A DNA stretch of 64,000 bases from Neoaquamicrobium microcysteis (lineage in GTDB: Bacteria > Pseudomonadota > Alphaproteobacteria > Rhizobiales > Rhizobiaceae), in contig NZ_VSZS01000055.1 in the NCBI RefSeq assembly GCF_008180155.1, positions 1 through 64,000 of the forward strand, given 5' to 3'. The number at the start of each line of letters is the position of its first letter. The first letter of the stretch is position 1. Below, one piece after another: positions 1 through 64,000 of this stretch. The translations under genes were made by a program, and so were the position numbers. The notes beneath the pieces are model-generated. The model made no database searches and was not told the DNA's origin. It was given only the letters and a program-made list of their open reading frames with translations.

Positions 1-82
1 CAAGAGCGTGGCCACCGCAGGCGGACAGGCCGCAGCACTGCTGGCTTCACAGCCCGCAGACGACGGCTGGGAAGAGTTCTGA
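1..82 (+). CDS. Methyl-accepting chemotaxis protein, C-terminal end only (partial)
   Basis: Only the last 26 residues are inside the window, read in the frame that starts at base 2 and ends at the TGA at 80-82. The tail is an Ala/Gln-rich stretch ending in Asp-Asp-Gly-Trp-Glu-Glu-Phe. A free xWExF pentapeptide at the extreme C-terminus is the classic docking site for CheR (and CheB) on chemoreceptors; E. coli Tar and Tsr end in NWETF. The globin-coupled receptor at 8062-9651 ends almost the same way (DWEEF). The gene lies just before cheW, cheR, cheB and cheD on the same strand, so a receptor is the natural reading. Sensor domain and membrane topology lie outside the window. Confidence 0.8.
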   Translation, partial: KSVATAGGQAAALLASQPADDGWEEF

Positions 83-234
83 AACCAAAACAGACCGCCG
101 CAACAAGGCGGCGGCATATCGTGGTGACCGGCCGCAGCGCGGACTAAACGTGAAATTAACGCGGTCGGTCACACTCTCGGCGCGTGAAGCTGCTGCAGGC
201 TGCTTCATGCTTCAGCGGGGTCTCGGGACGACGA

Positions 235-708
235 ATGAGCGAACATCACAACAGAAGGGCTTCCGACCGCATACGCGAGCTGATCGCATTCCGCGTCGGC
301 GAGCAGGAGTTCTGCGTCGACATCATGTCGGTGCGCGAGATCCGCGGCTGGACTCCGGCCACCCCGCTGCCGCATGCGCAGAAATTCATGCGCGGGGTCA
401 TCAACCTGCGCGGGACGGTGCTGCCGATCGTCGACCTGTCCGCACGGCTCGGCTTCGGCCTCACGACACCCGAAGCCCGGCATGTCATCATCGTGGTCCG
501 CCTGGGCGAGCAGGAGGCGGGGCTCCTCGTCGACGCGGTCTGCGACATCCTCAGCGTCACCGAGGACATGCTTCAGCCGACGCCCAACGTGGCGAGCGAC
601 ACGGTACGTTCCTTCATTCGCGGCATACTCGCCGTCGAGGGCCGCATGATCGGCCTCATCGGGCTGGAGCGCATCCTTCCCGACCAATACGAGGCTGATG
701 CCGCATGA
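235..708 (+). CDS. cheW: Chemotaxis coupling protein CheW (copy 1)
   Basis: A 157-residue single CheW domain that would bridge receptors to the kinase CheA at the inner face of the membrane. Visible family landmarks are the [12 protein letters not shown] opening strand, [14 protein letters not shown] in the middle and the [11 protein letters not shown] stretch. I chose the ATG at 235; a GTG at 184 would add 17 residues with no CheW character. The stop overlaps the cheR start by four bases (ATGA), so the two are probably translationally coupled. It is clearly paralogous to the CheW at 4589-5065, with long identical blocks around [10 protein letters not shown] and the final third, which suggests a local duplication rather than two unrelated adaptors. 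Confidence 0.95.
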
Positions 709-1592
709 CGACCGCAGTTCGCTCGACCGCCGGGGAGCGCCAAAAGGCGCTGGTCGAAGGAGAATTCCTTTTCACCAACGACGACTTCCTGTCCATCGCG
801 CGCATGCTCTACGACGATGCGGGGATCGCGCTGTCGGAAAGCAAGGCCTCACTTGTTTATTCTCGGCTTGCCAAGCGCCTGCGCGCGCTGGGCCTCGAAA
901 GCTTCCGCGACTATTGCCAGTTCGTCGGCGGCTCGCAGGGCGTGAGCGAGCGGCAGAACATGCTGGCCGCACTCACCACCAACGTCACGCGCTACTTCCG
1001 CGAGCCGCATCACTTCGAGCATCTCAAGACGCGGGTTCTGCCCGAATTGGCCGCCCGCGCCAAGGCGCGCGGCCGCGTGAGAATATGGTCGGCGGGGTGC
1101 TCCACCGGGCAGGAGCCCTACTCCATCGCGCTGACGATGCTTGAAGTGCTGCCGGATGCGGCTCAGTACGACGTGCGCATCCTGGCGACGGACATCGACC
1201 CCAACGTGGTGGCGACCGGGCGCGCCGGCGTCTATTCCAACGAGGCGGTGCAGCCGGTTCCGGCGGCTTTGCGCGACCGCTGGATGGTGCGCGTGAAGGA
1301 CGGCGCCCGCGACGCGTGGGGCACGGGCGAGGAGATGCGGCGGCTGGTCTCGTTCCGCGAACTCAACCTCATGGGCAATTGGCCGATGAAGGGCAGGTTC
1401 GACGCCATCTTCTGCCGCAACGTGGTGATCTATTTCGACGAACCGACGCAGGCGCGCATCTGGTCGCGCTTCGCGCCGCTGCTCACGCCGGGCGGCAGGC
1501 TCTATGTCGGCCATTCGGAGCGCGTCACCGACATGGCCAAATTCGAGACCGACGGCCTGACGACTTACCGCCTCAAGGACGGCACGTCATGA
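705..1592 (+). CDS. cheR: Chemoreceptor glutamate methyltransferase CheR
   Basis: S-adenosylmethionine-dependent methyltransferase (295 residues) that methylates receptor glutamates during adaptation. An N-terminal helical domain is followed by [10 protein letters not shown] (residues 91-100), the CheR signature before the catalytic domain, and the SAM-binding [10 protein letters not shown] at 131-140. A second conserved patch, [10 protein letters not shown], lies near residue 240. The start ATG overlaps the cheW stop and the stop overlaps the cheB start (ATGA in both cases), so cheW, cheR and cheB form a tightly coupled unit. The xWExF tails on the neighbouring receptors are the expected tether for this enzyme. 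Confidence 0.97.
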
Positions 1593-2626
1593 GTTCGGTC
1601 AAGGTCCTCGTCGTCGACGACAGCGCCACGATGCGCAGCCTGATCTCGGCCGTGCTGCGCCGCGATCCGGAAATCACCGTCGTGGGGCAGGCGGGCGATC
1701 CGCTGGAAGCGCGCGAGGCGATCAAGCAGCTCGACCCGGACGTCATCACGCTCGACGTCGAGATGCCCAACATGAACGGGCTGGCCTTTCTGGAAAAGAT
1801 CATGCGCCTGCGGCCGATGCCGGTGGTCATGGTCTCGACGCTGACCCAGGTCGGCGCCGATGTCAGCCTCGCCGCTCTCGAGCTTGGCGCGGTGGATTGC
1901 GTGGGCAAGCCGACGGCCGGGCTGCCCGCCGAACAGGCCTTTGCCGGGCTGGCCGCCAAGGTGAAGGCCGCGGCGCGTGCGCGCGTGCGCGGCAGCGCCG
2001 ACCGCGCGCCGAACCATGCCGCGAACGCAAACTTCAAGCCGGACGGCCGCATCGTGGCCATCGGCTCGTCGACCGGCGGGGTCGAGGCGCTGCTGTCGGT
2101 CCTCTCGGCCTTTCCGGCCAACTGCCCGCCGACGGTGATTACCCAGCATATGCCGGGCACCTTCACCAGAAGCTTCGCCGAACGGCTCAACCGGGTTTGC
2201 GCCGCCCATGTCGAGGAAGCCAGCGAAGGCGCGCAGCTTCGCGCGGGCCAGATCTATCTCGCACCGGGCGGCGACAATCATCTTCAGGTTGTGGGATCGA
2301 CGCAGCTGCGGTGCAGGCTGGTGCCGGAACCGCCGGTCAACGGCCACCGTCCATCGGTGGACGTGCTGTTCGATTCGGTCGCCAGAACGGCCGGGAGGAG
2401 CGCCGTTGGCGTGATCCTCACCGGCATGGGCCGGGACGGCGCGCAGGGGCTGCTTTCAATGCACAACGCGGGCGCGACGACCATCGGCCAGAACGAGCAG
2501 ACCTCGGTCGTCTACGGCATGCCCAAGGTCGCGTTCGAGATCGGCGGCGTGGAGCGGCAATTGCCGCTCGAACGCATTGGCGCCGAGATCATCAATCGGT
2601 GCAACACCACCAGGGAAACAGTCTGA
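1589..2626 (+). CDS. cheB: Chemotaxis response regulator and protein-glutamate methylesterase CheB
   Basis: Two-domain enzyme of 345 residues. Residues 1-125 form a receiver with the acidic pair at 10-11, phospho-acceptor Asp56 in TLDVEMP and the conserved Lys in GKPTA. Residues 153-340 form the methylesterase domain, with the catalytic triad visible as Ser161 in GSSTGG, His187 in QHMPG and Asp283 in GMGRDG. CheA would phosphorylate it, relieving inhibition so that it demethylates or deamidates receptors, opposing CheR. The ATG at 1589 overlaps the cheR stop. Length and motifs are ordinary for the family. Confidence 0.97.
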
Positions 2627-2645
2627 TGTGCAGCAGGGGGGCCAG

Positions 2646-2765
2646 ATGCACACACTCAATGAAAGTTCTTCCGATCTAGCAAACCGTCGTGTCTGGTTCG
2701 CCGGGGATCGCCGCGTGGCATGGGCCGCGAGGCCGCCCTGCCGTGCGCAAAGGCTGCGGCTATGA
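2646..2765 (+). CDS. Possible 39-residue ORF coupled to cheD
   Basis: A short ORF begins at an ATG nine bases after a purine-rich AGGGGGG run and ends in a TGA that overlaps the cheD start codon (ATGA at 2762-2765). The product would be basic and tryptophan-containing (39 residues) and resembles nothing I recognise. The visible support is the Shine-Dalgarno-like run, the start spacing and the four-base overlap, the same coupling seen at cheW/cheR and cheR/cheB. It could simply carry ribosomes from cheB into cheD, or be chance in a 135-base gap. Codon use alone cannot settle it. Confidence 0.3.
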
Positions 2766-3355
2766 CGAGCGGCACGATCGAGCACAGCCGGATCGGCAGC
2801 GTTCGCTCTACGGCGACGGGCAGCCTGCGGGTGCATGTCGTTCAGGGCGAACAGTTCGTCTCCGAAGATCCCGAGGCGGTGCTGACCACCCTTTTGGGGA
2901 GCTGCGTGGCGGCGTGCATGCGCGATCCCGTCGCCGGCATCGGCGGCATGAACCACTTTCTTTTGCCGGGAGGGCGCACGCAAAGCGCCGATACGCAGGC
3001 GCAGCGCCACGGCGTGCACGCCATGGAACTGCTGGTCAATGCGCTGCTGTCGCGGGGCGCGCGGCGCGACAGGCTGGAGGCCAAGTTGTTCGGTGGGGCG
3101 CGACTGATCGACGGGCTGACGGACGTAGGCAGGCAGAATGCCGAGTTCGCACTGCGGTTTCTCGCCGATGAGGGAATCCGCCATGTCGGCGGCAGCCTGC
3201 TGGGCGAACATGGCCGCAAGGTGCAGTTCTGGCCCGTGTCGGGCAGGGCGCGCCAGTCGCTGATGGAGCGCGAAAACATTCAGGTCTTCGACGCCGAAAG
3301 GCGCACGCGGCCGATACCTCCGGTCGAGAGCGACGGCTCGGTAGAGCTTTTCTAG
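2762..3355 (+). CDS. cheD: Chemoreceptor glutamine deamidase CheD
   Basis: A 197-residue CheD that deamidates specific receptor glutamines and often interacts with CheC/CheX-type phosphatases. The papain-like catalytic residues are visible: Thr42/43 and Cys48 in TTLLGSC and His65 in [10 protein letters not shown] later [16 protein letters not shown] block is also typical. I chose the ATG at 2762; an in-frame ATG at 2720 would add an unrelated Ala/Arg-rich stretch. It is the last gene of the plus-strand che set and converges on the minus-strand set. Confidence 0.95.
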
Positions 3356-3440
3356 GGAACATTTCTTGGCCTGCGGGTGGGCGTTTCTCGCTCGCGGGCC
3401 GCAATGTTACAGGGGCCAGCGCAGGTGCCCCGACCATCCA

Positions 3441-3487
3441 TCGTCATCCCGGCCAAAGGAGCGGCTGCGACGGCCGAATCGGGATCT
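3441..3487. repeat. Possible small dispersed repeat with inverted ends
   Basis: The 254-base gap between the convergent cheD and cheT genes holds a TCATCCCGGCC left end and a GGCCG...CGGGAT right end, similar in style to short imperfect palindromes scattered between genes in many Rhizobiales. The arms are imperfect and no second copy is visible in the window, so the call rests on resemblance alone. I see no convincing terminator in this gap. Confidence 0.25.
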
Positions 3488-3609
3488 ATTGAACGGCGCA
3501 GCCGGGGCGGACCAGAGCGACAGCGCGATCTTTGGATCAAGCGCCTCGCTTCAGCATCGTGTCCTTGCGCATTTCACGACGCAAAAACAGGCCTCCACTC
3601 CGGACGGCT

Positions 3610-4002
3610 CTAGAAAAGGTCGACGTCGCCGGCGGCGTCTTCGTCCTTGGCCTGTATGTCGAGGCCGGCCTGGCCGATCGAGCGTATCAGCTCGGTCAGC
3701 TTCAGGGTGCCGGTGGCAGCGGTCGTGTCGATGCGCCAGTGCGGATGGGTCGCATCGCCGATTGCGCGGAGAAACTCGGCTACGCCGGCAATGCGCTGTG
3801 CGCTGAGGTCGGCGTCCTGCATGGCCTTGACGTAGTCTTCGTCGATCGCGCCGATATTCCATGTGGACCGGGCGATCATGGCCTGGTTGTGGTCGATCCG
3901 GCGCGCGATGTCCTCGAGTTCCGAATGGATGCGCGCGAGCACCTCGGTGATGCTCTCGGCATGGCGCAGCGAAACCTCATCGTCGCGTTCGGGAAGGCTC
4001 AT
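3610..4002 (-). CDS. cheT: CheZ-like chemotaxis phosphatase, CheT-type (DxxxQ motif)
   Basis: A 130-residue, mostly helical protein. Two amphipathic helices (about residues 10-45 and 55-82) flank Asp65-Leu-Ser-Ala-Gln69. DxxxQ is the catalytic motif of CheZ, where Asp contacts the receiver metal and Gln positions water; E. coli CheZ has DLTGQ followed by a similar helix. The C-terminus is acidic and ends Gly-Asp-Val-Asp-Leu-Phe, recalling the short CheZ tail that grips CheY. The ATG at 4002 has AGGAA about nine bases upstream. It is the last gene of the minus-strand che set, directly after cheY2, its likely substrate. Sinorhizobium CheT is the established relative with this motif. Function is inferred from motif and context; overall similarity is low. 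Confidence 0.75.
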   Translation of the reverse strand: MSLPERDDEVSLRHAESITEVLARIHSELEDIARRIDHNQAMIARSTWNIGAIDEDYVKAMQDADLSAQRIAGVAEFLRAIGDATHPHWRIDTTAATGTLKLTELIRSIGQAGLDIQAKDEDAAGDVDLF

Positions 4003-4095
4003 GCTACTCGTTCCTACGCTTACTCGTAACCTGCGGCCGCATACCACGGCCGGAAAGTGCGGGCGCGGCAGGGTGACCCGCCGCACCAGTCATCG

Positions 4096-4485
4096 CTAGT
4101 GCAACTTGCCCACGATCGCTTCCAGCGCCCGGCGGAGCTGGTCGGGATTGAACGGCTTTGTGAGGTAGTTGTTGAGGCCCAGCTTGCGCCCTTCGTCCAG
4201 CACGGCCCGGTCGGGGCTGCCGGTGAGGATCATGAAGGGTACGCGCGATGTCGGCTTGTAGGTGCGGATCGCGTGAAGAAGCTGAAGCCCGTTCATCTTC
4301 GGCATGTTCATGTCCGAGATGATGAGATGCGATGGCGTCGCCATCATCATTTTCATAGCCTGCTCGCCGTCGGCGGCAACCTGGATGTTCCGGAAGCCTA
4401 ACGTCTCGAGCGCATCTCTTACGAGAAGACGGCTCGTCGTCGTGTCGTCGACGACGAGAATTTTCAACTGGGCTAGAAGTGACAT
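4096..4485 (-). CDS. cheY2: Single-domain chemotaxis response regulator, CheY2-like
   Basis: A 129-residue receiver with the Asp13-Asp14 acidic pair, phospho-acceptor Asp58 in IISDMNMP, Thr in MILTG and Lys in LTKPF. Of the two CheY proteins here, this one resembles rhizobial CheY2, the regulator that acts on the flagellar motor, in its MSL N-terminus and the NMPKMNGL loop. The ATG at 4485 has AGGAAA upstream; seven more in-frame residues upstream look non-native. It lies between cheW2 and the CheZ-like gene. Assignment to the motor-binding role is by resemblance, not by direct evidence. Confidence 0.9.
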   Translation of the reverse strand: MSLLAQLKILVVDDTTTSRLLVRDALETLGFRNIQVAADGEQAMKMMMATPSHLIISDMNMPKMNGLQLLHAIRTYKPTSRVPFMILTGSPDRAVLDEGRKLGLNNYLTKPFNPDQLRRALEAIVGKLH

Positions 4486-4588
4486 GGCACGCTTTCCTCG
4501 TTGCACGCGCGAGAATGGCCCGGCTCGCGCGGAATATTCCTGCCTGGCGCCGTCTTCCGCATCGGGGCGTCCAGGTGGGGTTGTTTCG

Positions 4589-5065
4589 TCAATTCAGCAG
4601 ACCTTGTCCGCTCTGGTTCTGGGTCAGGACGTTGTCGAGCGCGATGAGGCTGATCATGCGGCCCTCCATCGCGATGACGCCCTTCATGAAGGCGCGGGCC
4701 AGCTCGGACGCGACGTTCGGCGTCGCCTGGATGGAGCCGGAGTTCACCGTCAGGATGTCGGAGACCGCATCGACCAGAAGGCCGATGGTCTGGTTTCCGA
4801 CCTGTGTGATGATGATGACGTGGCGTGCGCTCGGTTCCGCCGGCTCGAAGCCGAGGCGGGCGGCCAGATCGACCACCGGCAGCACCGCGCCGCGCAGGTT
4901 GATGACGCCCTTCACGTAGGCGGAAGAGTGCGGCAGCGGCGTCGTCGGCGTCCAGCCGCGAATGTCGCGCACCGACATGATGTCGACGCAGAATTCCTGC
5001 TCGCCAAGACGGAAGGCGATCAACTCGTTGTTGGCGGTCACGTCTTGTTCCCTGACCTGCGTCAT
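4589..5065 (-). CDS. cheW: Chemotaxis coupling protein CheW (copy 2)
   Basis: A 158-residue CheW domain with ELIAFRLGEQEF, VINLRGAVLPVVDL and GLLVDAVSDIL. Its ATG overlaps the cheA stop by four bases (ATGA), so it is likely co-translated with the kinase and is probably the principal adaptor for it. Compared with the copy at 235-708 it shares the N-terminal strand, the central RGW-TP-TPLPH block and the PNVAS region, but differs at the C-terminus. Two adaptors in one locus could give different receptor arrays or be partly redundant. Confidence 0.95.
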   Translation of the reverse strand: MTQVREQDVTANNELIAFRLGEQEFCVDIMSVRDIRGWTPTTPLPHSSAYVKGVINLRGAVLPVVDLAARLGFEPAEPSARHVIIITQVGNQTIGLLVDAVSDILTVNSGSIQATPNVASELARAFMKGVIAMEGRMISLIALDNVLTQNQSGQGLLN

Positions 5066-7374
5066 GCTGCGCTCCTCTTGCGATTGGCCTCTGCGCGCGC
5101 TGCGTCCTGGCGCGATCCGGCGACGATTGCATCGACATCCAGAATGACGGCCACCCTGCCGTCGCCCAGAATGGTCGCTGCCGCCACGCCGAAGACGTGG
5201 CCATAGTTGGTTTCAAGGCTCTTGATGACCACCTGCTGCTGCCCGATGATGCCATCGACCATCAGCGCGCACTGGGTCTGGTTCTCGGTCTCGACCATCA
5301 CCGCGACGCTTTGCAGCGGGTCGGCCTCGTCCTCGCGATAGCTCAGCACCGAGCCGACATCGACCAGCGGGATGAACGAGCCGCGAATGGCGATGACGCG
5401 CGCCTTCTCGCCGAGGCCGTGGACGTCGGCCGCCTTCGGCTGCAGCGTCTCGACGATGGCCGACAGCGGCACCACGAGCGTCTGGCCGGCCACGGTGACG
5501 ACCATGCCGTCAAGGACCGCCAGCGTCAGCGGCAGCGAAAGCGAGAAGGTTGTGCCGTGGCCGGGCCGCGACGAGATGGTGATGCGGCCGCCCAGCGCCT
5601 GGATAGAGCGGCGCACGACATCCATGCCGACGCCGCGTCCCGAAACGTCGGAGATGGTGGCCGCGGTGGAAAAGCCCGGCGCGAAGATGAGGTCGTCTAT
5701 CTCGGCGTCGGTAAGCTGTGCGTCGGCATCGATGATGCCCTTCTTGACCGCGATCTCGCGAACCTTGGCGCGATTGATGCCTGCGCCGTCGTCGGACACC
5801 TCGATGACCACGCGGCCGGACCGGTGCGCCGCGATCATGCGGACCACGCCCTGTTCCGGCTTGCCGGCGGCGACGCGGTCTTCCGGCTTTTCGAGCCCGT
5901 GGTCGATGGCGTTGCGGATCATGTGGGTGAGGGGATCGGCAAGGCGCTCGATCACCGTCTTGTCGACCTCGCAGTTTTCGCCCTCGGTGACCAGACGGAC
6001 CGACTTGCCGGTCATGTCGGCCACCTCGCGCACAACGCGGGCCATGCGCTGGAAGATCGGGCGCACCGGCTGGGCGCGGATCGCCATGACGGAGTCCTGG
6101 ATCTCACGGGTCAGGTGCTCCAGATCGTCGAGGCCGACGGCCACGTCGGAGAGGCGTGCGATGCCCGCTTCCGTGACGCGCTGCGCCAGCATCGACTGGT
6201 TGATGACCAGTTCGCCGACAAGGTCGATCAGCCGGTCGACGCGGTCGAGATCGACGCGGATCGTTGCGCCGGGCTGTTGGCCGGCCTGTTGCGGTGCGGC
6301 CTGCGTGTTGGCGCTGGCGGGGGCTTTCGCCGGCGCCACCGGAGCCACGGCTTCGACGGGAGCAGGCGACGGCGCTGCCGCCAGTTCGGCGAAAACGACC
6401 GGCGCTATTGCGGGTGCGGCGACCACTTCGACCGCTGCTTGGGCGGTCACCTGCGCCAGCACCGCCTTGACGGTGTCTTCGGCTGTCGCCTCGTCCATGC
6501 CCTCGCGGACCGGCCGGACCGAAAGGTCACAATCGAACTCCACGAACTCGAAGATTTCGCGCACGGAGCGCTCGTCGGCTTCGGTTTCGAGGCTGATCTT
6601 CCAGGTGAGGTATGCGCCTTCGGGGTCAATCTCGCCCAGCAGTGGAACTTGCGAGGCGTCGCAGGCAACCTTCATGTCGCCCAGGCGACCAAGCTCGCGC
6701 AGCAGGCGCAGCGGGTCGTTGGCCTTGGCATAGAGTTCGGCGCGGGGCGCGAAGGCGATCTCGAAACCCTTCAGATTGCCCGCGGCCCCGTCGTCGGCCA
6801 GCATGTTGTCGAAGTCGATCTTGACCGGCGCGAAGCCGAACTCGTCGGTCTCCGGCTCGTTTGCTGCCGTGTCGCCGCCGAAATCGAAGGCGACCGGCGT
6901 CGGCGCGAAACCGAACTCGTCCACCTGCCCGTCGCCGAAAGCCACGACGGGTTCCAAGGCTGCCTGAGGGGCAGGGGCTGGAGCAGGCGCAGCACCGCTG
7001 GCCCGCGAAAGCTCGTCGGCCATCTGCGACACGCGCGTCTCGTCCATCTCGCCGCCATCGCGCGAGATGCGCACGAGGTCGGCCAGAATGTCGGCGGAGC
7101 GCAGCATCAGCTTAACGATCTGCGGCGTGATTTCCAGCTTGCCGCTGCGCATGCCGTCGAGCGTGGTTTCGAAGGTGTGGGCGAAGCGGACGAGGTCGTC
7201 CAGCCCGAAGGCGCCCGCGCCTCCCTTGATCGAGTGAACGGCGCGGAAGACGGCGTTGATCGTCTCCAGATCGCCCTCCTCGCGCTCGATCATCATCAGG
7301 CCGTCCTCCATCTCGGCGAGCTGCTCCTCGCACTCCTGGAAGAAGGTCTGCTTGATGGCGGCCATCGTATCCAT
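5062..7374 (-). CDS. cheA: Chemotaxis histidine kinase CheA
   Basis: A 770-residue CheA. The HPt (P1) domain at about 1-105 carries phospho-acceptor His47 in AVHSIKGGAGAFGL. A long Ala/Pro/Val-rich linker follows, with a less conserved region (about 200-310) where P2 would sit. P3 dimerisation begins around LVGELVINQSMLAQRV, and P4 has the N box HMIRNAIDHGLE plus the glycine boxes DDGAGIN and GRGVGMDVV. P5 (CheW-like) starts after LTLAVLDGMVV. It phosphorylates CheY1, CheY2 and CheB in response to receptors. GAGAGGA lies about ten bases before the ATG. A second ATG at codon 4 is possible. Confidence 0.98.
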   Translation of the reverse strand: MDTMAAIKQTFFQECEEQLAEMEDGLMMIEREEGDLETINAVFRAVHSIKGGAGAFGLDDLVRFAHTFETTLDGMRSGKLEITPQIVKLMLRSADILADLVRISRDGGEMDETRVSQMADELSRASGAAPAPAPAPQAALEPVVAFGDGQVDEFGFAPTPVAFDFGGDTAANEPETDEFGFAPVKIDFDNMLADDGAAGNLKGFEIAFAPRAELYAKANDPLRLLRELGRLGDMKVACDASQVPLLGEIDPEGAYLTWKISLETEADERSVREIFEFVEFDCDLSVRPVREGMDEATAEDTVKAVLAQVTAQAAVEVVAAPAIAPVVFAELAAAPSPAPVEAVAPVAPAKAPASANTQAAPQQAGQQPGATIRVDLDRVDRLIDLVGELVINQSMLAQRVTEAGIARLSDVAVGLDDLEHLTREIQDSVMAIRAQPVRPIFQRMARVVREVADMTGKSVRLVTEGENCEVDKTVIERLADPLTHMIRNAIDHGLEKPEDRVAAGKPEQGVVRMIAAHRSGRVVIEVSDDGAGINRAKVREIAVKKGIIDADAQLTDAEIDDLIFAPGFSTAATISDVSGRGVGMDVVRRSIQALGGRITISSRPGHGTTFSLSLPLTLAVLDGMVVTVAGQTLVVPLSAIVETLQPKAADVHGLGEKARVIAIRGSFIPLVDVGSVLSYREDEADPLQSVAVMVETENQTQCALMVDGIIGQQQVVIKSLETNYGHVFGVAAATILGDGRVAVILDVDAIVAGSRQDAARAEANRKRSAA

Positions 7375-7394
7375 GAGACGCTATCCTCTCTCGT

Positions 7395-7760
7395 TTACGC
7401 GGCGACGCGATTGATCGCGGTGACAAGCTTGACGGGGTCGAACGGCTTGATGATCCAGCCGCTGGCGCCGGCGCGGCGCGCGCGGTCCTTCTTGTCGTCG
7501 GTGCTTTCGGTGGTCAGCACGAGGATCGGAATGGCGCGGTGCTTGCCGTTGCCGCGCACGGCCTCGATGAAGCCGAAGCCGTCCATGCGCGGCATGTTGA
7601 TGTCGGTGATGATGACGTCCGGCTCGCAGCTTTCCAGCACTTCGAGGCCGTGGATGCCGTCTTCGGCCTGCACGACTTCCATGCCGGCGTCCAGCAGCGC
7701 GGCCTTGAGCATCTCGCGGATGGTGCGCGAATCGTCGACGGTCAGGATTGTCTTGGGCAT
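7395..7760 (-). CDS. cheY1: Single-domain chemotaxis response regulator, CheY1-like
   Basis: A 121-residue receiver with Asp9-Asp10, phospho-acceptor Asp53 in IITDINMP, LTTES and the switch Lys in IIKPFDP. The pattern (LTVDDSRTIR at the start, DGFGFIE after the phosphorylation site, GWIIKPFDP near the end) closely follows rhizobial CheY1, which acts as a phosphate sink drawing phosphoryl groups back through CheA. It lies between the STAS gene (two bases away) and cheA, the same order as in Sinorhizobium. The sink role is inferred from that parallel. Confidence 0.93.
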   Translation of the reverse strand: MPKTILTVDDSRTIREMLKAALLDAGMEVVQAEDGIHGLEVLESCEPDVIITDINMPRMDGFGFIEAVRGNGKHRAIPILVLTTESTDDKKDRARRAGASGWIIKPFDPVKLVTAINRVAA

Positions 7761-7762
7761 CG

Positions 7763-8050
7763 TCAGGCGCTCCTTGCCGTGAACTGCGTGAGGTCGAGGC
7801 CTGCGATGCGGATCGCGTCGGCGAATGCGGCGGAGGGCTCCTCGATGGTCAGCTCGGCGCCGTCGGCACCCCAGGTGGCGGCCGCCGAGAGCAGCACCTG
7901 CAGGCATTGCCCGCCCACGCGCTCCACCTGCGACGCGTCGAGCGTCAGATCCTTGCCGCGCGCCGCGATCAGTTCGGCCGCCAGCGGTCCTGCCGCCTTG
8001 ATGTCGAGTTCGTCCGGAAGCGTCATGCTCCCCGTAGCGGGTTTGCCCAT
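7763..8050 (-). CDS. cheS: STAS-domain protein, CheS-like
   Basis: A 95-residue protein with the strand-helix layout of a STAS domain. A DELDIKAAGPLAAEL region is followed by LTLDASQVERVGG, the loop where anti-sigma antagonists carry a phosphorylatable Ser/Thr, and then a helix with QCLQVLLSAA. Here the position beside VERVGG offers Ser40 earlier in the loop, but no clear SpoIIAA-type DSS, so phosphorylation is doubtful. A strong AGGAGAGGGG precedes the ATG. Position between the icpA-type receptor and cheY1 matches CheS of Sinorhizobium, which binds CheA and speeds CheY1 dephosphorylation. Confidence 0.8.
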   Translation of the reverse strand: MGKPATGSMTLPDELDIKAAGPLAAELIAARGKDLTLDASQVERVGGQCLQVLLSAAATWGADGAELTIEEPSAAFADAIRIAGLDLTQFTARSA

Positions 8051-8061
8051 GCCCCTCTCCT

Positions 8062-9651
8062 CTAGAATTCTTCCCAATCGGAAGCTTCTGGCCCCACCGC
8101 GAGAGCTGTCGCCCCTGCGGTTGCATAAACCGGCCGCCCCCGCGCCGGCGGTGAAACTGGTTCTGCCGCCCGCGGCCTTGCACGCGGGGCGCCGTCCAGC
8201 ACGAAGGCGGACACGCCCTGCGCCAGTGTGGCGGCCTCGCTGCGCAGCGAGTGCACGGCGGCCGTCGTCTGCTCGACCATGGCCGCGTTCTGCTGCGTGC
8301 CCCGATCCATCTCGCTGACGGCGGTGTTGATGTCGGAAAGGCCGATCGACTGCTCGCGCGACGACGATGCAATACCGGCGACCAGGCCGTCGATCTCGAC
8401 CACGCTGGCGATGATGCGCTCGGACACCTCGCCGGTCTCGGCCATAAGCTTGACGCCCTGCTCCACCTGGGCGGAGCTGGTCGAGATCAGCGTCTTGATC
8501 TGCTTGGCGGCACCGGCCGAGCGCTGCGCAAGTGCCCGCACCTCGGATGCCACCACGGCGAAGCCCTTGCCCGCTTCGCCTGCGCGCGCCGCTTCCACGC
8601 CGGCGTTGAGCGCCAGCAGGTTGGTCTGGAACGCGATCTCGTCGATGACGCCGATGATCTGCGAAATCTCGTGCGAGGATTTTGCGATGGCGCTGATAGC
8701 CTGGACGGCGCTGCGCACGATCTCGCCGGAATGGCGGGCTTCGTCGCGGGTGGAAACTACTTTGGCGGCTGCCTGAGATGTGCCCTCTGCGGCGCGCTTG
8801 ACGCTGTCGGTGATCTGGTTGAGCGCGGCGGCGGTCTGCTCCAGCCGCATCGCCTGCTGCTCGGTGCGCCGCGACAGGTCGTCGGCCGCGCGGCCGACCT
8901 CCTCCGAACTGGAACCGATGCTGTCCGCCGACTGGGCGACCGAGGAAAGCGTGCCGGCCAGCGCCGCGGCGGTCTGGTTGAAGTCTGCCTTGAGCTGGTC
9001 GAACTCCGGCGCCAGCCGGTCGTCGAGCCGCGTCGTCAGGTCGCCGGCGGCAATGCTGCCAAGCGCCCGTGAGATCGCCTTGATCGCCTCGCTCTGGCGG
9101 CGTTCCGACTCCAGCCGGGCTTCTTCGGCTTCTTCGCGCTTCTCGTCCAGCGCCTCCAGATAGGTGGAGATGGCGAGATCCATGTCGAGCATCATCGCCT
9201 TGAGCAGCGCGACAAGCGCGGCGCTCATGGCTTCCGGGCCGCTGCGCGAGAAGAGGCGCGGCCACTGGTCCTTCACCACTGCGGTGACCAGATGCTCCGC
9301 GATGAGCGCGTATCCACCGATATACCAGGTGGGTTCGAGCCCGAGCCGTGCATGGGTCTTGCCGATGCGCCGCACGGCCTGTTCGTAGCCATCGCCATAC
9401 GTGGCCTCGGCTATTCCCGACCAGTGGGCCTCCTGCCGGCCCTTGGCGGAGACGACGTGGCTGTCGGAGGAAAAGAACGTGCTGGTCTGGGGGGTGGCGC
9501 GAACCTTGTCGTAGAAGACGGAAAGCGCATCGCAGATATTACGAGAAAGCAGAGGCTTCAGCGTCCGCAGATTCTCGCGGGTTCCGGAATCAATGCCGAA
9601 GAAGTCGAGCCGCTGCGCGAGCGTCACCTGTTTCGCATGCGATGCGACCAT
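8062..9651 (-). CDS. icpA: Soluble globin-coupled chemoreceptor (IcpA/HemAT-like)
   Basis: A 529-residue receptor with no transmembrane segment. Residues about 10-165 form a sensor globin with likely proximal haem ligand His100 in [11 protein letters not shown] and the following WYIGGY. A short HAMP-like coiled segment leads into a signalling domain whose tip reads [20 protein letters not shown]. The protein ends Asp-Trp-Glu-Glu-Phe, a docking pentapeptide for CheR. It would bind haem and report oxygen or a related gas to CheA from the cytoplasm. It is the first gene of the minus-strand che set, as icpA is in Sinorhizobium. The ligand is not determined by the sequence. Confidence 0.92.
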
Positions 9652-9868
9652 TGACGGAAAGTCCCGAGCCGCCGGGTGAAGCGGCCATGCGCTGATCTGG
9701 AAAAATCGACATTCCGGTCCAGCCGGATCGGGAGCGCGGCATCATGCCTTTGGTCGTTCCCCCACCAAGCCCCTATGCCTGAATAAGCGGGGATTGGTTT
9801 AGTTGATGTTAACACAGGCCCCACGCTGCAAGGGCGCTGCGGTTACGTTGGGGAATCGGGCGCAAAAG

Positions 9869-9906
9869 CGAAACGACCGGCGACCTCGCGGCCGCCGGTC
9901 GTTTCG
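9869..9906 (-). terminator. Intrinsic terminator after ridA
   Basis: A perfect 14-base-pair stem (arms 9869-9882 and 9893-9906) with a 10-base loop. On the minus strand it is followed by CTTTTGCG. It starts 16 bases after the ridA stop, so it most likely ends the lysR/ridA transcript before the che region. Confidence 0.75.
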
Positions 9907-9922
9907 TTTGCAGAATAGTGCG

Positions 9923-10270
9923 TCAGGCGTTCTGCGCCGCGACGACGATGATCTCGACCTTGTATTTCGGCGCTGCCAGCTTGGCCTCGCCGGTGGCACG
10001 GGCAGGCGCGTTGCCGGCCGGCACCCAAGCGTCCCATGCCGCATTCATCTCGGCGAAGTCGGCCATGTCGGCAAGCCAGATCTGTGCGGTGAGGATACGC
10101 TCCTTCGACGAGCCGGAGAGTGCCAGCAGGCGGTCGATCTCGGCCAGAATGGACTGGGTCTGCTCCTTGACGGACGCGCCTTCGCCAACCTGGCCCGCCA
10201 GATAGACGATGCCGTTGTGGATGTTGGCCTGGCTCATGCGGGGGCCGGTTTCGTGACGAACGATGCTCAT
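9923..10270 (-). CDS. RidA/YjgF/UK114-family protein
   Basis: A 115-residue Rid-family protein. Canonical RidA is a trimeric enamine/imine deaminase that destroys 2-aminoacrylate. The substrate-carboxylate arginine is present (Arg91 in GNAPARATGEA). The glutamate expected a little further on (IEIEA in E. coli RidA) is replaced by isoleucine in the VEIIVVAA strand, so it may belong to one of the other Rid subgroups. It lies 77 bases downstream of a LysR gene on the same strand and may be co-transcribed. A long terminator hairpin follows. Confidence 0.85.
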   Translation of the reverse strand: MSIVRHETGPRMSQANIHNGIVYLAGQVGEGASVKEQTQSILAEIDRLLALSGSSKERILTAQIWLADMADFAEMNAAWDAWVPAGNAPARATGEAKLAAPKYKVEIIVVAAQNA

Positions 10271-10347
10271 GGGAACCTCTCCTGTTTGGCTGGGCGCGTT
10301 CTATTGCCTTCACACTGGGCAGGCAATGGCTCAGACGAAAAGCGGGC

Positions 10348-11229
10348 TCACACGAAACGCGCGCGTTCGGCCTCGACCGCGGCGGCGATGAAAGCCGATA
10401 CCGCCTGCACGCGCCGCAGGGGCCTGACCGTCTCGTGATAGACCAGCCAATATCCGCGCCGGATTGGCGGTGCGATGGCGACCGGCACGAGGTCTTCATG
10501 AGCGCGGGCGATGAAGGTGTGCAGGATGCCGATGCCGGCGCCCGAGCGCACGGCTTCGACCTGCCCCAGCGCCGAGGACACGGCGAAGCTCGCCTGCCAG
10601 TCGGGCATGATCTCGGGCCCGTAGTCGAGCGACAGGCTGATGAGCAGGTCGGGCACGTAGCCGATCAGCCGGTGCTGCTTCAGGTCGGCGACGCTCCGTG
10701 GCAAGCCATACCGTTCGGCGTAGTCGCGCGAGGCGTAGAGGCTGAGCGTGTAGTCGACCAGCTTGCCGGCCACCAGCCGGCCTTCCGTGGGGCGCTCGAC
10801 CGTAATGGCGATGTCGGCCTCGCGCCGCGACAGGGAGAACGAGCGCGGCACCGGCACGAGCTGGATCGACAGTCCGGGGTGGCGCTCGGTCAGTGCGCCC
10901 AGCCTGGGTGCCAGAAACGCCACGCCGAAACCGTCCGGCGCCCCGATGCGCACCACGCCTGCAATCTCGTCGCTTTCCCCGGCAATCTCGGCGCGCGCGG
11001 CGATCATGTCCGCCTCGATGCGTTCGGCTACGTTGAGAAAGCGTTCGCCTTCCTCGGTAAGTTCGGAGCCCGTGGTCAGGCGGCGGAACAGCTTCGCGCC
11101 CAGCGCGCGCTCAAGCGCGGCGATACGGCGCGAAACGGTGGCGTGGTTAAGCTCGAGGCGGCGGGCCGCTCCGAGGATTTGTCCTGCCCGCGCCACCGCC
11201 AGGAAAATGCGCACATCGTCCCAGTTCAT
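10348..11229 (-). CDS. LysR-family transcriptional regulator
   Basis: A 293-residue LysR-type regulator. The N-terminal winged helix-turn-helix spans about residues 1-60 (WDDVRIFLAV, then LNHATVSRRIAALE as the recognition helix), and an effector-binding domain follows from about residue 90 (GVVRIGAPDGFG). I chose the ATG at 11229; a TTG at 11241 would add four residues. It is transcribed away from mmsA across a 354-base gap and towards ridA, so either could be a target. The ligand cannot be read from the sequence. Confidence 0.9.
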   Translation of the reverse strand: MNWDDVRIFLAVARAGQILGAARRLELNHATVSRRIAALERALGAKLFRRLTTGSELTEEGERFLNVAERIEADMIAARAEIAGESDEIAGVVRIGAPDGFGVAFLAPRLGALTERHPGLSIQLVPVPRSFSLSRREADIAITVERPTEGRLVAGKLVDYTLSLYASRDYAERYGLPRSVADLKQHRLIGYVPDLLISLSLDYGPEIMPDWQASFAVSSALGQVEAVRSGAGIGILHTFIARAHEDLVPVAIAPPIRRGYWLVYHETVRPLRRVQAVSAFIAAAVEAERARFV

Positions 11230-11261
11230 GGGTAGCTGCAATGGTTGGGAGGGGCGGCGTC

Positions 11262-11388
11262 GATACCCCCACCCATCAAGGGGGAGGGGGACAGCAGCGT
11301 GGCAGCCGTCTCGAAGGAACCAATGGCAAGCAGCATCGGCTCAGAATCCCCCAGCCCCTTGAGGGGTGGGGTAAGGGGTGGGGGTATC
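11262..11388. repeat. Palindromic intergenic repeat element with 13-base inverted ends
   Basis: The ends are exact inverted copies of each other (GATACCCCCACCC at 11262-11274 and its complement at 11376-11388). Inside them, 11268-11291 and 11347-11370 form a second, imperfect inverted pair, and the right side holds an extra GTAAGGGGTGGG duplication. The element fills most of the 354-base gap between the divergent lysR and mmsA genes; the rest of the gap shows no other clear signal. It looks like the short G/C-run palindromes dispersed between genes in Rhizobiales. No transposase is present. Confidence 0.65.
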
Positions 11389-11583
11389 TTTGCCCCCAAC
11401 CTGCCTGAGGAAAAGGCTGCGCAGAAAATAGGTGCCATCACCCCACTATGCAGAATTTCGGGTTCGCTGACAAACGGAACATCATCCTGCGCACAACGGT
11501 TGCGAGCGGGCTCGCGTTGCATTCACGCGGGGGAAGGGGGACAATGGCGTAACGGACAAGAGACGGTTTCAGGGAGTGACGTC

Positions 11584-13080
11584 ATGATCGAGGTCGGACA
11601 TTTCATCGGTGGCAAGCGCGTCGCGGGCAAGAGCGGGCGCAGCCAGGACATCATGCAGCCGATGGACGGCTCGGTGCGCGGCAAGGTGGCGCTGGCCTCC
11701 AAGGACGAGCTTCGTGAGGCGGTGGAGAATGCCAAGGCGGCGCAGCCGGCCTGGGCGGCAACCAATCCGCAGCGCCGCGTGCGCGTACTGATGAAGTTCC
11801 TCGACCTCGTCCAGAACGAATATGATGAGCTGGCCGAAACACTGGCGCGCGAGCACGGCAAGACCATCGCCGACGCCAAGGGCGACATCCAGCGCGGGCT
11901 GGAAGTGGTGGAGGTGTGCATTGGCGCGCCGCACCTGATGAAGGGCGAGTTCACCGACGGCGCCGGCCCCGGCATCGACGTCTATTCGATGCGCCAGGCG
12001 CTGGGCGTGGTGGCTGGCATCACGCCGTTCAACTTTCCCGCCATGATCCCGCTTTGGAAGATCGCGCCGGCTATCGCCTGCGGCAACGCCTTTATCCTCA
12101 AGCCTTCCGAGCGCGACCCGTCCGTGCCGATGCGCATCGCGGAACTGTTCATCGAGGCGGGTCTGCCTGCCGGCATTCTCAACGTCGTCAACGGCGACAA
12201 GGAAGTGGTGGATGCAATCCTCGACGACGCGGACATCAAGGCCGTCGGCTTCGTCGGCTCCACCCCGATCGCCCAGTACATCTATTCGCGCGCGACGGCC
12301 AACGGCAAGCGGGCCCAGTGCTTCGGCGGCGCGAAGAACCACATGATAATCATGCCCGACGCCGACATGGACCAGACGGTCGATGCGTTGATCGGCGCGG
12401 GTTACGGCTCGGCCGGCGAGCGCTGCATGGCGATCTCGGTTGCAGTGCCGGTCGGCAAGGAGACCGCCGACCGCTTGATGGAGAAGCTGGTTCCCCGGGT
12501 TGAGAGCCTGAAGGTCGGCCCGTCGACCGACAATTCGGCAGATTTCGGCCCGGTCGTGACCAAGGAAGCGCTGGCGCGCATCAAGGGTTACGTAGACACC
12601 GGCATCAAGGAAGGCGCCAAGCTCGTCGTGGACGGTCGCGACTTCTCGATGCAGGGCTACGAAAACGGATACTACATGGGCGGCTGCCTTTTCGACGACG
12701 TGACCGCCGACATGCGCATCTACAAGGAAGAAATCTTCGGGCCGGTGCTGTCGGTCGTCCGCGCGCCGACCTACGAGAGCGCCATCAAGCTCGCCAACGA
12801 CCACGAGATGGGCAACGGCGTGGCGATCTTCACCCGCGACGGCGACGCGGCGCGCGACTTCGCCTCGCGCGTGCAGGTGGGCATGGTGGGCGTCAACGTG
12901 CCGATCCCCGTGCCGATCGCGTACTACACCTTCGGTGGCTGGAAGGCCTCGTCCTTCGGCGACCTCAACCAGCACGGCGCGGACGCCTTCCGCTTCTACA
13001 CAAAGACCAAGACGGTCACCTCGCGCTGGCCGTCCGGTGTCAAGGACGGCGCGGAGTTTGTGATCCCGACGATGAACTGA
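11584..13080 (+). CDS. mmsA: CoA-acylating methylmalonate-semialdehyde dehydrogenase
   Basis: A 498-residue aldehyde dehydrogenase that oxidises methylmalonate semialdehyde (and malonate semialdehyde) to propionyl-CoA (acetyl-CoA), in valine and inositol breakdown. Features are the ITPFNFPAMIP motif, the nucleotide-binding GFVGSTPIA region, catalytic Cys281 in SAGERCMAIS, and PIPVPIAYYTFGGWK near the C-terminus. The latter two are characteristic of this family and not of succinate or ketoglutarate semialdehyde enzymes. AGGGAG precedes the ATG at 11584; upstream in-frame codons run through the repeat and are not coding-like. It stands alone, with a terminator after it. Confidence 0.93.
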   Translation: MIEVGHFIGGKRVAGKSGRSQDIMQPMDGSVRGKVALASKDELREAVENAKAAQPAWAATNPQRRVRVLMKFLDLVQNEYDELAETLAREHGKTIADAKGDIQRGLEVVEVCIGAPHLMKGEFTDGAGPGIDVYSMRQALGVVAGITPFNFPAMIPLWKIAPAIACGNAFILKPSERDPSVPMRIAELFIEAGLPAGILNVVNGDKEVVDAILDDADIKAVGFVGSTPIAQYIYSRATANGKRAQCFGGAKNHMIIMPDADMDQTVDALIGAGYGSAGERCMAISVAVPVGKETADRLMEKLVPRVESLKVGPSTDNSADFGPVVTKEALARIKGYVDTGIKEGAKLVVDGRDFSMQGYENGYYMGGCLFDDVTADMRIYKEEIFGPVLSVVRAPTYESAIKLANDHEMGNGVAIFTRDGDAARDFASRVQVGMVGVNVPIPVPIAYYTFGGWKASSFGDLNQHGADAFRFYTKTKTVTSRWPSGVKDGAEFVIPTMN

Positions 13081-13101
13081 GCCGCACTCCATAGTTTTTA
13101 G

Positions 13102-13127
13102 AAACGGGCGTCTTCGGACGCCCGTTT
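13102..13127 (+). terminator. Intrinsic terminator after mmsA
   Basis: An 11-base-pair stem (AAACGGGCGTC and its complement) closed by a TTCG tetraloop, ending in TTTT and followed by GCTTT. It starts about 20 bases after the mmsA stop. UUCG loops on G/C stems are typical of stable bacterial terminators. Confidence 0.85.
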
Positions 13128-13299
13128 TGCTTTGCCGATGGGGTGCGCCGGGAGGCGACAAGTTTCCGTGATGGAACGATGTGACGGCGAATCGCTTTTA
13201 TCTACAACGTCCGCTGCATGTGGCGCGGGCATTTTGGATGAAGCCGGGGCCACGGCAAGGTCGGAAAGAGTAGTGGCAACCGGCGCGCAGGAGGCTGCA

Positions 13300-13680
13300 A
13301 TGGCACGCGTTCCGTTTATCACTCCCCTTCTTACGGCTGCCGCCATCGTCGCGGCCTCGCCGCTTGCTTCCGCCACTAGCCCGGAGTTGCTGACGCAGCC
13401 GTTGCCCGCACAGGAACTCGAGACGCCTGCTATGGGCGTCAACATGCTGGGCATGGCGATGTGCGGCGAGCGCCACGAAGTGGTCGCCGAACTCTCACAG
13501 CAATACAACGAAACGCCGATGGCCGTGGGTCAGGTAGACGGCAATGCCGTGGTCGAGATCCTCGTGTCCGAGACTGGCAGCTGGACTATCCTTGCGACAG
13601 GCACGGACGGCAAGAGCTGCATCGTGTCGGCCGGAGAAGGCTTCGAAAGCACGACGCTGGTGCGCGGCGTAGACGCCTGA
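13300..13680 (+). CDS. Small exported protein of unknown function
   Basis: A 126-residue protein with a clear signal peptide (basic start, hydrophobic LLTAAAIVAAS core, probable cleavage around Ala24-Ser). The mature part has one Cys near MCGERHEVV and another in GKSCIVSAG, which could form a disulphide in the periplasm, and a GSWTIL strand. An AGGAGG Shine-Dalgarno sits seven bases before the ATG at 13300, which decides the start over longer in-frame options. It resembles a family of small uncharacterised exported proteins common in Rhizobiales; I cannot name a function. It converges on the GntR gene with three bases between them. Confidence 0.7.
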   Translation: MARVPFITPLLTAAAIVAASPLASATSPELLTQPLPAQELETPAMGVNMLGMAMCGERHEVVAELSQQYNETPMAVGQVDGNAVVEILVSETGSWTILATGTDGKSCIVSAGEGFESTTLVRGVDA

Positions 13681-13683
13681 CCA

Positions 13684-14340
13684 TCAGCGGCGCGCGGCCT
13701 GCTCCGCAAGCTGGCGGAGCATGGCCATGAGTCTCTCGGCCTCGCGCGCCGCCAGCCGCTCGTCCTTTTCCATAACGGCCTTTATCAGGAGCACATGGTG
13801 CTCGGCAGACTGCGCGAGCCCCGACCCGCTCTGGTAGCGATACCAGAAGCGGCGGCTGTGAGTTTGCAACGGCGCTGCGACCCGTACGGCAAACTCGTTG
13901 TCTGACGCCTCGGCCAGCACCTCGTCCAGGTGCTTGTCCGCTTCGAGAAAGGCAATGACGTCGCTGCGCGACACTGCGTCCTTCATGCCGCCTGCCGCAT
14001 CGTGAAGGCGCGAGATCATCCTTTCGGACACATGCCTGGCCGCTGACCGCGCCAGCACGATCTCAACCCCGGTGCGCGCATCCACGACCAGCGGCCAGTC
14101 CGCCGCTTTGAGCGGGGCGATAGCCAGTCCCGCACGCGGCCGGACCTCGATCAGCCCTTCCCACGCCAGCCGCTGGATCGCCTCGCGAACAGGCGTGCGT
14201 CCTAGAGAGAGCCGTTCGATCAGCATTCCTTCGGTGGTGGTTTCTCCCGGTGCGAGCTCGAGCGTCACGATCATGCGCTCCAGCGCTCGGTAGGCGCGCT
14301 GGGCGGCAGGCTCCGTCACCGCTTCGGTGGCTTGGCTCAT
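13684..14340 (-). CDS. GntR-family (FCD-type) repressor of the hydroxyproline-type cluster
   Basis: A 218-residue regulator. A winged helix-turn-helix at about residues 15-75 (LGRTPVREAIQRLAWEGLI is the typical recognition region) is followed by an all-helical FCD ligand-binding domain with metal-ligand-type residues (DKHLDEVL, HVLLIKAV). I chose the ATG at 14340 with AGGGAG upstream; another ATG at 14364 would overlap one operator. It is divergent from the catabolic genes at 14444-17651, and two TGATATATCA palindromes lie between, fitting autoregulation plus control of that operon. The inducer would be hydroxyproline or a derivative, by inference. Confidence 0.9.
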   Translation of the reverse strand: MSQATEAVTEPAAQRAYRALERMIVTLELAPGETTTEGMLIERLSLGRTPVREAIQRLAWEGLIEVRPRAGLAIAPLKAADWPLVVDARTGVEIVLARSAARHVSERMISRLHDAAGGMKDAVSRSDVIAFLEADKHLDEVLAEASDNEFAVRVAAPLQTHSRRFWYRYQSGSGLAQSAEHHVLLIKAVMEKDERLAAREAERLMAMLRQLAEQAARR

Positions 14341-14364
14341 CAAGCTGCTCCCTGTCCTCGACAT

Positions 14365-14376
14365 TTGATATATCAG
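14365..14376. promoter_or_regulatory. Likely GntR operator, copy 1
   Basis: TTGATATATCAG carries the 10-base palindrome TGATATATCA. It lies 25 bases upstream of the GntR start codon and is repeated at 14419-14430. Position and repetition support an autoregulatory site. Confidence 0.6.
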
Positions 14377-14418
14377 CACCCGCTGGCCATTGACAGGCTT
14401 CGATCCTCAGATATATTT

Positions 14419-14430
14419 CTGATATATCAG
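14419..14430. promoter_or_regulatory. Likely GntR operator, copy 2
   Basis: CTGATATATCAG is a perfect 12-base palindrome ending 13 bases before the ATG of the DapA-family gene and abutting its AGGAGA Shine-Dalgarno. A related CAGATATAT sits immediately to the left. A repressor bound here would block transcription or early elongation of the catabolic operon. Confidence 0.65.
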
Positions 14431-14443
14431 AAGGAGAGAAGCC

Positions 14444-15337
14444 ATGTGGGCAGGCGTCATACCAGCCGTGACGACGAAATTCACGGCAGACGATGAACTC
14501 GATCACGCCGAGATGGAGCGCTGCTTTGCGCTTCAGATCGAAGCGGGTTGCGACGGGCTGATCGTCTGTGGCTCGCTGGGCGAAGGGCCGATGCTGCATG
14601 CAGACGAGAAACTGGCGGTGCTGAAGACGGCGCAGTCGGCGGCCGGCGGAAAGCCGGTGCTTCTGACCGTGAACGAGCCTGCGACGCGGGATGCGTGCAC
14701 CTTGGCGAAGGCCGCCGCAAAGGCCGGCGCGCACGGTCTGATGGTCGTGCCCAGCCCGATCTACCACACCAACCCGGAGGAGACGGTAGCGACCCTCAAG
14801 GCGGTCGCGGCGGCGGGCGACCTGCCGGTGATGATCTACTCCAACCGGCTGGCCTACCGCGTCGACGTCACCATCCCGATCATGGAGGAGCTGGCTGGCG
14901 ACGCGCGGTTCGTCGCGGTCAAGGAATCGTCCGACGACATCCGCCGCTCGACCGAGATCGTCAACGCCTTCGGCGACCGCTTCGACCTTTTCACCGGCGT
15001 GGACAATCTGGCCTTCGAGGCGCTGTCGGTCGGTGCGGTCGGCTGGGTGGCTGGGCTGGTCACGGCGTTTCCGCGCGAGACGGTCGCGATCTACCAGCTC
15101 ATGAAACAGGGTCGGCGCGACGAGGCGCTTTCCATCTACCGCTGGTTCCGCCCGCTGCTCGACCTCGATGTCTCGACCTATCTGGTTCAGAACATCAAGC
15201 TAGCCGAAGTTCACGCCATCGGCTCGAACGAGCGGGTGCGCGCGCCGCGGATGCCGCTGTTCGGCGAGCGCCGCGCCGCCGTCGAGAAGGTCATCGTCGA
15301 TGCGCTGGCCGTGCGGCCGAAACTGCCGGCTTTTTAG
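14444..15337 (+). CDS. DapA-family lyase/deaminase, probable pyrroline-4-hydroxy-2-carboxylate deaminase
   Basis: A 297-residue (beta/alpha)8-barrel of the dihydrodipicolinate synthase family. The Schiff-base lysine is Lys160 in VAVKESSDD, the conserved tyrosine is in MIYSNR, and the pyruvate/substrate loop reads CGSLGEGP rather than the GTTGE of true DapA. It sits with a D-amino-acid oxidase-type protein and a two-Cys proline-racemase-type enzyme under a GntR regulator. In that context the known role is deamination of cis-4-hydroxy-D-proline-derived pyrroline to 2-oxoglutarate semialdehyde. AAGGAG precedes the ATG. Other DapA-family functions (sialate or sugar-acid lyases) remain possible. 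Confidence 0.72.
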   Translation: MWAGVIPAVTTKFTADDELDHAEMERCFALQIEAGCDGLIVCGSLGEGPMLHADEKLAVLKTAQSAAGGKPVLLTVNEPATRDACTLAKAAAKAGAHGLMVVPSPIYHTNPEETVATLKAVAAAGDLPVMIYSNRLAYRVDVTIPIMEELAGDARFVAVKESSDDIRRSTEIVNAFGDRFDLFTGVDNLAFEALSVGAVGWVAGLVTAFPRETVAIYQLMKQGRRDEALSIYRWFRPLLDLDVSTYLVQNIKLAEVHAIGSNERVRAPRMPLFGERRAAVEKVIVDALAVRPKLPAF

Positions 15338-15366
15338 GCCTGCCCATCCGAGGTTACCAACTCGCA

Positions 15367-15411
15367 GGGTATGATACCCGATGAGAGTAAAAGGGCATGA
15401 TACCCTATGAG
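15367..15411. repeat. Tandem 19-base repeat of an odd palindrome at a start codon
   Basis: Two copies (15367-15385 and 15393-15411) differ at two positions. The first contains GGGTATGATACCC, a perfect palindrome around a single central G; the second is GGGCATGATACCC. The second copy runs into the ATG of the oxidoreductase at 15407. The first copy also opens a nine-codon reading frame (ATG at 15371, TGA at 15398). It may be a second operator inside the operon or a translational control element. Confidence 0.5.
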
Positions 15412-16642
15412 CGAAATCGCGATCGTCGGCGGGGGCATTGTCGGCATCTGCGCGGCCGCGTTTCTGGCTGAAGCCGGGCGGCAGGTCGTCCTGATCGACC
15501 GGATCGGCATCTGCGAGGAGACCAGTTCGGGCAACGCCGCAGCGCTCGCCTTCTCGGACATTCTGCCGCTGGCGCAGAAAGGGATGATGCGCAACCTGCC
15601 GCGCTGGCTTGCGGATCCGCTGGGGCCGCTTTCGATCCCGCCGGCCTATCTGCCGCAGCTGCTTCCATGGCTCGTGCGGTTCTGGCGGGCAGGTTTGTCA
15701 GATCGCCATGAGGCGAGCCTTGCGGCGCAGGCCTCGATGATGAAGCTTGCCGAGGCCGAATGGATGGCGCTTATGGATCGCTCCGGCACGCGCGGCATGC
15801 TGCGCGAGGACGGTTCGCTCGAACTCTATGAAAGCAAGGGCGAATTTCGCGCCTCCTTGCCGGGCTGGGATGCCCGCGCCCGCTTCGGCGTCGCATTCCG
15901 TCATGTCGAAGGCGAAGAGCTGACGACCTTGCAGCCTGGCCTTTCATCGCAATTCTCGAGGGGCACCTTCGTGCCGGACTGGAAGACGGTGGCCGATCCG
16001 AAGCTGCTCGGCAAGGCGGTGTGGGCTTATGCGGAAGGGCTGGGCGCGAGGCATATCAAGGCTTCTGTCGAGCAGGTCGAGATGTCGGAGGCAGGCATCG
16101 ACATCCAGCTGGGGCAGGGCGAAAGCCTGCCTTGTCGCACGCTGGTGATAGCGGCGGGTGCTTGGTCGCACCTGCTGACGGCAAAGCTGGGCGACGCGGT
16201 GCCGCTCGAAACCGAGCGCGGCTACAACACCACGCTGCCTGCCGATGCGTTCGACGTGAAGCGCCAGCTGATCTTTTCAGGGCATGGTTTCGTGGTGACG
16301 CCGCTGGCGACCGGCCTGCGTGTGGGCGGCGCGGTGGAGCTTGCGGGGCTGAAGCGCCCACCCAACTATGCCCGCTCGCGCGCGATGCTGGAAAAGGCGA
16401 AGGGCTTCCTGCCGGGGCTTAAAACCGAAGGCGGGCGCGAGTGGATGGGCTATCGCCCCTCGCTGCCGGATTCCCTCCCCGTCATCGGGCAATCGTCCGC
16501 CAGCCCGGATATCGTCTATGCGTTCGGGCACGGCCATCTGGGGCTGACGCAAGCCGCCGCGACGGGCCGGCTTGTGCGCGACCTCGTCACGCGCCAGACT
16601 CCTGCGATAGACCTGTCACCGTTTTCGCCCACGAGGTTCTGA
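15407..16642 (+). CDS. FAD-dependent D-amino acid oxidase/dehydrogenase, probable D-hydroxyproline dehydrogenase
   Basis: A 411-residue DadA-like flavoprotein. The dinucleotide-binding GGGIVGICAAAFLAEAG with terminal acidic residue in VVLID is at about residues 7-32. A second FAD contact, YAFGHGHLGLTQA, lies near the C-terminus, and MGYRPSLPDSLPVIG is typical of the family. In hydroxyproline degradation the epimerised D-isomer is oxidised by such an enzyme to pyrroline-4-hydroxy-2-carboxylate, the substrate of the upstream DapA-family protein. It is seven bases from the epimerase gene. The Shine-Dalgarno (AAGGG) is a little far from the ATG because the palindromic repeat lies between. Confidence 0.8.
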   Translation: MSEIAIVGGGIVGICAAAFLAEAGRQVVLIDRIGICEETSSGNAAALAFSDILPLAQKGMMRNLPRWLADPLGPLSIPPAYLPQLLPWLVRFWRAGLSDRHEASLAAQASMMKLAEAEWMALMDRSGTRGMLREDGSLELYESKGEFRASLPGWDARARFGVAFRHVEGEELTTLQPGLSSQFSRGTFVPDWKTVADPKLLGKAVWAYAEGLGARHIKASVEQVEMSEAGIDIQLGQGESLPCRTLVIAAGAWSHLLTAKLGDAVPLETERGYNTTLPADAFDVKRQLIFSGHGFVVTPLATGLRVGGAVELAGLKRPPNYARSRAMLEKAKGFLPGLKTEGGREWMGYRPSLPDSLPVIGQSSASPDIVYAFGHGHLGLTQAAATGRLVRDLVTRQTPAIDLSPFSPTRF

Positions 16643-16649
16643 AGATACC

Positions 16650-17651
16650 ATGGCGCGTCATTCCTTCTTCTGCATCGATGGTCACACCTGCGGCAATCCG
16701 GTGCGGCTCGTTGCCGGCGGCGGGCCGCGGCTCGACGGTGCGACGATGATGGAACGCCGGGCGCATTTTCTTGCCGAGTTCGACTGGATCAGGAAGGGAC
16801 TGATGTTCGAACCGCGCGGCCATGACATGATGTCAGGCTCGATCCTCTATCCGCCCACGCGGGAGGATTGCGACGTGGCTATCCTGTTCATCGAGACATC
16901 GGGCTGCCTGCCGATGTGCGGCCACGGCACTATCGGCACGGTGACGATGGCCATCGAGCACGGGCTCGTCACGCCGCAGACGCCGGGTGTGCTGAGGCTG
17001 GACACGCCGGCCGGACTGGTGATCGCGGAATACCGGCAGGAAGGCCAGTATGTGGAGGAGGTGCGCATCACCAACGTGCCGTCCTTCCTCTATGCCGAGG
17101 GGCTGGAGGTGGAGTGTCCGCAACTCGGGTCGCTGAAGGTCGATGTCGCCTATGGCGGCAACTTCTACGCCATCGTCGACCGCCAAGAGAACTATCGCGA
17201 CATGGCCGATCATTCGGCGGGCGACCTGATCGCGTGGAGCCCGGTTCTGCGCCAGCGGCTAAACGAGCTCTATGCTTTCGCGCACCCAGAAAACCCTTCG
17301 ATCGACCGGCTGACCCACATAATGTGGACCGGTGCGCCGACCGTCGACGGCGCGGATGCGCGCAACGCGGTGTTCTATGGCGACAAGGCGATCGACCGGT
17401 CGCCCTGTGGAACCGGCACCTCGGCCCGCATGGCGCAACTTCACGCCAAACACATGCTCCGCGAAGGTGACGGCTTCGTGCACGAATCGATCATCGGCTC
17501 GCTGTTCAAGGGCCGGGTGGAAAAGGAAACGCAGGTGGGCGGCCACACCGCAATCGTGCCGTCCATCGGTGGATGGGCGCGGATGACTGGCCTCAACACC
17601 ATCTTCATCGACGATCGCGACCCGTTCGCGCACGGCTTCTCGGTCCTGTAG
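16650..17651 (+). CDS. Proline racemase-family enzyme, probable 4-hydroxyproline 2-epimerase
   Basis: A 333-residue enzyme with both catalytic cysteines of the racemase/epimerase class: Cys90 in PMCGHGTIG and Cys253 in SPCGTGTSARMA. The presence of the second Cys argues against the trans-3-hydroxyproline dehydratase branch, which has Thr there. IDGHTCGNPVR near the N-terminus is a family hallmark. It would interconvert trans-4-hydroxy-L-proline and cis-4-hydroxy-D-proline, feeding the oxidase upstream. A true proline racemase is the main alternative; the neighbouring DapA-family gene favours hydroxyproline. Confidence 0.82.
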   Translation: MARHSFFCIDGHTCGNPVRLVAGGGPRLDGATMMERRAHFLAEFDWIRKGLMFEPRGHDMMSGSILYPPTREDCDVAILFIETSGCLPMCGHGTIGTVTMAIEHGLVTPQTPGVLRLDTPAGLVIAEYRQEGQYVEEVRITNVPSFLYAEGLEVECPQLGSLKVDVAYGGNFYAIVDRQENYRDMADHSAGDLIAWSPVLRQRLNELYAFAHPENPSIDRLTHIMWTGAPTVDGADARNAVFYGDKAIDRSPCGTGTSARMAQLHAKHMLREGDGFVHESIIGSLFKGRVEKETQVGGHTAIVPSIGGWARMTGLNTIFIDDRDPFAHGFSVL

Positions 17652-17985
17652 GCGAGGTGCGCATGAGAGGTACCGGCCCTGGATCGCATTTTGGTCGGCA
17701 TTCATGGGATGCAAGAAAACACGGTTTCGAAACCGATTTCCGCACGAACTTGCGCCGATGTGAGATCGAATACCGCTTCGAGGCAAGGACATTGCATTTG
17801 GCCGGTGATAGCTTCCGCCCTAGTCCAAGGGGCGGGCTGCAGCCAGATGCACGCCATCACGATGTCGCGGGGGAGAAGCGGCACTCGAATTCAGGTGTTG
17901 CAATCCAGCCTCGACATAATAGGACTAGGGGAACCAAAGAAAAGGATGCGCGCATGCCGCGACATCCTCGAGGGGACGTACAGAA
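17652..17985. other. Intergenic gap before the liv operon with one perfect palindrome
   Basis: A 334-base gap between the epimerase gene and livH without a credible gene. It contains CGGTTTCGAAACCG (17722-17735), a perfect 14-base palindrome of the kind bound by dimeric repressors. I could not identify a confident promoter or terminator. GAGGGG lies about ten bases before the livH ATG. Confidence 0.5.
17722..17735. promoter_or_regulatory. Perfect 14-base palindrome, possible operator
   Basis: CGGTTTCGAAACCG reads the same on both strands. It lies about 70 bases after the epimerase gene and 250 bases before livH. No cognate regulator is adjacent, and it differs from the TGATATATCA sites of the GntR gene. 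Confidence 0.35.
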
Positions 17986-18915
17986 ATGGAATATTTCGTC
18001 CAGCAGCTTATCAACGGGCTGACGCTAGGCTCGATCTATGGGCTGATCGCGATCGGCTATACGATGGTGTACGGCATCATAGGCATGATCAATTTCGCCC
18101 ACGGCGACATCTTCATGATCAGCTCGTTCATCGCGCTGGCCGTGTTCCTCATTCTCACCAGTGTGCTCGGCTTCGCATTCCTGCCTGTAGTGCTGCTGAT
18201 CGTGCTGCTGGTGGCGATGCTGTTCACCTCGGCATGGGGGTGGACCGTCGAGAGGCTTGCTTACCGGCCGCTGCGAGGCTCGTTCCGCCTTGCACCGCTC
18301 ATCACCGCCATCGGCATGTCCATCCTTTTGCAGAACTTCGTTCGCGTTACGCAGGGCGCGCGCGTCAAGCCGCTGCCGCCGCAAATCCAGGGAGGCATTC
18401 CGCTGATGGACGGCATGACGGATGCCGGCCCGATCGTCGTGCAGATCTCGTACATGCAGCTCATCATCATCGTTACGACGGTGGTGCTGATGACGGTCTT
18501 CTCCCTCATCATCGCTAAGACCTCGCTGGGCCGCGCGCAGCGCGCCTGCGAGCAGGACCGCAAGATGGCGGCGCTGCTGGGCGTGAACGTCGACCGCACC
18601 ATCTCGCTGACCTTCGTGATGGGGGCGGCCCTGGCAGCGGTTGCAGGCCTGATGTTCCTGCTGCTCTACGGCGTGATCGACTTCTATATCGGCTTCCTTG
18701 CAGGCGTTAAGGCCTTTACGGCCGCCGTGCTCGGAGGCATCGGATCGCTGCCCGGAGCCATGCTCGGCGGGCTGCTCATCGGCCTGATCGAAGTGTTCTG
18801 GGCTGGCTACTTCAGCGTGGAATACAAGGACGTGGCCGCATTCTCGATCCTGGCCATCGTGCTCATCTTCCTGCCCTCGGGCCTGCTCGGCAAGCCCGAA
18901 GTCGAAAAGGTCTGA
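17986..18915 (+). CDS. livH: Branched-chain-type amino acid ABC transporter permease LivH
   Basis: A 309-residue inner-membrane permease with about eight hydrophobic segments. It has the LivH-type opening LINGLTLGSIYGLIAIGYTMVYG and the FAHGDIFM motif after the first helices. The cytoplasmic coupling loop is GRAQRACEQDRKMAALLGVNVDR. It pairs with LivM (four bases downstream) to make the translocation pore. Substrates of the HAAT family include branched-chain amino acids, amides and proline derivatives, so the sequence alone does not fix the cargo. Proximity to the hydroxyproline-type genes is suggestive. Confidence 0.95.
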   Translation: MEYFVQQLINGLTLGSIYGLIAIGYTMVYGIIGMINFAHGDIFMISSFIALAVFLILTSVLGFAFLPVVLLIVLLVAMLFTSAWGWTVERLAYRPLRGSFRLAPLITAIGMSILLQNFVRVTQGARVKPLPPQIQGGIPLMDGMTDAGPIVVQISYMQLIIIVTTVVLMTVFSLIIAKTSLGRAQRACEQDRKMAALLGVNVDRTISLTFVMGAALAAVAGLMFLLLYGVIDFYIGFLAGVKAFTAAVLGGIGSLPGAMLGGLLIGLIEVFWAGYFSVEYKDVAAFSILAIVLIFLPSGLLGKPEVEKV

Positions 18916-18919
18916 GGCA

Positions 18920-20284
18920 ATGACGAACACGGCAGACACCCGCATCGCGGATTCGATTCGCGACGCCTTCATCGCCGCCCTGCTCGTCGCAGTGCTGGGC
19001 TTCTTCTTCCTGGCGCTCCGCACGGACATCGCGCCCGGCGGGCTGGCCCTGTCGACGCGCTGGGGCCTGTGGTTCACAGCCATCGCAATCGTCTTCGCGG
19101 TGCGTCTCTTGCTGAACCTCTTCGTCTACCGCGCCCCTGCCGGAGCGCCGAAGCCGGAGAGCGGCATCGGCAAGATGGCGCACAGGTTGTCGGGCTACAG
19201 CACGGTGTTCGGCTATGTGATGTTCGCGCTGGCCGCCGCGCTGCCGTTCATCGTGATGGCGCTGTTTCCGGTGCAGCAACGCCAGTATATCGACCTCGCC
19301 ATCCTCATCATGACCTACATCATGCTGGGGTGGGGACTGAACGTGGTGGTCGGTTTCGCCGGCCTGCTCGATCTGGGCTATGTCGCGTTCTACGCGCTGG
19401 GCGCCTATTCGTTTGGCCTGCTCGCCTTCTATTTCGACATCGGCTTCTGGGTGGCGCTGCCGCTGGCCGGCCTTCTCGCTGCCATGTGGGGAATCGTGCT
19501 GGGCTTCCCGGTGCTGCGCCTCAGAGGCGACTACTTCGCGATCGTAACGCTGGCATTCGGCGAAATCATCCGCGTGGTGCTCATCAACTGGTCTGATTTC
19601 ACCGGCGGGCCGCGCGGCGTCTCTGGCATCCCGAAGCCCACTTTCTTCGGGCTCGACTTCACGCGTGGGGAGGGCGGGTTCGCCGACTTCTTCGGGCTCG
19701 AGTTCTCGACGATCCACCGTTTCGTCTATCTCTACTATATCATCTTCATCCTCGCGATCATCACCTACTTCGTCACCGCGAGGCTGCGCCAGCTGCCGGT
19801 GGGACGCGCCTGGGAGGCGCTGCGCGAGGACGACATCGCCTGCCGTTCGCTGGGAATCAACATCCGCAACACCAAGCTGACGGCGTTCGCCATCAGCGCG
19901 ATGTTCGGCGGCTTTGCGGGATCGTTCTTCGCGACAAGGCAGGGCTACATCTCGCCCGAGAGCTTCACCTTCATCGAGTCGGCCATCATCCTGGCTATCG
20001 TGGTGCTGGGCGGGCTGGGTTCGCAAATCGGTATCGTGATCGCCTCCATCGTGATGATCGGCGGCATGGAGATGCTGCGCAATCTGGGCTTCCTGACACA
20101 AATCTTCGGGCCTGACTTCGACCCGGTCCAGTACCGCATGCTGATCTTCGGCCTCGCCATGGTGCTCATCATGGTTTGGAAGCCGCGCGGGCTGGTCTCG
20201 ACACGCGAGCCTTCTGCCGTGCTCAAGGAAAAGAAGAAGATCGGTGCCGATCTGATCGGGCAGGGCGAGGGGCACAAGGCATGA
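18920..20284 (+). CDS. livM: Branched-chain-type amino acid ABC transporter permease LivM
   Basis: A 454-residue permease, longer than E. coli LivM owing to an N-terminal part with two to three extra hydrophobic segments before the conserved core that begins around LNVVVGFAGLLDLGYVAFYALGAYS. The coupling loop GRAWEALREDDIACRSLGIN is clear. The C-terminus is a Lys-rich tail that overlaps the livG start by four bases (ATGA). AGG overlapping the livH stop acts as the ribosome site. It works with LivH as the second half of the pore. Confidence 0.94.
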   Translation: MTNTADTRIADSIRDAFIAALLVAVLGFFFLALRTDIAPGGLALSTRWGLWFTAIAIVFAVRLLLNLFVYRAPAGAPKPESGIGKMAHRLSGYSTVFGYVMFALAAALPFIVMALFPVQQRQYIDLAILIMTYIMLGWGLNVVVGFAGLLDLGYVAFYALGAYSFGLLAFYFDIGFWVALPLAGLLAAMWGIVLGFPVLRLRGDYFAIVTLAFGEIIRVVLINWSDFTGGPRGVSGIPKPTFFGLDFTRGEGGFADFFGLEFSTIHRFVYLYYIIFILAIITYFVTARLRQLPVGRAWEALREDDIACRSLGINIRNTKLTAFAISAMFGGFAGSFFATRQGYISPESFTFIESAIILAIVVLGGLGSQIGIVIASIVMIGGMEMLRNLGFLTQIFGPDFDPVQYRMLIFGLAMVLIMVWKPRGLVSTREPSAVLKEKKKIGADLIGQGEGHKA

Positions 20285-21648
20285 TTGCGGCAGCGGAAGC
20301 GATGACGACTGCGGACAGATCCGACACCAACTGGGACCGCAATCCGATCCTCACGGTCGAGAATCTGACGATGCGCTTCGGCGGCCTCGTGGCGATCGAC
20401 AACCTCTCGTTCAACGTGGGGCGCGGCGACATCACCGCGTTGATCGGCCCAAACGGTGCCGGCAAGACCACGGTGTTCAACTGCGTGACCGGCTTCTACA
20501 AGCCGACGGAAGGGCGCATCGTGATGCGCCACGGCCCCGGCCATCAGGATGAGGGCGTGGCGGCCGTGACTGCCAGCAGCAACAAGTGGGGCCAGACGGC
20601 GGAAGGCGCCGTCTACCTGCTGGAGCGCATGCCCGACGTCGAGATCTCGCAGAAGGCGAAGGTGGCCCGCACCTTCCAGAACATCCGCCTGTTCAGCGGC
20701 ATGACCGCGCTGGAAAACCTGCTGGTCGCACAGCACAACACGCTGATGGTGGCCTCGAGCTACACTGTCGGCGGCCTGCTGGGCCTGCCAGGCTATCGCC
20801 GCGCCCATGCCGAAGCCATCGACAAGGCAGCCTACTGGCTCGAGCGCGTCGACCTGATCGACCGGGCGGACGACCCGGCCGGCGATCTGCCCTATGGCGC
20901 GCAGCGCCGGCTGGAGATCGCGCGCGCCATGTGCACCCAGCCGCACCTCCTTTGTCTCGACGAGCCGGCGGCTGGCCTCAACCCGCGCGAATCCTCCGCG
21001 CTCAACGACCTTATCCAGTACATCCGCGCCGATCACGGCGTTTCCGTACTGCTCATCGAGCACGACATGGGCGTGGTGATGGAGATTTCCGACCACATCG
21101 TCGTCCTCGACTACGGCGTGAAAATCTCCGACGGCGACGCGCAGTTCGTGCGCACCGATCCGCGCGTCATCGCCGCCTATCTCGGCGTCGACGACGAGGA
21201 GATCGAGGAAAAGCCCGAGATCGCCTCGCTGGTGGTCGAAGCCCTGGGCGAGGAGGCCGCCACTGAAGCCGGCATAGCCGCCGACGGCGCTCCGCCCCCC
21301 GAAGCGATCGCGGCGCAGGCGGATTCCGCTGCAGGCTTGGCCGATGCGAAGGCGCATCCCGGCACGCGCCCTGCCGGTCTCGACGGTGCCCGCGAGGGCG
21401 GTCCGGACAGGCTGACCCGTATCAACGGCATCGGCCCGGTCAACGAAAAGAAGCTGAACGGCCTCGGCATCTGGCATTTCGACCAGATCGGAGCCTGGAA
21501 GAAGAAGGAGGTCGAGTGGGTCGGCTCCTACCTCTCCTTCCCGGGGCGCATCGAGCGCGAGGACTGGGTGGGGCAGGCGAAGGTGCTGGCGCGCGCTGCG
21601 GGCAAGGCCAAGACCACGCGCAAGGGCAAGCAGGGGGGCGGCCAATGA
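20281..21648 (+). CDS. livG: ABC transporter ATPase LivG with an added C-terminal helix-hairpin-helix-like domain
   Basis: A 455-residue protein. Residues 25-303 are a LivG-type ATPase: Walker A GPNGAGKTT (56-64), an insertion of about 40 residues before the Q-loop, signature LPYGAQRRLEIARAM, Walker B LLCLDEP and H-loop His261. Unlike ordinary LivG (about 250-290 residues), an Ala/Glu-rich linker (304-374) leads to a compact domain (375-440). That domain starts RLTRINGIGPVNEKKLNGLGI and continues FDQIGAW, with a later basic tail. The pattern matches the helix-hairpin-helix-like module at the C-terminus of alphaproteobacterial NuoE. The function of the extra domain is unknown to me. It overlaps livM and livF by four bases each. 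Confidence 0.9.
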   Translation: MIAAAEAMTTADRSDTNWDRNPILTVENLTMRFGGLVAIDNLSFNVGRGDITALIGPNGAGKTTVFNCVTGFYKPTEGRIVMRHGPGHQDEGVAAVTASSNKWGQTAEGAVYLLERMPDVEISQKAKVARTFQNIRLFSGMTALENLLVAQHNTLMVASSYTVGGLLGLPGYRRAHAEAIDKAAYWLERVDLIDRADDPAGDLPYGAQRRLEIARAMCTQPHLLCLDEPAAGLNPRESSALNDLIQYIRADHGVSVLLIEHDMGVVMEISDHIVVLDYGVKISDGDAQFVRTDPRVIAAYLGVDDEEIEEKPEIASLVVEALGEEAATEAGIAADGAPPPEAIAAQADSAAGLADAKAHPGTRPAGLDGAREGGPDRLTRINGIGPVNEKKLNGLGIWHFDQIGAWKKKEVEWVGSYLSFPGRIEREDWVGQAKVLARAAGKAKTTRKGKQGGGQ

Positions 21649-22382
21649 CCACGGGTTCCGAAGACCTGCTTTTGTCGGTACGCGGCGTCGAGACCTATTA
21701 CGGCAAGATCGTCGCGCTGCGGGGCGTGGACCTGGACGTCAGGCGCGGCGAGATCGTCACGCTGATCGGCGCCAACGGTGCGGGCAAATCCACGCTGATG
21801 ATGACCATCTGCGGCGATCCTCGCGCGCGGGCCGGCACGATCACCTATGACGGCAGGGACATCACCGGTATGCCGACGCATGAGATCATGCGGCTCGGCA
21901 TCGCGCAATCCCCGGAAGGGCGACGCATCTTTCCGCGCATGACGGTGCTGGAAAACCTCAAGATGGGCGCGCAGCTGGTCGCGCCGGAGCATTTCGAGGG
22001 CGACCTGAAGCGCATCTACGACCTCTTCCCGCGCCTCAAGGAGCGCGCAGCGCAGCGCGGGGGCACGCTTTCTGGCGGCGAACAGCAGATGCTGGCCATC
22101 GCGCGCGCGCTGATGAGCCGGCCCAAGCTGCTGTTGCTTGACGAACCTTCGCTCGGCCTTGCACCGCTGATCGTGAAGCAGATTTTCGAGGTCATCCGCG
22201 AGCTCAACAGGACCGAGGGCCTGACTGTGTTCCTTGTCGAGCAGAACGCGTTCCATGCGCTCAAGCTGGCGCATCGCGGATATGTCATGGTCAACGGCAA
22301 CATCACCATGAGCGGCACCGGTGCGGAGCTGCTCAAGCGCGAGGAGGTGCGTGCCGCCTACCTCGAAGGCGGAAGGCACTGA
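21645..22382 (+). CDS. livF: Branched-chain-type amino acid ABC transporter ATPase LivF
   Basis: A 245-residue ATPase with Walker A GANGAGKST, signature TLSGGEQQMLAIARAL, Walker B LLLLDEPSLGLAP and H-loop-type VEQN. The ATG at 21645 overlaps the livG stop. It would form the second nucleotide-binding subunit of the transporter. It has ordinary length and motifs, in contrast to the enlarged LivG. Confidence 0.96.
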   Translation: MTTGSEDLLLSVRGVETYYGKIVALRGVDLDVRRGEIVTLIGANGAGKSTLMMTICGDPRARAGTITYDGRDITGMPTHEIMRLGIAQSPEGRRIFPRMTVLENLKMGAQLVAPEHFEGDLKRIYDLFPRLKERAAQRGGTLSGGEQQMLAIARALMSRPKLLLLDEPSLGLAPLIVKQIFEVIRELNRTEGLTVFLVEQNAFHALKLAHRGYVMVNGNITMSGTGAELLKREEVRAAYLEGGRH

Positions 22383-22392
22383 GGGGTCCGGC

Positions 22393-22746
22393 ATGGAAAA
22401 GCAGAACACGCTGATCTGGGAAGTCACCGCCTGGGAGTTCGTCTTCGTCACCGTGCTTCTGGCGGGGGCGGCCGCCTATCTGACCGGGCGGGCGGGCGCG
22501 CGCGAATGGCAGGCCAACTCGACTCTGGTCGTCTACATGGTGCTGCTGGCGGCGGCGACGCGGTTCATTCATTTCGCGCTGTTTCAGGGTAGCTTGCTGT
22601 CGATCCACTACTACGCCGTCGACCTCATCGTCCTGCTGGCGCTCGCCTTTCTGGGCAAGCGCATCACGCGGGCAAAGCAGATGGGAACGCAGTACAGCTT
22701 CCTCTATCGACGCAGCGGCCTGCTGAGCTGGGAAAAGAAAGCCTGA
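22393..22746 (+). CDS. Small membrane protein of the DUF6867 type in the liv operon
   Basis: A 117-residue protein with three to four hydrophobic helices (about 14-32, 43-62, 72-90) and a positively charged C-terminal loop (GKRITRAKQMGTQYSFLYRR). It lies ten bases after livF and before livK. This conserved family recurs inside alphaproteobacterial liv operons, so a role with the transporter (assembly, stability or regulation) is plausible but not shown. AGGGGT precedes the ATG at 22393. Confidence 0.75.
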   Translation: MEKQNTLIWEVTAWEFVFVTVLLAGAAAYLTGRAGAREWQANSTLVVYMVLLAAATRFIHFALFQGSLLSIHYYAVDLIVLLALAFLGKRITRAKQMGTQYSFLYRRSGLLSWEKKA

Positions 22747-22935
22747 GGGAAAACAATGCTTCAGGGTCGCAAGAACCCGGGAGCAGCAATTCGGCGAAAG
22801 CCTCTTCCTTTACATTTGGAATTGGGCTTTCATGCCGGACAAGCGGGGGCAGAACCTCGCATCGCGGGAACCGGAGTTCGACACCTGGTCCGGGGGCCGC
22901 TACGGGAACATTGGGTGTTTTCAAAGGGAGTTGTC

Positions 22936-24036
22936 ATGAAGAAGGTACTTCTGGCGGGCGCGGCGCTTGGCGTTCTGATGGCCGGTCCGGCCTGGGCGGA
23001 AATCAAGATCGCCACGGCCGGCCCGATGACGGGCCAGTATGCGGCGTTCGGCGAGCAGATGCGCGCCGGCGCGGAGCTGGCTGTCCAGCACATCAACGCG
23101 GAAGGCGGCGTGCTCGGCGAACAGCTTTCGCTCGAGATCGGCGACGATGCGTGTGAAGGCAGGCAGGCCGTTTCGGTGGCCAACCAGTTGGTCAGCCAGG
23201 GCGTCGTGTTCGTCGCGGGCCACTTCTGCTCGGGCGCATCGATCCCGGCTTCGGCCGTCTATGCGGAAGAGCAGATCATCCAGATCTCGCCGGCCTCGAC
23301 CAATCCGGACTTCACCGAGAAGCGTCCCGGACCGGGCGTGTTCCGCATGTGCGGACGCGACGACCAGCAGGGTCAGGTTGCAGGCCCGTTCATCCTCGAG
23401 CGCTTCCCCGACAGGAAGGTCGCCTTCATCCATGACCGCACGGCCTATGGCCAGGGTCTGGCCGAAGCGACACGGGACGCGTATCAGGCAGCCGGTGGCA
23501 CGCCCGCCCTGTTCGAGGCCTACACGCCGGGCGAGCGCGACTACACCGCTCTCGTGTCGAAGCTGCAGGCCGAGGGCATCGGCGTCGTCCACGTCGGCGG
23601 CTACCACACCGAGGCTGGCCTGATCATGCGCCAGATGCGCGAACAGGGCATGGACACGGTGCTGATTTCCGGCGACGCGCTCGTCACCGACGAGTACTGG
23701 GCGATCACCGGCGATCTGGGCGAAGGCACGCTGATGACCTTCTCGCCGGATCCGCGCAAGAACCCGGATGCCTCCGCGCTGGTCGAAGAGTTCCGTGGCA
23801 AGGGCGTCGAGCCCGAAGGCTACGTGCTCTACACCTACGCAGCGATCCAGGCATGGAAGGAAGCTGTCGAGGCTGCAGGCTCGCTCGACTTCGATGGCGT
23901 CGTGGAAGCTCTGAACACCGGCACCTTCAACACCGTGCTGGGCGAATCGGGCTTCGACGACAAGGGTGACGTGCAGCTTCCGGGCTACGTTCTCTACGAG
24001 TGGAAGAACGGCACCTACGACTATCTCGAAAACTAG
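22936..24036 (+). CDS. livK: Periplasmic branched-chain-type amino acid binding protein LivK
   Basis: A 366-residue substrate-binding protein of the Leu/Ile/Val type. It has a signal peptide at 1-22 (MKKVLLAGAALGVLMAGPAWA), a typical opening KIATAGPMTGQYAAFGEQMR and the binding-site region GHFCSGASIPAS. AAAGGGAG lies shortly before the ATG at 22936. A 189-base gap separates it from the DUF6867 gene, and a strong terminator follows, so it can be expressed with the operon or from its own promoter. Binding proteins are usually needed in excess. Cargo is not determined. Confidence 0.93.
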   Translation: MKKVLLAGAALGVLMAGPAWAEIKIATAGPMTGQYAAFGEQMRAGAELAVQHINAEGGVLGEQLSLEIGDDACEGRQAVSVANQLVSQGVVFVAGHFCSGASIPASAVYAEEQIIQISPASTNPDFTEKRPGPGVFRMCGRDDQQGQVAGPFILERFPDRKVAFIHDRTAYGQGLAEATRDAYQAAGGTPALFEAYTPGERDYTALVSKLQAEGIGVVHVGGYHTEAGLIMRQMREQGMDTVLISGDALVTDEYWAITGDLGEGTLMTFSPDPRKNPDASALVEEFRGKGVEPEGYVLYTYAAIQAWKEAVEAAGSLDFDGVVEALNTGTFNTVLGESGFDDKGDVQLPGYVLYEWKNGTYDYLEN

Positions 24037-24060
24037 GCCTCGAGATCATTCGATCTAGAT

Positions 24061-24092
24061 ACGGCCCGGTGCGTGAGCACCGGGCCGTTTTG
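24061..24092 (+). terminator. Strong intrinsic terminator after livK
   Basis: A 12-base-pair G/C-rich stem (ACGGCCCGGTGC and complement) with a GTGA tetraloop, followed by TTTGTTTTGTT. It ends the liv operon 24 bases after the livK stop. Confidence 0.92.
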
Positions 24093-24200
24093 TTTTGTTG
24101 CGCAATCGTTATGGCATGCATGCCGAATGTTGCGGTTTGCAGTGCAGCAATTTCCGGCTAAGGAAGGCGGCACGTCTCGCAAGCCCCATCGGAGATCGCC

Positions 24201-27200
24201 TTGAAGATCAAAAAGCTGCTTGTCGCCAACCGTTCCGAGATCGCAATCCGCGTCTTTCGCGCGGCCAACGAACTGGGCATCAAGACCGTCGCGATCTGGG
24301 CGGAAGAAGACAAATATTCGCTTCACCGCTTCAAGGCAGACGAGAGCTACCCGATCGGGCGCGGACCGCATCTGACGAAAGATCTGGGGCCGATCGAGAG
24401 CTATCTCTCCATCGACGAGGTGATCCGGGTAGCCAGGCTTTCCGGCGCGGATGCGATCCATCCGGGTTACGGCCTGTTGTCGGAAAGCCCCGAATTCGCC
24501 GATGCCTGTGCGCTGGCCGGCATCATCTTCATCGGCCCGAAGCCCGAGACGATGCGGCGGCTCGGCAACAAGGTGGCCGCGCGCAACCTCGCCATCGAGG
24601 TCGGCGTGCCGGTGGTGCCGGCCACCGAACCTCTGCCGGACGACATGGAGGCGGTGAAGAAGATGGCCGCCGAGATCGGCTATCCGGTGATGCTGAAGGC
24701 ATCGTGGGGCGGTGGCGGGCGCGGCATGCGCGCCATCCGCGCCGAGGCCGACCTCGCCCGCGAGGTCACCGAGGCCAAGCGCGAGGCCAAGGCCGCCTTC
24801 GGCAAGGACGAGGTCTATCTGGAGAAGCTGGTCGAGCGTGCACGCCACGTCGAGGTGCAGGTGCTGGGCGATACTCACGGCAATACCGTGCATCTGTTTG
24901 AGCGCGACTGCTCTATCCAGCGCCGCAACCAGAAAGTCGTGGAACGTGCGCCGGCGCCCTATCTGGACGACGCACAGAGGGCGGAGCTTTGCGGCTACGC
25001 CCTGAAAATTGCCGACGCCACGGACTATGTGGGTGCGGGCACGGTCGAGTTCCTGCAGGATGCCGACACCGGCAAGTTTTACTTCATCGAGGTGAACCCG
25101 CGCATTCAGGTCGAGCACACCGTCACGGAGGAAGTGACGGGCATCGACATCGTCAAGGCGCAGATACACATCCTCGAAGGCGAGAAGATCGGCGATGCCG
25201 CTTCGGGCGTGCCGGCGCAGGCCGACATCAAGCTGCACGGTCACGCGATGCAGTGCCGCATCACCACGGAAGACCCCGAGCAGAACTTCATCCCCGACTA
25301 CGGCCGCATCACCGCCTATCGCGGTGCGACGGGCTTCGGTATCCGGCTCGATGGCGGCACTGCCTATTCGGGCGCGGTCATCACACGCTTCTACGATCCG
25401 CTGCTGGAAAAGGTGACCGCGTGGGCTCCATCTGCCGAGGAAGCGCGCCAGCGCATGGACCGCGCGCTGCGCGAGTTCCGCATCCGCGGCGTGGCGACCA
25501 ACCTGACGTTCCTGGAAGCGATCATCAACCACCCACATTTCCGCGATAATACCTACACGACGAAGTTCATCGATACGACGCCGGAACTGTTCAGCCAGGT
25601 GAAGCGGCAGGACCGCGCTACCAAACTGCTGAATTATCTGGCGGACGTGACCGTAAACGGCCATCCCGAAACGCGTGGCCGCCCGAAGCCCAACGCAGAG
25701 GCCGCCGCGCCGCGGGTGCCCTACATCGACGCGTCGATCCCCGACGGCACCAAGCAGAAACTCGACGCGCTGGGCCCGCAGAAGTTCGCGGCCTGGATGC
25801 GTGACGAGAAGCGCGTCCTCGTGACCGACACCACCATGCGCGACGGGCACCAGTCGCTGCTGGCGACGCGCATGCGCACCCATGACATCGCGGCAGTCGC
25901 GGGCGTCTATGCGCGCGCGCTGCCGCAACTCCTCTCGCTGGAATGCTGGGGCGGTGCGACCTTCGACGTCGCGATGCGCTTCCTGACGGAGGACCCGTGG
26001 GAGCGACTTTCGCTGGTGCGCGAGGCGGCACCCAACCTGCTGTTGCAGATGCTGCTGCGCGGGGCCAACGGCGTCGGCTACACCAACTATCCAGACAACG
26101 TGGTGCGCTACTTCGTCAAGCAGGCGGCGGCCGGCGGCATCGACCTTTTCCGCGTGTTCGACTGCCTCAACTGGGTGGAGAACATGCGCGTCGCGATGGA
26201 CGCGGTGGTGGAGGAAGGCAAGCTCTGCGAGGCCACGATCTGCTATACGGGCGACATCCTCGACCCGAACCGGGCCAAGTACGACCTGAAATACTACGTC
26301 GCGCTGGCCAGCGAGCTGGAAGCCGCCGGGGCGCACATCATCGCGCTGAAGGACATGGCGGGCCTGCTCAAGCCTGCGGCAGCCAAGGTGCTGTTCAAGG
26401 CACTGCGCGAGGCCACCAACCTGCCCATCCACTTCCACACCCATGATACGAGCGGCATTGCTGCCGCGACCGTTCTTGCCGCCGTAGAGGCAGGCGTTGA
26501 TGCGGTGGACGCGGCGATGGATGCTCTTTCCGGCAATACGTCGCAACCGTGCCTTGGCTCCATCGTGGAGGCACTCAGGGGCGACGAGCGCGACACCGGG
26601 CTGGATCCGGAATGGATCAGGAAAATCTCGTTCTACTGGGAGGCGGTGCGCAACCAGTACGCGGCGTTCGAAAGCGACCTGAAGGGGCCCGCTTCCGAGG
26701 TCTACCTGCACGAAATGCCGGGCGGGCAGTTCACCAACCTTAAGGAGCAGGCGCGCTCGCTGGGGCTCGAGACCCGCTGGCATGAGGTGGCGCAGGCCTA
26801 TCACGACGTGAACCTGATGTTCGGCGACATCGTGAAGGTGACGCCATCGTCCAAGGTGGTCGGCGACATGGCGCTGATGATGGTCAGCCAGGATTTGACG
26901 GTGGCGGACGTCGAAAATCCCGCGAAAGACATCGCCTTTCCCGACTCCGTCGTATCAATGCTGCGCGGCGATCTCGGCCAGTCGCCCGGCGGCTGGCCGC
27001 AGGCGCTCCAGAAGAAGGCGTTGAAGGGGGAGAAGCCTATCACCGTTCGCCCCGGCTCGCTGCTGGCCCCGGCAGATCTCGCCAGCGACCGCACCGAGGT
27101 GGAAGAAAAGCTCGAGCGCAAGATCAGCGATTTCGAGTTCGCCTCGTGGCTGATGTATCCGAAGGTCTTTTCGGACTTCGCCGCCGCGCAGGCTGAGTAC

Positions 27201-27659
27201 GGACCTGTCAGCGTCCTACCGACGCCATCCTACTTCTACGGGATGGAACCGGAGGAGGAAGTATTCGTCGATATCGAGCGCGGGAAGACGCTGGTGATCC
27301 GTTGCCTTGCGGTCGGCGACACCGACGAGAAGGGCATGGTTACCGTGTTCTTCGAGCTCAATGGCCAGCCGCGCCGCGTCAAGGTGCCCGACCGGGCGCA
27401 TGGCTCGGGCGCCGGGAAGGCGCGCGCGAAGGCCGAAGCGGGCAATGCGCAGCATGTCGGCGCACCGATGCCGGGTGTGGTTTCCACCGTGGCGGTGTCG
27501 GCGGGGCAGGCCGTCAAGTCGGGCGACGTGCTGCTGTCCATCGAGGCGATGAAGATGGAGACTGCGCTTCACGCCGAACGCGACGGCGAGATCGCCGAGG
27601 TGCTTGTGCGCGCAGGCGACCAGATCGACGCGAAGGATCTGCTGATCGTCTACGCATAA
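24201..27659 (+). CDS. pyc: Pyruvate carboxylase
   Basis: A 1152-residue biotin enzyme that carboxylates pyruvate to oxaloacetate for anaplerosis and gluconeogenesis. The biotin carboxylase half (about 1-460) has KKLLVANRSEIAIR, the ATP-grasp GGGGRGMR and EVNPRIQVEHT. The carboxyltransferase domain (about 540-820) has TDTTMRDGHQSLLATRMR and metal-binding HFHTHD. The C-terminal biotinyl domain ends with biotin-lysine EAMKMET. The start is a TTG at 24201, supported by GGAG eight bases upstream and by the immediate start of the conserved sequence. It is monocistronic, with a terminator before it. Confidence 0.98.
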   Translation: MKIKKLLVANRSEIAIRVFRAANELGIKTVAIWAEEDKYSLHRFKADESYPIGRGPHLTKDLGPIESYLSIDEVIRVARLSGADAIHPGYGLLSESPEFADACALAGIIFIGPKPETMRRLGNKVAARNLAIEVGVPVVPATEPLPDDMEAVKKMAAEIGYPVMLKASWGGGGRGMRAIRAEADLAREVTEAKREAKAAFGKDEVYLEKLVERARHVEVQVLGDTHGNTVHLFERDCSIQRRNQKVVERAPAPYLDDAQRAELCGYALKIADATDYVGAGTVEFLQDADTGKFYFIEVNPRIQVEHTVTEEVTGIDIVKAQIHILEGEKIGDAASGVPAQADIKLHGHAMQCRITTEDPEQNFIPDYGRITAYRGATGFGIRLDGGTAYSGAVITRFYDPLLEKVTAWAPSAEEARQRMDRALREFRIRGVATNLTFLEAIINHPHFRDNTYTTKFIDTTPELFSQVKRQDRATKLLNYLADVTVNGHPETRGRPKPNAEAAAPRVPYIDASIPDGTKQKLDALGPQKFAAWMRDEKRVLVTDTTMRDGHQSLLATRMRTHDIAAVAGVYARALPQLLSLECWGGATFDVAMRFLTEDPWERLSLVREAAPNLLLQMLLRGANGVGYTNYPDNVVRYFVKQAAAGGIDLFRVFDCLNWVENMRVAMDAVVEEGKLCEATICYTGDILDPNRAKYDLKYYVALASELEAAGAHIIALKDMAGLLKPAAAKVLFKALREATNLPIHFHTHDTSGIAAATVLAAVEAGVDAVDAAMDALSGNTSQPCLGSIVEALRGDERDTGLDPEWIRKISFYWEAVRNQYAAFESDLKGPASEVYLHEMPGGQFTNLKEQARSLGLETRWHEVAQAYHDVNLMFGDIVKVTPSSKVVGDMALMMVSQDLTVADVENPAKDIAFPDSVVSMLRGDLGQSPGGWPQALQKKALKGEKPITVRPGSLLAPADLASDRTEVEEKLERKISDFEFASWLMYPKVFSDFAAAQAEYGPVSVLPTPSYFYGMEPEEEVFVDIERGKTLVIRCLAVGDTDEKGMVTVFFELNGQPRRVKVPDRAHGSGAGKARAKAEAGNAQHVGAPMPGVVSTVAVSAGQAVKSGDVLLSIEAMKMETALHAERDGEIAEVLVRAGDQIDAKDLLIVYA

Positions 27660-27685
27660 AGCCGGCCCGGTCGAGCTACGCCCGC

Positions 27686-28483
27686 TCAGTCGTAGCTGAG
27701 GAACGTCTTGTAGATGTAGCCGCTGCGGCCCCCATAGGTGACGGCGCACCAGTTGCAGCCGGTCTCCGCCTCGACCTCGACCAGCGCCGGCACGACGACG
27801 ATAATATCGGCGTCGTCGCTCGGGCCCGAGCGCATGTTGACGTAGCGGGTGGTGGTGGCCTGCGCACGGGGGCCAGAAGCAGGCTGCCCGATGGAGGCGG
27901 TCTGCTCCTCCGACGGCGGGCCGATGTCTTCCTCAACCTCGCGGCGCTGTATAGCCTCCAGTGCGGCAATCTCGTCATCCGTCTCGGCGACGGGAACGGG
28001 CGGCTCGAACGCGCCTGCATGCGGCGCGGCCGACAGGATCGAGGAGGTGCGGTTCTGATCGGGCTCGAGCGCAGGTTCGCCAAGCGGCGGGATGGCTGCA
28101 AGGTCTTCGGGCGCTTGCAGGGCAGCGTCGCTGGCCGCAACCGCTGGCTCTACTGTTTCTTGTGACACTTCGGGGGCGGGGGGGGCGTCGGCCATGACAG
28201 GTTCGGCGGCCACGGAAACCTCCTGCGTCAGGACCTCTTCCTGCGCCGTCGCAGCGGTCTGATCGGCCGGGCCGACGCTCGCCTCGCGACTTAGAAAGGT
28301 GCCGAGCAGCAGGATCAGCGCGGCGCCGCCAAGCACGGTCACCGCAATGGGCGCAGCGGCGGGCGGCAGCTTGTCCAGCATTTCGCGCGATGGACGGGGA
28401 AACCGGCTCTGCGTTCCCAGCGGTGCGAGGAACGGCTTCTGGTTGCTCCTGAAGTTGAAGGGACTCTTCACGCTGTTCTCCAT
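27686..28483 (-). CDS. Membrane-anchored protein with a bacterial SH3 domain
   Basis: A 265-residue protein. About 35 cytoplasmic residues come first, then one transmembrane segment (about 40-60, AAAPIAVTVLGGAALILLLG). A long acidic Ala/Pro/Glu-rich spacer runs to about residue 200. A C-terminal SH3b-type domain starts at TRYVNMRSGPS and ends YGGRSGYIYKTFLSYD, with two cysteines close together in GCNWCAV. Such proteins usually place the SH3b domain in the periplasm, often for peptidoglycan contact. I chose the ATG at 28483; a TTG further up would add eight residues. It converges on pyc. No specific function is recognisable. Confidence 0.75.
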   Translation of the reverse strand: MENSVKSPFNFRSNQKPFLAPLGTQSRFPRPSREMLDKLPPAAAPIAVTVLGGAALILLLGTFLSREASVGPADQTAATAQEEVLTQEVSVAAEPVMADAPPAPEVSQETVEPAVAASDAALQAPEDLAAIPPLGEPALEPDQNRTSSILSAAPHAGAFEPPVPVAETDDEIAALEAIQRREVEEDIGPPSEEQTASIGQPASGPRAQATTTRYVNMRSGPSDDADIIVVVPALVEVEAETGCNWCAVTYGGRSGYIYKTFLSYD

Positions 28484-28711
28484 ACGGGCGGCGACCGCCC
28501 GGTCCAATGCCGCGCGCCTGAAGCAACGCCGGCCACTCTCCCTTCCTGACTAGGGCTTTTCCTTGGAACCCGATTGTGGCCGGGGTTGGTCGCCTTTGTG
28601 GCAATCCGCGATCCGGTTCGCCGGCTGGCCCAATCATTGGAGACGCTCTCTGCTTGACTGTGGATTAAATCGATTTAGGTTGCCGTTGACCGAACCTGCT
28701 GGATTCCTCCC

Positions 28712-29884
28712 ATGACTGATCAACTGCTGCGGGCGCGGCGGGGCCGAATGGCCGTTGCGGCGATGTTTCTCGCCAACGGCTTCATCATCGGCAGCTGGGC
28801 TCCGCAAATACCGCTCGTCCTGTCCCGACTGGAAATCAGCGAGACGACGCTCGGGCTGCTGATCCTGATATTCGGGCTTGGCGCACTCGTCGCCATGCCG
28901 TGGTGCGGTTACCTGATGTCACGGCACGGCTCGCGCGCAATGCTGCGCATATTCGCCGTGCTTTCGAGTTTCGCGCTGCTGCTGGTGGCACTGGCCGGCA
29001 GCGTCTGGGCGGCGGCCCCCATGGTGTTTTTCCTTGGCGGAACCATTGGGGCGATGGACGTGGCGATGAACACCAATGCCGTAACCGTGGAAAAGCGGCT
29101 CGGCCGGGCGATCATGTCGTCGTCGCACGGGTTCTGGAGCCTTGGCGGCTTTTTCGGCGGCGCACTGGGCGGCCTTGCGATCCAGGCCTTTGGCCATCTG
29201 GCGCATGCGGCGATGGTGACGCTGGTGACGCTGGCCATCGTGGCCGCCGCCTATGGCTACCTCTCCGATGGCGACAAGCCGGCACCGAGCGAGCAGGTGC
29301 GGTTCAGATGGCCGACCAACCCGCTGGTCTATCTGGTGGGCTTCATGGCCCTGTTCTCCATGATCCCGGAAGGCGCGGTGCTGGACTGGGCTGCGCTCTA
29401 CCTGCAGCAGGAAATGGGGAGCGACATCGCCACCGCCGGCTTCGCGTTCGCTGCGTTCTCTGCCACCATGGCGACCATGCGCTTCATGGGCGACGGGGTG
29501 CGCAACCGGTTCGGCGCTGTCAACACGCTGCGCGTGTCGGCGCTGATCGCGGCGTCGGGGATGATGGTCGCAGGCATGGCCCCGGACGCGTGGACGGCTA
29601 TCGCCGCCTTCGCTTTTGCCGGTCTGGGTATCGCCAACATGGTGCCGATCGCATTTTCGGCCGCCGGAAACCAGCCGGGTGTGGCATCGGCAACGGGAAT
29701 GAGCGTGGTCACGACGATGGGCTATTCGGGGATACTGGTAGCGCCCTCGGCTATCGGCTTCATCGGCGAGCGGACCGGGTTTGCACCGATCTTTGTCTCG
29801 CTGGCGGGGCTGCTGGTGGTGGTATGCCTGATGGCCGGGCTGGCGCGGAGTGCCGATTTCGTCGCGCATCAGCCGGCCGAGTAG
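28712..29884 (+). CDS. Major facilitator superfamily transporter
   Basis: A 390-residue, 12-helix carrier. The loop between helices 2 and 3 reads GYLMSRHGSRAMLRI, a variant of the MFS motif A, and GAMDVAMNTNAVTVEKRLGR follows helix 4. That motif occurs in the YbjJ-like MFS subgroup annotated as sugar or drug carriers. It is transcribed divergently from the SH3-domain gene and is apparently alone. The substrate cannot be inferred from the sequence. Confidence 0.88.
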   Translation: MTDQLLRARRGRMAVAAMFLANGFIIGSWAPQIPLVLSRLEISETTLGLLILIFGLGALVAMPWCGYLMSRHGSRAMLRIFAVLSSFALLLVALAGSVWAAAPMVFFLGGTIGAMDVAMNTNAVTVEKRLGRAIMSSSHGFWSLGGFFGGALGGLAIQAFGHLAHAAMVTLVTLAIVAAAYGYLSDGDKPAPSEQVRFRWPTNPLVYLVGFMALFSMIPEGAVLDWAALYLQQEMGSDIATAGFAFAAFSATMATMRFMGDGVRNRFGAVNTLRVSALIAASGMMVAGMAPDAWTAIAAFAFAGLGIANMVPIAFSAAGNQPGVASATGMSVVTTMGYSGILVAPSAIGFIGERTGFAPIFVSLAGLLVVVCLMAGLARSADFVAHQPAE

Positions 29885-29901
29885 ACGTCATTGGTCGATG
29901 A

Positions 29902-29927
29902 GCCGACCGGCCTTGCGGCCGGCCGGC
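29902..29927. terminator. Possible hairpin terminator between convergent genes
   Basis: An 11-base arm (GCCGACCGGCC) pairs with GGCCGGCCGGC across a TTGC loop with one mismatch. It lies between the MFS gene and the DUF3309 gene, which converge. There is no clear T-run on either side, so it may be a weak or bidirectional structure. Confidence 0.4.
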
Positions 29928-29937
29928 ATATCGGAAG

Positions 29938-30096
29938 TCAGATTCTTCCCATCAGCACCAGTATCAGCACGATCACCAGCACGACGCCGAGAATGCCGGA
30001 CGGGCCATAGCCCCAACCACGCGAGTGAGGCCAGGCCGGCACTGCGCCGAGCAGGATGAGAATAAGGATGATGATGAGAATTGTGCCGAGCGACAT
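29938..30096 (-). CDS. DUF3309-type 52-residue membrane peptide
   Basis: A 52-residue protein with two hydrophobic stretches (residues 4-18 and 38-49) around a short Trp/Gly/Pro-rich turn, AWPHSRGWGYGPSG. This layout is the signature of the DUF3309 family, widespread and unassigned in Proteobacteria. AAGGGG sits eight bases before the ATG at 30096. It ends in MGRI just before a possible hairpin. Function is unknown. Confidence 0.88.
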   Translation of the reverse strand: MSLGTILIIILILILLGAVPAWPHSRGWGYGPSGILGVVLVIVLILVLMGRI

Positions 30097-30203
30097 GAAG
30101 GTCCCCTTCGCATTGAGGCAAGAAACGCTCTATCAATGCGTGCAGCGGCACAAAAGTTCCCCACGGGCAGCATGACCTATGGGGAACGGCCGCTAACGGT
30201 CTT

Positions 30204-33200
30204 CTATTCTGCGGCCTTGGGATAGACGATCGCTGGCTCGTCGGCGACAGACGGCTTTTCATCGCCGCCGTCAGCCTCGTCCTTCCCTCCGCGACGGAAC
30301 AGCCGCGACAGCAGGCTGCGGTGGCCGGCGGGGCGCGCATCGCGGGTAAACACCATCAGCGCGGAAGGCGTGACTACCAACGTCAGCACGGTAGCGAAGG
30401 CCAGGCCGTAGACGATGGCGCTCGACAGCGAAATCCACCACTGGGTGGAGGGCGCATTGATTGTCGTCTCGTGGTGGAACAGCTCCAGCCCGAGACCGAA
30501 GGCGATGGGCAGCACGCCCAGAATCGCGGCGGCGGCCGTCAGCACCACCGGACGCGCACGCTCGCGGCAGGTCTGAAGCACGGCGTCCAGCTTGGTCCAT
30601 CCTTCCTCGCGCAGCCGGTCGTAAGTGTCGATCAGCACGATGTTGTTGTTCACGACCACGCCTGCCAGCGCGATGACGCCGATGCCCGACATGATGATGC
30701 CGAAGGGCTGGCCGGTCAGCAGCAGGCCCAGGAACACGCCGATGGTCGCCATCACGACCGTCATCAGGACGAGGAACACGCTGGTGAACTTGTTGAACTG
30801 CGCCAGAAGCACGATGAAGATAAGGAAAATCGCCGCTCCGAACGCGTTGGTGAGGAACGCGCTGGCCTCGTCGCTTTCCTGGCTGGAGCCGGCGAGCTTC
30901 CAAGTGGCGTTGCCCAGCTCCATCTCGCCCACGGTCTGCGCCACCTGATCCTGGACGGCTGCGACCTGCAGGCCGGAGGCGACGTTGGCCTGCACGACCA
31001 CCGTGCGCTCGCCGTCGATGCGGTTGAGGATGCCGGTGCGCGGCTCCGGCTTGCGGCTGATGAAGTTGGAGATCGGCACCGAGCCCTGCGCGGTCTCGAC
31101 GCGAAGCTCGTCGAGCGTGGAAAGCGTGCGCCGATCTTCGGGCAGGCGCAGGCGGATGTCGACCGCATCATCGGCGCCGGCGGGGCGATAGTCTGTCAGC
31201 TTCAGGCCGCCGGTGACCAGCTGGACCACAGTGCCAACCGAATTGGGGCTGATGCCGTATTGCGCGGCCTTGGTGCGGTCGATCGTCAGCGCCCAGTCCA
31301 CACCGGGCGGCGGCAGGCCGTCGCTGATGTCGATCACGCCCTGTATCTCACCGATGCGGGCCGCCACCGCACGCGCGGTGTCGTCCAGCCCTTGAGGGTC
31401 GGCGGCCGAAAGGCGAATCTGGATCGGCTTGCCCTGCGGCGGGCCGGCATCGGGCACGCGGACCTCTACATCGACGCCAGGAATGCCCGCCATGACGGCG
31501 CGCAACTCGTCGAGAATGTCATTGGCAGGCTTACGCTCGCGCCAGTCGACGAACTCGTACTGGATGACGCCGACGACGTCCTCGGGAATGTCCTGCCCGC
31601 CGCCGCGCGTCTGGCCGACGCGGGTGTAGACCGACTTGACGCCCGGCCAGCCGAGCAGGCGGTCCTCGGCGGTGCGGGTCGCGGCATCCTGCTCGGCGAG
31701 CGAGAGGTTGCCGCGCGCATGCACGTAGAGCAGGCCGTAATCCGGCTCGACATTGGGGAAGAACTCGACGCCCGCACCGTAGTGCGAATAGCTGTACATG
31801 ACGCCGACCAGCAGGCCGACGGCCATGATGAGCACGGTCTTGGGGTAATGCACCGCCTTCTTGACCACGGCCATGTACCAGCCGTCGCGCTGCTCGCCTT
31901 CCTCGTGGACATGCGCCTTTGCGAAGCGCGCTCCGATCGTCGGCACGAAGACGAGCGCAAACAGCATCGAGGCGGCCAATGTCACGATGAGCGTGATCGG
32001 CATGTACTTCATGAAGTCGCCGATGATGCCCGGCCAGAAAAGCAGCGGCGAGAATGCCGCGATGCGCGTCAGCGTCGCGGCCGCAACCGGGCCCGCCATG
32101 CGCTTGGCGGCAAGCTCGAAGGCCTGCTCGCGCGGCATGCCTTCCGACATGCGCCGCTCGGCAAACTCGACCACGATGATCGCATCGTCCACCAGCATGC
32201 CCACCGCGAGGATGAGACTGAACAGCACGATCATGTTGATCGTGTACCCCATCAGCGCAAGCAGCAGGATGCCCATCAGGAACGAGGACGGGATGGCGAG
32301 GCCGATCAGCAGCGAGGAGCGGCCGGACAGCGCATACAGAATGACGATGAAGACCAGGATGACGGCGATCAGGACGTGGTTCTGAAGCTCGCCGAGAAGC
32401 TGGTTGATGAAGACCGACTTGTCCTGCGTGTAGGTGACCGACATGCCTTCTGGCAGCTGCTGCTGGAAGTTGTCGGCAAGTGCCTTCACCATGACGACGG
32501 TGTCGACGAGGTTAGCGCCGGTACGCTTCTTGACCTCGATAGCGATGGCGGGCTGGCCGTCGAGACGGGTGATGGTCTCGGCGTCCTTGTGCGTGGAACG
32601 AATGGTGGCGAGATCCTGCGCACGGACAACGGCGTTGGGACCGGCCACGATGGGCAGGTTCGCTACATCCTCGACGGTTTCGATCAGTGCCGGCACCTTG
32701 ACGGCGTAGCGGCCTTCATTGCCCTGGAGAGCGCCCGCCGCCACGAGGCTGTTGGATGCGCCGACACCTTGCAATAGCTGGTCCAGCTGCAGCCCGTAGG
32801 ACGAAAGCTTCATCGGGTCGATGACGACCTCGACGAGATCGTCGCGCGCGCCCTGAAGCACGGCCTCGAGAACGCCCGGCACTTCCTCGATCTGGTCGCG
32901 CAGCTGGCGGGCCGCAGCCGTCAGCGTGCGCTCGGGCACATGTCCCGACAGCGTGACGACCAGTACCGGAAATTCCGAGATGTTGACCTCATTGACCGTC
33001 GGCTCCTCGGCGCCCTGCGGCAGGTCGCGCTTGGCGTCGTCCACCCGGTTGCGGGTGTCGTCCAACGCCGTCTTCAGGTCGGTCGAAGGGTCGAATTCCA
33101 ACAGGACATAACCGCCGCCCTCATAGGCGGCCGAACGCATCTCCTTGACGCCGCGGATGCTCTTCATCCGGGTCTCGACCGGGCGCAGCAGCAGCCGCTC

Positions 33201-33377
33201 GGAATCTTCCGGCGAGATGCCCTGATAGGCAAGGCTCACATAGATGATGGGGATCGCAACGTCGGGCTCGGCTTCCTTGGGGATCGAGACGTACGCCATC
33301 GCCCCCGCGATCATCAGGAAGATGAGCGTGGTGATGGTGAGCCGCGCATTGCGGATGGCAAGCTTGACGATATCCAT
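30204..33377 (-). CDS. RND-family efflux pump inner-membrane subunit
   Basis: A 1057-residue HAE-type (AcrB-like) proton antiporter with twelve predicted helices and two large periplasmic loops. The paired aspartates of the proton relay are visible in VGMLVDDAIIVVEF in helix 4. N-terminal features include FLMIAGAMAYVSIPKEAEPDV and the interface motif ERLLLRPVETRMKSIRG. It belongs to the group close to MdtB/CzcA-like general exporters rather than metal-specific CusA, since I see no Met-rich channel. It lies 21 bases after the adaptor gene. No outer-membrane channel gene is adjacent, so it would borrow a TolC-like partner encoded elsewhere. Confidence 0.94.
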   Translation of the reverse strand: MDIVKLAIRNARLTITTLIFLMIAGAMAYVSIPKEAEPDVAIPIIYVSLAYQGISPEDSERLLLRPVETRMKSIRGVKEMRSAAYEGGGYVLLEFDPSTDLKTALDDTRNRVDDAKRDLPQGAEEPTVNEVNISEFPVLVVTLSGHVPERTLTAAARQLRDQIEEVPGVLEAVLQGARDDLVEVVIDPMKLSSYGLQLDQLLQGVGASNSLVAAGALQGNEGRYAVKVPALIETVEDVANLPIVAGPNAVVRAQDLATIRSTHKDAETITRLDGQPAIAIEVKKRTGANLVDTVVMVKALADNFQQQLPEGMSVTYTQDKSVFINQLLGELQNHVLIAVILVFIVILYALSGRSSLLIGLAIPSSFLMGILLLALMGYTINMIVLFSLILAVGMLVDDAIIVVEFAERRMSEGMPREQAFELAAKRMAGPVAAATLTRIAAFSPLLFWPGIIGDFMKYMPITLIVTLAASMLFALVFVPTIGARFAKAHVHEEGEQRDGWYMAVVKKAVHYPKTVLIMAVGLLVGVMYSYSHYGAGVEFFPNVEPDYGLLYVHARGNLSLAEQDAATRTAEDRLLGWPGVKSVYTRVGQTRGGGQDIPEDVVGVIQYEFVDWRERKPANDILDELRAVMAGIPGVDVEVRVPDAGPPQGKPIQIRLSAADPQGLDDTARAVAARIGEIQGVIDISDGLPPPGVDWALTIDRTKAAQYGISPNSVGTVVQLVTGGLKLTDYRPAGADDAVDIRLRLPEDRRTLSTLDELRVETAQGSVPISNFISRKPEPRTGILNRIDGERTVVVQANVASGLQVAAVQDQVAQTVGEMELGNATWKLAGSSQESDEASAFLTNAFGAAIFLIFIVLLAQFNKFTSVFLVLMTVVMATIGVFLGLLLTGQPFGIIMSGIGVIALAGVVVNNNIVLIDTYDRLREEGWTKLDAVLQTCRERARPVVLTAAAAILGVLPIAFGLGLELFHHETTINAPSTQWWISLSSAIVYGLAFATVLTLVVTPSALMVFTRDARPAGHRSLLSRLFRRGGKDEADGGDEKPSVADEPAIVYPKAAE

Positions 33378-33398
33378 GGTGTGGCGCCGTCCCTGCGG

Positions 33399-34541
33399 CT
33401 ACTGCGTGGAGCCGGTTGCTTCTTCAACCAGCTTCCTGACCGTTTCGGCATCGGCTTCGACCGGATTGACCCTGTCGCCTTCCGAGATGAGTTCCTGACC
33501 CGCCACGATGATGCGCGCCCCTTCCGGGATGCCGCCGAGCACGAGCCCGCCAGCCGTGTCGTCCACCAGATCGATGGGATAGAACACGACCTGATCCTCG
33601 CCGTCGACCGCGCGGATGCCAAGATCGCCGTCGCCGCTGAGCGTGACGACCGAGCGCGGCAGTACCGTCGATTCGATGGGCGCGGCGCGAAGCGTTATCT
33701 CGGCCGTCATGCCGGCCGGCACGCTACCATCCTTGTTGGGAATGGCGACTTCCACGCGGAAGGTGCGGGTCGCGGCCGTGGCGTCGCGGCTGATGTAGCG
33801 GATGGTGCCTTCCACTTCCTGGCCGTTGACGAGGCGAACCTCGGCCGGGTCTCCCGGCTTCACATAGGCAAGGTCGCGCTCGGAGACCTCGCCTCGAGCA
33901 AGAACCGGGTCGAGATTGAGGATGGTCGCGACCTGCGCGCCGGCAGCAACCGAACTACCGAGTTCCACATCCACCTTGTCGATGATGCCGTCGAACGGTG
34001 CGCGTAGCGTATTACGCTCCAGTTCAGCAACGGCCGCCTCGAGCTGGGAGCGCGCGGCGGCGAGTGCAGAGACGGCATTGTCGAGCTGAAGCTTGGGCAT
34101 GCTGCCGGCTTCGGCAAGCCGCCGGGCCGCGTTGGCCTCGGCCTCTCGCTGGGCGAGCAGCTGTCGCGCGGTTTCCACCGCGGCTTCCTTGCCTTCGGCT
34201 TCAAGCTTGGCGATCAGGTCGCCACGCTTGACCTGGCTGCCGAGATTGACCGGCAGTTCCTCGACTATGCCGGCCGCCCGGGTCGCCAGCACGGCGCGCT
34301 TGTCGGCATCGGTGTGGCCGGAAATGCGGATCGCGCGGGAATGCTCGACACGCGGCGGATTAACGACCGCCACCGTGCGAAGCGGAGCCTCCTGCTGTTC
34401 CTGCTCTGCCGTTGCGGCGCGCGCGGCCTCAGCCTCGTCGGCCGCGCTGCCGACGGAGGAAAACTCGCCGGTGGCAACCCAGGCCGCGGTTGCAACGAGC
34501 ACGGCGATAGCCGCTACCTTGTGAAACTTGATCTTCGCCAT
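33399..34541 (-). CDS. RND efflux periplasmic adaptor (membrane fusion protein)
   Basis: A 380-residue adaptor. An uncleaved membrane anchor at about 8-26 precedes a lipoyl-like strand pair (ATRAAGIVEELPVNLGSQVKRGDLIAKLE). The alpha-hairpin follows (about 115-175, rich in Ala/Glu/Gln), then the returning lipoyl half NTLRAPFDGIIDKVDVELGSSV and a beta-barrel region. The C-terminal membrane-proximal part is shorter than usual. It links the pump at 30204-33377 to an outer-membrane channel. It is the first gene of the operon; TTGCAGTGCAA at 34675-34685 is a possible upstream control site. Confidence 0.93.
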   Translation of the reverse strand: MAKIKFHKVAAIAVLVATAAWVATGEFSSVGSAADEAEAARAATAEQEQQEAPLRTVAVVNPPRVEHSRAIRISGHTDADKRAVLATRAAGIVEELPVNLGSQVKRGDLIAKLEAEGKEAAVETARQLLAQREAEANAARRLAEAGSMPKLQLDNAVSALAAARSQLEAAVAELERNTLRAPFDGIIDKVDVELGSSVAAGAQVATILNLDPVLARGEVSERDLAYVKPGDPAEVRLVNGQEVEGTIRYISRDATAATRTFRVEVAIPNKDGSVPAGMTAEITLRAAPIESTVLPRSVVTLSGDGDLGIRAVDGEDQVVFYPIDLVDDTAGGLVLGGIPEGARIIVAGQELISEGDRVNPVEADAETVRKLVEEATGSTQ

Positions 34542-34674
34542 GTTCGAAATCCAGCGAGCGGGTCCGTTCAGGGGTTCTTGCCCTTGGGGAAGCCGTCGAT
34601 ATGGGGGCGCTCTCCGCGCCGTTCAATCCGTCACTTCGCGCCACGCGCGAGAGGCACGGCGTTCTACCTCATTT

Positions 34675-34685
34675 TTGCAGTGCAA
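34675..34685. promoter_or_regulatory. Short palindrome upstream of the RND operon
   Basis: TTGCAGTGCAA is a perfect odd palindrome 134 bases before the adaptor start codon, in the 170-base gap shared with the end of the cytochrome gene. Efflux operons often have such sites, but no regulator gene is adjacent and an 11-base palindrome can occur by chance. Confidence 0.25.
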
Positions 34686-34711
34686 CATAGTGGGAAATGT
34701 TGATGATTTCA

Positions 34712-35314
34712 TCACTCCTCCGGACAGGGTGCGCCCGCAGCGGCCCATCTCTCGATAGCTGCAAAGGTTTCCTCCGCCGAGCCGGGCGCAGGCTCTCGCC
34801 CGGGGCCGGGGTTCCACCCCCACGCCACCAGCGCGTCGTCCCTGACATGGTTGGCAACTTCCTCCAGCGAGCGTCCTCCGTTGCGTTCCGGGTCCTTGAT
34901 CTGGGCACAAATTTCGGCCGAAGATTTGTCGAACCACACCATTTCCGCAGGTGCCAGATGCCAGGCATGGGCGCCCGGAGGGCCGTGAAGAACCGCGGAA
35001 TTCTCTTCTGAATGGCAGGTGCTACAGCGCAGCCCTGCGTTGCCGAAGCCGTCTTCGCCCCGCCGCACGTTGAAGGCATGCACCCTCGTCTTGCCGTAGC
35101 TTTCGCCCGACCAGCGCGGCTGGTCGTCCTCGACATGGCAGTTGGCGCAGCGCGGATGTGCGAAAACGGCATGGATGCCTTCCCATTCCGCCAGCCCCTG
35201 TTCGCCGGAAGCCGGGGTGACGGGGGTATCGCTATCCTGCGCCCTCGCGCCCGGCAACGCGGCGGCCGACAGGCTAATGACAAGAGCTGTCAGGAGTGTT
35301 CCGGAAAACCTCAT
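34712..35314 (-). CDS. Exported diheme c-type cytochrome, electron acceptor of the molybdenum oxidoreductase
   Basis: A 200-residue protein with a signal peptide (residues 1-25) and two haem-binding CXXCH motifs, CANCH at 56-60 and CSTCH at 97-101. The spacing and an AHAWHLAP segment suggest a small multihaem domain rather than a class I cytochrome c repeat. Its ATG overlaps the stop of the molybdopterin subunit by four bases (ATGA), so the two are coupled and would meet in the periplasm. It would pass electrons from the oxidoreductase to the respiratory chain. I am confident of the haem sites, less so of the exact family. Confidence 0.85.
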   Translation of the reverse strand: MRFSGTLLTALVISLSAAALPGARAQDSDTPVTPASGEQGLAEWEGIHAVFAHPRCANCHVEDDQPRWSGESYGKTRVHAFNVRRGEDGFGNAGLRCSTCHSEENSAVLHGPPGAHAWHLAPAEMVWFDKSSAEICAQIKDPERNGGRSLEEVANHVRDDALVAWGWNPGPGREPAPGSAEETFAAIERWAAAGAPCPEE

Positions 35315-37587
35315 GCGAAGCTCACCTCGCGAGACAAGGGCAACTGGCGGATGCGCTTGCCAGTGAGCGCAAAGATGGCATTGGCCAGTGCGGGAGCCGC
35401 CGGTGGCGTGCCGACCTCGCCGACGCCGCCCATCCTGTGGAAGTTCTCGATGATGGCGACTTCGAACTCCGGTGCCTGAAAGATGCGCATCGCGTCGTAG
35501 TCGTGGAAATTGCTCTGCTCGACCACGCCTTCCGAGAAGGTGATCTGCTGTCCCATCGCGGCCGACAGGCCGAATATCGCGCCGGAGGTCATCTGCGCCT
35601 CGATGATGGCGGGATCGATGGCCATGCCGACGTCCACGGCGATCCACATCTTCTCCAGCTTGATGCCGGCCGGAGTTTCGGCGATCTGGATGACCTGTCC
35701 GCACCAGCTGCCGAAGGAAAGGGTGAAGGCGAAGCCCTTGGCCTTGCCGGCCGGCAATGTCTCCCCCCAGTTCGACATCTCGGCCACCTTGTCCACGACG
35801 GCGATGGCTGCGGGGAAGTCGGCCATCAGCCTGCGCCGCATCTCGACCGGGTCGACCTGGCCGGCATGGGCGATTTCGTCCATGAAACCTTCATGGAAGA
35901 AGCCGTTGACCGAATTGCCGACCGAGCGCCAGAAGGTCACCGGAATGGCCAGCGGCACCTGGATTTCGGATACTCGGTAGTTGGGGATCGTGTAGGGCTG
36001 ATTGCGCGCGCCGTCCGTGATCGACGGATCCGACCCGCCGGCAGGCAGCGAGGGGAAGGTGCGCCCCATGAGCGAGGACATCATGTTCTGCGCGGCGATC
36101 CGCATGTCGACGGCGACGGGCAATCCATCCTCGCCGATGCGCGCCCTGAAGTGGCCCGCGGAAGCAGGGCGGAACGGGCCGCGCCGCGTGTCCTCCTCGC
36201 GCGTCCACGTGACCTGAACCGGCCGCCCATCAGTCTCTTTGGCGAGAAGCGTCGCATAGAGCGCGTAGTCGAGTTCGCCTCGCCGCCCGAACGCGCCGCC
36301 CATGGAGGTGGTGTGGACGTTGGTCTTGCCGCCCGGTACGCCGGCAAGGTCCGAACAGAACCAGCGGACCAGAACGGGCATCTGGTTCGGCGCCCAGATG
36401 TCGAGCACGCCGTCCTTCAGCCTGGCGGTGCAGTTCATCGGCTCCATCGGGGCATGGGCGAGGTAGGGGACGCTGTACTCCGCCTCGATGACACGCTCCT
36501 GCGGCGCGTCGGCGAAGGCGACGTCCACATTGCCGTCATCGCGCATGGCGGATGCATCGCCGGATCTTGCCGCTTGGGTGAAGGTGGCCATGATCTCGTC
36601 ATTCGCCTTGGGATAGCCAGGCTCGCCCCACTCCACGTCGATCGCCTCGGCGGCCTTGAAGGCGGCCCAGGTGTTTTCCGCGATGACGCCGAAGCCGCTG
36701 CCGTAGAGCGTTTCGATCGGAACGATCTTGACCACGCCCGGCATGGCGGATGCGGCCGAAATATCCGACCGGACGGGGGCGACTCCGAACACGGGGCTGA
36801 TGCGGACCGTGGCGAACAGCATGTCGGGCTGGCGCACGTCGATACCGAAGATCGGCGCGCCGGTGACCTTGTCGAGCATGTCGACACGCGGCTGCGACTT
36901 GCCAAGCAGCTTCCAGTCGGCGCGCTCCTTGAGCACGACGCTGGAAGGCGGCTTGATCTGGGCGGCGTCGAGCGCCACCTCGCCATAGGTGAGGCTGCGG
37001 TTGGAAGCCCTGTGCACGATGGTGCCGTTTTCTGTCGCCAGCTCATTGGCGGCAACGCCGAGCCGTGCTGCGGCAGCATCGACCAGCATTATGCGGGCCG
37101 CGGCGCCGGCCTGCCGCATGCGCTCGAACCCGTCGCGCGTGGCGGTCGATCCGCCCGTCGCCTGAAGGCCCAGCATCTTGCCGGCCACGCCCATCAGGCC
37201 GCGTACCGTCTCGGCGGTGAAGCTCTCGTCCCAGAAGTTGAACCCGCCGCCTTCTTCCAGCATGGCAGCGTTGTAATAGGCGTATGAGGGTGGACCATGC
37301 TCGACGGTGACGCGGTCCAGCGACACGTCGAGTTCTTCCGCCACGAACGCTGCAAGCGTCGTCGATATGCCTTGTCCCATCTCGGCGCGCGGCGCGATCA
37401 GGGTGATGGTATCATCCGAAGACACCTTGACGTAGGGATTGAAGGTAACCTCACCCTCGGCAAGCTCGTCTTCGAGAGGGTTGGGGTAGGGCTGGCGGTA
37501 GTACCAGTAGCCGACGGCCACGCCGCCCGCGACGGTGGCGGCGCCGAGCAGGAAAGCGCGCCGGGTGAAGGTGCCGAGACGCGACAT
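35311..37587 (-). CDS. Tat-exported molybdopterin oxidoreductase, isoquinoline 1-oxidoreductase/aldehyde dehydrogenase large subunit type
   Basis: A 758-residue large subunit of the xanthine oxidase family. A twin-arginine signal is visible (FTRRAFLLGAATVAGGVAVG), so it is folded in the cytoplasm and exported. Conserved landmarks are EMGQGISTTLAAFVAEEL, MGGAFGRRGELDY around the cofactor and the catalytic glutamate in GGVGEVGTPPAAPALANA near the C-terminus. Single-polypeptide large subunits of this IorB type oxidise aldehydes or N-heterocycles and take electrons through a two-cluster Fe-S subunit to a cytochrome. It is two bases from the Fe-S gene and overlaps the cytochrome gene. Substrate is unknown. 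Confidence 0.9.
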   Translation of the reverse strand: MSRLGTFTRRAFLLGAATVAGGVAVGYWYYRQPYPNPLEDELAEGEVTFNPYVKVSSDDTITLIAPRAEMGQGISTTLAAFVAEELDVSLDRVTVEHGPPSYAYYNAAMLEEGGGFNFWDESFTAETVRGLMGVAGKMLGLQATGGSTATRDGFERMRQAGAAARIMLVDAAAARLGVAANELATENGTIVHRASNRSLTYGEVALDAAQIKPPSSVVLKERADWKLLGKSQPRVDMLDKVTGAPIFGIDVRQPDMLFATVRISPVFGVAPVRSDISAASAMPGVVKIVPIETLYGSGFGVIAENTWAAFKAAEAIDVEWGEPGYPKANDEIMATFTQAARSGDASAMRDDGNVDVAFADAPQERVIEAEYSVPYLAHAPMEPMNCTARLKDGVLDIWAPNQMPVLVRWFCSDLAGVPGGKTNVHTTSMGGAFGRRGELDYALYATLLAKETDGRPVQVTWTREEDTRRGPFRPASAGHFRARIGEDGLPVAVDMRIAAQNMMSSLMGRTFPSLPAGGSDPSITDGARNQPYTIPNYRVSEIQVPLAIPVTFWRSVGNSVNGFFHEGFMDEIAHAGQVDPVEMRRRLMADFPAAIAVVDKVAEMSNWGETLPAGKAKGFAFTLSFGSWCGQVIQIAETPAGIKLEKMWIAVDVGMAIDPAIIEAQMTSGAIFGLSAAMGQQITFSEGVVEQSNFHDYDAMRIFQAPEFEVAIIENFHRMGGVGEVGTPPAAPALANAIFALTGKRIRQLPLSREVSFA

Positions 37588-37589
37588 GG

Positions 37590-38051
37590 TCAGGACCTCG
37601 CCAGCTTGAGCGATGCGGCGCGATGGATCGCAGCACGAATCTTCGGATAAGTGCCGCAGCGGCACAGATTGCCGCCCATGGCGTTGTCGATATCCTCGTC
37701 CGTCGGATCTGCGATCTCCTCGAGCAGCGCAACCGCCGTCATGATCTGGCCGGCCTGGCAGTAGCCGCATTGGGAGACCTGCTCGTCCAGCCATGCCTGC
37801 TGCACGGGGTGGAGGCCGGCCGGCGAGGATATGCCCTCGATGGTGGTGACGGCGCCTTCGACCTGCCCGACCGGGAGCACGCAGGAGCGGACCGGGGAAC
37901 CGTCTATCAGCACCGTGCAGGCGCCGCATGCGGCGATGCCGCAGCCGAATTTGGGCCCCAGTATGCCGGCAATGTCCCTCAGCGCCCAAAGCAGCGGCAT
38001 TTCGGGGTCGGCGTCGATCTCGATGGACTTTCCGTCAACAGTCAGGTTCAT
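37590..38051 (-). CDS. [2Fe-2S] subunit of the molybdenum oxidoreductase (IorA type)
   Basis: A 153-residue subunit with two [2Fe-2S] sites. The ferredoxin-type cluster uses Cys37, Cys42, Cys45 ([11 protein letters not shown]) and Cys57. The all-helical C-terminal cluster uses Cys95/Cys98 (QCGYCQAG) and Cys130/Cys132 (LCRCGTY). It lacks its own signal peptide, so it would be carried out with the Tat-exported large subunit. It is the first gene of a three-gene operon divergent from a TetR gene, with a palindrome in the 94-base gap. Confidence 0.93.
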
Positions 38052-38110
38052 CGGAACACCAGATAAAGGAGGCTGGCCGCATCATTCGCGGCTGGCTAAT
38101 AATGGACATC

Positions 38111-38135
38111 TTGACAAAATCCGTCATTTTGTCAA
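38111..38135. promoter_or_regulatory. Perfect inverted repeat, likely TetR operator
   Basis: TTGACAAAAT and its exact complement ATTTTGTCAA flank a five-base spacer. The site lies 59 bases before the Fe-S subunit gene and 10 bases before the TetR ATG, between the two divergent start codons. The left half also reads as a -35 box (TTGACA). It is well placed to repress both genes. Confidence 0.75.
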
Positions 38136-38145
38136 TAGGTGGGCA

Positions 38146-38760
38146 ATGGACGTGATTGATGGATTGAAGACTGCGGCGGCCGCGGAAGGCGACCAAAAGC
38201 GCGTGCGCGTCATGGAAGGCGCGCTGAAGGTGTTTCTCGCCTACGGCTTCAACCGCACGACGATGGACGACATCGCGCGAGCGGCCGAGCTGTCGCGCCC
38301 GGCGGTCTACCTCATCTTCAGGAACAAGACCGACATCTACCGTGCCATCGCGCGCTGCGTGGTCACGCAGATCGTCGAGCGCGCGCGCTATTCCCTGACC
38401 ATGGAAGCCACGTTGCTCGAGCGTCTCGACCACATGGTCGAGACCGCGCTTTTCAACATGGTCAAGGACATCGAGGAATCGCCGCATGGCGCCGAACTGC
38501 TCGACATCCGCAACAAACTTGCCGGAGACATATTCGACGAATGGCGCGGGCATATGCTGATCGCGCTCAAGGCGGCCTTCGCCGAGGAAGCCACGCGCAA
38601 CGGCGTCGACCTCGCGGCGCGCGGGATTTCACCGCTGATCCTGGCCGAAACACTGCTCGACGCGCTGGAAGGCATGAAGCCGCGGCTCAGCGATCCTCAT
38701 TCGCATCTGGCCGCGGCAAAGGGCGCTGTTCGGGTTCTCGTCGCAGCCCTTCGGCCTTAG
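38146..38760 (+). CDS. TetR-family repressor of the molybdenum oxidoreductase operon
   Basis: A 204-residue regulator with an N-terminal TetR helix-turn-helix (about residues 20-65: ALKVFLAYGFNRTTMDDIARAAELSRPAVYLIF is the family pattern, cited in part) and a helical ligand-binding domain. AGGTGGG precedes the ATG at 38146. The perfect palindrome just before the gene points to autoregulation and control of the divergent iorA-type operon. The effector is presumably the enzyme's substrate or a related aldehyde or heterocycle, by inference. Confidence 0.9.
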   Translation: MDVIDGLKTAAAAEGDQKRVRVMEGALKVFLAYGFNRTTMDDIARAAELSRPAVYLIFRNKTDIYRAIARCVVTQIVERARYSLTMEATLLERLDHMVETALFNMVKDIEESPHGAELLDIRNKLAGDIFDEWRGHMLIALKAAFAEEATRNGVDLAARGISPLILAETLLDALEGMKPRLSDPHSHLAAAKGAVRVLVAALRP

Positions 38761-38765
38761 TGCGG

Positions 38766-39548
38766 CTACTGCGCGGTCCAGCCGCCATCGACCGACAGCG
38801 TCGTGCCTGTGATCTGCGCCGCATCGTTTGAACACAGGAAGGCGACAGCCGCGCCGATCTCGGCCACCGTGGCGAACTGCTTCGATGGCTGCTTGGCGAG
38901 AATGATGTCGCGGATCGTGGTTTCGCGATCCAGTCCGGCCTCGCGCGAACGGTCCTCGATCTGGGTTTCGACGAGCGGCGTCAGCACGAAACCGGGGCAC
39001 ACCGCGTTACAGGTGACGCCCTGGCCGGCGAGCTCCAGTGCCACCGTCTTGGTAAGGCCGACGACGCCGTGCTTGGCCGCGACATAGGCCGACTTGTTGG
39101 GCGAGGCGCGAAGGCCATGCGCCGACGCGATGTTGACGATCCGGCCCCAGCCGGAGGCCTTCATGTGCGGGATGGCTGCAGCGGTGGTGTGGAAGGCCGA
39201 CGACAGGTTGATGGCGATGATCGCGTCCCAGCGCTCCGCCGGGAATTCCTCCACCGGCGCCACGAACTGGATGCCGGCATTGTTGACGAGGACATCGACG
39301 CTGCCGAAGCGCGCGACGGCCTTCTCGATCAGGTCGCGGCATTCGTCTGGCTTTGCCATGTCGGCCTTGATGTAGACCGCCTCGACGCCGTGCTTTTCCG
39401 CAAGCTGCGTCGCGACGGCATGGTCCTGCTGGCTGTCGGAATAGGAGTTCACGACCAGCGTGCAGCCCTTGGCCGCCAGCGCTTCGGCGGTGGCGAGGCC
39501 GATGCCGGAGGTCGATCCGGTGACGATGGCGATCTTTCCGGTCAGCAT
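38766..39548 (-). CDS. bdhA: 3-hydroxybutyrate dehydrogenase (short-chain dehydrogenase)
   Basis: A 260-residue SDR. NAD binding is shown by TGSTSGIGLATA (residues 10-21) and NNAGIQ; the catalytic triad is in NIASAHG and the YVAAK motif. The QPSKQFAT stretch and VEEFPAERWDAI are typical of bacterial D-3-hydroxybutyrate dehydrogenase, which links polyhydroxybutyrate turnover to acetoacetate. It converges on the tetR gene with five bases between stops and is divergent from ispG. Other SDRs share the fold, so substrate is by family resemblance. Confidence 0.88.
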   Translation of the reverse strand: MLTGKIAIVTGSTSGIGLATAEALAAKGCTLVVNSYSDSQQDHAVATQLAEKHGVEAVYIKADMAKPDECRDLIEKAVARFGSVDVLVNNAGIQFVAPVEEFPAERWDAIIAINLSSAFHTTAAAIPHMKASGWGRIVNIASAHGLRASPNKSAYVAAKHGVVGLTKTVALELAGQGVTCNAVCPGFVLTPLVETQIEDRSREAGLDRETTIRDIILAKQPSKQFATVAEIGAAVAFLCSNDAAQITGTTLSVDGGWTAQ

Positions 39549-39729
39549 GGTCTTCCTTCATGTTGGCAATTTCGACTGCGGGTCTACATATTGCAGCGCA
39601 TCATCGTTTCCAATCGGGGTGGTGTTTCCACCATATCCGCGCCTTCTTCATGAAGGATTTGCCGGATTGTGCTAAAAGGCCTCAAAGCGTAGATATCGCG
39701 CTGACAAGTCGAGAAAGAGTTCGACCCGT

Positions 39730-40983
39730 ATGCAGCATTTTCTGGACCGACCCCTTGCGCGCCGCCGTTCGGTAGGTGTGGCCGTGGGCGGTGTCATGGT
39801 GGGCGGCGATGCGCCGGTCGTCGTCCAGTCGATGACGAACACCGACACCGCCGACGTGGACGCCACCGTGGCGCAGGTGGCCGCACTGCACCGCGCGGGC
39901 TCGGAGATCGTCCGCATCACGGTGGATCGCGACGAGTCGGCGGCCGCCGTGCCGCGTATCCGCGACCGACTGGCGCGGCTCGGCGTTCACGTGCCGCTGG
40001 TGGGCGATTTCCACTATATCGGGCATAAGCTTCTGGCCGATCATCCAGCCTGCGCCGAGGCGCTGGCGAAGTACCGCATCAATCCGGGCAATGTCGGCTT
40101 CAGGGAAAAGAAGGACCGCCAGTTCGGCGCGATCATCGAAACCGCCATCCGCCACGACAAGCCGGTGCGCATCGGCGTCAACTGGGGCTCGCTCGACCAG
40201 GAACTGCTGACGCGCCTGATGGACGAGAACCAGTCGCAGGGCTCGCCGCTGACGGCAGGCGAAGTGATGCGCGAGGCCATCGTGCAATCTGCGCTGATCT
40301 CGGCCGCCATGGCCGAGGAGATCGGCCTACCGCGCAACAAGATCATCCTGTCGGCCAAGGTGAGCCAGGTGCAGGATCTGATCGGCGTCTATGTCGAACT
40401 CGCCAAGCGCTCCGATCACGCCCTGCATCTGGGCCTGACGGAAGCCGGCATGGGAACGAAGGGCATCGTTGCCTCGTCGGCGGCGATGAGCATCCTGCTG
40501 CAGCAGGGCATCGGCGACACGATCCGTATTTCGCTGACGCCCGAACCCGGCGGCGACCGTACCCGCGAGGTGCAGGTGGGGCAGGAACTGCTTCAGACGA
40601 TGGGCTTCCGCCAGTTCGTACCGATCGTGGCGGCGTGCCCCGGTTGCGGGCGCACGACATCGACGGTGTTCCAGGAATTGGCGGCGACGATACAAGACGA
40701 TCTGCGCCGCAACATGCCCTTGTGGCGCGACAAGTATCCCGGTGTCGAGGCGCTTCAGGTCGCCGTCATGGGCTGCATCGTCAACGGGCCGGGCGAATCC
40801 AAGCAGGCCGATATCGGCATTTCTCTTCCCGGCACTGGCGAGACGCCTTCGGCGCCGGTTTTCGTCGATGGCCAGAAGGCCGCGACCTTGCGCGGCCCGA
40901 ACATCGCCTCGGATTTCCAGAAGATGGTCGCCGACTATATCGAGCGCCGCTTCGGGCAGCAGGAAAAGCAGGCCGCCGAGTAG
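39730..40983 (+). CDS. ispG: 4-hydroxy-3-methylbut-2-enyl diphosphate synthase (IspG/GcpE)
   Basis: A 417-residue [4Fe-4S] enzyme of the methylerythritol-phosphate isoprenoid pathway. Iron ligands are in [10 protein letters not shown] and [11 protein letters not shown]. The barrel domain shows [10 protein letters not shown] and IGVNWGSLD. It produces HMBPP, upstream of the IPP/DMAPP used by the prenyl synthase at 43639-44559, so two isoprenoid genes lie within 5 kb. It converges closely on the hybrid kinase gene. Confidence 0.97.
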
Positions 40984-40992
40984 GCGGCCACA

Positions 40993-43533
40993 TCAGGCGA
41001 TGAGAGCCACCGCCTCATCGCCGATCCAGGCGTTGATCTTCGCAGCCAGCTTGTTGGGCGACACCGGCTTCGACAGGTAGTCGTCCATTCCTGCCTCGAT
41101 GCATTTCTCGCGGTCGCCCTTGAGCGCGTGGGCGGTGACGCCGATGATGGGGGTTCGCGTGCCGATACCTTCCTCGGCCTTGCGGATGGCGGCCGCGGCC
41201 TCAAGGCCGTTCATCTCCGGCATCGAAACGTCCATCAGCATCAGGCGCGGCCGCAACGTGCGATGCATCTCGACGGCGGTGCGGCCGTTGGAGGCGATGC
41301 GGTAGGAGAGGCCGAGACCGTCGAGTATCTGGCTGAAGACGAGCTGGTTCACCTCGTTGTCTTCGGCAACCAGGATGTCGAGCTGGCGACCGGTGCCGGC
41401 GCGCGGCGCAGGATGAACGGGCTTCGGCGCGGCGCTTGCCGCCTTCTGGGCGAAATTGGGAACCGGCGCGATGTTTCGCACCGCGCTCTCGCGCCGCGGC
41501 GCAGCTCGCGCCACCTGCATCATGGTGACAAGCGTTTCGAGCAGCGCGGAAGAACGCGCAGGCTTGTTGAGATGCGCGGCGATGCCCGATTCCATCGTGA
41601 GCTTGCCGGTGACGGCCTGATCGACGGACGTCAGCAGCAGGACGGGGATGTTCCACGTCGCGGGGTTGGCGGCGATGCGGCGCGCAACCTCCAGCCCGTT
41701 GATGCCCGGCATCTGGTAGTCGAGGATGATGCAGTCCACCCGCGCGCCCAGATGGGTCGCGCGGTCGAGGAAGGCGAGGCCGACCTCGCCGTTCTCGGCT
41801 GCCGCGCAGTCGAAGTTCCAGCTGCGAAGCTGTTCCAGCAGGATGTCGCGATTGACCTTGTTGTCGTCAATGACCAGCACGCGCGCACCCGATACATCGA
41901 CGGGAACGGGCCGTGCCGGCTCCATGTCCTCGAAGACGGGCAGCGGCACCGTGAACCAGAAGGTCGAGCCCTTGCCCAGTTCGCTGGTCAGCCCCATCTG
42001 GCCGCCCATCAGCTCGACGAGGCGCGAGGCGATCGCAAGGCCGAGCCCCGTGCCTTCGTGGCGGCGGGTGGACGACGCATCGACCTGACTGAACTTTTCG
42101 AACACCCTGGTCTGCATCTCAGGTGGAATGCCGATGCCGGTATCCTCGACCCGAACGGTGACGTGCGAGGTTCCGTTCTCGACATGGCCGCTGACATCGA
42201 CCAGCACGTGGCCCTTCTCGGTGAACTTGACGCCGTTGCCGACGAGATTGGTGACGATCTGCCTTATGCGGCCGACATCGCCGACGACGCAGGCCGGCAG
42301 TTCGGGATCGACGCGCACGATGAGCTCGAGGTCTTTCTCCGCGACACGGGTGGAGACCAGCGTCGCGACGTCCTCGATAGCCTCGCCGAGACGGAAGGGT
42401 GCGGGATCGAGGCTGAGCTGCCCTGCGTCGATCTTGGAGAAATCGAGGATGTCGTTGATGATCGTGAGAAGCGCGTTGCCCGACTTGAGGATCACGTCGG
42501 CAAAGGTCTTCTGGCGGTTGTCTAGGTCGGTGCGCACCAGCAGTTCAGCCATGCCGAGCACACCGTTCATCGGCGTCCTGATCTCGTGGCTCATATTGGC
42601 CAGGAATTCCGACTTCGCGCGGTCGGCGGATTCGGCCTTCACACGCGCCGCCTCGATCGAGGCGTTGGCCCGCTGCAGGTCGTCATGTGCGTGGGCAATG
42701 TTGCGCATCATGGGCACGAAGACCCACAGGGTGGTGAACACGCCGACGACGAAGATCACGGCGGCGACCATGTACAGGATCTTTTCGAGCCAGTCGTAGC
42801 CCTTGATGGTGTCGGCGCGCAGCTCGACCATTGTGGAGTCGAGGTTGGGCCGCACCCGGTCGTTGGCGATCATCTGGATTTGCGTGAACACGCGCTGGGC
42901 GGCTGGAAGCGACAGGTCGGCGAACATGTCGAGCCGGTTTGCCAGCGTGATGATCTCCAGCACGTCCTGCCGAAGCGAGAACGTCTGTCCCTCGCCGTTC
43001 CACAAGCTCAGCAGCGAGGGCGGTACCGCGATGCCCCTGATGTCGGCGAGTATGCCCGCAAGATCGCCGGTCAGGCTGTCGTCCGCGCCGGCCTGCGGAG
43101 GCGTTTCGACAGGGAAATCGCTGCCCGCAGCTTCGCCGAAGGCGCGATAGGTATGGTCGAGACGCGTGATTGCCGCATGCAGGTTTGCCTGTACGACCTT
43201 CGTCGTCGCAGCCGCGTCGAAGACAGGCTGCGCCACGACCGGGCCTTTCGGCATGGCGAACTGGCCGGTCTCAATGTCCCTGATCGTGCGGTCGGCGCGC
43301 TCGCGGGCTAGGTCGGCCCGCAGCCGCACCTGATCGAGCATCAGCGCGTGGTAGATGACGTCGGCCGTCGCCTCGCTCATGGCGCCGAGCACGGCGCCGA
43401 ACTTGACGCTGGTTCTGGCCTCTCCGGCCTGCCAGTGGATGAGGCCGGCCCCGAGACCGACCGCAAGCAGAAAGCCGGTCATGATGAACATGAGACGGCC
43501 GCGCATATAGGCGCGCGTTACAGCAAACGACAT
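40993..43533 (-). CDS. Membrane hybrid histidine kinase with two receiver domains
   Basis: An 846-residue sensor. Transmembrane helices lie at about 14-36 and 252-275, enclosing a mostly helical periplasmic domain. The HisKA domain carries phospho-acceptor His316 in NMSHEIRTPMNG. The HATPase domain follows (N box NLVGNGVKF, then VEDTGIGIPPEM). Two receivers come after: LVIDDNKVNRD with Asp in IILDYQMPG, and LVAEDNEVNQL with Asp in LMDVSMPEMNG. I chose the ATG at 43533; a TTG upstream would add 15 residues. No partner regulator is adjacent. An exact TTAA-N7-TTAA box 51 bases upstream suggests CtrA control. Its signal is unknown. Confidence 0.93.
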   Translation of the reverse strand: MSFAVTRAYMRGRLMFIMTGFLLAVGLGAGLIHWQAGEARTSVKFGAVLGAMSEATADVIYHALMLDQVRLRADLARERADRTIRDIETGQFAMPKGPVVAQPVFDAAATTKVVQANLHAAITRLDHTYRAFGEAAGSDFPVETPPQAGADDSLTGDLAGILADIRGIAVPPSLLSLWNGEGQTFSLRQDVLEIITLANRLDMFADLSLPAAQRVFTQIQMIANDRVRPNLDSTMVELRADTIKGYDWLEKILYMVAAVIFVVGVFTTLWVFVPMMRNIAHAHDDLQRANASIEAARVKAESADRAKSEFLANMSHEIRTPMNGVLGMAELLVRTDLDNRQKTFADVILKSGNALLTIINDILDFSKIDAGQLSLDPAPFRLGEAIEDVATLVSTRVAEKDLELIVRVDPELPACVVGDVGRIRQIVTNLVGNGVKFTEKGHVLVDVSGHVENGTSHVTVRVEDTGIGIPPEMQTRVFEKFSQVDASSTRRHEGTGLGLAIASRLVELMGGQMGLTSELGKGSTFWFTVPLPVFEDMEPARPVPVDVSGARVLVIDDNKVNRDILLEQLRSWNFDCAAAENGEVGLAFLDRATHLGARVDCIILDYQMPGINGLEVARRIAANPATWNIPVLLLTSVDQAVTGKLTMESGIAAHLNKPARSSALLETLVTMMQVARAAPRRESAVRNIAPVPNFAQKAASAAPKPVHPAPRAGTGRQLDILVAEDNEVNQLVFSQILDGLGLSYRIASNGRTAVEMHRTLRPRLMLMDVSMPEMNGLEAAAAIRKAEEGIGTRTPIIGVTAHALKGDREKCIEAGMDDYLSKPVSPNKLAAKINAWIGDEAVALIA

Positions 43534-43583
43534 TGGCCCCAACCCGTTACCCGGTACACATGGGGCAAAATCGGGCAATCCGA

Positions 43584-43598
43584 TTAAAGTGCTGTTAA
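43584..43598. promoter_or_regulatory. CtrA-type box TTAA-N7-TTAA before the hybrid kinase gene
   Basis: TTAA at 43584-43587 and TTAA at 43595-43598 are separated by exactly seven bases, the consensus bound by the cell-cycle regulator CtrA. It lies 51 bases upstream of the kinase start codon, within normal promoter range. The gap otherwise holds only the end of the ispA-type gene. Confidence 0.5.
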
Positions 43599-43638
43599 TT
43601 GTGGCAAAAATCTCGCCACGCCGGTGGAGCCGCCAGGC

Positions 43639-44559
43639 TCAGAACGAGCGCATGGCCACGAAGCGTGCTGCCTCGCGCAGGAGCCCGGCGCGCGCGCCGA
43701 AGGGATCGAGCAGCGCCGTCGCCTGATCGACAAGGCCTGCCAGTTGCCTGCGCGTCCACTCCACGCCATGGAGGGATACGAGCGTCGCCTTGCCGGCATC
43801 GGCGTCCTTGCCCGCCGCTTTCCCAAGGGTCGCCGCGCTGGACGTAGCGTCGAGCAGGTCGTCGGCAAGCTGGAAGGCGAGGCCGATAGCCTGGCCGAAC
43901 TCGCTCAGCCGCTCGCGCTCGCCTGGTGAAGCGTCGCCGATGGCAGCGCCCGCCTCGCAGGCGAAGCGGATCAGCGCGCCCGTCTTCATCGCCTGAAGCA
44001 TGACGACGCCGGCCTCGTCGGGCTTGATCCGCGCGGCCTGCAGGTCGAGCGCCTGCCCGCCAACCATGCCGCCCACCCCGGCTGCGCGCGCCATGGCCGA
44101 AACGAGCCTGACCCGTGTGGCGGCAGGCAGGTCGGTTGCGTCGTCGGCGACGATGTCGAAGGCGAAGGTGAGCAAACCGTCCCCGGCGAGTATCGCCGTC
44201 GCTTCATCGAAGGCGCGATGGACAGTCGGGCGGCCTCGGCGCAGATCGTCGTCGTCCATGGCCGGGAGGTCGTCGTGGATCAGCGAATAGCAATGGATGC
44301 ATTCCAGCGCGGCGGCGACGCGAAGCGCGGCGTTGTCGTCAGCATCGAACAGGGCTGCTGTTTCCAGAACCAGAAAGGGGCGCAGCCGCTTGCCGCCGCC
44401 CAGCACGCCGTGGCGGATGGCGCGCATCAGTTCGTCCGGCCGGGCGATCTCGCCCTCCAGAGAGGCCGAACCCAGCAGGCGGTCCAGTGTCGCCTCCACC
44501 TCGCGTGCGCGGCGCGCCAGCGCGGTCTCGAAGTCCTCTGTTTCGATCAGCTGTTCCAT
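43639..44559 (-). CDS. ispA: Short-chain polyprenyl diphosphate synthase (farnesyl diphosphate synthase type)
   Basis: A 306-residue trans-prenyltransferase. The first Asp-rich motif is LIHDDLPAMDDDDLRRG and the second is AFQLADDLLD, with GGKRLRPFL near the N-terminus. The DDxxxxD form of the first motif with two extra residues is the bacterial FPP/GGPP type. The product is most likely C15 for undecaprenyl and ubiquinone synthesis. I chose the ATG at 44559; a TTG upstream would add seven residues. It is near ispG of the same pathway. Confidence 0.88.
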   Translation of the reverse strand: MEQLIETEDFETALARRAREVEATLDRLLGSASLEGEIARPDELMRAIRHGVLGGGKRLRPFLVLETAALFDADDNAALRVAAALECIHCYSLIHDDLPAMDDDDLRRGRPTVHRAFDEATAILAGDGLLTFAFDIVADDATDLPAATRVRLVSAMARAAGVGGMVGGQALDLQAARIKPDEAGVVMLQAMKTGALIRFACEAGAAIGDASPGERERLSEFGQAIGLAFQLADDLLDATSSAATLGKAAGKDADAGKATLVSLHGVEWTRRQLAGLVDQATALLDPFGARAGLLREAARFVAMRSF

Positions 44560-44665
44560 CGGCCGGAGCGATGACCGCAAAAGCGATGCCCGTCAAGTCG
44601 CCGTGTGGCGTTGCGCTTCGCCGACCGCGTCTGTATTCGGGAATGATGAAACGTGAGGCGTATGG

Positions 44666-45439
44666 GTGGAGAAGCAGACCACGGAGCCAACCGTCGAGCC
44701 TGTCGTCGAGGTCGAGCCCGAGATGACGCTGAGCCGGCGCAGGACGCGACGCAGCGGCCGCAGCCGGCTGTCCGTGTGGCTGCGGCGCTTCGTGCTCCTC
44801 GTCTTCATTGCTGGCGTGACCCCGGCGGTGGTGACGCTGGTGTACCTGCCTTCCTCCGTCCATCCCATCTCCACGCTGATGATGAAGGATCTCGCCACCT
44901 TCTCCGGCTATGACAGGCGCTGGACACCGCTCGACCAGTTCGGCGACCGGCTGGTCCATTCGGTGATGATGTCGGAGGACGGGCAGTTCTGCTCGCACCG
45001 GGGAGTGGATCTGGGCGAATTCCGCGCGGTGCTGGACGATTTTCTCGCAGGCGAGGCGACGCGAGGCGGATCGACCATCACGATGCAGACGGTCAAGAAC
45101 CTCTATCTGTGGCACGGCCGGTCGTATATCCGCAAAGCGATCGAGCTTCCCTACGCGGTTTATCTCGATCTCGTCATGCCCAAGCGGCGGATCATGGAAA
45201 TCTACCTCAACATCGCCGAGTGGGGGCCTGGCATCTATGGCGCGGAGGCCGCGGCGCAGCACCATTTCGGCAGATCGTCCCGCGACCTGACTGCAAGGCA
45301 GGCTGCGCTGCTGGCCGTGACGCTGCCAAGCCCGCTGACGCGTACGCCCGGCAGGCCTGGCCCCGGGCTCGAACGCCTCGCGCGCACCATAGAGAGGCGC
45401 GCAGGCCACGCCGGAGGCTACAACCACTGCCTGCGCTGA
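44666..45439 (+). CDS. mtgA: Monofunctional peptidoglycan glycosyltransferase MtgA
   Basis: A 257-residue GT51 enzyme that polymerises lipid II at the periplasmic face. One transmembrane anchor at about residues 40-62 follows a basic N-terminus. Catalytic motifs are [15 protein letters not shown] (catalytic Glu), [16 protein letters not shown] and [15 protein letters not shown]. The start is a GTG at 44666 with GAGG about ten bases before; an ATG at codon 20 is an alternative. It stands alone between ispA and rpmF. Confidence 0.94.
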
Positions 45440-45584
45440 TCGGTAGCGCAAAAATTTCCGCGCCGGTGCTGGTCAAAACGCGCTCGTGCGTGTATAGGCA
45501 CGCAACTTTCCTGTTTTCGGCCGCGATGCAAGGCTCTTTTCCAAGGGTTGCAGCGGCTGTTTGACCGAACACCGGAGCTGGACC

Positions 45585-45767
45585 ATGGCTGTACCTAAAC
45601 GAAAGACCTCGCCGTCGAAGCGCGGCATGCGTCGCTCCGCCGACGCACTCAAGGCCCCGACCTATGTCGAGGACAAGAATTCCGGCGAACTGCGCCGCCC
45701 GCACCACATCGACCTGAAGACCGGCATGTATCGCGGCCGTCAGGTGCTGGAGCCCAAGGAAAGCTGA
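45585..45767 (+). CDS. rpmF: Large-subunit ribosomal protein bL32
   Basis: A 60-residue protein starting [19 protein letters not shown], the bL32 signature, with a basic C-terminal half in the alphaproteobacterial form ([19 protein letters not shown]). It lacks the zinc-binding cysteines found in some bL32. The ATG at 45585 is preceded by GGAG. A terminator follows 28 bases after the stop. Confidence 0.98.
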
Positions 45768-45795
45768 GCTTTTCCTACGGACGTTCTATGAGTTG

Positions 45796-45822
45796 AAAGA
45801 CCGGCTTCACGCCGGTCTTTTT
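45796..45822 (+). terminator. Intrinsic terminator after rpmF
   Basis: A 10-base-pair stem (AAAGACCGGC and complement) with a TTCAC loop; the 3' arm runs into TTTTT. The reverse strand also reads stem plus TTT, so it may serve the convergent acyl-CoA synthetase gene as well. Confidence 0.9.
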
Positions 45823-45844
45823 CGTCTGGGCGCCGGCTCCTGAC

Positions 45845-47485
45845 CTATAGTTCCTTCGCCATCTCGCGCAGGCGGAACTTCTGGATCTTGCCGGTGGAGG
45901 TCTTGGGGATTTCGGCGAATATGACGGTGCGGGGGCATTTGAAGCGCGCCAGCAGCGTGCGGCAGTGCTCGATGATCTCCGCCTCGGTCGCCGTCCTGCT
46001 TGGCTTGAGCTCGACATAGGCCACCGGCGTCTCGCCCCATCGCTCATCGGCGCGCGCGACCACGCCACATGACGCGACGGCGGGATGCTTGTAAAGCGCG
46101 TCCTCCACCTCGATGGACGAGATGTTCTCGCCGCCCGAAATGATTATGTCCTTCGAACGGTCCTTGAGCTGGATGTAGCCGTCCGGGTGCATGACGCCGA
46201 GGTCGCCCGAGTGAAACCAGCCGCCGGCGAAGGCCTCGTCGGTCGCAGCCCGGTTCTTCAGGTACCCCTTCATGACGATATTGCCGCGGAACATCACTTC
46301 GCCGATGGTCTCTCCATCGGCGGGCGTCCTGAGCATCGTCTGCGGGTCCATGACCGTCAGATCCTCCAGCGCCGCATAACGCACGCCCTGACGCGCCTTC
46401 TTGGCCGTGCGGGCCTGTACGTCGAGCCCGTTCCATTCCTCATGCCACTCGTTCACCACCGCAGGGCCGTAGGTTTCGGTCAGACCGTAGAGGTGAGTGA
46501 CGGCAAAGCCGGCATCGGCCATGCCGGCCAGCACCGCTTCGGGCGGCGGGGCGGCTGCGGTGTTGAAGGTGACCGTCTGCTCAAACGCTCGCTTGTCGCC
46601 ATCCGCCGCGTTGATGAGCGTCGACATGACGATGGGCGCGCCGCAGAGATGAGTGACGCCGTGGTCGGCGATGGCGTCATACATCGCTTTCGCCCGCACC
46701 CAGCGCAGGCAGACATGCGTGCCGCCGGTGACGGCCAGCGTCCATGGGAAGCACCAGCCGTTGCAATGGAACATCGGCAAGGTCCACAGATAGACCGGGT
46801 GCCTGCTCATGCCGGCATGAATCGAGTTCGCGTAGGCCATCAGGGCCGCACCGCGATGATGATAGACCACGCCTTTCGGGTTGCCGGTGGTGCCGGATGT
46901 GTAGTTGAGCGAGATCGCGTCCCACTCGTCGTCCGGCATCGACCATGCAAAGTCCTCGTTGCCGGACGCGATGAAATCCTCGTAGTCGAGTTCGCCGATC
47001 CGCTCGCCCTTGGAGTAGGGCGCGTCGTCGCCATAGGCGGGATCGTCATAATCGATGATCAGCGGTTTCGTTTTGGCCAGCGCCAGCGCTTCCCTCACCA
47101 CGCCCGAGAACTCGCGATCGACGATCAGCACCTTCGATTCGGCGTGGTCGAGCTGGAAGGCGACGATCGCGGCATCAAGGCGGGTATTGAGCGAATGCAG
47201 CACGGCCTTGACCATCGGGACGCCGAAATGCGACTCGAGCATGGGCGGGGTGTTCGACAGCATCACCGAGACTGTGTCACCCTTGCCGATGCCCTTCTTT
47301 GCAAGCGCGGAGGCGAGCTTGAGCGAGCGTCGCCAGAAGTCGCGATAGCTGGTGCGGCTTTCGCCATGGATGATGGCGACATGGTCCGGGAAGACCTTCG
47401 CGGCGCGCTCCAGATAGGAAAGCGGCGTCAGCGGCTGGTGGTTGGCCGGGTTCTTTTCCAGGTCGAGCGCGTAGGGATTGGTCAT
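45845..47485 (-). CDS. AMP-forming acyl-CoA synthetase (fatty-acid/AlkK-like)
   Basis: A 546-residue adenylate-forming ligase. The P-loop-like motif is NYTSGTTGNPKGV. LYGLTETYGPA is the A5 motif, GGWFHSGDLGVMHPDGYIQLKDRSKDIIISGGENIS covers A7 and A8 (cited in part here as SGDLGV and KDIIISGGENIS), and the catalytic Lys is in PKTSTGKIQKF. It would activate a carboxylic acid, probably medium- or long-chain, to its CoA thioester. The AAGGAGG ribosome site before the ATG at 47485 is near perfect. The closest subgroup includes AlkK, DmdB and plant AAE-type ligases, so chain length is uncertain. Confidence 0.9.
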   Translation of the reverse strand: MTNPYALDLEKNPANHQPLTPLSYLERAAKVFPDHVAIIHGESRTSYRDFWRRSLKLASALAKKGIGKGDTVSVMLSNTPPMLESHFGVPMVKAVLHSLNTRLDAAIVAFQLDHAESKVLIVDREFSGVVREALALAKTKPLIIDYDDPAYGDDAPYSKGERIGELDYEDFIASGNEDFAWSMPDDEWDAISLNYTSGTTGNPKGVVYHHRGAALMAYANSIHAGMSRHPVYLWTLPMFHCNGWCFPWTLAVTGGTHVCLRWVRAKAMYDAIADHGVTHLCGAPIVMSTLINAADGDKRAFEQTVTFNTAAAPPPEAVLAGMADAGFAVTHLYGLTETYGPAVVNEWHEEWNGLDVQARTAKKARQGVRYAALEDLTVMDPQTMLRTPADGETIGEVMFRGNIVMKGYLKNRAATDEAFAGGWFHSGDLGVMHPDGYIQLKDRSKDIIISGGENISSIEVEDALYKHPAVASCGVVARADERWGETPVAYVELKPSRTATEAEIIEHCRTLLARFKCPRTVIFAEIPKTSTGKIQKFRLREMAKEL

Positions 47486-47533
47486 GAAGGTCCTCCTTGC
47501 CGTGCGATTATGCACACGGCGCGGCGACCGTCA

Positions 47534-48304
47534 TCAGCCCCAGATTTCGAAGATGCCGTCCCAGACCAGCTTGATGCCGACGATGAAGATCATGCCGTAC
47601 ATGAAGGGGTAGAAGACCTCCGGCTTCATTCGGCGGACGATCCATGCTCCGGCGAGGGTAGCCACCGGGGCTATGGGCATCAGCACGGCGGACGCCGTAA
47701 GGTTGGTGCTGTCGAACTGCCCGAGCGCGAGATAGGGAATCAGCTTTACCGCGTTGACGATGGCGAAGAAGACGACGCTGGTGCCGACATAGATGGCCGG
47801 GCTCTGGCGCAGCGGAAGCGCGTAGACCTGATAGGGCGGGCCGCCCGCATGGGCGACGAAGCTGGTGAAGCCGGTGACGACACCCCAGAAGCCGGCACGT
47901 ACGGGCCCGTGCTCGGCCGAGTGCTCGCGCGCCGCCAGCTTCAGCGCCAGCCAGCGGGCGAAGAAGGCCAGGGCCACCACGCCGACGATGAGCCGCACCG
48001 CGCCGGTGGTGACAACGGCCGCCGTCAGCCAGCCGATGCCGATGCCCAACATGGCGCCGGGCAGCATCAGCTTCAGGGTAACCGGATCGCGTTCGCCCCG
48101 CCACGTCCAGAGAGAGACCATGTCCATCACTATGAGGATGGGAAGCATGATCGCGGCCGCCTGCACCGGCGAGACGACAAGCGCCATCAGCGGCACGCCG
48201 ATCAGCGCCATCGCGCCGCCCAGGCCGCCCTTGGAAAGGCCGACGAGGATCACCGCCGGGACGGCAGCCGCATAGAACCACGGATCTGTGAGGAGGGAAT
48301 CCAT
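47534..48304 (-). CDS. TauE/SafE-family sulphite/anion permease
   Basis: A 256-residue membrane protein with about eight hydrophobic helices. It has the family opening VPAVILVGLSKGGLGGAMALIGVPLMAL and a repeated second half (GFTSFVAHAGGPPYQVYALP). Members export sulphite, sulphoacetate or related anions. I chose the ATG at 48304; an ATG at 48337 would add 11 residues and neither has a clear ribosome site. It is 48 bases from the acyl-CoA synthetase start and may be upstream in the same transcript, though no functional link is evident. Confidence 0.88.
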   Translation of the reverse strand: MDSLLTDPWFYAAAVPAVILVGLSKGGLGGAMALIGVPLMALVVSPVQAAAIMLPILIVMDMVSLWTWRGERDPVTLKLMLPGAMLGIGIGWLTAAVVTTGAVRLIVGVVALAFFARWLALKLAAREHSAEHGPVRAGFWGVVTGFTSFVAHAGGPPYQVYALPLRQSPAIYVGTSVVFFAIVNAVKLIPYLALGQFDSTNLTASAVLMPIAPVATLAGAWIVRRMKPEVFYPFMYGMIFIVGIKLVWDGIFEIWG

Positions 48305-48375
48305 CTGGGGAGGAGACTGCCTTTCAGGCGCAGCCATAGCGGCAAAAGCGGGATTTGGCGAGAGCGTGACATGGC

Positions 48376-48406
48376 CAAAGAAAAAGAGCGGCCGTGGGCC
48401 GCTCTT
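48376..48406 (-). terminator. Intrinsic terminator after ftsH
   Basis: A 10-base-pair stem (arms 48384-48393 and 48397-48406) with a three-base loop. On the minus strand the stem is followed by TTTCTTT. It lies 28 bases after the ftsH stop and separates ftsH from the TauE/SafE gene. Confidence 0.88.
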
Positions 48407-48433
48407 GATCCATCCGTTACTTGATGCCCGCTC

Positions 48434-50374
<1,941 letters not shown>

Positions 50375-50497
50375 GTTGCTTCCCGTTGGTGTCCGGCGGG
50401 TGTCGGTTCGGCCGTGGACACAGGTCCCATATAAGCAAGTGCAGCGACTAACATAGGCAGCGGCAGAAGCGTTGCCAAGCGCAACTGCGGCTCTCGG

Positions 50498-51847
50498 TTA
50501 AGCTTCCGGGGCAATGTGTTTGTTCCAAGGCGACGACGGCAGCGGCGGGCGGTTCAGAATCCGCCTCAGCGCGTGAGCGACCGTGAGGTCAAATGCAGGC
50601 AAAAACCTTGCATGGGGCGCTGCGACCGGCTCGCCCGAGACGCCGCATCGCGCCGTTTCCCGACTGCCTAGAAGACCGATCAGCCGGTCGCCGTCGAACA
50701 GAGCCGGCTCCAGCGAAAGCGCTGCGGCGACAAGGCTTTCCGGCGCGCCGGCAAAGGTGGAGGCAATCTCCTTTGCATGGACGCCGCCGAGGAGGGAGAC
50801 CCGCAGGCGGTTCTCCGACGCCGTGGTCGCGAGACGCCAGCGTCCGTCCCACTGGAGGCGATCTGTGGCGCGGTATTCTGCCGGCAGGCCCCGCGCTTCG
50901 CGCCTGATCCAAATCCCGGATCTCCTTGCATCGATGACCGCGCGCGACAATGTGGCGCGCAGCGTTCGAGCGGCGATTTGGCGGGCTAGCGCCGTCGTCC
51001 GGTCGAGGTCGGGCAGGTAGGCCATTCCGCCTGCGGTCGCCAGCATGATGCGCAGCGTCTGGACGGCTGCCTGATCGGGAGCGGCGAACATCTGCGGCGA
51101 CAAGTGATAGAGGCCAGGGGCGGGTCGTGTGACGAAGCGCTCGATCAACTCGGTTGCCTGACGCGACAGCCGGCTCCGATCGGTTCCGGCACGCGCGGCC
51201 TGCGCCGCCAGTTCTTCGATGGTGTCGGCTGTCGCCAACTCGGCGCGGACCCGCACACGCTCATAGGTGTGGTTGTCGTTGGTCGGATCGTCGATCCATG
51301 CAATGCCATTGTCGGCGAGGTAGTCGCGCAGGGCCTGCCGGCGTTCGGCCAGAAGCGGCCGCACGATCCAGATGCGCTCGTCGAAGAGCGTTGCGCGGGC
51401 CATGCCGGCGATGCCGCTGCCGCCGCCAGAGGCCCGGCGCAGGCGCATCGAGACGGTTTCGGCCTGGTCGTCCATCGTGTGGGCCGTCAGCACGACATCC
51501 GCGCCGAACTCATCGGCTGCCAGCGCTAGCAGATCGTATCGCGCCTCACGAGCAGCCGCGATGATGCCGCCGGAGGGCTTCTCGCCATCCCAGACCATGG
51601 TGCGGTGGGCAATGCCTTCTTTATTGCAAAGCGCTGCAACGGCGCGCGCTTCGGCGGCGGCTTCAGGACGAAGGCCATGATCGACGGTCACCGCGAGCAG
51701 CGGTGTGCGCGGTGCCTTGCGATCCAGAAAACTCTTGAACAGAAGCAGCAGGGCAAGGGAGTCGCTGCCGCCCGATACGGCGACGATGAACCTGCGGTGC
51801 TGATCAATATCTATGCCGCCAAAGAGGCGGGCAAGGTCGAGGCCCAC
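50498..51847 (-). CDS. tilS: tRNA(Ile)-lysidine synthetase TilS
   Basis: A 449-residue enzyme that adds lysine to C34 of the CAU anticodon tRNA-Ile, essential for reading AUA. The PP-loop SGGSDSLALLLL lies near residue 25, and the VTVDHGLRPEAAAEA and TAHTMDDQAET motifs follow. The start is uncertain: a GTG at 51847, twelve bases after the cpoB stop, leaves a normal N-terminus, whereas a GTG at 51955 would overlap cpoB by about 100 bases. It sits between cpoB and ftsH as in related genomes. Confidence 0.92.
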   Translation of the reverse strand: MGLDLARLFGGIDIDQHRRFIVAVSGGSDSLALLLLFKSFLDRKAPRTPLLAVTVDHGLRPEAAAEARAVAALCNKEGIAHRTMVWDGEKPSGGIIAAAREARYDLLALAADEFGADVVLTAHTMDDQAETVSMRLRRASGGGSGIAGMARATLFDERIWIVRPLLAERRQALRDYLADNGIAWIDDPTNDNHTYERVRVRAELATADTIEELAAQAARAGTDRSRLSRQATELIERFVTRPAPGLYHLSPQMFAAPDQAAVQTLRIMLATAGGMAYLPDLDRTTALARQIAARTLRATLSRAVIDARRSGIWIRREARGLPAEYRATDRLQWDGRWRLATTASENRLRVSLLGGVHAKEIASTFAGAPESLVAAALSLEPALFDGDRLIGLLGSRETARCGVSGEPVAAPHARFLPAFDLTVAHALRRILNRPPLPSSPWNKHIAPEA

Positions 51848-51858
51848 GGGCCGACCGG

Positions 51859-52734
51859 TCAGCAGGAGGCGAGCGCCTGTTCCTGCCTTATGCGTTCGCG
51901 CAGCGCGTCCGTCGTCTGCGGGTAGCGCTGGAGAACTTCGGCGAAAGTGGCGCACGCAACATCGCGCTGGTTCATCGCCGCCAGCGAGACGCCAAGCTTG
52001 AACAGCGTGTCGGGTGCCTTGCGCGCCTGCGGGAAGTCACGGCTGGCGGCCAGGAAGGTCTCGGCGGCCTCGCGCGGCTTCTGCTGTGCCAGCAGCGCCT
52101 CTCCCAGCCAGAAATGCGCATCGGCGGCGTGTTCGCTGTCTGGGTACTGGGCAATCAGATCGCGAAAGCCCGTCTCGGCGGTTCCATAATCCCCCGAGAG
52201 GATGAACTCGTAGGAGTTGCGGTAAAGCTCGTCATCGCCGTCGCTGCCGGTCGGCAGAGCCGCTACCGTCGTGTCGTCCGAGCCCGTCTGCGGCTGCGGC
52301 TCGGGCAGGCCCGCTCCGCGCGCGTTTCCGTTCTCGTCGAAGGTAATGGTGCCGAAGTTCCGCGGCGGAGCGCCCAGAACCTGCGAGCTTCCCTCGACCC
52401 GGGGCGCCGGATCGTAGAATTCGTCGTCGCCGCTGCCGCCGTTTGCGGCAGCGGTGTCCTGCTGCCGGGGCTCGGGACGTGCGGTGCCGCCGGCATCCGA
52501 GCGGCGTTCCTCCATTTCCTGGAAACGCAACTCGTTGTCTTCCTGCATCCGGCGGATCTGGTCCTGCATCTGCAGGATCTGGAAATTAAGCTCCTCCAGC
52601 ATGCCGTTGAGCTGGCGCACCTGCTCTTCGAGCTGGGCGACACGCGGGTCGTTCGTCTGGGCGGCGCCCGGCATTGCCGCCGCCAGCGTCAACGCCAGCG
52701 CAACGATGCCGCCGAACAAGGTTCTTGAAAACAT
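51859..52734 (-). CDS. cpoB: Tol-Pal associated periplasmic protein CpoB (YbgF)
   Basis: A 291-residue exported protein. A signal peptide (about 1-25) is followed by a coiled coil (about 28-75, LEEQVRQLNGMLEELNFQILQ region), which trimerises and binds TolA. A Pro/Gly-rich linker leads to C-terminal TPR repeats (YRNSYEFILSGDYGTAETGF, FWLGEALLAQQKPREAAETF). It coordinates peptidoglycan synthesis with outer-membrane constriction at division. I chose the ATG at 52734; a TTG upstream would add 11 residues. It is followed closely by tilS. Confidence 0.92.
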   Translation of the reverse strand: MFSRTLFGGIVALALTLAAAMPGAAQTNDPRVAQLEEQVRQLNGMLEELNFQILQMQDQIRRMQEDNELRFQEMEERRSDAGGTARPEPRQQDTAAANGGSGDDEFYDPAPRVEGSSQVLGAPPRNFGTITFDENGNARGAGLPEPQPQTGSDDTTVAALPTGSDGDDELYRNSYEFILSGDYGTAETGFRDLIAQYPDSEHAADAHFWLGEALLAQQKPREAAETFLAASRDFPQARKAPDTLFKLGVSLAAMNQRDVACATFAEVLQRYPQTTDALRERIRQEQALASC

Positions 52735-52836
52735 GACGGGTCTCTTCACCTGTAGGTCTTTCCTCAAGCCTGAAAGCTTACCGGCTCTCTCTTATCAGTG
52801 CTGCCGAGTTCGGCCAAATTTTGTTTGGCATTGCAA

Positions 52837-52865
52837 TGCAAAAGAGGCGGCCTTACGGCCGCCTC
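52837..52865 (-). terminator. Intrinsic terminator after pal
   Basis: A nine-base-pair stem (GAGGCGGCC and complement, 52844-52852 and 52857-52865) with a TTAC loop. On the minus strand it runs into TTTTGC. It lies 27 bases after the pal stop. Just beyond, GCATTGCAATGC (52828-52839) is a perfect 12-base palindrome in front of cpoB. Confidence 0.8.
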
Positions 52866-52892
52866 CCTCAATTTCGATGCCGGTTGGCCCGA

Positions 52893-53402
52893 TCAGCTTC
52901 CAGCGCCGCCCAGAACGGTCACGGCGCGACGGTTCTGCGACCAGCAGGAGATGTTGTCGCAGACGGCGACCGGTCGTTCCTTGCCGTATGAGATGGTGCG
53001 GATGCGGTTTGCCGCCACGCCGCGCGCAACGAGGAAGTCGCGGGTGGCTGCCGCTCGACGTGCGCCGAGGGCAAGGTTGTACTCGCGCGTGCCGCGCTCG
53101 TCGGCATGGCCTTCGACGGTGACGGCGTAGGAGCCGTACTGGTTGAGCCACTGTGCCTGACGCGCCAGCGTCGTCTGCGCATCAGCCCGGATGACCGAGG
53201 AGTCGGTGTCGAAGAAGATGCGGTCGCCGACATTGACGGTGAAATCCTGGCTTGAGCCGGGCGTGGCCGAGCCGCCGCCCGCGCCCAGACCGAGGTCTGC
53301 GGCGTTGTTCGGCGTCTGCTTGTTGGCACAGCCCGCGATCGCAAGCATCGCGACCAGAGCGACGGCGGCAGGGTTACGGGTTATGGCTGCGATACGGCGC
53401 AT
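52893..53402 (-). CDS. pal: Peptidoglycan-associated lipoprotein Pal
   Basis: A 169-residue outer-membrane lipoprotein. The signal peptide ends in the lipobox LAIAGC. The OmpA-like peptidoglycan-binding domain shows FFDTDSSVIRADAQ, the VEGHADERGTREYNLALGARRA signature (given in part) and SYGKERPV. It links the outer membrane to the cell wall as part of Tol-Pal. AAGGAGAGG precedes the ATG at 53402. It has its own 221-base upstream gap with a hairpin near tolB. Confidence 0.96.
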   Translation of the reverse strand: MRRIAAITRNPAAVALVAMLAIAGCANKQTPNNAADLGLGAGGGSATPGSSQDFTVNVGDRIFFDTDSSVIRADAQTTLARQAQWLNQYGSYAVTVEGHADERGTREYNLALGARRAAATRDFLVARGVAANRIRTISYGKERPVAVCDNISCWSQNRRAVTVLGGAGS

Positions 53403-53593
53403 GCCGCCTCTCCTTCGCATTTGAGTGAGTGTAGTGAACAACCAGTAACCATGACGCGGTTAATGTGCGTTCAACAAACATGGTTAACGATGTCCAAATG
53501 GCCCGTCCGGAAGTCGCCGACGAACATGTCGGCAAATCACCGTTTGTCGCGCACACTAGGCCGAAATGCGGCGGAAACGCGGCGTTTTGACGA

Positions 53594-53619
53594 GAAAGGC
53601 GGCTTGAAAGCCGCCTTTC
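53594..53619 (-). terminator. Hairpin between tolB and pal
   Basis: A 10-base-pair stem (GAAAGGCGGC and complement) with a six-base loop begins five bases after the tolB stop. On the minus strand the following bases are TCGTCAAAAC, so the T-run is weak. It could be a partial terminator or an RNA-stability element that sets pal expression apart from tolQRAB. Confidence 0.5.
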
Positions 53620-53623
53620 CAGG

Positions 53624-54940
53624 TTAGTCGAGCAGGGGCGACCAGGCCGGGTCGGATGCAAATTGCGGCGTCGGAATCGCCTGCTCGTTGCGGCCGGTGA
53701 GGTCGATCGAGAAAAGGCGCGGCCCGCCGCCGCCGGCAGCTTCGCGGAAGAACATGATCACCCGGCCATTGGGCGCCCAGGTCGGGCCTTCCTGCAGGTA
53801 TCCGGTCGAAAGGATGCGTTCACCCGACCCGTCGGTGCGCATTACCCCGATCTGGAACTGGCCGCCCGTCTGCTTGGTGAAGGCGATGAGATCGCCACGC
53901 GGCGACCAGACCGGCGTCGAATAGGTGCCGTCTCCAAAGGAGATGCGCTGCGGGTTCGAGCCGTCTGCACCCATCACGTAAATGTGCGGGCGTCCGCCGC
54001 GGTCGGACGTGAAGACAACGCGGCTGCCGTCAGGCGAATAGGAAGGCGAGGTGTCGATCGAGTTGGAGCTGGTCATCCGCGTCGTGGTGCGGCTGCGCAG
54101 ATCCATCGCGTAGATGTTGGAGTTGCCGTCGTCGCGGAGCAGGCTCATCACGACCTTCTGGCCATCCGGTGAGAAGCGCGGCGCGAATGTCATGCCTGGG
54201 AAGTTGCCCACGAGCTCGCGCTGCCCCGTCTCGATCTGCAGCAGGTAGACCTGCGGCTGTCCGCTCTCGTAAGACATGTAGGTGATTTCCTGCCGGTTGG
54301 GCGAGAAACGGGGCGTCAGCACGATGGATCGGCCATCAGAAAGGTAGCGCTGGTTGGCGCCGTCCTGATCCATGATGGCGAGACGCTTGACGCGCTGGTT
54401 CTTCGGGCCGCTCTCGTCGACATAGACGATGCGCGTGTCGAAATAGCCCTTTTCGCCGGTCAGGCGCTCATAGATGGCATCGGCGATGATATGCGCCACG
54501 CGCCGCCAGTTGGCGCGGTTGGCGAAGAACTGCTCACCCACGAGCTGCTGGCCTGCGAACGTGTCCCAGAGGCGAAACTCTGCGCGAAGCCTTCCATCCG
54601 CTTCCTGCGTGACCCGCCCGGTCACCAGCGCCTGCGCGTTGATGACCTTCCAGTCGTCGAAGCGGGGGGCTGCATCGGGGTTCGAAATCCGTTCGATAAA
54701 TGCGCCCTTGTCGATCGGCGCGAACAGGCCGGAGCGCTTCAGGTCGGCGGCAATGACGCCCGCGATCTCTGCGCCCGTCGCATCGGCGGAAACGAAATCG
54801 GTGATGGCGATGGGAACCGGCTCGACCACGCCTTGCGTGATGTCGATCTCAAGCTGCGCGCGCGCCGACTGGGAAGCGGCCAGCGCGACTGTCGCAGCCA
54901 GCATTCCGATCTTGAGAAAGGTCTTGAAGAATTTCATCAT
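53624..54940 (-). CDS. tolB: Tol-Pal periplasmic beta-propeller protein TolB
   Basis: A 438-residue exported protein. A signal peptide (about 1-28, ending QSARAQ) precedes an N-terminal domain (to about 165) that contacts TolA. A six-bladed beta-propeller follows with repeated SPDG-type motifs ([41 protein letters not shown]), which binds Pal. Two ATGs in tandem open the gene; GAGGCCAAG lies upstream. It is the fourth gene of the tol operon here. Confidence 0.97.
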
Positions 54941-54992
54941 TCGCTTGGCCTCATGGGTCCTGATGGGCTCATGCCGGGTCGTTCGTGGGGGG

Positions 54993-56060
54993 TCAGAACA
55001 TGTCGCGGGGGTCGAAGTGGACGATGACGTCCGCCCACGCTTCATATTTTTCGGCAGGCAGGTTGTAGGGTGCGCAGGCAAGGACGGCCCGGCGCGCGGA
55101 CTCCGCCGCAGCGCGCTCGATGCCCTGGCCGCCGCCACCCGCAATGATTTGCGGGGAGCCTTCCAGCCCTCCGGTGGCGTTGAGCTTGAACTGCACCGAA
55201 ACCTTGAGGTTCTGTGCGTCCGCAGCACCCGCCGGCACGTTCCAGCAACGCTGGATCTGGCCGCGAAGCGCGTCCATCTCGCTCTGGCTGAGCCGTGCGC
55301 CGGTCGTCTGGCGGCCGCCGAGCGCGGCCTGCTCGGTCGAACGCTGGGCGCCGCCGCCTGAGGCGCGCTCGCGGTTCAGCAGTGCGGCGACCTGATCCTC
55401 GATGTTTTGTGAATCGCTGTCGCTGGATGCAGTCTCTCGCCTTGGTTCCGCCGGCCGTTCCGGTTCGCGCCGCTCGGGCGTGCGTGCTGTCTGCGCTTGT
55501 GGAGGCTGGGGACGCGACTGCGGCGTGGGCGCGCTGGTGGGCAACTGCATCGCATCCTGCTGCGGCTGCGGCGCTTCGGCCACCGCCGTTTCAGGCGCGG
55601 GATCGGGCGTCACTTCCTGCTGCGGCTGCGGCTCGGGCGCAACCTCGGTCGTGGGCACCGGCTGCGGGGGCTCAGGTTCGGCTTGCGGTTGGGGTTCCGG
55701 CGTCGGCTCCGGCGTGGGTGGCGTCGGTTCTGGCGCCGGCGGGGGCGCTTCGGCGGTCTCGACGGGCCGCGGCCTTGGATCGGGCGTGGGCGGCGTCGGC
55801 AGATCGACCGTGTTGTCGCCCACTTCCTGCGCGTTCTCCACCACTTCGGTGCGCGAAGTGGGTGTCGGCGCGGGGCGTTCTGCGGCTGGCGCGCTTCGAT
55901 CGCCCTGTACGCTCTGCGAGACTTCCTCGATCGGCACGATGTCGACGGGGAAAGATTCCACGCTGCCCAGTTCGAGCGCACGCGGCGAGGAAAGCGAAAT
56001 CAGGCCGAAGCCGAGCGCGACAGCATGCAAAGCGACAGATGTCGTCAGCCCGACCTTCAC
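54993..56060 (-). CDS. tolA: TolA-type envelope protein with long proline-rich linker
   Basis: A 355-residue protein. One N-terminal transmembrane helix (about 5-23, [20 protein letters not shown]) is followed by a very long Pro/Glu/Gln/Thr-rich linker (about 50-250). A small C-terminal TolA/TonB-like domain (about 265-355, [18 protein letters not shown]) completes it. Enteric TolA has a helical Lys/Ala-rich linker; this extended Pro-rich form is usual in Rhizobiales. The start is a GTG at 56060, three bases after the tolR stop. It couples proton motive force from TolQR to TolB and Pal. Confidence 0.9.
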
Positions 56061-56063
56061 GGC

Positions 56064-56519
56064 TCAGCTGTCCTGTTCCTGGAGGGTCACGAGGCCGAGA
56101 TTGCGGTAGCCCGCAGACGAAATGCGCGCCATCACGCGCATGACCGTGCCGTAGTCGGCGGCGCGGTCGCCCCGCACGAAGATGCGCTCCTCATAGCCCG
56201 TCTGGGCGATGGCCTGCAGCTTGGGTACGATCTCTTCGAGCGTGATCTCGGTTTCCTGCAGGAAGATCTGGCCTTCCTGGTTCACCGAAACGGTAATCGG
56301 CTGCGTCTCGGCATTGAGCGCGCGCGCCTGCGTTTCCGGCAGCTCGATCGGCACGCCGACGGTAAGCAGGGGGGCTGCGACCATGAAGATGATGAGCAGC
56401 ACCAGCATCACGTCCACGAAGGGCGTGACGTTGATCTCCGACACCAGCGCATGGTGCCGGCCGCGCCTTCTGTGACCGCGCCCGCCGCGTCCGCCTGTCT
56501 GACCCATCGACATTCCCAT
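56064..56519 (-). CDS. tolR: Tol-Pal inner-membrane proton channel subunit TolR
   Basis: A 151-residue ExbD/TolR protein. A Gly/Arg-rich cytoplasmic start of about 25 residues precedes the single transmembrane helix with the proton-relay Asp in NVTPFVDVMLVLLIIFM. A periplasmic domain follows, with ITVSVNQEGQIFLQE and VRGDRAADYGTVM. TAGGAGCG overlapping the tolQ stop is the ribosome site. It pairs with TolQ to power TolA. Confidence 0.96.
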   Translation of the reverse strand: MGMSMGQTGGRGGRGHRRRGRHHALVSEINVTPFVDVMLVLLIIFMVAAPLLTVGVPIELPETQARALNAETQPITVSVNQEGQIFLQETEITLEEIVPKLQAIAQTGYEERIFVRGDRAADYGTVMRVMARISSAGYRNLGLVTLQEQDS

Positions 56520-56530
56520 GGAACCCGCTC

Positions 56531-57247
56531 CTAAGCCGCCGCCCTTACGGCGACCTTCTCATCGATTTGCCGCGACAGTATGGCCGAGAACTCGTCGGCG
56601 AAGCCTTCCATGCGCAGGGCGATCTTGCCCGCGTCGGACGACAGTTTGTTGTAGGCGATGGTGGCCGGAATGGCGGCCAGAAGGCCGAGCGCGGTTGCGA
56701 GCAGCGCTTCCGCGATGCCGGGGGCCACGACCGCAAGGTTGGTTGCGCCCGAGGCGGCAATCGCCTGGAACGAGGTCATGATGCCGACGACGGTACCGAA
56801 CAGTCCGATGAACGGAGCGGCCGAGCCAACGGAGGCGAGGAAGCCCAGCCGGGCCTCCAGCCTCTCCATCTCGCGGGTGAGGGCCAGGTCCATGGCCTTG
56901 TCGATACGGTTCTGAAGGCCGATCGGCGACTTGACGCCCTTCTCGAAGCTCTTCTTCCATTCGCGCATCGCCGCGACGAAGATGGAGCCCATGCCGCTCG
57001 TCTTGCGGTCCGCAAGCGTGCGATAAAGCTCTTCGAGCGACTGTCCGGACCAAAACACTTCCTCGAACCGCGACAGCGAAGAGCGCATGCGGGCATAAGA
57101 GAGAAGCTTGTCGACGATGATGGCCCACGTCCATACAGACGCGACGAGCAGGCCGATCATCACAAGCTTGACGACCCAGCCAGCCTGCATGAACAGGCCC
57201 CATATCGAGTGGTCGCCGCCGGGCGCGGCAAGAGCGATTTGTTCCAT
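56531..57247 (-). CDS. tolQ: Tol-Pal inner-membrane proton channel subunit TolQ
   Basis: A 238-residue ExbB/TolQ protein with three transmembrane helices (about 18-38, 135-160, 170-195). It shows the conserved LEARLGFLASVGSAAPFIGLFGTVVGIM region (cited in part as SAAPFIGLFGTVVGIM) and ALLATALGLLAAIPATIAYN. AAGGATTC precedes the ATG. The 226-base gap upstream separates it from ybgC and contains a near-match CtrA box, so the tol genes may have their own promoter. Confidence 0.96.
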   Translation of the reverse strand: MEQIALAAPGGDHSIWGLFMQAGWVVKLVMIGLLVASVWTWAIIVDKLLSYARMRSSLSRFEEVFWSGQSLEELYRTLADRKTSGMGSIFVAAMREWKKSFEKGVKSPIGLQNRIDKAMDLALTREMERLEARLGFLASVGSAAPFIGLFGTVVGIMTSFQAIAASGATNLAVVAPGIAEALLATALGLLAAIPATIAYNKLSSDAGKIALRMEGFADEFSAILSRQIDEKVAVRAAA

Positions 57248-57441
57248 GAATCCTTAGTCCCTAAGAATATCGGGCGTTTGCCATGGCAGCCCGCTCGCGC
57301 ACATTCCCATCGATCCCGGCCCTGTCGGACCCGAACACGCCCTCAATGCGCTGGTACGGGCCTTTTCAGAGCGAAATTTGGTAAAACGAAGGCGTGTCGG
57401 ATTCACGCTTTCTTCACCACGATCTTGATGGACCGTTAAGG

Positions 57442-57456
57442 TTAAGGATCAGTTAG
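57442..57456. promoter_or_regulatory. Near-consensus CtrA-type box upstream of tolQ
   Basis: TTAA, seven bases, then TTAG: one base from the TTAA-N7-TTAA consensus. It lies 195 bases before the tolQ ATG, in the ybgC-tolQ gap. Distance and mismatch make it a weak candidate. Confidence 0.25.
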
Positions 57457-57473
57457 GATGCGTGAGTGCTGGA

Positions 57474-57926
57474 TTAGCGATCGCGCATGAAGGCGGCGAT
57501 CCATTCGCGGGGGAAGCGACGCGGCTTGCCGCTCTGCGAAATGATGGCCGCCTCGACCCTGGCCTCGACCAGCAATTCGTCACCGCGCTTCAACTGCTGC
57601 GCCATGAAAATTCGCGCACCGGACACGCTCTCCGTGCGGGTCTCCACGGTGAGAATGTCGTCTATGCGCGCCGGTGCCCGGAAATCGATCTCCATGCGCC
57701 GGACGACCCAGACCAGCTTCTCGCCATGCTTGCCGTCGGCAAGTTCGGTGTGGTGAACGCCGGCCAGCCGCAGGAAATCTGAACGGCCACGCTCGAAGAA
57801 CTCCAGATAGCGCGCATGGTAGACAACGCCGGAAAAGTCGGTGTCGGCATAGTAGACACGCGCAAGCAGGCGATGGCCGTATGGCGTCAGTTCGCCGGCG
57901 AGGGGAGTGCTTTCAGGCGTAGACAT
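57474..57926 (-). CDS. ybgC: Tol-Pal system acyl-CoA thioesterase YbgC
   Basis: A 150-residue hot-dog-fold thioesterase. The active-site region is VYYADTDFSGVVYHARYLEFFERGRSD (cited in part as YYADTDFSGVVYHARYL), with the catalytic Asp followed by the helix containing FFERGRSDFL. It hydrolyses short- or medium-chain acyl-CoA in E. coli and is a standard companion of tol genes, though its role there is unclear. It starts one base before the ruvB stop codon region ends, so ruvB and ybgC are directly adjacent. Confidence 0.93.
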   Translation of the reverse strand: MSTPESTPLAGELTPYGHRLLARVYYADTDFSGVVYHARYLEFFERGRSDFLRLAGVHHTELADGKHGEKLVWVVRRMEIDFRAPARIDDILTVETRTESVSGARIFMAQQLKRGDELLVEARVEAAIISQSGKPRRFPREWIAAFMRDR

Positions 57927-58964
57927 TCACTCGTCTTCAAACAAAGCGATCTGCTGCTGCGCGATATCCTTAGGCGCCTCCAGCCCAAGATGCCGCCAGG
58001 CATTGGCGGTCAGCACCCGTCCGCGCGGGGTACGCTGGATGAAACCCTGCTGGATCAGATAGGGCTCGATGATGTCCTCGATGGCGTCGCGCGGCTCCGA
58101 GAGGCCCGCCGCGATGGTCTCGATGCCGACCGGGCCTCCACCGAAGTTGCGCGCGATCATGTTGAGATAGCGCCGGTCGAGACTGTCCAGTCCCAGCGAG
58201 TCCACTTCAAGCCGTGAAAGCGCTGCGTCGGCCACCTTGCGATCGACAATCTCGGCGCTCGCGACGGAGGCGAAGTCGCGCACCCGGCGTAGCAGGCGTC
58301 CGGCGATGCGTGGCGTGCCACGCGCACGCCGTGCGATTTCGATCGCGCCATCGTCGCTCATCGGCAAAGAAAGGATGCGCGCGCCGCGCCGCACGATCAG
58401 TTCCAGTTCATCGACGGTGTAGAAGTCCAGCCGTGTGGGTATGCCGAAGCGGTCGCGCAGCGGGTTGGTGATGAGGCCGAGGCGCGTGGTGGCGGCAACC
58501 AGCGTGAAGCGTGCGAGGTCGATCTTGACCGAGCGCGCAGCCGGCCCCTCGCCGATGATGAGGTCAAGCTGGAAATCCTCCATCGCCGGATAGAGAATTT
58601 CTTCCACTGCCGGGTTGAGGCGATGAATCTCGTCAATGAACAGGACGTCGCGGTCTTCGAGGTTGGTCAAGAGGGCGGCCAGATCGCCGGCCTTCGCAAT
58701 GACCGGGCCGGAGGTCGAGCGGAAGTTGACGCCCAACTCGCGTGCCATGATCTGCGCGAGTGTCGTCTTGCCGAGGCCGGGCGGGCCCACAAACAGAACG
58801 TGGTCCAGCGCCTCGCCGCGATTGCGCGCTGCCTCGATGAAGACCTTGAGATTGGCCCGCGCGGCAGCCTGCCCGACGAAATCGTCGAGCGTCTGAGGGC
58901 GCAGCGTGACATCGACGTCCTCGCCGCGCTTTTCCGACGAGATGAGACGGGGTGCGGTGCTCAT
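57927..58964 (-). CDS. ruvB: Holliday junction branch-migration ATPase RuvB
   Basis: A 345-residue AAA+ motor. Walker A is [11 protein letters not shown], Walker [10 protein letters not shown], sensor I region [10 protein letters not shown], and the C-terminal winged helix has [12 protein letters not shown]. It works with RuvA (upstream, 41-base gap) to migrate Holliday junctions. It ends directly at the ybgC start. Confidence 0.98.
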
Positions 58965-59005
58965 GTGCCGTTCATTTCATGGCCGCGACGCGCTTGCAAG
59001 GACGC

Positions 59006-59623
59006 TCACCGGGCCAGTTCCTTCAGGCCCAGGCGGATAAGCTGGGAGGAATCGGCCTCGCTGCCCGCCGCCTTGAGCGCCGCTGCGACCGCGTTGGCCG
59101 CGATGTCACGCGAATAGCCCAGATTGGTGAGCGCGGAGACGGCGTCCGCCACGGGTGCGGGGGCGACACCTTCGCCCAGTTCCTGCTTGAGACCGATCGT
59201 GCCGGTCGCCTCGCCCGCGAATGCGGGAGCCTTGGTCTTGAGTTCGGTGACGATGCGCTCGGCGACCTTCTTGCCGACACCGGGGGCACGGGCGACCATG
59301 GCGATGTCGCGCAGCGCGATCGCGTTGGCGAGATCGGACGGGGCCAGCGTGGAAAGCACGGCCAGCGCCACCTTCGCGCCGACGCCCTGCACGCTCTGGA
59401 GCAGGCGGAACCACTCGCGCTCCAGCGCCGTGCCGAAGCCGTAAAGCCGGATCATGTCCTCGCGCACATAGGTTTCGATGAACAGGACCGCCGCCTCGCC
59501 AGGGCCTGAAAGGCCTGCCAGCGTTCGCGCCGGGCAGAAGGCGACATAGCCGACGCCGTGAACGTCGATGACGCAGTGGTCTTCGCCGATCTCGTCAACC
59601 GTGCCCTTCAGCTTGCCGATCAT
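59006..59623 (-). CDS. ruvA: Holliday junction-binding subunit RuvA
   Basis: A 205-residue protein that tetramerises on four-way junctions and loads RuvB. The N-terminal OB fold starts [21 protein letters not shown], shown here in part. Two helix-hairpin-helix motifs follow ([18 protein letters not shown] and [16 protein letters not shown]). A C-terminal helical domain (about 150-205, [17 protein letters not shown]) contacts RuvB. It lies 15 bases after ruvC. Confidence 0.97.
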
Positions 59624-59638
59624 GCCAGTCGTCCCCGG

Positions 59639-60166
59639 TTACAAGGCAGCCGCCGCGATGGCCGCAGCCGCCAGCCGCCCCGTCGCGCTCTGTCGGTGAT
59701 GCGCGTGGCAGATGGCGATGGCAAGCGCGTCGGCGGCATCGTCGGTGTCGAACGAGGCCTTCGGCATCAGCACCCGCACCATCATGTGGATCTGCTTCTT
59801 GTCGCCATGGCCGACGCCGATGACAGCCTTCTTGACCGCGTTCGGCGCATATTCGGCGACCCGCAATCCCGCCAGCGCGGGCACCAGCATGGCGACGCCG
59901 CGCGCCTGGCCGAGCTTCAGCGTCGCGGTGGCGTCCTTGTTGACGAATGTCTGCTCGACCGCCGCCTCCTGCGGCATCTGGCCATGCACGACGGCACTCA
60001 GGCCGTCATGGATCTGGCAGAGGCGGGATGCGAGGTCGGCCTTGTCGTTGGAGCGCACGGTGCCGGCGGCCACGAAACGCAGCGCGTTGCCCTGCGCTTC
60101 CACGATGCCCCAGCCGGTGCGTCGTAGGCCGGGATCGATGCCGATGATGCGAATCGTCTCGTTCAT
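59639..60166 (-). CDS. ruvC: Holliday junction resolvase RuvC
   Basis: A 175-residue RNase H-like endonuclease that resolves Holliday junctions. Catalytic acids are visible in [14 protein letters not shown] (first Asp), VEQTFV (Glu) and the C-terminal [12 protein letters not shown] pair. It is the first gene of ruvCAB. It is separated from rcdA by about 90 bases with no clear promoter elements that I can assign. Confidence 0.97.
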
Positions 60167-60257
60167 GACCCCACACTATTCAGACGGCAATCAAATGCCA
60201 TCGAAATGTGAACAAAGCAGAAACGAATTGACAGATCGCTGTCGATGTCGGGGCGGG

Positions 60258-60791
60258 TCAGCCGCGCGCGAAAGCGGTGTGGAGCAGATTGATCTGGTCG
60301 GAAACCGGGTTGCCCGTGCGCAGGTGCGCAGGTGCTCGACGGTCGGCCGTTTCGCCGTAAATCTGGTCGTCCATGCGGCGCACCAGCGACTGCAGGCGGA
60401 GCGAATGATCGACGATAGACCGGAAATGCTCAGGCAGTTCGCTCCAGCCGACGGTGTCGCCGGGGGCGGACGCCGTGTCGAGCCGGACCTTGGCTTTTTC
60501 GGCCGCGACCTGGTCTCGGGTCATCTCGCCGGAATTGGCAGCGCGCTGCAGCAGCAGCCAGGAGGCGATCTGCATCAGGCGTGTGGTGAGGCGCATCGAT
60601 TCGGCGGCGTAGAGCGTGGCGCCTATGCGCGAAAGAGATTTGGCAGCGGCACGGCCTTCGCCGTCCAGATATTCCGCAGCCTGCTCAACGAGGCTCATGC
60701 CTTCATTATAGAGAGGCTTAAAGGAATTGGAGAATACGCGCCTTTCGGCGAGCTTGATCGTGTTCGTTGCCTCGTGACCCTGCTCGTGCAT
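60258..60791 (-). CDS. rcdA: RcdA-type adaptor (DUF1465), regulator of CtrA degradation
   Basis: A 177-residue helical protein of the DUF1465/RcdA family. A characteristic stretch runs FSNSFKPLYNEGMSLVEQAAEYLDGEG, cited in part as LVEQAAEYLDGEGR, followed by AAESMRLTTRLMQIASWLL and GEMTRDQVAAEK. In Caulobacter RcdA is an adaptor that helps ClpXP degrade CtrA at the G1-S transition. I chose the ATG at 60791, with GGGG about nine bases upstream, which gives the family's normal length. The gap upstream holds two exact CtrA-type boxes and a candidate small RNA. Feedback on CtrA is inferred from Caulobacter. Confidence 0.88.
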   Translation of the reverse strand: MHEQGHEATNTIKLAERRVFSNSFKPLYNEGMSLVEQAAEYLDGEGRAAAKSLSRIGATLYAAESMRLTTRLMQIASWLLLQRAANSGEMTRDQVAAEKAKVRLDTASAPGDTVGWSELPEHFRSIVDHSLRLQSLVRRMDDQIYGETADRRAPAHLRTGNPVSDQINLLHTAFARG

Positions 60792-60913
60792 GCCGCTACC
60801 CCGCAAATTACTGACGCCGCTTCGATCGAGACGGGCGCCGGCTCTCGGACGCCGGTGCCTAAACGATGTGGAGCGGACTTTGATCCCTCCGCCTGTCGAA
60901 GGCAAGCGCGTGT

Positions 60914-60928
60914 TTAACGAAAGGTTAA
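60914..60928. promoter_or_regulatory. CtrA-type box TTAA-N7-TTAA upstream of rcdA
   Basis: TTAA at 60914-60917 and 60925-60928 with exactly seven bases between, each followed by C as in the extended TTAAC form. It lies 123 bases before the rcdA ATG and between the small-RNA terminator and rcdA, so it is in position to drive rcdA. Confidence 0.6.
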
Positions 60929-60961
60929 CGGCCGAAATTGCGGTGCTCGGGAAGCGCCAGA

Positions 60962-61075
60962 CAAAAAAAGAGCCGCAAACGCGGCTCTCAGGAGTTAAAC
61001 AGGGAGGCGTCAAACGGAGTGGCCCAGCCACTCGGTAAGAATCCAGATCACTGGATGCACACAGTAATGACATGT
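60962..61075 (-). ncRNA. Candidate small RNA with three hairpins and an intrinsic terminator
   Basis: Read on the minus strand there are three successive stem-loops. The first is ATCCAG/CTGGAT with a four-base loop (61041-61056). The second is GAGTGG/CCACTC with a five-base loop (61017-61033). The last is an eight-base-pair G/C stem with a GTTT loop (60969-60988) running into seven T. Between the second and third lies an unpaired stretch with GCCTCCC, which could pair with Shine-Dalgarno sequences. No gene upstream needs this terminator: the next annotated gene on that strand starts at 62048 and ends at 61617. A CtrA-type box at 61081-61095 sits where a promoter would be. In-frame codons run on into rcdA but show no protein-like character. 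Confidence 0.5.
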
Positions 61076-61080
61076 AAAGC

Positions 61081-61095
61081 TTAACCGAAGCTTAA
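61081..61095. promoter_or_regulatory. Second CtrA-type box TTAA-N7-TTAA
   Basis: TTAA at 61081-61084 and 61092-61095 with seven bases between, followed by C; a further TTAA lies eight bases on. It lies just upstream of the candidate small RNA on the minus strand and 124 bases before the membrane-protein gene on the plus strand. Together with 60914-60928 it makes the 427-base gap 60792-61218 look like a regulatory region; I see no protein gene in it. Confidence 0.55.
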
Positions 61096-61218
61096 CACAG
61101 TGGTTAATTTTGCCTGAAATTGTGCCGATACGAGACAGTTTCGGTTCGTGCTATCGCATCGAAAAGCAAAACGAATCAGAACCCGCATCGGATACGGTGC
61201 GCCTGCCGGAGGTACTTC

Positions 61219-61620
61219 ATGCTTGCCCACGTCCCGCTGATGATCGTGCCGCTGGCGCTCTACAATCTGGGCCTTGCCGGACTGTTCGGCGACATCGCCG
61301 ATCCGTGGCAGACGGAACTGTTCTCATTGACCATGCTGTCGGGCGGAACCTGGACGCTTAGCCTTGCGGACCTGCTGGTGCTCGTGGCGCTGCTACTCCT
61401 CTTCGCCGAGGTGCTGAAGGCCACGCGCACCTCCAACGCCTCGGTGCTGGATCACCTGCTTTCGACGCTGGTATTCGTGGCGTTTCTGGTCGAGTTCCTG
61501 CTGGTGCGGCGCGCGGCAAGCTCGCTGTTCTTCATCCTGATGGCGATTGCGCTGGTGGATGTGCTGGCCGGCTTCGCCGTATCGCTCCGCGCGGCATCGC
61601 GCGACGTGAATTTCCGCTAA
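61219..61620 (+). CDS. Small multi-pass membrane protein of unknown function
   Basis: A 133-residue protein with four hydrophobic segments (about 5-22, 44-64, 78-96 and 100-120) and little else. GGAGG sits eight bases before the ATG at 61219, which decides the start over an in-frame ATG at 61120. The TTAA-N7-TTAA box 124 bases upstream could serve this gene. It converges on the GlcG/HbpS-like gene with a four-base overlap of ends. I do not recognise the family. Confidence 0.75.
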   Translation: MLAHVPLMIVPLALYNLGLAGLFGDIADPWQTELFSLTMLSGGTWTLSLADLLVLVALLLLFAEVLKATRTSNASVLDHLLSTLVFVAFLVEFLLVRRAASSLFFILMAIALVDVLAGFAVSLRAASRDVNFR

Positions 61621-62048
61621 CCGCCGTCGCCGACGAAGCCCGCCGCCTCGATGCCGGCGATCGCGCAGGCTTCGTCGTTGTCGGCGGTGTCGCCGGATAT
61701 ACCTACCGCACCGAGGATGCCGCCTTCGCGCGTTCTCACCAGCGCGCCGCCGGCGACCGGAACCACCTTGCCGCCACTGGCCACGGAAAGGGCTGCGGCG
61801 AAATGGGGACGGTCGATAGCCACGCCCTGCAGCCAGCGCGAGCCGGCACCCATGCCCAGAGCGCCGTAGGCCTTGCCGCTGGCCACCTGCAGCCGCAGGA
61901 ACGAGGCGCCGTCCTGACGCTGATAGGCGATCAGGTGCCCGCCGGCATCCAGCACGGCAACGCCCAAAGGCTTCAATCCGAGTTCGCCCGCTCTTGCGAA
62001 TGCCGCGTCGATGATGGCGTTGGCCTGTGCCAGTCCCAAAGTCGTCAT
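61617..62048 (-). CDS. GlcG/HbpS-family protein (DUF336)
   Basis: A 143-residue protein of the GlcG/HbpS family. Helical N-terminus (LAQANAIIDAAFARAGELGL), then LGVAVLDAGGHLIAYQRQDGA, and GGALVRTREGGILGAVGISGDTADNDEACAIAGI near the end, cited in part as GAVGISGDTADNDEAC. Members bind haem or stabilise cobalamin enzymes, and many are of unknown function. It is divergent from the gamma-glutamyltransferase-like gene. I cannot assign a specific role. Confidence 0.88.
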   Translation of the reverse strand: MTTLGLAQANAIIDAAFARAGELGLKPLGVAVLDAGGHLIAYQRQDGASFLRLQVASGKAYGALGMGAGSRWLQGVAIDRPHFAAALSVASGGKVVPVAGGALVRTREGGILGAVGISGDTADNDEACAIAGIEAAGFVGDGG

Positions 62049-62159
62049 GAAGGTCGTCCTCCGTTGATTGATCCCTGCCGCAAGCCTATGGCATCAGGTT
62101 GCATCTGGTAATAGGCGGCAAGGGCAAGTTGCCCGCTTGCCGAGAGAGGGGAAAAGCCG

Positions 62160-63746
62160 ATGCGCAGATTCGACCTTCCGGGGCGTTCGCCCGTCATCGC
62201 CGAAAACGGCATGGCCGCGACATCGCATCCGCTGGCCACCGCTACCGCGCTGTCGGTTCTCAAGGATGGCGGCAATGCGGTCGATGCGGCGATCGCGGCC
62301 TCGGCCACGCTCTGTGTCGTCGAACCTCACATGACCGGCATCGGCGGCGACTGCTTCGTCATTCTGGCCGAGCCGGACGGCTCCGTCCACGGGCTCAATG
62401 GCTCCGGCCGCGCGCCGGCGGCGGCCGATGCCGCCTGGTATCGCGACAACGGATACGAGACGATGCCGCAAACGGGCGTCCACGCCATCACCGCGCCCGG
62501 TGCGGTCGATGCGTGGGCACGGCTGGCCGAGCGCTTCGGCACGCTGGGTTTCGACCGGCTGTTTGCAGATGCTATCCACTATGCCGACGAGGGGTTTGCC
62601 GTGCATGCCCGCGTTGCCCGCGACTGGGCGATGCACGGCGAGGCGCTGCGAAAGGACGAGGGTGCGTCAAGGCATTGCCTGATCGGCGGCCATGCGCCAG
62701 CGGCTGGAACGCGCTTTCGCTTCCAGGCGCTGGCAAGAACTCTGGAAGCGATCGCCCGGGGCGGAGCGCGCGCCTTCTACGAGGGCGAGATCGCGGCCGA
62801 GATGGCGGCCACCGTGCGCGCCGGCGGCGGGTTCCTCACCGAAGCAGACCTCGCCGCCGTGGAAGCTGATTGGGTGACGCCGATTTCCGTGCGCTATGGC
62901 GGCCACGACGTGCTGGAAATCCCGCCCAACGGGCAGGGCATCACTGCGTTGATCCTGCTGCGGCTGATGGAGGCGCGCGGGGTGGGCCGGTTCGAGCGTG
63001 GCAGTGCGGCGCGCCACCACATGGAGATCGAGGCGGCGCGGCTCGCCTATTCGGTGCGCGACCATCTCGTCGCCGATCCGTCATCCATGACACGCACGCC
63101 CGAGGAGCTCCTGTCCGACAGCTTCATCGAGCAGTTGGCGGCGCAGATGCTGGAAGACCGGCGCAACCCGTCGATCCGCATTCCCCCGATGCCCGGCTCC
63201 GACACCGTGTACCTCACCGTGGTGGATCGTGATCGCCGCGCCGTGTCGTTCATCAACTCGATCTACAGCGCCTTCGGCTCCAAGGTGGTGACGCCCAAGT
63301 CGGGCATCGCGCTGCAAAACCGTGGCGGCTGTTTCACGCTTGAGCAAGGCCACGCCAACGAACTTCGCGGCGGGAGGAAGCCAATGCACACCATCATCCC
63401 GGCCATGGCGCTCAAAGACGGCAAGGCGGCCGTCTCGTTCGGCGTCATGGGCGGCGACTACCAGCCCATGGGTCACGCACACGTACTCTCCAATCTCGTG
63501 GATCACGGGATGGACGCGCAGGAGGCGATCGACGATGCGCGCTTGTTCTGGGGTGATGACGGGGTGCTGGATGCGGAAATCGGCATCTCGGCGGACGTTC
63601 GGGCCCAACTCACCGCCATGGGGCACCAGGTGCGCAACGCGGCTTCCCCGCACGGGGGCGGTCAGATGATCGTCATCGACCATGCCAACGGTTTTCTCGT
63701 TGGCGCGTCGGACCCGCGCAAGGACGGCTGCGCGCTGGGGTGGTAA
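62160..63746 (+). CDS. Gamma-glutamyltransferase-family enzyme
   Basis: A 528-residue Ntn-hydrolase precursor. The large-subunit part has MAATSHPLATATALSVLKDGGNAVDA and GIGGDCFVIL. The predicted autocleavage and nucleophile is Thr349 at the start of TVYLTVVDRDRRAVSF, where the usual TTHxSVVD reads TVYLTVVD. The C-terminal half has GSKVVTPKSGIALQNRG. No signal peptide is visible, so it is probably cytoplasmic, as in other rhizobial GGT-like proteins that act on oxamate, cephalosporin-type or other gamma-glutamyl substrates. GAGGGGAAAAG precedes the ATG. Confidence 0.88.
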   Translation: MRRFDLPGRSPVIAENGMAATSHPLATATALSVLKDGGNAVDAAIAASATLCVVEPHMTGIGGDCFVILAEPDGSVHGLNGSGRAPAAADAAWYRDNGYETMPQTGVHAITAPGAVDAWARLAERFGTLGFDRLFADAIHYADEGFAVHARVARDWAMHGEALRKDEGASRHCLIGGHAPAAGTRFRFQALARTLEAIARGGARAFYEGEIAAEMAATVRAGGGFLTEADLAAVEADWVTPISVRYGGHDVLEIPPNGQGITALILLRLMEARGVGRFERGSAARHHMEIEAARLAYSVRDHLVADPSSMTRTPEELLSDSFIEQLAAQMLEDRRNPSIRIPPMPGSDTVYLTVVDRDRRAVSFINSIYSAFGSKVVTPKSGIALQNRGGCFTLEQGHANELRGGRKPMHTIIPAMALKDGKAAVSFGVMGGDYQPMGHAHVLSNLVDHGMDAQEAIDDARLFWGDDGVLDAEIGISADVRAQLTAMGHQVRNAASPHGGGQMIVIDHANGFLVGASDPRKDGCALGW

Positions 63747-63776
63747 GGCAAGGCGGTCTCGCCTTAGGATAACCGA

Positions 63777-64000
63777 ATGCAAAGCCTTCTGGTCGTCGCC
63801 CGCCTGTTTCCGCTGATCGAGAGCGGCGAAAAGCGATCAACGATCCGCTGGCGCGAGCAGCGCATCGAGCCGGGCCTCATGACCTATGTCTGTCAGGGCG
63901 ATGTGCACAAGACCGCTCTCGTGCATGTCACCAGATGCACGGACATGCCTTTGCGCGAGGCGGCGGCGTTTCTGGGCAAGCAGGACGAATGGCCGAATGC
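63777..64000 (+). CDS. ASCH-domain protein, N-terminal part (truncated by window end)
   Basis: The ATG at 63777 follows AGGAT and opens a frame that runs to the window edge (74 complete codons). It starts MQSLLVVARLFPLIESGEKR and continues with STIRWRE, the Lys-x-x-Thr-x-Arg-Trp pattern of ASCH domains (a small RNA-binding or amidohydrolase-like fold). The rest, including the C-terminal part of the domain, lies outside. It is 30 bases after the gamma-glutamyltransferase-like gene and may share its transcript. Confidence 0.65.
   Translation, partial: MQSLLVVARLFPLIESGEKRSTIRWREQRIEPGLMTYVCQGDVHKTALVHVTRCTDMPLREAAAFLGKQDEWPN

Follow-up and report, generated by a model that had tools for sequence, protein, structure and literature searches.

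The rcdA locus and its features

The window analysed here is the whole 64,000-nt stretch of Neoaquamicrobium microcysteis DNA. Near its end, rcdA is preceded on the same strand by a small RNA gene and two CtrA-type boxes, with the following features and their basis:

60258..60791, minus strand: rcdA, protease adaptor for CtrA degradation (NF051867, 3ctw, DUF1465)
60914..60928, minus strand: second TTAA-N7-TTAA box, presumed rcdA promoter box, between the terminator and rcdA (motif count, family split)
60963..61057, minus strand: sRNA gene of the RF02356/BjrC1505 family, about 94-95 nt (Rfam match and 58-locus conservation profile; 5' end inferred)
60963..60989, minus strand: intrinsic terminator, a 9-pair stem then seven T (4 of 8 pairs changed on both sides)
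60998..61015, minus strand: core GUUUGACGCCUCCCUGUU with exposed CCUCCC, presumed target-pairing (anti-Shine-Dalgarno) region (conservation and fold)
61017..61033, minus strand: hairpin 2, GAGTGG/CCACTC (5 of 6 pairs changed on both sides; 94.2% of cells paired)
61041..61056, minus strand: hairpin 1, ATCCAG/CTGGAT (3 of 6 pairs changed on both sides; 99.4% of cells paired)
61064..61069, minus strand: conserved -10-like element CATTAC, consensus near TATTAC (column profile)
61081..61095, minus strand: CtrA-type box TTAA-N7-TTAA, presumed sRNA promoter (58-locus columns, constant position, chance expectation)

The first-pass annotation, made from the sequence of the window, had named the neighbouring gene rcdA, and its product indeed matches NCBIfam NF051867 at 202 bits (cut-off 170), the solved RcdA structure 3ctw at E 1e-28, and DUF1465. 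The three minus-strand hairpins that it described, the last a G/C stem running into seven T, are all present at 61056-60963; its interval of 60962-61095 takes in the promoter, and the RNA proper measures about 94 nt. Also borne out was its remark that no protein gene upstream on this strand explains the terminator, the nearest (HbpS-like) ending at 61617. Beside the sRNA promoter lies a divergent frame, 61120-61620 on the plus strand, of up to 166 aa, which is hydrophobic and has no Pfam or NCBIfam match.

A conserved, structured RNA of the RF02356 family

In a search against Rfam, positions 60963-61102 of the minus strand matched RF02356 (BjrC1505, an alphaproteobacterial sRNA) at 73.8 bits, above the gathering score of 50, over model positions 1-140 and without truncation; this is the sole gathering-level Rfam match in the window and the sole RF02356 match in the genome. 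This full-length match bears out the proposal of a stand-alone small RNA gene and, together with stems kept by compensatory change, identifies the locus at the sequence level as a genuine member of an already catalogued RNA family. A B. japonicum report, Madhugiri 2012, is said to be tied to RF02356/BjrC1505.

To define the extent of the gene, 58 loci were oriented on the core and then aligned. Conservation sets in abruptly at TTWA (61095-61092), continues through TTAA (61084-61081), GCTTT (61080-61076) and a TATTACTG-like block (61069-61062), weakens until hairpin 1 begins at 61056, and fades past the T run at 60963. We read the first conserved block as promoter, in keeping with the many non-standard pairs that the 5' part of the Rfam alignment contains for this sequence, and the remainder as RNA, with a start probably near 61056-61058. 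The locus is like BjrC1505 in its full-length covariance match above the gathering score, its core and its terminator, and the first 45 or so positions of the RF02356 model are here read as a promoter with a CtrA-type box.

Covariance of the stems in related genomes, which the first-pass annotation had proposed as a check, was evaluated on a MAFFT alignment not fitted to the structure, comprising 58 RNAs with 55 distinct sequences. Both sides had changed in 12 of the 20 pairs, 96.8% of cells were standard pairs, and none of 500 shuffles reached any of the five measures; when partners were slid by 1-3 columns, pairing fell to 35-54%. These figures are to be taken as support and not as a probability, as related rows share ancestry, and for the same reason the locus counts given throughout are not independent events.

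Folded alone, the 94-nt RNA (61056 to 60963) reached -37.0 kcal/mol (z -4.4), a value that none of 200 shuffles equalled, and both CGCCUCCCUGUUUAACUCCU and CGCCUCCCUGUU of the core were unpaired. In the minimum-energy fold of a longer stretch and in the Rfam consensus, CCUCCC occupies the six-base loop of a weak hairpin. The CCTCCC at 61007-61002 (minus strand), noted earlier as exposed between hairpin 2 and the terminator, is thus predicted to be accessible in each fold, either unpaired or in a loop. The core is also the most conserved stretch of the RNA: 44 of 58 loci agree throughout its 18 bases, 56 of 58 contain CTCCCTGT, and CCUCCCUGUU is kept although no covarying stem needs it. The seven-U tail is compatible with an Hfq-dependent trans-acting RNA, and nothing more. 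A coding origin for the conserved stretch was rejected: the 271-aa frame extending from 61073 across the RNA and into rcdA stays uninterrupted over the RNA in only 3 of 54 loci, and ATG codons hold no fixed place, the commonest position being shared by 8 of 58. Some ATG, GTG or TTG inside the RNA opens at least 10 codons over the core in 34 of 58 loci, in mixed frames.

Distribution and linkage to rcdA

With a cut-off of E 0.001, RF02356 was detected in 33 of 40 relatives and in none of 14 control genomes; across the order it was present in 205 of 249 genomes, 175 of which exceeded the gathering score. Among the 58 loci, which were selected by the RNA, rcdA lies downstream and codirectional in 54; the remaining four keep the RNA without rcdA in the fetched flank, and in one of them rcdA is 4.6 kb away. 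In an RNA-blind test, named genomes were searched with an RcdA alignment, the best 80 of at least 582 relatives were kept, and their loci were scanned by means of a model derived from the 58 RNAs. The RNA was found upstream of rcdA in 79 of these best 80 (E at most 2.3e-5), which come from close relatives (Mesorhizobium, Brucella, Phyllobacterium, Nitratireductor, Agrobacterium and others) and therefore sample a single part of the tree densely. At the exception, locus L095 of Pseudaminobacter arsenicus, a TTAA-N7-TTAA box precedes rcdA and no RNA was detected, making this species a natural comparison strain. Across 133 loci, 79 of them from the best 80 of at least 582, RNA and rcdA are separated by 112-382 nt on the same strand.

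The RNA has diverged (UUUUCUCCCUGUUUU) in Agrobacterium bohemicum (L130) and several other family members, with CUCCCUGUU, the terminator and the genomic place retained; none of six diverged loci tested reached the Rfam gathering score. We also took 27 genomes of the order, 20 without and 7 with a listed RF02356 match, a sample picked for lacking or weak RNA matches, in which RcdA occurs in 21. Scored with our own model with filters off, at E 0.002 or better, a diverged copy lies upstream of rcdA in 10 of the 14 sampled genomes that have RcdA and lack a listed match; by the same model, filters off, no copy was found upstream in G012, G031, G071 and G080, where RcdA is present. The absence of RF02356 from some genomes of the order is thus partly a matter of divergence. 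The six sampled genomes without RcdA (G013, G026, G068, G087, G108 and G123) are all without a listed RF02356 match, a hint, in a sample picked for lacking or weak RNA matches, that RNA and RcdA were lost jointly.

Class-wide, 29 of 289 genomes matched our own model, 26 of them outside the order, and RcdA lies downstream on the same strand in 11 of 27 loci fetched from outside the order, close relatives included. By its distribution, the linkage of RNA and rcdA is old. In open-licence PMC literature we found no paper on this linkage or on the box, no paper naming RF02356, and BjrC1505 named once, in a Herbaspirillum table. What is new here is the linkage to rcdA and the order of the two boxes; the RNA family itself was already catalogued.

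A CtrA-type box at a near-constant position upstream of the RNA

A simple sigma-70 scan of 60000-62500 found no promoter. The TTAA-N7-TTAA box that the first-pass annotation had placed where a promoter would lie was found at 61081-61095, and its columns across the 58 loci read T57 T57 A40/T18 A58, N7, T56 T58 A57 A52, the first half-site being TTTA instead of TTAA in 18. In the 60 nt that precede the RNA start, the degenerate form TTWA-N7-TTAR is present at 56 of 58 loci and in 12 of 16 diverged copies, and the exact form upstream of the RNA in 31 and 8, respectively, against 0.25 and 0.08 in single-base shuffles; the box has a position of -36 to -38 relative to that start at 53 of the 58 loci and in 6 of the 16 diverged copies. 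Among the 79 named loci (from the best 80 of at least 582), the corresponding counts are 75 for the degenerate form, 67 for the exact form against 0.16 in single-base shuffles, and 75 for the position. Outside the window's family the box precedes the RNA in degenerate form at 39 of 41 loci and in exact form at 16 of 41. The window as a whole holds three TTAA-N7-TTAA boxes against 0.03 expected, two of them at the sRNA-rcdA locus. The third (43584-43598) lies just upstream of the minus-strand ORF 40993-43578, which encodes an 861-aa hybrid sensor histidine kinase whose best NCBIfam models are BarA/TorS-like and below their cut-offs; the kinase gene is a candidate CtrA target.

CtrA itself scored above the NF045991 cut-off in 12 of 12 genomes searched, including that of N. 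microcysteis, and a CtrA-type box placed over the -35 region is associated with activation. Because the predicted site ahead of the RNA is retained both within and beyond the window's family, the proposed link of the RNA to CtrA is well supported. In S. meliloti, CtrA sites have been searched as TAA-N7-TTAAC, and one was reported upstream of rcdA (passages of PMC3616915).

CtrA might instead bind this box to control rcdA, or act there as a repressor, with the RNA driven otherwise, for example by growth phase or stress. There is a precedent in EcpR1, a Rhizobiales-wide RNA with cell-cycle targets that is induced by stress and ppGpp (passages of PMC4414408), but the near-constant position of the box relative to the RNA start, upstream of the terminator, speaks against such an arrangement, which we consider quite improbable.

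A second box between the terminator and rcdA

A further TTAA-N7-TTAA box follows the terminator, ahead of rcdA, in 88 of the 133 loci (79 of which are from the best 80 of at least 582), compared with 0.16 from shuffles. Its occurrence divides by group: in the window's family it is found at 15 of 16 loci, in other families at 0 of 38 in exact form and 1 of 38 in degenerate form, and among the named loci at 73 of 79 (from the best 80 of at least 582). Since the upstream box is kept outside the family (39/41), where the rcdA-adjacent box is absent (0/38), the widely conserved CtrA-type box appears to belong to the RNA, and rcdA's own box looks like a family addition.

This distribution bears on whether the element is a gene at all, or instead the 5' leader of rcdA, an attenuator whose terminator is sometimes read through, such that rcdA would be regulated in cis. 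The old, same-strand linkage at short distance is what a leader would display, and outside the window's family rcdA is without its own TTAA-N7-TTAA box, which leaves room for read-through; the 0/38 count raised our estimate for a leader slightly and lowered that for an independent sRNA gene from about 0.66 to 0.64. Weighing against a leader are the separate box that rcdA possesses in nearly all family and named loci, the fold, in which no alternative pairing able to undo the terminator is seen, and the four loci that keep the RNA without an adjacent rcdA. In addition, the conservation of the core is unexplained by a leader alone. We regard a leader as unlikely, and continue with an independent sRNA gene as the preferred reading.

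Candidate targets of the core

The first-pass annotation had further proposed that the RNA represses mRNAs by covering their Shine-Dalgarno sequences. One part of this stands, in that CCUCCCUGUU belongs to the most conserved stretch and complements GGGAGG ribosome-binding sites, which leaves such repression plausible on sequence grounds; for the other part, no target set passed a specificity control. When ACAGGGAGG was sought at Shine-Dalgarno distance in eight genomes of the genus, 108 matches were obtained, eight of which are the RNA gene read on its other strand. Loci were fetched for 30 of the 108; two are the RNA gene, and 10 of the other 28 encode solute-binding proteins of TRAP, TAXI, NMT1, TctC or branched-chain-type transporters. 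Permuted flanks around the same GGGAGG gave 105 and 99 matches, with solute-binding-protein genes at 3 of 30 and 8 of 30. These classes were read from translations, with Pfam confirming the 10 test loci and 10 of 11 control loci; that check left out L278 (close to L267), the remaining loci were classed by visual inspection, and one site is counted twice in each of the sets (L186/L194, L233/L241 and L253/L261).

Transporter genes are thus weakly preferred over the controls (10/28 against 3/30 and 8/30). As permuted flanks also yield them, however, they must be common among GGGAGG sites in this genus, and the RNA's own flank adds little that could be demonstrated. Within one solute-binding-protein family, GGGAG is present in 17 of 21 homologues and ACAGGGAG in 3 of 21, and the ACAGGGAG site of that candidate is missing from the genome of N. 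microcysteis. The case for these genes as specific targets, strong at first, was weakened by the permuted-flank controls and the 3/21 count, and we do not retain it. Our best guess at a target class is nevertheless nutrient-uptake mRNAs, because many GGGAGG sites in the genus lie ahead of genes for the periplasmic binding proteins of TRAP, TAXI and ABC transporters.

The leaders of ctrA and gcrA were also considered as direct targets, and were rejected for want of a signal among 22 leaders: the core was predicted to pair with 11 leaders each of gcrA and ctrA no better than with shuffled leaders, 4 of 60 shuffles being as good in one case and 15 to 55 of 60 in the other 21 (G026, which has no RNA, and the paralogues L312, L313, L326 and L327 were left out). 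This result weighs on the idea that the RNA is the Rhizobiales counterpart of Caulobacter crescentus CcnA, a CtrA-activated RNA whose C-rich stretch acts on the ctrA and gcrA leaders. Compared by description, the two have in common a predicted CtrA promoter, an exposed C-rich stretch and the CtrA circuit, and the authors of the CcnA study found no clear CcnA-like homologue in S. meliloti (passages of PMC8959179). However, CcnA is encoded at the replication origin and not at rcdA, and CcnA-like pairing with the two leaders was not found here, leaving a counterpart of CcnA a very doubtful identification.

Comparison with other small RNAs

EcpR1 (SmelC291) is similar in being a Rhizobiales-wide small RNA tied to the cell cycle. 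It differs in its location, which is downstream of divK-pleD and, in both Methylosinus and S. meliloti, next to rpmG, and in having two stem-loop domains, induction by stress and ppGpp, and independence of Hfq (passages of PMC4414408); identity of our RNA, located upstream of rcdA, with EcpR1 was ruled out by locus and structure. GsrN of Caulobacter likewise pairs a C-rich loop with G-rich mRNA leaders, and differs in its locus, its general-stress sigma factor promoter, the location of its C-rich loop in the 5' part, and its activation of katG (passages of PMC5869019).

SorY, SorX and suhB/mmgR (RF02651, RF02784 and RF00519) have in common with our RNA a CUCCCU stretch followed by a GC terminator, and their models score it at 18.9, 17.8 and 18.8 bits, where the gathering scores are 111, 46.6 and 41, which places it outside these three families. 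SorY affects the stability of the takP mRNA, by a cited title that of a metabolite transporter (passages of PMC6238624); with sequence similarity far below threshold, a parallel between SorY-takP and our RNA is suggestive only. Four loci outside the order (L158, L159, L161 and L162), with no RcdA in the fetched flank, combine a different 5' half with a similar 3' module of GCCUCCCUGU, ACUU and terminator. Together with SorY and mmgR, they hint at a wider set of alphaproteobacterial RNAs with a common 3' module.

Discussion

The gene, its structure, its terminator, the box upstream of it and its linkage to rcdA are conserved. We infer from these features activation by CtrA, anti-Shine-Dalgarno pairing and repression, and our preferred reading, to which we assign a probability of about 0.64, is an independent gene for a trans-acting RF02356 sRNA, activated by CtrA, that would pair with GGGAGG sites and lower translation. 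Phosphorylated CtrA would bind TTAA-N7-TTAA over the -35 region and activate transcription from about 61057, and RNA polymerase would stop at the terminator at 60963, so that little or no rcdA mRNA would come from the sRNA promoter. The RNA would expose CCUCCCUGUU between hairpin 2 and the terminator for pairing with GGGAGG-type ribosome-binding sites, and the translation of a set of mRNAs would be lowered while CtrA is active.

Such an arrangement bears on a published puzzle. In S. meliloti, ChIP-seq places CtrA at the rcdA promoter, and upon CtrA depletion rcdA expression is unchanged in a microarray and in qPCR and lacZ follow-up (passages of PMC4433202); agrobacterial rcdA is transcribed from several starts and carries a possible CtrA site, such sites lying further upstream than in Caulobacter (passages of PMC10469942). 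A CtrA-driven, terminated sRNA upstream of rcdA would account for these findings as the cited passages give them, and, judging from relatives, the CtrA site at S. meliloti rcdA may serve the sRNA. More tentatively, and with the odds somewhat against it, the Rhizobiales rcdA locus could be a two-product output of CtrA, in which an ancestral box drives the old sRNA and a family-added box drives rcdA, such that CtrA would start its own removal through RcdA and reprogramme translation through CCUCCC. CtrA peaks assigned to rcdA, like that of S. meliloti, would then belong to the RNA, and the constancy of rcdA mRNA on CtrA depletion would be explained.

In the open-licence literature searched, RF02356 has so far been a catalogue entry without function; its adjacency to rcdA and the CtrA-type box connect it with a bacterial cell-cycle circuit that is among the best studied. 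The sRNA may be the CtrA-linked small RNA that the authors of the CcnA study, in the passages cited above, did not clearly find in S. meliloti, and it offers a testable, direct explanation for the binding of CtrA without an rcdA response in that species.
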